From positions 1-21,513 of IMG/VR virus record IMGVR_UViG_3300008220_000094: a DNA stretch of 21,513 nt; one strand, given 5' to 3'. Made by a program: the position numbers and the translations under genes. The notes under the pieces were generated by a model. The model worked only from the letters and a program-made list of their open reading frames with translations. It was not told the DNA's origin and did no database searches. Positions 1 to 21,513 of this stretch are shown piece by piece. This stretch comes from a virus. Positions within the stretch are counted from its first letter, which is position 1, and each line of letters opens with the position of its first letter.

Positions 1-107
1 ACTGTTACCAAATTAGTGATACCAAGGTCTTCAAGTCTTTCTAATAACGCTTCACCAAGAAATCCAGCGGCACCAGTAATTAAATATCGTTTATTTTTAT
101 CAAGCAT
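1..107 (-). CDS. NAD(P)-dependent epimerase/reductase, N-terminal fragment
   Basis: Only the first 35 codons are inside the window; the gene runs off the left edge. The protein begins MLDKNKRYLITGAAGFLGEA. This is the first beta strand of an extended short-chain dehydrogenase followed by a GxxGFLG NAD(P)-binding loop. The next residues (LLERLEDLGISNLVT) look like the start of GDP-L-fucose synthase or a related sugar-nucleotide epimerase/reductase, but the fragment cannot settle the substrate. The start codon lies 4 bases after the stop of the upstream glycosyltransferase gene, so it belongs to the same operon and probably supplies an activated sugar. The Rossmann assignment is firm; the fucose-synthase idea is inference. 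Confidence 0.75.
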   Translation of the reverse strand, partial: MLDKNKRYLITGAAGFLGEALLERLEDLGITNLVT

Positions 108-111
108 ACAA

Positions 112-900
112 TTAATTTCCATATACTATGTCTATCCAGTTTTCAAAAGGCCATTCTTCTTTAAACTCACCTATCTCTTCGGGTCTATCCTGATAAATTT
201 CTTTAACTTTTTCTATATCTTCTTTTCTCATACCCTTGATATTGATTTTGTTTGGATATTGACCATCACTTACCAACTCTACCTTTTTTACACAATGTCT
301 GTTACGAGTACCTAAAATCTTGTGTCCATCGCCCTCAGCCATTTGACCACCTTGCAGTTCCCAGTCATGAGGACTCCAATTTGGTTTTAAATATTTTAAG
401 AAATATTCTCTATTCCAAATAGAAAACTGTCCTGTTATCCTATAAATGAACTGATTTGTTGATCTCTGATTTAACTCAATAATATCAAAATTATCAAACT
501 CTTTATATGTACTAACATCGTTTGGTGATCTTGCATATTGAAGTGATGGTTGCAAATCTATCCTCCCAATTTTATTGTCTTTAGCACATATCTTTAGTAA
601 CTCTTTAAATAACTCTCTATCAAAAGGTCTTACAACACAAAAATCATCAATACCAAAAATGAAATTTTCATCATCAATGCTATTAAAAAACTCGATTAAA
701 TAATTAGACCAACCTTTGGCGCCACCAACTTGTTCATCAGCCATTGAGATAAACTCAAAGTTATCTGGTAATTCAAAGTCTGGTTTGCTAAAACCAAGAA
801 TCTTAACCTCAAAATCATCGCCCCAATATTTGTTAAAAAAATGAGAAAATGCTTTAATCACAAACATATGACGATCACACGTGGGAATATAAATCTTCAT
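112..900 (-). CDS. putative glycosyltransferase
   Basis: A 262-residue protein from the chosen start, beginning MKIYIPTCDRH, typical of a nucleotide-sugar-binding first strand. Residues around 80-92 (FIFGIDDFCVVRP) give a DD-type acidic motif on a predicted strand end, the usual place for the metal-binding DxD of GT-A glycosyltransferases. The frame continues 10 codons upstream to another ATG, which would overlap the previous gene. The internal ATG, one base after that gene's stop, fits the tight packing better. No signal peptide or membrane segment is visible. Its place among other sugar genes supports a role in glycosylating a phage or host component. The exact GT family was not recognised. 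Confidence 0.6.
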   Translation of the reverse strand: MKIYIPTCDRHMFVIKAFSHFFNKYWGDDFEVKILGFSKPDFELPDNFEFISMADEQVGGAKGWSNYLIEFFNSIDDENFIFGIDDFCVVRPFDRELFKELLKICAKDNKIGRIDLQPSLQYARSPNDVSTYKEFDNFDIIELNQRSTNQFIYRITGQFSIWNREYFLKYLKPNWSPHDWELQGGQMAEGDGHKILGTRNRHCVKKVELVSDGQYPNKINIKGMRKEDIEKVKEIYQDRPEEIGEFKEEWPFENWIDIVYGN

Positions 901-901
901 T

Positions 902-1762
902 CTACCAGCCAGAACCTCTTGGACCATCAAGTGCTACAAGACGTTCTTCTTGTAAAGGTTCGATTAATGAAAATGGAAACCCTGATGGATAATAAGGATT
1001 GTTTCTGCCATGATTTATCTTCCTAATAAGTGACCAAGTTGTGTACTCCAATCCAATAAAATTGGTTTCCAGACCAACATTTTTAGAGTGCCATCTTAAT
1101 AAACCGTGATTTGAAATTTTGTGATCAATTTCTGGTCTTTCCCTTGGTGAAATTTCTGGTATAGACATCATATTTTTCTCATAGTCACTTCCTTCTGCTA
1201 GGTAGTCACCAATGTTGTCATACAGACCACCAATACTATCCATTCCTTCAGAACCAGAAATGATCCATGGATCATTATAACCAAAATTGAATTTATTGTG
1301 CCACCAATTAGAAACATACATTTTAGTACTGTCCAGTTTGTCAAATTCAATAAATGGTTCATAATACACTATATCAAATCTACTATTCAATACAAAGTCA
1401 TAGGTTTTGCCGGTTTTTTCCTCTTGCTTCTTTTTAAGTTCCACACTTTTCTGGAATGAATACCACCTACTATACATGCTTTGCAGTTTAACTTGGATAT
1501 CAGGGGTAAAACTATATTGAGTCGAACCAGTAGAAAATGGATGGTCAAATGTTATTTGGTCTTCTACTTGATAATCACAAGGTTTATACCCCTCTATTAA
1601 TTCCTTTTCAGAATCTTTGCTCCAAGTGTGAAAAAATACATCAACATCGTGATCTTTCATGACGTTTTCTTTCATACTTTCCATGCCAGATTCAAATGAC
1701 ACTGGAACACCACTGTCATTTTGACCAGACGCCAATCCGTGTAAACACAACGCTATTTTCAT
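902..1762 (-). CDS. putative glycosyltransferase (capsule/LPS-type)
   Basis: A 286-residue protein beginning MKIALCLHGLASG. The segment DVFFHTWS (residues 41-48) and the motif SRFDIVYY (about 127-134) resemble poorly characterised glycosyltransferase-like proteins of capsule clusters and marine phages, in which an R-x-D motif follows a strand as a DxD equivalent. A further segment, DPWIISGSEGMDSI (about 164-177), fits the acceptor-side half of such enzymes. The start overlaps the stop of the upstream gene by 4 bases (ATGA), indicating translational coupling. No transmembrane segment is visible. Donor and acceptor cannot be read from the sequence; another sugar-modifying function is possible. 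Confidence 0.5.
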   Translation of the reverse strand: MKIALCLHGLASGQNDSGVPVSFESGMESMKENVMKDHDVDVFFHTWSKDSEKELIEGYKPCDYQVEDQITFDHPFSTGSTQYSFTPDIQVKLQSMYSRWYSFQKSVELKKKQEEKTGKTYDFVLNSRFDIVYYEPFIEFDKLDSTKMYVSNWWHNKFNFGYNDPWIISGSEGMDSIGGLYDNIGDYLAEGSDYEKNMMSIPEISPRERPEIDHKISNHGLLRWHSKNVGLETNFIGLEYTTWSLIRKINHGRNNPYYPSGFPFSLIEPLQEERLVALDGPRGSGW

Positions 1763-3030
1763 ACTAAAGCACCTTTCATTAATTCAATGTCTTTGACATC
1801 TTTTGGTTCTGATCTCTTCTTTTTGAGATCATGGATGACCCCAATACTAGCAAATTTTACATCATCAAAATAGAAATGGTTAAAATCATTATACAAAATA
1901 TCATCCTTTCTAACAGTGTAGTTATGAATTTCTTTATTGTGTTCGTTAATTAAGTGATTTCCCTGCATAGGAACAACGTTCCCACCATAGAGGTAGTCTA
2001 AGTCCTGACCTTCCCTCATACCATACGCAGACATTACTGAACTTGCAGTGACACAAATATCATCACTATTATATTTATTTTCCTTTGTCCACTCTTTCAA
2101 CCCCTTTATCAGGTGATTATATCTCTTATAATCCTGTATTACAGCACCATTTAGATAACTTAAACTATTGTTATTAAAAAAGATTCTAGATAATCGTAAC
2201 GTTTCCTCATGAGTATCGTTAATGTGAACAGAGTGGTTGTCTATATTATATAAATCTCTAATCTTTTGTTTGACCTCTTGTACTGTATCTACACAATCAA
2301 ATTCTGCTAAAAACGCATATGTTGGACTATTTGGTGCACTTGAATAACAAAAATGTGCTTTTAAGTTGAAACCATGAAATTCGTTAGAAAAATCCCCACC
2401 CCAATTTTCACCATCATACATTTGTCTCATTAAATTTAATGGGCCCTGACCAGTTAATATTGCACCTTTTTCATGGATAACATCACCATTTTCCATCAAA
2501 ATCCTTCTCACTTCATTTATATTTTCTTTAACAGTAGCCGCAGGAAATAGAGTTACTACATACGTGTTTTCTTTCATTTTAGCATACTGTATTGCCATCG
2601 CATCACACACCCTAAAACCTAAACCTTTATCTCTGAAGAAATAAGATGTACAATCTTCTTGTCCTGCTGTGGGATCGGATGTCTCTTCATAATTTATTTG
2701 TTTATCATGAGTTAAACACGATGCTAATCTATGTGAACCATTTAGCAAATAACCATCTTTGTTCACTGGAACTGGAGCAAGTTCTGGATCATAGCCATTG
2801 TCTTTAATAGACTCGTTTATTGATCTAAATGTGTCAATATACGTTTGAAGGCTGTTTTTTTCTTGGTTATCATACTCTGTAAACCCATTCCAAACATTTA
2901 TGTGGCTTGCATAAACATTTAAACCAAAATCTGTGTCATAATCATTTTCTAGATGTTCTAAAAATAAATGTTTTGCCGCAACATCAAAACGGTTAAACTT
3001 TAATAAATTTTTGGGGTCTGTATAAGTCAT
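1759..3030 (-). CDS. ParB-like / nucleotidyltransferase-like two-domain protein of the glycan module
   Basis: A 423-residue protein of unknown function with at least two recognisable segments. Residues about 86-105 (PVPVNKDGYLLNGSHRLASC) match the ParB/sulfiredoxin-type core, where NGSHR replaces the usual GxxRxR or NGxHR element. Near the C-terminus, residues 328-347 (VTASSVMSAYGMREGQDLDY and following) resemble the GS-x-GxR-DxD core of a minimal nucleotidyltransferase fold, and the closing EPKDVKDIELMKG matches the R/K-KD-xDI-L end common in that fold. The middle part carries a conserved-looking SVHINDTHEETLRLSRIFFN segment. Both ends overlap neighbours by 4 bases (ATGA), between two glycosyltransferases, so a role in sugar transfer or activation is inferred. 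The fold assignments are by eye and no reaction is claimed. Confidence 0.5.
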   Translation of the reverse strand: MTYTDPKNLLKFNRFDVAAKHLFLEHLENDYDTDFGLNVYASHINVWNGFTEYDNQEKNSLQTYIDTFRSINESIKDNGYDPELAPVPVNKDGYLLNGSHRLASCLTHDKQINYEETSDPTAGQEDCTSYFFRDKGLGFRVCDAMAIQYAKMKENTYVVTLFPAATVKENINEVRRILMENGDVIHEKGAILTGQGPLNLMRQMYDGENWGGDFSNEFHGFNLKAHFCYSSAPNSPTYAFLAEFDCVDTVQEVKQKIRDLYNIDNHSVHINDTHEETLRLSRIFFNNNSLSYLNGAVIQDYKRYNHLIKGLKEWTKENKYNSDDICVTASSVMSAYGMREGQDLDYLYGGNVVPMQGNHLINEHNKEIHNYTVRKDDILYNDFNHFYFDDVKFASIGVIHDLKKKRSEPKDVKDIELMKGALV

Positions 3031-3686
3031 GCTCCTAGTGGATCCACAGCCTGTTCATGTTTTGTACTAACTATTCTTATTGGTGTTCTAGTTAAGTTTT
3101 CCCATTTATTAGCACTATCTCTTTCGTCTGCTTGATAAAAGTAAGGTTTGTGTGGAGCAACAACCATATGTCTTGTTTGTTGCCATGCACATCCTAAGTC
3201 AAATGGGGTATTACGTTTATAAACAAAATCTTTAGCAGTTTCAGAGATGACTTTTCTGTATTTATCTGTTAAATACAAAATAGCATGAGTAGCGAATATT
3301 TTACCTATTCTTGCAAATCCATTACCTATATCCATGGCTATATAATTACCATCACCATGAGATGTGCCTAGATAAACTGCATCTGTATCATCTGGAACTT
3401 CAATTATTGGGTTAAAATCTTCAGTAATCTTAGCATCGTCTTCTAAGATTAGTAAGGGTAATTCATTATTTTCATTATCAAGAATATCGATGTGAGATTG
3501 TGCACATCCCCTGTAATGATATATTGTTTTAGGAGTGTCTGATGGTGGTTCAACTATTCTTGCTGACAGTCTTTCATGGTTTTTAAGACCGATTTCATCA
3601 AACTGTTTAACCATTGATGCCGCATTATCTTTATCTTTATCTAGATTTACCCAACAGCATCTTACATCACGAATATCAATTTTCAT
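3027..3686 (-). CDS. glycosyltransferase family 25 (LPS-type) protein
   Basis: A 219-residue protein with the hallmarks of glycosyltransferase family 25. The N-terminal strand and loop CCWVNLDKDKDNAASMVKQF (10-29) correspond to the 'INLd.R.dR...m...l' start of that family. GCAQSH (60-65) matches the 'GExGCxxSH' motif, and LLILEDDA (78-85) is the metal-binding acidic motif. Family members transfer sugars in LPS or capsule synthesis, or onto hydroxylysine. It is the first gene of the sugar operon and lies 21 bases after the regA stop, with a weak AAAGG ribosome site. The next gene overlaps its end by 4 bases. The family call is good; the acceptor is unknown. Confidence 0.75.
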   Translation of the reverse strand: MKIDIRDVRCCWVNLDKDKDNAASMVKQFDEIGLKNHERLSARIVEPPSDTPKTIYHYRGCAQSHIDILDNENNELPLLILEDDAKITEDFNPIIEVPDDTDAVYLGTSHGDGNYIAMDIGNGFARIGKIFATHAILYLTDKYRKVISETAKDFVYKRNTPFDLGCAWQQTRHMVVAPHKPYFYQADERDSANKWENLTRTPIRIVSTKHEQAVDPLGA

Positions 3687-3707
3687 AACAAATAACCTTT
3701 TGTCTAC

Positions 3708-4112
3708 CTATTTTTTACCTATATGGTATTTTGGTATCAGTTCCCATTCAGACTTATCTTTATATGAAATTATTTTAATCTGTCCAACAGAGGCTACTGG
3801 CTCTGCAATTTTGTTTTTATCTACTACTTTTACTAGTTCCCACTCTTCTAACAAATTAATTATCGTATTTCTTCTCGCTGTATCATTTTCAGACATCTCA
3901 CTTGGTAAACCATCCAAACCAAAAAGTTCTTTAAAATGTACAATATAATATTTACCTCTCTTGTGTAAGATGTGACATGACTGGTAGAGTTTTTTTTCTT
4001 TTCTTGAAGAAACACCGATTCTGGTTAACGTTTCTTTAACCTTTAAGAAATCTTCATCATTTTCTAGTGTCACTTCAATTAAGTCTTCTGCAGTAAGTCT
4101 TCTGTCTTCCAT
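3708..4112 (-). CDS. regA: RegA translational repressor
   Basis: A 134-residue homologue of T4 RegA, the RNA-binding protein that represses translation of early mRNAs, including its own, by covering start regions. The match is close across the body: DFLKVKETLTRIGV, LYQSCHILHKRGKYYIVHFKELFG and the C-terminal WELIPKYHIGKK correspond to the T4 protein in order. It carries about 11 extra residues before the point where T4 RegA starts (MEDRRLTAEDLIEVTL). A GAGGA ribosome site ends 9 bases before the chosen ATG. As in T4 it follows gene 62, but T4 has DNA polymerase gene 43 next, whereas here the sugar operon follows. The inverted repeat in its leader is a candidate regulatory site. Confidence 0.95.
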   Translation of the reverse strand: MEDRRLTAEDLIEVTLENDEDFLKVKETLTRIGVSSRKEKKLYQSCHILHKRGKYYIVHFKELFGLDGLPSEMSENDTARRNTIINLLEEWELVKVVDKNKIAEPVASVGQIKIISYKDKSEWELIPKYHIGKK

Positions 4113-4126
4113 CCTTAAATGTCCTC

Positions 4127-4154
4127 ATAGTATAAGTTATCTCTGTGTCTTCAA
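4127..4154 (-). promoter_or_regulatory. possible sigma70-like promoter of regA
   Basis: On the minus strand TTGAAG and TACTAT are separated by 16 bases, about 15 bases before the regA start codon. The -35 is a moderate match and the -10 is imperfect, so this is a weak call. It lies in one of the few true gaps of the window (65 bases after gene 62) and overlaps an inverted repeat. Confidence 0.3.
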
Positions 4155-4159
4155 CTTAT
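4132..4159. repeat. inverted repeat in the regA leader
   Basis: ATAAGTT and AACTTAT form perfect 7-base arms around a 14-base spacer in the gap between gene 62 and regA. It could form an RNA hairpin in the regA leader or be a protein site. Because RegA controls its own translation in T4, a regulatory role is reasonable but unproven. The arms are AT-rich and no T-run follows at once, so it does not look like a terminator. Confidence 0.4.
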
Positions 4160-4177
4160 GTATAATAAAAGGACATC

Positions 4178-4561
4178 TTAGCCACCCATGTATATATCTT
4201 CCTTAATATTATTTATATCTTCTTTACTTAATAGTGCAAGTGCTTCATATGCCTTTCTGTTTGAGTATCCGAAATAGTCTTTTACTGCTTGGAGATCAGC
4301 AGGTACAACTTTTTTCATCCACTTACAAAATCTTTTTCTTTTTCTAATTGAATATTGAAGATAATCAAAATGCATTCTTTTATCAATTCCGCCCAAAAAA
4401 TTCATATTATTAGATTGAATAATCGAGTCTGGAAAATAAGACATACCCTTGTTAATAATAAAAGGTACATATTTCTTCAACACGTACTCATAATCATTAT
4501 CTAACTTGTCCATGGGAACTTTAGTATAGTTTATTGCATTAAGATAATCACTTAACTTCAT
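4178..4561 (-). CDS. 62: clamp loader small subunit gp62
   Basis: A 127-residue homologue of T4 gp62, the small subunit that with a gp44 tetramer loads the gp45 sliding clamp onto primer-template DNA. Recognisable elements are DKRMHFDYLQYSIRKRKRFCKWMKK (about 60-84), the strongest family signature, and the C-terminal DYFGYSNRKAYEALALLSKEDINNIK. It is shorter than T4 gp62 (187 residues), as in other marine T4-like phages. Its start overlaps the end of the co-chaperonin gene by 14 bases. It lies downstream of gene 44, as in T4, but separated from it by the co-chaperonin. Subunit identity rests on motif and synteny. Confidence 0.9.
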   Translation of the reverse strand: MKLSDYLNAINYTKVPMDKLDNDYEYVLKKYVPFIINKGMSYFPDSIIQSNNMNFLGGIDKRMHFDYLQYSIRKRKRFCKWMKKVVPADLQAVKDYFGYSNRKAYEALALLSKEDINNIKEDIYMGG

Positions 4562-4835
4562 CTGTTTCTACTATTGCTAAAATTGACCCCTCATGGACAA
4601 TAATAGTATTATTGTCAGCACAGGCCATGGCTCGTCTATCCCACAACACAGTATCTCCCACCTTAATATCGTTCTTAAGATCTCCACCAATGGCAGCAAC
4701 TATTACTACAACAGGTTTAGACTTATCATCTGCTGCCTTTCCAGAAACAACAATACCTGCATCTGTAACTTTTTCTTTTACTTCTTCGTGGATAATTGCT
4801 AATCTTTCACCCAATGGTCTAATAAATTTATTCAT
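4548..4835 (-). CDS. GroES-like co-chaperonin (Cpn10)
   Basis: A 95-residue protein with the full GroES layout. FIRPLGERLAI (4-14) corresponds to the 'IRPLHDRV' start, and a flexible segment at about 18-34 contains AGIVV, the hydrophobic mobile-loop tip that contacts GroEL. Then come DIKVGDTVLWDRRA (about 56-69) and the closing SILAIVETDE (84-93), matching GroES 'SDILAIVEA'. It resembles bacterial GroES more than T4 gp31, which is a functional analogue with little sequence similarity. Phage co-chaperonins redirect host GroEL to fold the major capsid protein. Here the gene overlaps gene 44 by 4 bases and gene 62 by 14, so it is made together with the clamp loader rather than with the head genes. 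Confidence 0.88.
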   Translation of the reverse strand: MNKFIRPLGERLAIIHEEVKEKVTDAGIVVSGKAADDKSKPVVVIVAAIGGDLKNDIKVGDTVLWDRRAMACADNNTIIVHEGSILAIVETDEVK

Positions 4836-5803
4836 TTAAAAGTTGACTCCATCATTAATTCTACTAAACAAGCGGTCATATTAATTTCTTGATCTGCTAC
4901 AAATGCGGATTTATATTGATATTCTGCAATTATCAAAATAGAAGCAGGGATACTTTGCGGCTCAAGATGCTCCGAAAGACTTTCATATATTTTCCTAAAA
5001 ATTTGCACTTGGTCATTATCTAAGTTATCTACTACCCAACTCCTAACTGATTGAAAATTTTTGGTACTCATTGCAGCCATTAAATCTTTGATCTTTACAT
5101 TTTCTATATCTGCAAGTATACCTACATCAATGGTGCCAGCAACAGAATATCTTTGCAGTTCGTTTATGACTCTTCTGAAGTCTGGTGTATATCTAACAAT
5201 TAATCTTGCCACAACATCTTGGTCGAATGAAATCTTTTCTTTTTCCAATATTGAACCAACCCGCTCCATAAATTGAACACACATTGATGCTGTGTCTTTT
5301 TTACTAAATTGAAAATGAATACATGTGCATCGTGAGTGGATTGGTTCAATAATTCTATTCTTAAAGTTACAAGTCAAGATAAATCTACAATTGCTTGCAA
5401 ACTCCTCGATAAAACCGCGAAGCGCCGGCTGCATGCTCTGTGCGTTTGCATAATCAAATTCGTCCAAGATCACGACTTTCTTGGAACCTGTCAATGACAC
5501 AGTGCTAGCAAAACTACGAATCCTTGTTCTCAGAGTGTCGATATTTCCGTCTTCAGAACAGTTAATCATCATCCAGTCTGTTTCAAGTTCGTTGCAAAGG
5601 GCCTTTGCGATTGTAGTTTTACCACAGCCGGCACTCCCCGATAAGAGGAGGTTTTGAGACTCGCCCGATTCAACCATATCTTTAAAAGTCTTCTTTAACC
5701 GTTTAGGAAGAATACATTCATCAATGGTTGCAGGTCGATATTTTTCAACCCATAAATATTGTTTATTTTCAATCAATGTAGTTGTCGTCAATGTAGGTGT
5801 CAT
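4832..5803 (-). CDS. 44: clamp loader large subunit gp44 (AAA+ ATPase)
   Basis: A 323-residue AAA+ ATPase, near the T4 gp44 length of 319. The order is an N-terminal WVEKYRPATIDECILP box (18-33), Walker A GSAGCGKTT (56-64), Walker B VVILDEFD (110-117), sensor 1 TCN (144-146) and the SRC arginine-finger motif (157-159). These are the RFC-box landmarks of clamp loaders. With gp62 it uses ATP to open the gp45 clamp and place it on primed DNA. Its start overlaps the DUF4406 gene stop by 4 bases and its stop overlaps the co-chaperonin start by 4, so it is translationally coupled on both sides. Confidence 0.96.
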   Translation of the reverse strand: MTPTLTTTTLIENKQYLWVEKYRPATIDECILPKRLKKTFKDMVESGESQNLLLSGSAGCGKTTIAKALCNELETDWMMINCSEDGNIDTLRTRIRSFASTVSLTGSKKVVILDEFDYANAQSMQPALRGFIEEFASNCRFILTCNFKNRIIEPIHSRCTCIHFQFSKKDTASMCVQFMERVGSILEKEKISFDQDVVARLIVRYTPDFRRVINELQRYSVAGTIDVGILADIENVKIKDLMAAMSTKNFQSVRSWVVDNLDNDQVQIFRKIYESLSEHLEPQSIPASILIIAEYQYKSAFVADQEINMTACLVELMMESTFK

Positions 5804-6204
5804 TCTAATCCAGAACCAATAATTTTATCAATTATATTTTCATATAGTATTGTAATTCCAAGAGAGCAGGAAAGATAAAACTCTGCACATGCACCTTGGC
5901 TCATCTGCCATCCTTCTAACATATAGATCGCATCACAACTATCACAAATCGCATCCAAATCACGCTTCATAATTTTTCTATTTACTTCACGATGTAATTT
6001 ATCGCGGTCTGGGTCAAATTCTTCAGGTGTGCAGTCCAACTCTTGGGTTTCTCTTGAATTAGTATCCAATGTTGCGGGGTTAATAACATCCCATCCCATT
6101 TTAACTAACATGTCTTCTGCTCTGTTAAATGCTTCATAATTCCAGTTGGGTTTGCCCCTCATTGGGCCAGCGACATAAATTGTTTTTTTTGTTTTATCCA
6201 CCAT
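5800..6204 (-). CDS. DUF4406 protein, nucleoside 2-deoxyribosyltransferase-like
   Basis: A 134-residue protein with the DUF4406 pattern. It opens with TIYVAGPMRGKPNWNYEAFN (about 8-27), followed by VINPATLD, an acidic middle, and CDAIYMLEGWQMSQGACAEF near the C-terminus. These parallel the GPM, NP and 'D.i..l.gw..S.Ga..E' motifs of nucleoside 2-deoxyribosyltransferase-like folds, in which a Glu is the usual nucleophile. A nucleotide-related role is plausible but the activity of DUF4406 is not established. The ATG used overlaps the end of gene 45 by 11 bases; another ATG 9 codons upstream would give a longer overlap. The gene separates clamp gene 45 from loader gene 44, adjacent in T4. Confidence 0.75.
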   Translation of the reverse strand: MVDKTKKTIYVAGPMRGKPNWNYEAFNRAEDMLVKMGWDVINPATLDTNSRETQELDCTPEEFDPDRDKLHREVNRKIMKRDLDAICDSCDAIYMLEGWQMSQGACAEFYLSCSLGITILYENIIDKIIGSGLE

Positions 6205-6886
6205 TGTATGTTGAATCCGGCTCCATAGCAACCCAATAACTTAAATCAATTGCTTTATTATTAAATTTTGCTACACTATTTTCACAAATCTTTACGTTAT
6301 AATCACCCGATAGCATCTTCATATTTTCAACTTTGAAATAAAAGTTAAAATCTGCATCATTTTCATTGTCACCAACCTCAAAGGTGTAACTGTTTGAAGA
6401 AGGGTCTTTCCTATCATAAACAGTTAGATTAATTTTATCCCCATTAGAAGAAATCTTTAAATCGGGTAGTTGAAGAACTCCTGCTGCCCGTTGAATTTCT
6501 TTAAAATCTTCTTCCTTGATTTCGCAGTTGACAACCGATGCTGGCATTTTTAATTCTTTATTAATTGTGGTTAGTAGTTTTGGTTCAGAATAGTAGTATA
6601 CTACCGTTGCCCCATTTTCACCTTCAATAACCATATGTTTTTCATGGAACTCAAACTTTGGTGAATCAAATAAGGATATTGTACCCAATAATTTATTGAG
6701 ATCCCAAATACCAAATCCCATTTCAAATGTCTCTTCTATTGTTGCTTGTGCCAAAACATTCTTATAGTTTGATATTGTTTTAATAGTGTTTCCAGGCTTA
6801 ACCAAGATGTTTGAGTTTATTGAGGCAAAATTCTTCAATAACTCTATGGTTTGTTTTGATATCTCTACTTTTGTTGCAGTGGTCAT
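6194..6886 (-). CDS. 45: sliding clamp gp45
   Basis: A 230-residue homologue of T4 gp45 (228 residues), the trimeric ring that tethers DNA polymerase and, with gp55 and gp33, activates late transcription. Matching stretches include ISKQTIELLKNFASINSNIL near the N-terminus, the IWDLNKLLGTISLF strand, DFNFYFKVENMKMLSGDYNVKI, and the C-terminal YWVAMEPDSTYN, parallel to T4 'YVVALEADSTHD'. A GGAG ribosome site lies 6 bases before the ATG. A good sigma70-type promoter ends about 27 bases upstream of the start codon, so gene 45 probably opens the clamp operon of gp45, DUF4406, gp44, co-chaperonin and gp62. Confidence 0.95.
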   Translation of the reverse strand: MTTATKVEISKQTIELLKNFASINSNILVKPGNTIKTISNYKNVLAQATIEETFEMGFGIWDLNKLLGTISLFDSPKFEFHEKHMVIEGENGATVVYYYSEPKLLTTINKELKMPASVVNCEIKEEDFKEIQRAAGVLQLPDLKISSNGDKINLTVYDRKDPSSNSYTFEVGDNENDADFNFYFKVENMKMLSGDYNVKICENSVAKFNNKAIDLSYWVAMEPDSTYNGG

Positions 6887-6913
6887 TAGTTACTCCATGT
6901 ATGTTTACAATTT

Positions 6914-6942
6914 ATTATATCATAAAGGCTAAACATAGTCAA
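6914..6942 (-). promoter_or_regulatory. sigma70-type promoter with extended -10, for gene 45
   Basis: On the minus strand TTGACT and TATAAT are separated by 17 bases, and the -10 is preceded by TGA, giving an extended -10 (TGnTATAAT). It is followed by AAAT. The -10 ends 27 bases before the gene 45 start codon. The -35 hexamer contains the TGA stop codon of the upstream lysine-rich small gene. The sequence fits host RNA polymerase recognition without a phage factor, suitable for early expression. Confidence 0.75.
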
Positions 6943-7136
6943 TTATGAAATTTTTCATAGTTTTCAAAATACTCAATATCATCTGAATATTCTTTGGTAA
7001 ATTGCTTGGTATTGTGTCTACTTCTTCTTCTGTTCATTTTTCTAGCACCTTTTTTACCACTAACAATTTCACCAATATCTTCAGCATTGTTTGTCTGCTT
7101 CTTCTTCTTCTTCTTCTTGTCTTTTTTCTTGGACAT
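6939..7136 (-). CDS. small lysine-rich hypothetical protein
   Basis: A 65-residue basic protein. Residues 3-13 are almost all lysine (KKKDKKKKKKK), followed by a linker, a second basic patch RKMNRRRSRHNTKQF (about 33-47), and an acidic-aromatic tail ending EYFENYEKFHN. No family is recognised. The charge pattern suggests nucleic-acid or acidic-partner binding, but this is inference. No clear Shine-Dalgarno is seen before the ATG, which lies 7 bases after the RNase H stop. The gene 45 promoter overlaps its 3' end. T4 has rpbA near this position, but no resemblance to RpbA can be seen. Tight spacing and a sensible composition favour a real gene. Confidence 0.6.
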   Translation of the reverse strand: MSKKKDKKKKKKKQTNNAEDIGEIVSGKKGARKMNRRRSRHNTKQFTKEYSDDIEYFENYEKFHN

Positions 7137-7143
7137 TTTTCTA

Positions 7144-8019
7144 CTATTTAATTAATTCACCTAATCTATTTGAAATAAGATATTCCATGGGGTTTGGTGT
7201 ATTCATATGAAAATGGCTAAGAGATTTATCATACTCTTTAATAATCAATTTCTTTTTATCTTTTGGAATACACTCTAAATCAATCAAACTCTTATTTCTA
7301 AGCCAGTTTCTCCTAAATTTAGAATCTTCGTTTGTTATTTTTCTGGTCTTAACCTCTTCAATAATAGTATTAAATCTTTTAGGAGACATGATTGTTTGTT
7401 TTTTGTTTTCATCAACCAAAACATCATCATCAGATAAAATATTTGGGATTCCATCAGAAGAATCACCTCTAATAATATGATCTACCAAAAATTCTGCAGG
7501 GTTTTCACATATTACAAAATCTTTAACATTAGGACTATACTGATAAACACCTTCTATCCTTTGTAATTGTTGAAAATCCTTATCTGATGACACTATTAAT
7601 GTTTTATCTTGTCTTGGTCCCACACCTCTATTATGGTACTCTTCAATCAAAACCGAAATGATATCATCTGCTTCAACAGTTTCAACATGCATTGTTATGA
7701 CCTTAAAGTTATCTCTAATTTCCTCTCTAACAGTCTTAAAAAAGTCATAAATTTTATGCCAGTTTACACTATCAATGCTTTGTTTTTTCTTTCTATTGGC
7801 CTTATAATGTGGAAATTGTTTTGTTCTCCAATAGTTTCCAGAGTCATAACACAACACAATTTTGCCATAATCAGCCTTAAATCTGTTATTGTAATATAAA
7901 AACCCTTTTAAAACCGCATGTCGAATGTCATCAATAGTAACAGAGTTGCTGTCAAATCCCTTACCCTTAATTCCAAATAGGTTTGAAATCATTATTTGGT
8001 TTGTGTCTAAAAGAATCAT
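7144..8019 (-). CDS. rnh: RNase H, FEN-1 family 5'-3' nuclease
   Basis: A 291-residue homologue of T4 RNase H, which removes RNA primers and some adjacent DNA from lagging-strand fragments. The active-site acidic residues of the FEN/5'-nuclease family are in order: D5 (MILLDTN), D59 (CYDS), the VEADD cluster (115-119), SSDKD (144-148) and GDSSDG (185-190). The helix following GDSSDGIPN has the expected helix-hairpin-helix position, interrupted by an acidic insert (SDDDVLVDENKK). T4 RNase H is 305 residues. It starts 2 bases after the stop of the upstream hypothetical gene and is followed by the lysine-rich small gene and then gene 45, a known partner clamp. Confidence 0.93.
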   Translation of the reverse strand: MILLDTNQIMISNLFGIKGKGFDSNSVTIDDIRHAVLKGFLYYNNRFKADYGKIVLCYDSGNYWRTKQFPHYKANRKKKQSIDSVNWHKIYDFFKTVREEIRDNFKVITMHVETVEADDIISVLIEEYHNRGVGPRQDKTLIVSSDKDFQQLQRIEGVYQYSPNVKDFVICENPAEFLVDHIIRGDSSDGIPNILSDDDVLVDENKKQTIMSPKRFNTIIEEVKTRKITNEDSKFRRNWLRNKSLIDLECIPKDKKKLIIKEYDKSLSHFHMNTPNPMEYLISNRLGELIK

Positions 8020-8021
8020 GT

Positions 8022-9110
8022 TTAAAATACTTTCAATATAATACAGTTTTTGTTAAGTCTTGGTCTAATTGATTTCTCTACAGTCTTTACATCTTTTACA
8101 TGTTCTAGTGCGTATTTTTTTATTGATTTTTGTACCATAAAGACACTATGTTTTGGATTCCTAAGTTTTTTAATAAGGGATTTACCTTTATCATAACCAG
8201 TTATAGATGCACCTTTAACAGATAAGCCCTGCGTACTACTTGCAACATATAAACAAATCAACCTACTAACTGTATTATAAACATACAACGTACTTGCACC
8301 AATTATTTCTTTGGGGTCTATTGAAGTTAAATTAAAGTCATCAAACTTCTCTAAGTAAGGAAGTTTTTTAACTATCATTGCAGGTGTTGTTGACTTCTTT
8401 TTCTTTCTTTTACCCGCTTTTGTAAGAATTCTTCTATTAGAATACTTTTTAGCAACCTCAACAATTTCAGTAATAAATTCAATTAGTCTTGTGTGGTATC
8501 GTCTTTTTAAAAAATCATATGCCTCAACTAATTGCTCACATTCACCCTCAAGGGCTTCTTTAAGTTCATTCAATGTTGGATTAACGTTATTCATGATCTC
8601 TACAGCAAACTCTGGTCTAATGTTTTGAGATTTAAACCACTGTTCCGAATTGAACCAGTCTTTCTTTTTAATCTTTGGAAATTCAACCAATTTGTCAATT
8701 TCACTATTAATTTTATGCATATATTCACTTAGTTGATAGTCAAACTTTTCTTTGGGGTCTATTTTTGGTTTGTTTTTCAGATTTTTTGCTGATTCTATTG
8801 ACCGTTCTCTGGTAGCAAGTGTATCTCTTTTTATTTGCTTAAGACCTTTATCTATTCTGTCTTTTAAAACACCGACTGGACAACCTATTTCAACTGTTCT
8901 GCATGCGGCCCCAACCTCTTCATAGTCATATTTTTTACCGTTTTGGTAGTCTTTTACTGCTTTTGCACCAAGAGTTTCTTTAATATAATCCAATGTCCAC
9001 CTTTTTAGTTGTTTTCTAGTAGAGTTACATCTATACCTATACATATAACTCACTGCTCTAAAAGGTGCATCGTCTGCAGGTGTGTTTGTGTCCCACATTT
9101 TTTCACTCAT
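8022..9110 (-). CDS. conserved hypothetical protein, lysine-rich middle
   Basis: A 362-residue soluble protein of unknown function. The first half is charged and predicted helical. A basic linker follows at about residues 235-241 (GKRKKKK). The second half is a more globular segment, from KKLPYLEKFDDFNLTSIDPK through IGASTLYVYNTVSRLICLYV to LSVKGASITGYDKGKSLIKK. The wording of this second half is familiar from hypothetical proteins of marine T4-like phages, but no function comes with it. No strong Shine-Dalgarno precedes the ATG. It lies between the methyltransferase and RNase H genes, so a DNA-related role is likely only by position. Confidence 0.7.
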   Translation of the reverse strand: MSEKMWDTNTPADDAPFRAVSYMYRYRCNSTRKQLKRWTLDYIKETLGAKAVKDYQNGKKYDYEEVGAACRTVEIGCPVGVLKDRIDKGLKQIKRDTLATRERSIESAKNLKNKPKIDPKEKFDYQLSEYMHKINSEIDKLVEFPKIKKKDWFNSEQWFKSQNIRPEFAVEIMNNVNPTLNELKEALEGECEQLVEAYDFLKRRYHTRLIEFITEIVEVAKKYSNRRILTKAGKRKKKKSTTPAMIVKKLPYLEKFDDFNLTSIDPKEIIGASTLYVYNTVSRLICLYVASSTQGLSVKGASITGYDKGKSLIKKLRNPKHSVFMVQKSIKKYALEHVKDVKTVEKSIRPRLNKNCIILKVF

Positions 9111-9121
9111 AGTATATTATA

Positions 9122-10741
9122 TCACGCAGGCTTTTTAAAAACAAGTATTGGCTCATATTTTAAATATTTACCGTTTACTTTACAATAATTCTTGCACATT
9201 GGTACACCATTTTCGTCCAAACGATTTTGTCCAGGCATTAATTCCATTGCCATTTTGAGTGTGTATTGATATTCCATACCAAGCGACTCTAAGATATCTC
9301 TTGAATCTTGCTCTAGAGGAAGAAATTGTTTTTTAATTAGTAAATCTGCAACATTCCACAATAAATACCTGTCCGGTTTTAAATATTCAACGCAGGTTTC
9401 TAATGTTGGTGCTAAGAATCCGTGTCGCCACGCGTCGTAGGAGTGTCCGAATTTTTTGTACGACTGAGAGGGGTCTTCGCTATATGCCTCTCTGTTGAAA
9501 TAAGGTGGTGAAGTAAAGATGAGGTCGATTTTCCCTTTGTATTCCTTTTTAAAGTCTGGATTGAGGTGGATTTCTTCTGCACACTCCTTAAAAATTCTGT
9601 AAGTGTTTGTTTCGGAAAAGACCGGATTTCCCCTATAAGTTCTGGTATTATAAAAATCAGCCAAATGCCCATATTGACCACCTGACACACCACCATGAAA
9701 ATTATCAGGGTTAGGGTCAGTCCCAACATAATGAATGCTACGATCATCCCTAACAGCCATAGCACCAAGTATGCGACCACCCCAGCCAGCAGACGGATCA
9801 TAAATATTAATAACGTCTTGATCTCGTATGTCCTCAGTAAATCTCTCATATAAGTATTTAGCAGTCATCGATGGGTAATTAACCGCAACTTGAATATAAC
9901 CAATTCTAAAAGAAGCGAAACCACGCGGAAAAATCTTTTTGTCCTTTTTATAAACACGAATATTGTACACCATATTATCAGGCATTTTATCAATGTCAAA
10001 TGTTGAATGATTGCGATAAACTAGCCAGTCTTTTTCTTTATATTCTTTAACCTGCTCTCTAGTAAGATGAAGAATATCGGATTGTTGCAGTTGATAATAG
10101 CCACTGTTTACACCTTCTCGAATTTTTGTCTGCTCAAGAATGAAATCATAGCCTTTGAAAATTTCTGGGCTGTTATGAAATGCATCCATCCATTCTTCAC
10201 CATTACTAACACTAACAACTGAATACTTATCGTCGTTGCAAAGTGCAGATTTTGCATGCTCATATAGAGAATCTCTTCTAAAATGACGCATCGATGCTTT
10301 TACCATTCTTTCTAAAAATTTGTCTTGTGCAAACAAATCATAGATTGAATGACCATCATCTTTTTCGGTATAATTGATGCGAGTCATCATCATATTACTG
10401 AACCACTGATCTGCCTCCCCACCAATTCTAGATTTATTGATAATTACGTCATCTTCAATATCAGATAACTCATCTGTATGAGTAAATTCATGAACAGGAA
10501 ACTCAGCCATTTTATTAAACTGTTTTACAATGTCTTCTTCACATTTACCAATTCTAGGCGGACAACCATATACATCCCAAGAATCTCTAACAGTCCTTCT
10601 CATTTTAATAACCCATTCTCTAAATTCATCGGGAGTCATTTCAACAAGTTCTTGATAATAACAATTCATGTGTGAATTAATTACATAGTTATTTCGTTCA
10701 TAAAATGTTTTATTCTTTTTATCTTTTGCTGTTAACGACAT
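9122..10741 (-). CDS. amino DNA methyltransferase (N6-adenine or N4-cytosine type)
   Basis: A 539-residue protein whose C-terminal part is a SAM-dependent amino-methyltransferase. Motif I is DPSAGWGGR (315-323), followed by an acidic strand end VGTDPNPDN (339-347), and motif IV is TSPPYF (410-415), with SPPY at 411-414. The order of motif I before motif IV rules out the beta-class order. SPPY is commonest among N4-cytosine and some N6-adenine enzymes, so the modified base is uncertain. About 300 residues precede motif I; no family was recognised in them, and they may hold target recognition. An AAGGAA ribosome site precedes the ATG. No restriction endonuclease gene is adjacent, so it looks like an orphan phage methylase. 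Confidence 0.85.
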   Translation of the reverse strand: MSLTAKDKKNKTFYERNNYVINSHMNCYYQELVEMTPDEFREWVIKMRRTVRDSWDVYGCPPRIGKCEEDIVKQFNKMAEFPVHEFTHTDELSDIEDDVIINKSRIGGEADQWFSNMMMTRINYTEKDDGHSIYDLFAQDKFLERMVKASMRHFRRDSLYEHAKSALCNDDKYSVVSVSNGEEWMDAFHNSPEIFKGYDFILEQTKIREGVNSGYYQLQQSDILHLTREQVKEYKEKDWLVYRNHSTFDIDKMPDNMVYNIRVYKKDKKIFPRGFASFRIGYIQVAVNYPSMTAKYLYERFTEDIRDQDVINIYDPSAGWGGRILGAMAVRDDRSIHYVGTDPNPDNFHGGVSGGQYGHLADFYNTRTYRGNPVFSETNTYRIFKECAEEIHLNPDFKKEYKGKIDLIFTSPPYFNREAYSEDPSQSYKKFGHSYDAWRHGFLAPTLETCVEYLKPDRYLLWNVADLLIKKQFLPLEQDSRDILESLGMEYQYTLKMAMELMPGQNRLDENGVPMCKNYCKVNGKYLKYEPILVFKKPA

Positions 10742-10756
10742 TATATAATTCCTTAC

Positions 10757-12511
10757 TCATTCATTAGGTTTATGCATGTTAAAGGTAATCTCACTAAAGT
10801 TACCCTTCTTTATGAAATGCAAATTGTTTTGAAATTTGTCTATCAACTGATCAGCCTTATGAGTGATAACAAATACATTTGCTTTATTACCCAAACTATT
10901 CAGTATTTTTATAAATTCTTCTGTTCCCACTGTGTCTAAACTAGAATCAAACACCTCATCTAACAATAGTAGATTGCAGTTAACACTATTTTTTAGTCTT
11001 GCTATTTCTCTCCAAGCAAGTAGAAGAGATAAATCAATCCTTAGTCTTTCACCTTCGCTAAAGTTAAAATACGTAAAGTCATCTCTGTATCTACTTTTAA
11101 TTGTTTCATCAAAGCCCTCATCCAAGGTAAACTGACAAAAGAAATCCATGGAAACCAAATAATGATTAATCAACTTGTTCATAATTGGTAAATAATAACC
11201 AATAATCTTAGACTTAATACCAGTGTCTTTTAAAAGAGAACTAATAACTCCAAGATCGGTTCTCTCTTCTACTAGTGTTTGTCTTTGTTTATCAAAACCT
11301 GTGTGTTCTTCATCTAAATTTTTAAGAGTTTCTTTTTCTTTGTTTAAGTCCTCTTTGTCTTTGTTTATTTCAACAACATCATTGTTTATTTTAGAAGAAT
11401 ACTTATTGCATGCAGATACTACACTATTGGAATCTGATATCTTCTTTTCCACTTTCTTGATTTTTTCTAATGTATTGTTTATGTCAAAAAGAAGTTTACT
11501 GGTATCTGATATAGCATCGTTTATTTTATCCACTGCACTTTTTAGTTCAGTAATCTTGTCTTTTTTCACCCCAACTTTTTCTTGTTTGAAAGAGTCTGTT
11601 ATATCTTGATCACAAGTGGGGCAGGTACTATTGTTTTCATAAAAATCTATCTCTCTTTCCACCTTCTTCATATTGGACATCATCTTTTTCTCTAAAGATT
11701 CTGCTCTTAAAAGTTTCTCAGAAACCGCATTTTCTTCTTTTACTGATTCAAACAAATCTTCAAGTTCTTCTTGATAACCACCTATTTCTTTTGTTAGTTC
11801 TTCAATCTGCTTATTAGTTCTGTCTAACTCTTCTTCATAATTTTTTATGGATTCTTTAGATTTTTTCTCCATCTTCTCTATTAACCTAGTATGACCATCT
11901 ATCTTTGACTGCACCAAGTCTATATTGTTAATAATTGTTTGAAGGCTGCTTTTATTTTCTGATACTTTAGACTTTAAAAATGTATTCATAATAGAAAAAA
12001 CATTAATATCTAAAAGGTCTTCCACAATCTTTCGTCTATCCTTTGCTGACAACTTCATAAAGGGTATATAATTAGATGACCCTAAAATAACAACTTGACA
12101 GAATGCCTTGTAAGACATTTTTAAGATTTGTTCTTCTAGAATTTTTTGATAGTCTAAAACATTAGCATCTTGTGGAATTAATCTATTATCTTTATATATC
12201 TCAAATATTTTGGGTTTTAGACCTCTAATAACTTTGTAGTCATGGTTATTGGTTGAAAATTCTACTTCTACAACACAATCCTTTTCATTAATAGTATTAA
12301 CAATATTAGAAATCTTACGTCTACCGCTTAGAGATATGCCTCTGAAAGAATTACCAAATAGTGAAAAAGTCAATGCATCTAATATGGTAGATTTACCAGC
12401 CCCATTATCACCAGATATTAAGGTGGTATTATACTTGTCTAAATATACCTCTATTGGGACATTTCCAGTAGAAAGGAAATTTTTCCACGACAATTTTTTA
12501 AATATTAGCAT
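10757..12511 (-). CDS. 46: recombination nuclease subunit gp46 (Rad50/SbcC-like ATPase)
   Basis: A 584-residue SMC-type ATPase, close to T4 gp46 (560). Landmarks in order are Walker A GDNGAGKS (34-41), a Q-loop region near residue 139, long coiled-coil arms, and the zinc-hook motif CPTC (297-300). The second half carries the ABC signature NFSEGERLR (483-491), Walker B LLLLDEVFD (514-522) and the H-loop TH (550-551). With gp47 it resects double-strand ends for recombination-dependent replication. The start is 18 bases after the gp47 stop; no strong ribosome site is seen there. The methyltransferase gene begins 15 bases downstream. Confidence 0.96.
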   Translation of the reverse strand: MLIFKKLSWKNFLSTGNVPIEVYLDKYNTTLISGDNGAGKSTILDALTFSLFGNSFRGISLSGRRKISNIVNTINEKDCVVEVEFSTNNHDYKVIRGLKPKIFEIYKDNRLIPQDANVLDYQKILEEQILKMSYKAFCQVVILGSSNYIPFMKLSAKDRRKIVEDLLDINVFSIMNTFLKSKVSENKSSLQTIINNIDLVQSKIDGHTRLIEKMEKKSKESIKNYEEELDRTNKQIEELTKEIGGYQEELEDLFESVKEENAVSEKLLRAESLEKKMMSNMKKVEREIDFYENNSTCPTCDQDITDSFKQEKVGVKKDKITELKSAVDKINDAISDTSKLLFDINNTLEKIKKVEKKISDSNSVVSACNKYSSKINNDVVEINKDKEDLNKEKETLKNLDEEHTGFDKQRQTLVEERTDLGVISSLLKDTGIKSKIIGYYLPIMNKLINHYLVSMDFFCQFTLDEGFDETIKSRYRDDFTYFNFSEGERLRIDLSLLLAWREIARLKNSVNCNLLLLDEVFDSSLDTVGTEEFIKILNSLGNKANVFVITHKADQLIDKFQNNLHFIKKGNFSEITFNMHKPNE

Positions 12512-12529
12512 TTATATAACTTGTCAACT

Positions 12530-13594
12530 TCACACTGTTAACGACCCCATATACAATTCTTTAATCATATCCTTAATCTTGTTTTTATTTTTAACATCTT
12601 TTAATCCATCAACTTCTTCATATATCAGTTCTAACGTAGATTTGGTTATGTCCGCCTTCTGCCCTTCCAAATTTTCATCAAGGGTGTTGTCAATGTCTTC
12701 TATTACACTAAGATCGTAAACACCACTATTGTATAAAGAATCAATAACTCTGTCAAGAACGTAAGGTTTTTCTTTATTAATAACATAGATTTTCACATAT
12801 GCATTTTTATATTTAGGATGCTGTTTCGAAATGAAATCGTCATAATCATGCTTAGAGTCATCATAAGACAAGTTATGAAAAAGTTTTTTAGTGTTTGAAA
12901 TAAATTCTAGTTCTCTTGTTTCTGTGTCTAAAATCCAAAATCCCTTTGGTTCATTAACATCAGAAAAAGTTATCTGATAAGGTGCGCCCAAATAGATGAT
13001 GTTATCTCTTTCTTGCTTACAGTGAAAATGACCACTAAGAACTTGTTCAAATCTCTTAAATATTTTTGGATTCATGCCACCATCATATTTAATCCCTCTC
13101 AACACCTCATACCCATCCAATTCAAGATGACCTATCAACCATTGTGCAGTGGTAGAGTTGATAAAATCGATACTACTATCATGGTTCTCTTTATTTACCC
13201 ATGGAAGGAGTGCAATATCAAAACCATCAAAATTTACAGTCGTTGGGTTTTCATATAGTTTAAAGTTTTCATACTTATCTAAAAACAACTCCTTAATAGA
13301 GTTTAGATCATTAGTATTTTTATAATAGGTGTCATGGTTTCCAAGAATGCAGTGCACATTAATGTTCATCTTTTTCATTGGATCCATAAACTTTTCTCTC
13401 ACCTTAGACAACGTATTAAAGTTTATAAACTTTCTTCTATCTAACAAATCTCCTGCATGAATAACTGTTGTTATATCATACTTTTTTAAAGTGGGGAAAA
13501 ATACTTCCTCAAAAAAAGACGTGAAATTATCTAAAAACAACTGTGAATCGTTACGAGCGCCGAAATGAGTGTCAGCGATTAAAGCAATTTTCAT
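12530..13594 (-). CDS. 47: recombination nuclease subunit gp47 (Mre11/SbcD-like)
   Basis: A 354-residue metallophosphoesterase nuclease, near T4 gp47 (339). The di-metal motifs are complete: DTH (D8, H10), GDLLDRR (48-54), GNHD (85-88), GHLE (155-158) and GHFH (188-191). It pairs with gp46 to process DNA ends for strand invasion by the phage recombinase. The gene starts 4 bases after the gene 55 stop and precedes gene 46, matching the T4 neighbourhood of 55, 47 and 46. Confidence 0.96.
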   Translation of the reverse strand: MKIALIADTHFGARNDSQLFLDNFTSFFEEVFFPTLKKYDITTVIHAGDLLDRRKFINFNTLSKVREKFMDPMKKMNINVHCILGNHDTYYKNTNDLNSIKELFLDKYENFKLYENPTTVNFDGFDIALLPWVNKENHDSSIDFINSTTAQWLIGHLELDGYEVLRGIKYDGGMNPKIFKRFEQVLSGHFHCKQERDNIIYLGAPYQITFSDVNEPKGFWILDTETRELEFISNTKKLFHNLSYDDSKHDYDDFISKQHPKYKNAYVKIYVINKEKPYVLDRVIDSLYNSGVYDLSVIEDIDNTLDENLEGQKADITKSTLELIYEEVDGLKDVKNKNKIKDMIKELYMGSLTV

Positions 13595-13598
13595 ATTA

Positions 13599-14246
13599 TC
13601 AAACTAACCCATCCAGTGTGCCACCACTACTATTTTTTTTATTGGTTTTCTTTTTAGTGACCTTCTTAGTGACCTTCTTTTTTGCAGTTTTTTTCTTTTT
13701 AGTGGTAGTTTTTTTCTTTTTTTGAGAAAACTTCTCTATATCATTATCAGATAACCTAAATGATGAACCAAGACTCAATTTTTCATGTGGATCTCTGTCA
13801 TCCCATCTAGGAAAATTTTTAAATTCATTAGACTGCTCAACCATTTTATATTTAATGTACATTTGTTTTTTTTCTTTTTGAATTCTTCTTAAAAACGCAT
13901 AGTACATCATCTGAGTAAAATATGCAAAAGGATTTTTGCCTTCTTTTTTAAAGTTGTGAGCATATAGCACACAATTTTCTATGGCATCACCAACCATTTC
14001 TTCTCTAAAATCGTAATTAATAAAACATGCTCTTCTAGATAGCCCTTCAGCCATTTTTAAAAAGCATCCACCAATGTAATCAGTTACTGGTGGTCTTGGC
14101 TCACCACATTCTTCTGCCTCTATTACACCGTCTTTCCACACACACAAGGCCTCCCAAAACTCTAAGTTATCAACATAATGTGCAGGGTCCTTTTTGTACT
14201 TCTTTTTTGTGGTTTTCTTCTTTTTTTTCTTTTTTGGTTCGCTCAT
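13599..14246 (-). CDS. 55: late-transcription sigma factor gp55
   Basis: A 215-residue homologue of T4 gp55 (185 residues), the small sigma factor that directs host RNA polymerase to TATAAATA late promoters. The sigma core lies at about 22-150, with MAEGLSRRACFINYDFREEM (65-84) and KNPFAYFTQMMYYAFLRRIQ (104-123) matching region-2-like segments of T4 gp55. Two features stand out: a lysine-rich N-terminus (residues 5-19) and a lysine/threonine-rich stretch at 176-205. The very C-terminus, GTLDGLV, resembles the SLDFLYE clamp-binding end of T4 gp55, so gp45 coupling is probably kept. An AAGGAGAA ribosome site precedes the ATG, and a near-consensus sigma70 promoter lies upstream. Confidence 0.92.
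   Translation of the reverse strand: MSEPKKKKKKKTTKKKYKKDPAHYVDNLEFWEALCVWKDGVIEAEECGEPRPPVTDYIGGCFLKMAEGLSRRACFINYDFREEMVGDAIENCVLYAHNFKKEGKNPFAYFTQMMYYAFLRRIQKEKKQMYIKYKMVEQSNEFKNFPRWDDRDPHEKLSLGSSFRLSDNDIEKFSQKKKKTTTKKKKTAKKKVTKKVTKKKTNKKNSSGGTLDGLV
13655..13678. repeat. 12-base tandem duplication inside the gp55 lysine tail
   Basis: The 12-base unit TAGTGACCTTCT occurs twice in direct succession on the plus strand and encodes the repeated KKVT of the gp55 tail. The surrounding 13.62-13.73 kb is low-complexity coding sequence with long T runs on the plus strand (lysine codons). Such a tract can expand or contract by slippage, so tail length may vary among relatives. Confidence 0.8.
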
Positions 14247-14274
14247 AGCACTTTGTTCTCCTTTCGTACCATTT

Positions 14275-14304
14275 ATTATACCATAATGGTATTTTTCTTG
14301 TCAA
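14275..14304 (-). promoter_or_regulatory. near-consensus sigma70 promoter for gene 55
   Basis: On the minus strand a perfect TTGACA and a perfect TATAAT are separated by 18 bases, with TGG just before the -10 (extended -10). The -10 ends 28 bases before the gene 55 ATG, and AAGGAGAA lies between. The -35 is half of a 16-base palindrome, and TACCA/TGGTA arms flank the -10 side. This is the best host-type promoter seen in the window and implies early expression of the late sigma factor by host polymerase, possibly under repressor control. Confidence 0.85.
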
Positions 14305-14314
14305 GTACTTGACA
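14299..14314. repeat. 16-base perfect palindrome overlapping the gene 55 -35 box
   Basis: TGTCAAGTACTTGACA is a perfect 16-base palindrome. Its left half supplies the TTGACA of the gene 55 promoter read on the minus strand, and its right half is TTGACA on the plus strand. Symmetric sites of this size overlapping a promoter are typical operator geometry for dimeric repressors. It could also simply reflect back-to-back -35 boxes, but no gene faces the plus strand here. Its sequence is directly seen; an operator role is inference. Confidence 0.6.
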
Positions 14315-14358
14315 GGAAAAAAGAACGCTAGATAAATACTAGTGCCTGTTTTGCAAAA

Positions 14359-14931
14359 TTAAAGATTGTCAAAGTAATCATCTAAATATGGTGACCAATC
14401 ATCCATGTCATTACCATAGTTTTTTCTACTTTTGTCTATGTCATCATCAGACCATTCTTCTTCAGAATAAGACATCATATTACCACTTATAATTTCATTA
14501 ATAATATGGTTAATATCAGTATTAATATGGTTTATTATGTTGGTAAAATCGTTACCTTCTTCATCATCATCGTTGTTACCATATGACATATATGTCCTAT
14601 TACCAGTGTCTTCACACTCTTTTTGCGTATTGTATGCATCTTTGATGAATTCATCTGGGTCAGATATGGTTAAAATTAAATTTCTAGGTATACCAACTAC
14701 GTTATTCTGACAGAATTCCATCCAGTTGTTTAGTACTAAAAATTCTTTTTTAATTAAATATAGAGGATTAACAGATTCGGTACTAATAATACCATTAATA
14801 GACATTGGTCTTTCTAAAAATAATTTGGTTGTGTTTGATCCAGATACCTTTGCTATCAGTCTTTCTCCGTTAACCAATCGGATAACCCTGTATCCATCAT
14901 CTTTTTTTGTCTTGTGGCTTTTATTAGTCAT
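14359..14931 (-). CDS. conserved hypothetical, Sm-like N-terminal domain with acidic tail
   Basis: A 190-residue protein of unknown function. The first 100 residues (YRVIRLVNGERLIAKVSGSN, then LERPMSING, then VLNNWMEFCQNNVVGIPRNL) look like a small beta-barrel of Sm-like type, as in conserved hypotheticals of marine T4-like phages; this is by eye. The C-terminal half is strongly acidic and ends in WSPYLDDYFDNL. A GGAGG ribosome site lies 9 bases before the ATG. A perfect T4 late promoter lies inside the end of uvsW upstream, so the gene can be expressed late and separately from uvsW. About 110 bases separate it from gene 55. The acidic-aromatic tail might bind a protein partner such as the clamp or polymerase, which is speculative. 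Confidence 0.7.
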   Translation of the reverse strand: MTNKSHKTKKDDGYRVIRLVNGERLIAKVSGSNTTKLFLERPMSINGIISTESVNPLYLIKKEFLVLNNWMEFCQNNVVGIPRNLILTISDPDEFIKDAYNTQKECEDTGNRTYMSYGNNDDDEEGNDFTNIINHINTDINHIINEIISGNMMSYSEEEWSDDDIDKSRKNYGNDMDDWSPYLDDYFDNL

Positions 14932-14950
14932 TAACTAGATCCTCCAACAA

Positions 14951-16447
14951 TTATACCATATTTATAAACGCCGTTTTATAAGAAAAATTTTCTGATTCAT
15001 ATATCTTTAGACGTTCTTTATAGTGTCTGTAGGTATGGTTTTTATATTTTTTCCAACAGATGTCGTCTGAGATGTCGTACAAACGTGCTTTTTCTTTATG
15101 TTTGGACTTCCGAAGTTGCCTACCGATTGATTGTAATACACGGATTCTTGACTTAGAAGGGGAAGCAAAGACAATGTTGTGCAGTTTCCTGATAGAGATG
15201 CCTGTTGAAAAAGTTCCATACGATGCGACGATGATTGCATTGTTTTTGTTCTCCATTGCTTTTCGTATCTTTTCTCGTAATTCGGTTTCTGTTCCGCCAT
15301 AGATAAAAAATACGTCTTTTTCGGGACAATTTTCTTTTATTTGTTCATATAGTGGTCTACCATGCTTTGCTACATACTGAAACAACACAAGAGTGTTACC
15401 CTTTAGGGATTTAGACAACTTAGTTATAAAATTATTTCTTGCATCACACTCCATAATAGCACTTATTTCTTCTTGGTATGTTACTCGTTTATATTTCTGT
15501 CTAAAATCGTGTGAATGTTTTAACAAAATACACTCAATCTCAAAATCAGATAGTATTTCTTTTTTTATAAGATCACTTGTTGATGCAACTTTATAAACCA
15601 AACCAAATAAGCCTTCAATAATTAACTTATGACATTGTGTACCGTCAAGGGTGCCTGTTGTACCAACTCGATATTTACAATTACCAAGTTTAGTCATAAT
15701 AGATGTAAGAGACTTTGCTTTAAACAGATGACACTCATCACCAAATACAACACCAAAATTATCAAAATATTTTTTCTCCATTTTATGGATAGACTGCCAT
15801 GTAGATATTACTACCCGTTTATTAGGGTCTATTTTGTCTTTACCGGCTGTAACTGTATGACACTCTTTTGAAACATCCCAATCTTCGTCACCACTTGAAT
15901 AATCTCCAAAATCGCTATGCATTTGCGATACCAAGGAAGTGGTGGGGACGATAATAAGAAGTTTTTTAGAGGGGTCAAGGGTATCACTGTAGTATCTTAG
16001 AAGTGCGTATATCATTAAAGACTTCCCCGACCCTGTTGGAGACAACAAAAGACATCTATCATTGTTTATTACATGAGAAACAGCATCAATTTGATGATTC
16101 ATCGCAAGAATCCTGCCCCCATTTATCTGAGGTTTAAGATAGTTATTAATATAATTTTTAACTAAGTCATAACTTATTGCTCTATGTGGTTTGGGGCAGT
16201 ACCCATCTATTTCGTATCCACGATCACTACAGAATCTGTAAAGATAGTCATATAACCCAACATATAATTCCTGTGTATGGATATTAAACAATTTGATCTT
16301 ACCATCCCACCGTCTACTTTTGTATGAGGGCATATATTTAGCGCCAGGAACCGTAAAAGTAAAAAACTGTGATAACTCTTTAATTATACCTCTATCATCA
16401 CACTCAACCTTAAGGTTTACACTATCTTTTTCGTGTACCTTTATCAT
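14951..16447 (-). CDS. uvsW: UvsW helicase
   Basis: A 498-residue superfamily 2 helicase homologous to T4 UvsW, which unwinds R-loops and branched recombination intermediates and helps shift replication from origins to recombination. The N-terminal domain (WDGKIKLF) matches the UvsW DNA-binding part. Walker A is SPTGSGKS (136-143), motif II is DECH (237-240), motif III-like TTGTL follows, and motif VI is QSIGRQLRKS near the C-terminus. The frame runs 11 codons further upstream, but the chosen ATG lies 2 bases after the uvsY stop with AGGTGG 9 bases before it, and its product starts like T4 UvsW. The 3' end holds a late promoter for the next gene. Confidence 0.95.
   Translation of the reverse strand: MIKVHEKDSVNLKVECDDRGIIKELSQFFTFTVPGAKYMPSYKSRRWDGKIKLFNIHTQELYVGLYDYLYRFCSDRGYEIDGYCPKPHRAISYDLVKNYINNYLKPQINGGRILAMNHQIDAVSHVINNDRCLLLSPTGSGKSLMIYALLRYYSDTLDPSKKLLIIVPTTSLVSQMHSDFGDYSSGDEDWDVSKECHTVTAGKDKIDPNKRVVISTWQSIHKMEKKYFDNFGVVFGDECHLFKAKSLTSIMTKLGNCKYRVGTTGTLDGTQCHKLIIEGLFGLVYKVASTSDLIKKEILSDFEIECILLKHSHDFRQKYKRVTYQEEISAIMECDARNNFITKLSKSLKGNTLVLFQYVAKHGRPLYEQIKENCPEKDVFFIYGGTETELREKIRKAMENKNNAIIVASYGTFSTGISIRKLHNIVFASPSKSRIRVLQSIGRQLRKSKHKEKARLYDISDDICWKKYKNHTYRHYKERLKIYESENFSYKTAFINMV
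14959..14966 (-). promoter_or_regulatory. T4-type late promoter inside the end of uvsW
   Basis: TATAAATA on the minus strand is an exact match to the T4 late -10 element read by gp55. It ends 27 bases before the start of the 190-residue conserved gene and lies within the last codons of uvsW. A TGGTATAAT also follows at 14950-14958, but it sits too close to the ribosome site to give a usable leader. Confidence 0.7.
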
Positions 16448-16449
16448 TA

Positions 16450-16887
16450 TTAAAAACCACCTGAGGTAAATTTTCTCCATTCAATGGCATTTCTAATCTT
16501 CCAGTGTCTTGTGTTAAGTTCTTTTAGTATTTCTTCAAGAAATTCTAATTTTACTTCATGATATGCAACTCTATCTCTAACCAGTGACAACTCTTTGTCA
16601 GAATCAAGATAAATGTTCATGTCTTTTTTAAGAACATTCAGTTGAAACGGCTCCCACCCATGCTCATCCAATGTTTCCTTGTCCATTTTACCAGTATAAT
16701 ATTCCCATTTTAGACGATATAGAATATTTTTCTCTGATATCAGTTTCCTTAATATTAGTTTTTCATCTTGTAACAGGTTTAAATACTTGTTATGAAGTTG
16801 AGGTAGTTTCATTGATTCGACATCTAGTTCCGTACCATCAATATCAGCATCTTCTTTAGACATTTTTTTGATTTTGTCAAAATCCAT
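16450..16887 (-). CDS. uvsY: UvsY recombination mediator
   Basis: A 145-residue homologue of T4 UvsY (137 residues), which loads the UvsX recombinase onto single-stranded DNA coated by gp32. The best signatures are LHNKYLNLLQDEKLILRKLI, LKWEYYTGKMDKETLDEHGW (with YYTGK matching T4 'YYSGR') and the C-terminal HWKIRNAIEWRKFTSGGF. The protein is predicted to be helical and charged. Two in-frame ATGs lie 6 bases apart; GGAG is 7 bases before the second but only 1 base before the first, so the second is used here. It starts its own transcription unit, with a sigma70-type promoter about 32 bases upstream, and leads directly into uvsW. Confidence 0.92.
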   Translation of the reverse strand: MDFDKIKKMSKEDADIDGTELDVESMKLPQLHNKYLNLLQDEKLILRKLISEKNILYRLKWEYYTGKMDKETLDEHGWEPFQLNVLKKDMNIYLDSDKELSLVRDRVAYHEVKLEFLEEILKELNTRHWKIRNAIEWRKFTSGGF

Positions 16888-16919
16888 ACACATTCTCCAT
16901 GATAAACTTCTTAATGTTT

Positions 16920-16948
16920 ATTATACCACAATGGCTTCGTCAAATCAA
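16920..16948 (-). promoter_or_regulatory. sigma70-type promoter with extended -10, for uvsY-uvsW
   Basis: On the minus strand TTGATT and TATAAT are separated by 17 bases, with TGG before the -10 giving TGGTATAATAAA. The -10 ends 32 bases before the uvsY start. The same TGGTATAATAAA string occurs at the gene 55 promoter. It lies in the 66-base gap after the tail-tube-like gene and separates late structural genes from early recombination genes. Confidence 0.75.
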
Positions 16949-16953
16949 CTTTT

Positions 16954-17511
16954 TTATAGTTTTACAACCGAATAGGAATCAAATGCAAATGTAACATCAA
17001 CATTTAAAGCCTCTAAATCTGTTACTGCACTGTCAAACTCCACTGCACCTAAAGAAGAAGGCCAACAATCTTTAAAAGTTATTTCCACATTTGGATTCAT
17101 ACCGTTTGTTAATATAACAAGTCTTGCATCTGATTTATGATCGGATTCTGGAACTATAACCTCTCTAAAATCTTCAAAAGCCGATATGTCCCTCATCCAA
17201 TCATGAATCGCTCTCCAGTTTTCCATATCTTCATCAAGTAAAAACCTAATGGTTAAATCACCATATGTTGGTTTGCTAACTATTTCTTTAATGTCTGCAA
17301 ACATGTTTGGTCGTTCTATTGGTGATAAATCTATGCTAGGTAAATTTACTGCTTGACAAAAATATGTAACAGCAGGAACTCTACCAAGATAAAATCTAAA
17401 ACATGTTGGATGAAGATAACTAGTGTTGCTAGGTTGTCTTACATTTATGTCTGAAGATGTTGGTGGAACGCCTGGAAGATCAGAACCTGTAATGCCAGCG
17501 GTTATCGCCAT
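16954..17511 (-). CDS. gp19-like tail tube family protein
   Basis: A 185-residue putative structural protein. The body has the tail-tube layout known from T4 gp19 and its relatives: FRFYLGRVPAVTYFCQAVNL after an N-terminal arm, then a central strand pair with TYGDLTIRFLLDEDMENWRA and the helix IHDWMRDIS, then VEITFKDCWPSSLGAVEFDS and VDVTFAFDSYSV as the closing strands. T4 gp19 has the same 'I..LWPT.VGELQLDW...L...' ending. T4-like phages carry several tube-fold paralogues (gp19, gp48, gp54), and sequence alone does not choose among them. It starts 1 base after the small upstream gene and is in a late unit with it. Confidence 0.65.
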   Translation of the reverse strand: MAITAGITGSDLPGVPPTSSDINVRQPSNTSYLHPTCFRFYLGRVPAVTYFCQAVNLPSIDLSPIERPNMFADIKEIVSKPTYGDLTIRFLLDEDMENWRAIHDWMRDISAFEDFREVIVPESDHKSDARLVILTNGMNPNVEITFKDCWPSSLGAVEFDSAVTDLEALNVDVTFAFDSYSVVKL

Positions 17512-17512
17512 A

Positions 17513-17752
17513 TTACTTTAGACCTAAAAACCCTTCTGCACTGGTGCCAGTTGCTCTAACTCTGGAAATTCCAATCGGGTAAACTACACCTGCTGTAAGG
17601 TTTATTTTGCAGTTTGTCCCACCGTTACCATTGTGCATGGGGTCAATGTAGGCGGTGCCACCAGTATTAACTATAAAACCTTTATACCCATATTCACCAG
17701 TGCTGTCGTGCGGGGTTATTGTTTCTACTCTACTATACATGTCATATGCCAT
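17513..17752 (-). CDS. small putative virion protein
   Basis: A 79-residue protein with no recognised family. The sequence is rich in Gly and Thr, has no charged clusters, and its C-terminal half (INLTAGVVYPIGISRVRATG then TSAEGFLGLK) is predicted as beta strands in the style of small phage structural or decoration proteins. It lies directly downstream of a late promoter and the gp23 terminator, and 1 base ahead of the tail-tube-like gene. Late expression and neighbours suggest a virion or assembly role; decoration of the head or tail is a guess. Confidence 0.65.
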   Translation of the reverse strand: MAYDMYSRVETITPHDSTGEYGYKGFIVNTGGTAYIDPMHNGNGGTNCKINLTAGVVYPIGISRVRATGTSAEGFLGLK

Positions 17753-17799
17753 TTGTTTTATAAACTCCTATCTGATGTTAATTAAAAACTTCTACTCAG

Positions 17800-17807
17800 T
17801 ATTTATA
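17800..17807 (-). promoter_or_regulatory. T4-type late promoter for the small virion protein and tube gene
   Basis: TATAAATA on the minus strand is an exact match to the T4 late promoter element. It lies 47 bases before the start of the 79-residue gene and immediately downstream of the gp23 terminator's T-run, so one late unit ends and the next begins within about 40 bases. Confidence 0.8.
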
Positions 17808-17808
17808 C

Positions 17809-17838
17809 AAAAAAGGGGTGTTCCCGAAAGAACACCCC
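17809..17838 (-). terminator. intrinsic terminator after gene 23
   Basis: On the minus strand GGGGTGTTC and GAACACCCC form a perfect 9-base stem around a 6-base loop (TTTCGG), followed by six Ts. This is a classic rho-independent terminator about 30 bases after the gp23 stop codon. It should end abundant capsid transcripts. Confidence 0.95.
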
Positions 17839-17868
17839 AATTTTGAATTTAATAACTATTAACCAGAA

Positions 17869-19278
17869 TTAAGCGGTTAGACCACCGTGTAGTGAGTCAA
17901 CACGGAAAATTCTGTAGTATTGATTTCTACGGTTCGCGGTACTGTCTGATGGATCAGAGTAACTAGCACCAACGAATGGGTTGTTTACCAATCCATATCG
18001 AGTCTTGAAACCAATCTTAGGTTGGAAACTGTTCTCACCAACTGCACGTACCATTTGTAGTGGAACGTATGGGCAGTAGAATAGACCAGCATCGTAAGCA
18101 CCTGAACCACGATAACCAACAACAACATAGTTAATTGAAGCATATGGGTCAACATAGACCTTAATGCGACCACCACCGATAGTACCTGCAAGGGTATTAC
18201 CAGCATCATCAACATTTAGGTTTCCAGCATCACCACCAGATAGTTGCAGGAATCCACCCATTGCGAGAGCGGAAGCAACATCTGAGGAACATAGAACTAT
18301 GTTACCTTTACCACGACGTGTATCTTTAGCAATTTGGTTTGCTTCACGTTCGATTTGGAACAATAGACCACGGAAGCGTTCTGCACTCCATCGACCATCT
18401 GAGTCCAATTGTACATCGTAAATACCACCGATACTAGTCGCAGCCGTAGCACCGAAGTTTGCAGCACTAGCACCCAGAGCATCTGAGTCACTAGCACCAC
18501 AGAAGGTTAGGTCGCTATTTTGTGCACCAAGTTTAGCACCAACGTAAATCGTTCGGATAACCTCACGATTGATTTCAGAAAGAACCTGAGTACTAAGAAT
18601 ATTAGCAAGTTCAGTTTCTGCATCAAGACCGTGAACTGCTTTCAAATCTTGAGCGAGTTCAGTAGTGTATTCTGCTTTCAAAGCACGTGATTTTGCTGTA
18701 ACTGATGTACGAGCAATTTCGAATGCCATTTGATTGAACGCAGTTTCACCTTCAACTGCAGTCGTGCTCATACCACCACCGGGCTCAGCAGCATTTGTTG
18801 CACCAAGTCCCTGAGTTGTACCTGCACCCAATGGGTCAGTACCATCAGCACCATAAGCGGCTGTTGCACCACTAAAGTCAGTGTCAATATTGATTGGCCA
18901 TGCTTCTGTACCACCTTGACTTGTATATTTTGCTTTTAGTGCAAAAATAAGTCCAGTAGGTCCAGTCATTGGTTGAACACCACATATGTCGTATGCCATC
19001 AAGTTAGGCATCGCACGACGTACTAGTGAAATTAATACGGGATCCCAAGTTGCAACACCACCAGTTGTAGGTGCGGCTGCGATTTTATTAGCAGGTTGCT
19101 CATAAAGCACATCTGCTGCCATTGCTTGCTCTTGATTTTCGAGCAAGATTGCTGTTACGTTTCTCCGATAGTGATCTCTAATTGGTTCACAATCAACGTG
19201 ATCCAAAATTGGTGACCATTTTTCCTTTAACTGCTCAGCAATAGCAGTGGGATCGGGTGCGAATTCATTGATAAGCAT
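17869..19278 (-). CDS. 23: major capsid protein gp23
   Basis: A 469-residue homologue of T4 gp23 (521 residues), the HK97-fold protein that forms the head hexamers. The N-terminal RDHYRRNVTAILLENQEQAM (34-53) and WDPVLISLVRRAMPNLMAYD (78-97) match T4 closely, and GVQPMTGPTGLIFALKAKY follows. Like T4 gp23 it should be cleaved by gp21 after an (I/L)xE motif; LYE (58-60) is the best candidate, near the T4 site at residue 65. An AGGAG ribosome site and an exact late promoter precede it, and a strong terminator follows. Gene order 21, 22, 23 is the T4 order. Confidence 0.97.
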   Translation of the reverse strand: MLINEFAPDPTAIAEQLKEKWSPILDHVDCEPIRDHYRRNVTAILLENQEQAMAADVLYEQPANKIAAAPTTGGVATWDPVLISLVRRAMPNLMAYDICGVQPMTGPTGLIFALKAKYTSQGGTEAWPINIDTDFSGATAAYGADGTDPLGAGTTQGLGATNAAEPGGGMSTTAVEGETAFNQMAFEIARTSVTAKSRALKAEYTTELAQDLKAVHGLDAETELANILSTQVLSEINREVIRTIYVGAKLGAQNSDLTFCGASDSDALGASAANFGATAATSIGGIYDVQLDSDGRWSAERFRGLLFQIEREANQIAKDTRRGKGNIVLCSSDVASALAMGGFLQLSGGDAGNLNVDDAGNTLAGTIGGGRIKVYVDPYASINYVVVGYRGSGAYDAGLFYCPYVPLQMVRAVGENSFQPKIGFKTRYGLVNNPFVGASYSDPSDSTANRRNQYYRIFRVDSLHGGLTA

Positions 19279-19304
19279 ATTTGATTCTCCTCTAAGTTAC
19301 TTAT

Positions 19305-19320
19305 CTTTTATTTATAAAAG
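19305..19320 (-). promoter_or_regulatory. T4-type late promoter of gene 23 in a palindrome
   Basis: The exact late element TATAAATA (19309-19316, minus strand) lies 30 bases before the gene 23 start. It sits inside CTTTTATAAATAAAAG, whose 7-base arms CTTTTAT and ATAAAAG are perfect inverted repeats around AA. The strong match suits the most heavily expressed late gene. Confidence 0.85.
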
Positions 19321-19347
19321 AATTATTATTTAAAAAACATATCATAA

Positions 19348-20382
19348 TCAATAGTTGTTGTGTTTACTCTCTCTGTCCATGTATGCAGAGTATCTTTTTA
19401 TTTCCTGTGACAAAAACTTAGCATCTCCTGATGTATCTTCAAGCATAGTATCTTCTTCTCCAAACTCGTTAAGAAGACTACTTGCTCTTGAAACTTGTGG
19501 TTTAGCACCAAAATAAGATTCTTTTAAAACATTCAATTTATTTCTAAATTGGTTAGTAGTTCTATATTCAATACCTTCTGCTAATTTTGCTAGTTTTTCT
19601 CTCTGTGTATGAACAAGACTGTTAGAAACTTCATTGAACACCTCTGAACAGTCAGCATTACTTAAAGATCTATTAAGTGCAACATTCTTTTGAATTTCTT
19701 CATTAACTTTACTTTCAAGTTCACCAATTTTATCCTCTAGGTCTGTTACTACATCATATTTTTCGTCGGGCATGTCAATATAGTGTGCTTCAAATAGGTT
19801 CTTAAGCCCCATCATGAAACTTTCAGCGATATCAGATTTAATACCACGATCTAGAGCAACTTGATTTTCACTAACCCATTCTTCTACAACATAGGAAAGA
19901 TAGTCATCAAGAGATTCGGTTAGTTCAGACTTGTTTGCTTCTATGGCCTCTGCAAGTTTATTGGATGCTTGAAATTCTAGAGCAACAGCAATATCTTTAA
20001 CCCTTGCTTTTACAGCAGTTTCGAAAATTGTTCTTGCTTTTTCTTTAAAACTATTAGAAAGTTGCTCACCCCTGAACAAAGCATTCATATCATCTAACTC
20101 ACCACCGATACTATTGATTGCTTCCTCAACATCGAGTTCAAAATTTTCTTTCTTAGTTTTATTAGTTTTAATCTTTTCTGTATCATCAACATCTTGATCA
20201 TCGGCATCAGATGGTTTAGTAACATTTTTCTTAGTTTTCTTGGTAGGGTCCTTAACCTTTTTAAGATCAGGAGTGGGTACTGTTTCACCACCAGAATCTT
20301 TTTCTGCATCATAAATAACTTCATGCTTTTCAAAGAGTTCTTTGGCAAGCGTAACAGGGTCTGTTTGACTATTAGTGGACAT
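19348..20382 (-). CDS. 22: prohead scaffold (core) protein gp22
   Basis: A 344-residue homologue of T4 gp22 (269 residues), the internal scaffold that shapes the prohead and is later digested by gp21. Residues about 40-80 are a charged, Lys/Asp-rich flexible linker. The most family-like block is DYLSYVVEEWVSENQVALDR then KSDIAESFMMGLKNLFEAHY (about 160-201), parallel to the T4 segment around 'VEQW...NK.A...G.K'. A predicted coiled coil follows (DLEDKIGELESKVNEEIQKN, about 214-233). An AAGGAGAGA ribosome site lies just upstream. Its position between gp21 and gp23 and its high helix and charge content support the call. Confidence 0.9.
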   Translation of the reverse strand: MSTNSQTDPVTLAKELFEKHEVIYDAEKDSGGETVPTPDLKKVKDPTKKTKKNVTKPSDADDQDVDDTEKIKTNKTKKENFELDVEEAINSIGGELDDMNALFRGEQLSNSFKEKARTIFETAVKARVKDIAVALEFQASNKLAEAIEANKSELTESLDDYLSYVVEEWVSENQVALDRGIKSDIAESFMMGLKNLFEAHYIDMPDEKYDVVTDLEDKIGELESKVNEEIQKNVALNRSLSNADCSEVFNEVSNSLVHTQREKLAKLAEGIEYRTTNQFRNKLNVLKESYFGAKPQVSRASSLLNEFGEEDTMLEDTSGDAKFLSQEIKRYSAYMDRESKHNNY

Positions 20383-20427
20383 TAGTAATCTCTCCTTAAA
20401 TCCTTCTTACAGGCTTATGTTCATATA

Positions 20428-20435
20428 CATTTATA
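20428..20435 (-). promoter_or_regulatory. T4-type late promoter of gene 22 (one-base variant)
   Basis: TATAAATG on the minus strand matches the late element at 7 of 8 positions. It lies 45 bases before the gene 22 ATG, in the 64-base gap after gene 21, at a spacing like those of the exact late promoters nearby. Confidence 0.6.
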
Positions 20436-20446
20436 TATATAAAGAC

Positions 20447-21100
20447 TCATATTTTTGATAAAAAATCAACAAACGCAAATAAAACTTTATTTTCTCTATC
20501 TTCTTTATTGGGGGCATTCTCAATCAAATTTTTATAGCATTCAATAGTTCTGGATTTTAGAATACCATTATCCCAAATCCATTCCTTACCTTCCATAATA
20601 CCATTAACAAACGCATCGGGTGCAGATGGGTCTGATACAATATCTACCGCAGACAGTATAAAGTCATCTTGAACTTCATTAATACCGTCTTTTTCTTTTA
20701 AAGAACCCATACCACGTGAAGATACACCAATACAAACTCCTTCATCGATAAGATTTTTTACAATGTTACCCATTGGAGTTTTTGTCATGACTTTTGCACG
20801 ACCATAGATATCATTACCATCTTCCCAAAGATCTTGGATAACATGTGATACCTTATCAAGGTTTACAGTTGGTCCTTCAGGGTGACCTAACTCACCAAGG
20901 GCACGTCTTTTGTCAACGTACTCTTTCTTATACCTTCTTACTTCATTCACCAAAGTCTTCTTGGGATAACTTCGACCATTTTTATTTTTCTTTTCAGATT
21001 GCATAAAAATGCCCTCAATAAAATAATTGGAGTTTCCTTCTCCATTATCCTCTTTAAGAAGTTTGATATTATCAAGGTTGGTTTCTGTAATTAATAACAT
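20447..21100 (-). CDS. 21: prohead core protease gp21
   Basis: A 217-residue homologue of T4 gp21 (212 residues), the serine protease of the herpesvirus-assemblin-like fold that cleaves head proteins and scaffold during maturation. Landmarks are GRSYPKKTL (42-50), GELGHPEG with H73, LDKVSHVI with H86, GVSSRGMGS (125-133) with the candidate nucleophile at S127 or S128, and DIVSDPSAPDAF (153-164) with D157. By comparison with T4, H86 and S127/S128 are the best catalytic candidates. Its start codon overlaps the stop of the upstream gene (TAATG), so the two are coupled. Confidence 0.93.
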   Translation of the reverse strand: MLLITETNLDNIKLLKEDNGEGNSNYFIEGIFMQSEKKNKNGRSYPKKTLVNEVRRYKKEYVDKRRALGELGHPEGPTVNLDKVSHVIQDLWEDGNDIYGRAKVMTKTPMGNIVKNLIDEGVCIGVSSRGMGSLKEKDGINEVQDDFILSAVDIVSDPSAPDAFVNGIMEGKEWIWDNGILKSRTIECYKNLIENAPNKEDRENKVLFAFVDFLSKI

Positions 21101-21513
21101 TATGTGTTATCGCTTGATGTGTTATCGCCTGGCGGCTGTGGTGGGAATGTATCTCCACCATACCATTGAAGTAACCACAATAAATCATCGATGTCCCATA
21201 CACCACCACCAGGCTGAGGCATGCCCCATGACGCCATCACGAATTCCAATAGTAACTCCCAGTTAATATCCCCATTTGCATTCGTAAATTGATCTTGAAT
21301 TTTGGTCCACCATGCGTCAGGGTCATCAGTTTGAACACCTCCGATACCAGACACACCCAATTTAGGCTTTCGTGCAGCACCTACACCTGCACCTGATGGA
21401 GAAAATGGACTTTGTTCACAAAGACAATTACCTAACCTTCTTTTAAAACTTTCATTTTGCGGCCAGTTGTCTAATAGGTCTAATAAATCTTGCATAGCGT
21501 TGGGGTTATTGTC
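21100..21513 (-). CDS. putative virion/prohead protein with degenerate dockerin-like repeats, 5' end outside window
   Basis: The reading frame is open to the right edge. An internal ATG at 21493-21495 lacks any Shine-Dalgarno (CCCCAACGCT precedes it), so the gene probably begins outside the window. The visible 137 residues hold three segments of similar pattern: DNNPNAMQDLLDLLDNWPQ, NANGDINWELLLEFVMASWG and WDIDDLLWLLQWYGG, each a polar or acidic loop, then LL-rich helix, then W. This resembles worn dockerin-type (EF-hand-like) repeats seen in some marine phage structural proteins. Gly/Pro/Ala-rich linkers separate them. It sits where T4 has the prohead core genes 67 and 68, directly coupled to gp21. 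Function unknown; a head or core role is inferred from position. Confidence 0.6.
   Translation of the reverse strand, partial: DNNPNAMQDLLDLLDNWPQNESFKRRLGNCLCEQSPFSPSGAGVGAARKPKLGVSGIGGVQTDDPDAWWTKIQDQFTNANGDINWELLLEFVMASWGMPQPGGGVWDIDDLLWLLQWYGGDTFPPQPPGDNTSSDNT

Follow-up and report, generated by a model that had tools for sequence, protein, structure and literature searches.

The protein described here, encoded by a gene of a marine phage, is predicted to join in one chain a ParB/SerK/sulfiredoxin-type NTP-binding domain (N), a domain with an NDP-kinase (NDPK)-like fold (M), and a minimal nucleotidyltransferase-like domain (C). We give a probability of roughly 0.5 to the reading that it is a glycan enzyme which builds an activated donor, or activates its substrate in place, and works with the adjoining glycosyltransferase (GT), as sequence comparisons and predicted models suggest. 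We infer that a small sugar, or a substituent of one, would receive a phosphate and/or a nucleotidyl group from NTPs. The gene setting and the fusions argue for a glycan enzyme, and the three domains, whose relatives handle nucleotides or phosphate and whose active-site sets are kept, favor a transfer of phosphoryl and/or nucleotidyl groups driven by NTPs. The types of fold are familiar ones; neither their combination, nor the assignment of an NDPK-like domain, nor the connection with glycans seems to have been described. No paper on the three-domain combination was found in the open-access literature, which leaves a description in a subscription journal possible, and the main text of a 2025 survey of the ParB fold makes no mention of NDPK, nucleotidyltransferase, or polysaccharide fusions (PMC12704722).

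Gene Organization and Overall Model

The window, that is, the whole stretch of 21,513 nucleotides analyzed, makes up the entire source record (IMG/VR IMGVR_UViG_3300008220_000094, 21.5 kb). To judge from its sequence, it is from a T4-like phage. Just upstream lies the gene of the RegA translational repressor (PF01818, E 1e-44), which is carried by 2,312 cultured phage records, with cyanophages closest (~66%), and after which clamp-loader and GroES-like genes follow, as assigned by PHROG matches. The coordinates and the length of 423 residues given in the original prediction stand, but the gene is read on the minus strand, and the plus strand over the same positions contains stops throughout. 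The motifs quoted there (VNKDGYLLNGSHR, HINDTHEET, SSVMSAYGMREGQDLDYL, and KDVKDIEL) match the 423-residue product exactly, and the 4-base ATGA overlaps can be read at both gene ends, at 3027-3030 and 1759-1762. The AlphaFold2 (AF2) model of the whole protein, built from 17 relatives, is confident over the full length (pLDDT 93, pTM 0.92). The features are listed in Table 1.

Table 1. Positions of the gene, its domains and motifs, and the adjoining genes in the window.
Feature	Position	Strand	Basis
Three-domain protein gene, 423 aa	1759..3030	minus (3030..1759)	ORF, AF2 model, relatives
N domain, residues 1-152, ParB/SerK/sulfiredoxin-type, predicted NTP-binding	2575..3030	minus	profile, BFVD, conservation
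NGSHR (97-101), putative GxxR phosphate motif (Box II) of the ParB-CTPase fold	2728..2742	minus	conservation
M domain, residues 153-296, NDP-kinase-like	2143..2574	minus	Foldseek, hhalign
K254-xxx-R258, both invariant; R258 on NDPK Arg105	2257..2271	minus	hhalign, conservation
HINDTHEET (269-277), counterpart of NDPK HGSDxxE; H269 and D272 invariant	2200..2226	minus	hhalign, conservation
C domain, residues 297-423, minimal nucleotidyltransferase-like	1762..2142	minus	AF2, Foldseek, PF14907 profile
S330...R339...D343-x-D345 motif (SSVMSAYGMREGQDLDYLY)	1987..2043	minus	R339, D343, D345 71/71
K410-D411...D414 motif, C terminus	1789..1803	minus	D411, D414 71/71; K410 69/71
GT25-like gene, upstream, 4-bp overlap with the three-domain gene	3027..3686	minus	phrog_24091, phrog_2835; PF01755 under cut-off
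Downstream gene, cluster 12, recurs in 9 loci	902..1762	minus	phrog_13607; fold unassigned
Next gene, recurrent neighbor family cluster 4 (21 loci)	112..930	minus	fold unassigned
NAD-dependent epimerase-type gene, start only, cut by the window end	1..107	minus	sequence

A glycosyltransferase had been proposed on either side of the gene. The upstream gene is indeed GT25-like (phrog_2835 glucosyltransferase, E 5e-8; PF01755, E 0.0027, under its cut-off), whereas the downstream gene has no recognized GT domain, and a weak DUF7796 match is found in just three of its nine relatives. The epimerase-type gene at the window end is complete in locus L001, and the representative of its cluster matches PF01370 (E 2e-59). 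By its gene content, the wider cluster around the three-domain gene is clearly glycan-related. Scans of window positions 1-5000 for promoters and terminators returned no excess over chance.

Elsewhere on the minus strand, the GroES-like co-chaperonin gene (4548-4835; phrog_3188, E 3e-10) is flanked by the clamp-loader gene (4178-4561) and by the next replication gene and shares a few bases with each. A 143-residue protein (5800-6231) containing YVAGPMRGKPNWNYEAFN, which we take to resemble DUF4406/nucleoside deoxyribosyltransferase-type proteins, is encoded with a 4-base overlap with the gene at 4832-5803. A 539-residue protein with TSPPYF, an N4/N6 DNA methyltransferase motif, is encoded amid replication genes (9122-10741).

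The ParB-Type N Domain

Conservation was scored over 72 diverse members from phages, bacteria, and plasmids, one of which is without M and C, leaving 71 for these two domains. The ParB-type core that had been proposed for the N-terminal part is supported by three kinds of comparison. G98, H100, and R101 of NGSHR (GxHR) are each kept in 69 of the 70 members having the region. The hhalign score against PF02195 (ParB_N) members is 24.4, above all 100 column shuffles (maximum 16.5, 0/100 reaching the score), and the alignment puts NGSHR onto the GERR box of ParB. The fold matches of the protein in BFVD (Foldseek) include ParB/sulfiredoxin proteins. In the Pfam search, the domain has no match to PF02195. 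It carries an additional N-terminal helical part, in which R14, D16, K20, Y40, and K58 are near-invariant.

GxxR is the phosphate motif (Box II) of the ParB-CTPase fold, through which CTP, ATP, or GTP is bound, and the fold is regarded as a versatile NTP-binding switch that is often linked to further domains (PMC12704722). SerK is a ParB-fold kinase of free serine (PMC5120207), and SbnI and Srx are likewise ParB-fold kinase/reductase enzymes and not DNA clamps (cited within PMC12704722). In the AF2 model, the HTH and the ParB C-terminal dimerization domain are absent, their place being taken by the NDPK-like and nucleotidyltransferase-like domains; the protein is therefore no segregation ParB. 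Thus, profile, model, and conservation support N as a divergent ParB/SerK-type domain with predicted NTP binding.

The NDP-Kinase-Like M Domain

The middle segment, for which the original prediction had pointed out HINDTHEET without assigning a fold, can be assigned as NDPK-like by both Foldseek and hhalign. A sequence-based NDPK proposal, which set IRDLYNIDNHSVHINDTHEET against IR..F....NxxHxxDSxExA of NDPK, preceded the fold search. In the latter, run against the PDB, 50 of the 50 listed matches are NDP kinases or NDK-domain proteins, each with a probability of 1.00, with TMt mostly 0.5-0.66 and a best E of 3.8e-4. The hhalign score against NDK (PF00334) is 24.4 over 109 columns, compared with a mean of 12.7 and a maximum of 21.4 for 100 column shuffles. 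PF01909 is the runner-up among the four families compared, with 22.1 over just 35 columns, and because this profile score is close, the assignment of M leans mainly on the fold search. There is no PF00334 match in the Pfam search.

In the profile alignment, H269 falls on the catalytic His118 of NDPK and R258 on Arg105, each of them kept in 71/71 members. The position of NDPK Lys12 (IKPD) is occupied by F162, which is Phe in 61, Trp in 6, and Tyr in 2 out of 72 members, the Arg88/Thr94 region falls into a gap, and the NxxH[GA]SD signature is replaced by one with HINDT instead of HGSDS. The absence of Lys12 and of the Arg88/Thr94 region makes an ordinary NDP-kinase reaction unlikely. As modeled and aligned here, M is an NDPK-like fold that keeps the catalytic histidine and that, by the full residue list, is no NDP kinase.

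The Nucleotidyltransferase-Like C Domain

Modeled separately, the C domain reaches an AF2 pLDDT of 94. Against PF14907 (NTP_transf_5) members, hhalign gives 22.4 (shuffled maximum 17.0, 0/100 reaching the score) and sets DLDYL of the C domain on DIDIL of that family. The [GS]S...DxD nucleotidyltransferase motif is present, with S330 kept in 69/71 members and D343 and D345 in all. The leading Foldseek matches, headed by ANT4, H. pylori JHP933, TM1012, MNT, and CCA-adding enzymes, are nearly all of the nucleotidyltransferase fold, although weak (best E 0.36, TMq up to 0.57). These E-values being weak, what carries the assignment is the profile match together with the DxD and the consistent make-up of the list, and on this basis the nucleotidyltransferase-like C terminus that had been predicted is retained. 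Neither PF14907 nor PF01909 is matched above the Pfam cut-off. PF01909, considered as the nearest nucleotidyltransferase family, was dropped in favor of PF14907, as 4 of 100 shuffles match its score.

Conservation and Domain Co-Occurrence

Eleven residues (W210, K254, R258, H269, D272, R339, D343, D345, K403, D411, and D414) are invariant in 71/71 members, which diverge down to ~28% identity, and N, M, and C each obtain the best hhalign score with their own family out of the four compared. Both folds named in the original prediction are predicted, and both its NGSHR and its DLD residues are conserved, which favors the idea behind it. N, M, and C occur in a single chain in 170 of the 175 ORFs carrying M, a count of ORFs and not of independent genomes, many loci being overlapping re-fetches of the same contigs. 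N is absent or degraded in two loci (L041 and L042), and M stands alone in one (L043), so that the three sites are not necessarily all essential.

In the Chlamydiae member with degraded N (L041, 7053-9041), GxHR has decayed to SGNET and HINDTHEE is changed to HINDYPHQ, with H269, D272, and the DxD kept. The solitary NDPK-like domain (L043, 6744-7292), from a TM6/Dependentiae bacterium, is 182 residues long and follows a signal-peptide-like N terminus. Similar N-terminal stretches are present in L042, L029, and the Chlamydiae fusion L033, and some members may, in view of such starts, be exported. In turn, a Paracoccus plasmid (L325, 7899-8804) keeps the ParB-type domain and has lost the NDPK-like and nucleotidyltransferase-like ones, with a GT4 gene adjoining.

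Relatives and Distribution

Among metagenomic viral contigs, a query with one protein found 25 loci; the family profile found 85, and 80 of these were retained. A bacterial genome collection yielded 17 loci, including Geomonas, Pelomonas, Clostridium, Chlamydiae, Bacteroidetes, and Fibrobacteres. Because of these matches, the ORF is not a product of chance. Three further copies, all annotated as hypothetical protein, are located on plasmids of Ilyobacter, Jannaschia, and Paracoccus (the remnant described above). In 50,697 cultured phages, tblastn with three different members found none. Pfam, NCBIfam, PHROGs, and the PDB sequences, searched with single proteins and with profiles, gave no significant match. 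Matches to PDB sequences (E >= 0.3) were too weak and were taken as chance, and a match to PF10364 (NKWYS; E 0.026, under the cut-off), obtained with a single member and not shared by others, was rejected.

When 297 genomes of the phylum that includes Geomonas were searched with the profile, Geomonas itself was the sole carrier, which indicates that the family is rare and patchy in cells. A quick tree of 69 members needs at least two changes between bacterial and viral labels, and the gene has thus probably passed at least twice between viruses and cells. By predicted structure, the protein apparently recurs in giant viruses as well: a Foldseek search of viral models gave near full-length matches to Klosneuvirus-type proteins (340-411 columns, E 3e-13 to 4e-14).

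Glycan Gene Neighborhoods and Fusions

Both neighborhoods and fusions link the family to glycosyltransferases, as would be expected for a glycan-pathway enzyme. Phage members carry GT2 fusions at the N terminus in at least eight non-identical loci (L013, L016, L055, L058, L059, L067, L068, and L072), and the bacterial fusions comprise GT25 in Chlamydiae (L033), GT10 with GT2 (L027 and L028), and FkbM with GT2 (L030 and L035). The neighbors met most often in 68 non-redundant loci are NAD-epimerases (31 loci), GT10, GT2, GT25, methyltransferases, sugar-phosphate NTP_transferase, and DegT aminotransferases. The Ilyobacter, Jannaschia, and Paracoccus copies are all found within polysaccharide-type gene clusters. 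The first is flanked by a glycosyltransferase gene on either side, and its cluster also contains gmd, GDP-fucose synthase, and polyprenyl glycosylphosphotransferase; the second lies among GT4 and sulfotransferase genes, with a 4-base overlap with the upstream GT4.

Another family (cluster 3; L094, 4927-5706, and relatives) consists of proteins of ~260 residues without a Pfam match, with 62 genes in 22 loci and up to several copies in one phage glycan cluster.

Proposed Function and Alternatives

The recurrence of the protein beside or fused to sugar-attaching enzymes in phages, in slime or capsule clusters, and apparently in giant viruses suggests that an activated building block of surface sugars is probably made or attached. 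The nucleotide-driven step in sugar attachment that had been envisaged gains from these fusions and neighborhoods, the activity itself being a prediction. As one enzyme in a pathway of surface or virion glycans, the protein would combine a ParB/SerK-type domain, an NDPK-like domain with an invariant histidine of the phospho-acceptor type, and a minimal nucleotidyltransferase. Most likely, the first two would handle phosphate, either by phosphoryl transfer to an acceptor or via H269 as a phosphohistidine. NMP transfer by the C domain would come next and yield a building block, activated with phosphate or NDP, for attachment by the coupled glycosyltransferase. More tentatively, and rather doubtfully, we can speculate on a new class of glycan enzymes common to giant viruses, phages, and bacteria: the ParB/SerK-type site would phosphorylate a small molecule, the NDPK-derived phosphohistidine would relay the phosphate, and the nucleotidyltransferase site would nucleotidylate the molecule, creating a new activated donor for the coupled glycosyltransferase.

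The main rival, possible if rather unlikely, is a transferase with the glycan or glycosylated protein itself as its substrate, where phosphate or NMP would decorate an attached sugar with no soluble donor involved. Fusion behind GT2 or GT25 domains in one chain is what in-place decoration would lead one to expect, and ANT-like minimal nucleotidyltransferases, the top Foldseek matches of the C domain, modify sugar hydroxyls directly. However, the clusters contain donor-making genes (epimerase, NTP_transferase, and DegT), with which synthesis of a soluble donor fits equally, and two or three NTP sites exceed what such a reaction needs. That the domains are catalytically dead and merely hold glycosyltransferases together, as the aromatic residue at NDPK Lys12 and the loss of the Arg88/Thr94 region could indicate, is highly improbable, given that charged residues of the active-site type are invariant or near-invariant in all three domains of phage and bacterial members, down to ~28% identity.

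An NTP-dependent switch or sensor, in which the ParB-type domain would bind CTP or ATP and gate the fused or neighboring glycosyltransferase, with M and C as derived regulatory domains, would suit the use of the ParB-CTPase fold as a versatile switch in multidomain proteins (PMC12704722). We consider it unlikely: in addition to the missing HTH and ParB dimerization domain, there is no ParA among the annotated recurrent neighbor clusters, invariant residues are as concentrated in M and C as in N, and it is N that some members (L042 and L041) have lost, which a switch would not lead one to expect. T4-like phages have glycosylated DNA, the present cluster adjoins replication genes (regA and the clamp loader), and the methylase-like gene with TSPPYF is located in the same window; hypermodification of DNA bases in phages, with a sugar or nucleotide placed on DNA and not on surface or virion glycans, is nevertheless very unlikely, as the clusters around bacterial copies are of the polysaccharide type (with polyprenyl glycosylphosphotransferase, gmd, GDP-fucose synthase, and sulfotransferases) and phage copies are flanked by GT families of the same kinds.

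Were the protein indeed a glycan enzyme working with its adjoining glycosyltransferase, both the ParB-type NTP-binding fold and the NDPK fold would extend into glycan building, and H269, R258, R101, and D343/D345 would be concrete residues bearing on a step of surface-sugar chemistry. The protein concerned, strongly conserved yet unnamed, recurs in marine phages, in bacterial gene clusters for polysaccharides, and, it appears, in giant viruses; large phages and giant viruses may construct their own glycans in this way.

Comparison with Known Systems

Comparison of the N domain with ParB-CTPase, SerK, SbnI, and sulfiredoxin reveals shared GxHR and ParB_N profile similarity, and SerK, SbnI, and Srx likewise have neither the HTH nor the ParB dimerization domain. 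The differences are that PF02195 misses the protein, that the N-terminal helical part (R14, D16, and K20) is its own, and that the domain is fused to NDPK-like and nucleotidyltransferase-like ones. The M domain shares with NDP kinase (PF00334) the fold and the counterparts of His118, Arg105, Asp121, and Glu124 (H269, R258, D272, and E275); it departs in the replacement of Lys12 by Phe, Trp, or Tyr, in the loss of the Arg88/Thr94 region and of NxxHGSD, and in W210, K224, and K254, which are invariant or near-invariant and new in M. The C domain resembles the minimal nucleotidyltransferases of the PF14907/ANT/MNT type in S...DxD, in a PF14907 profile score above 100/100 shuffles, and in a Foldseek list led by that fold, whereas it comprises only ~128 residues, has weak Foldseek E-values, and possesses its own conserved R339 and C-terminal set K403/R406/K410/D411/D414.

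The giant-virus counterparts, from Mimivirus LCMiAC01 (A0A481Z0W0), Catovirus (A0A1V0SAX2), and Yasminevirus (A0A5K0UAL1), are matched by structure, with an identity of just 18%. Those of Catovirus and Yasminevirus are annotated as glycosyltransferases, and two of the matches sit in proteins whose length allows a glycosyltransferase fusion.

Pairs of LicA/LicC-type kinase and cytidylyltransferase make CDP-choline for lipopolysaccharide. These pairs and the enzymes of the MeOPN pathway phosphorylate a small group, nucleotidylate it, and pass it to a transferase for decoration of a glycan, much as would be the case here. The likeness is one of analogy only; their folds are different, and a single chain stands here in place of a pair.
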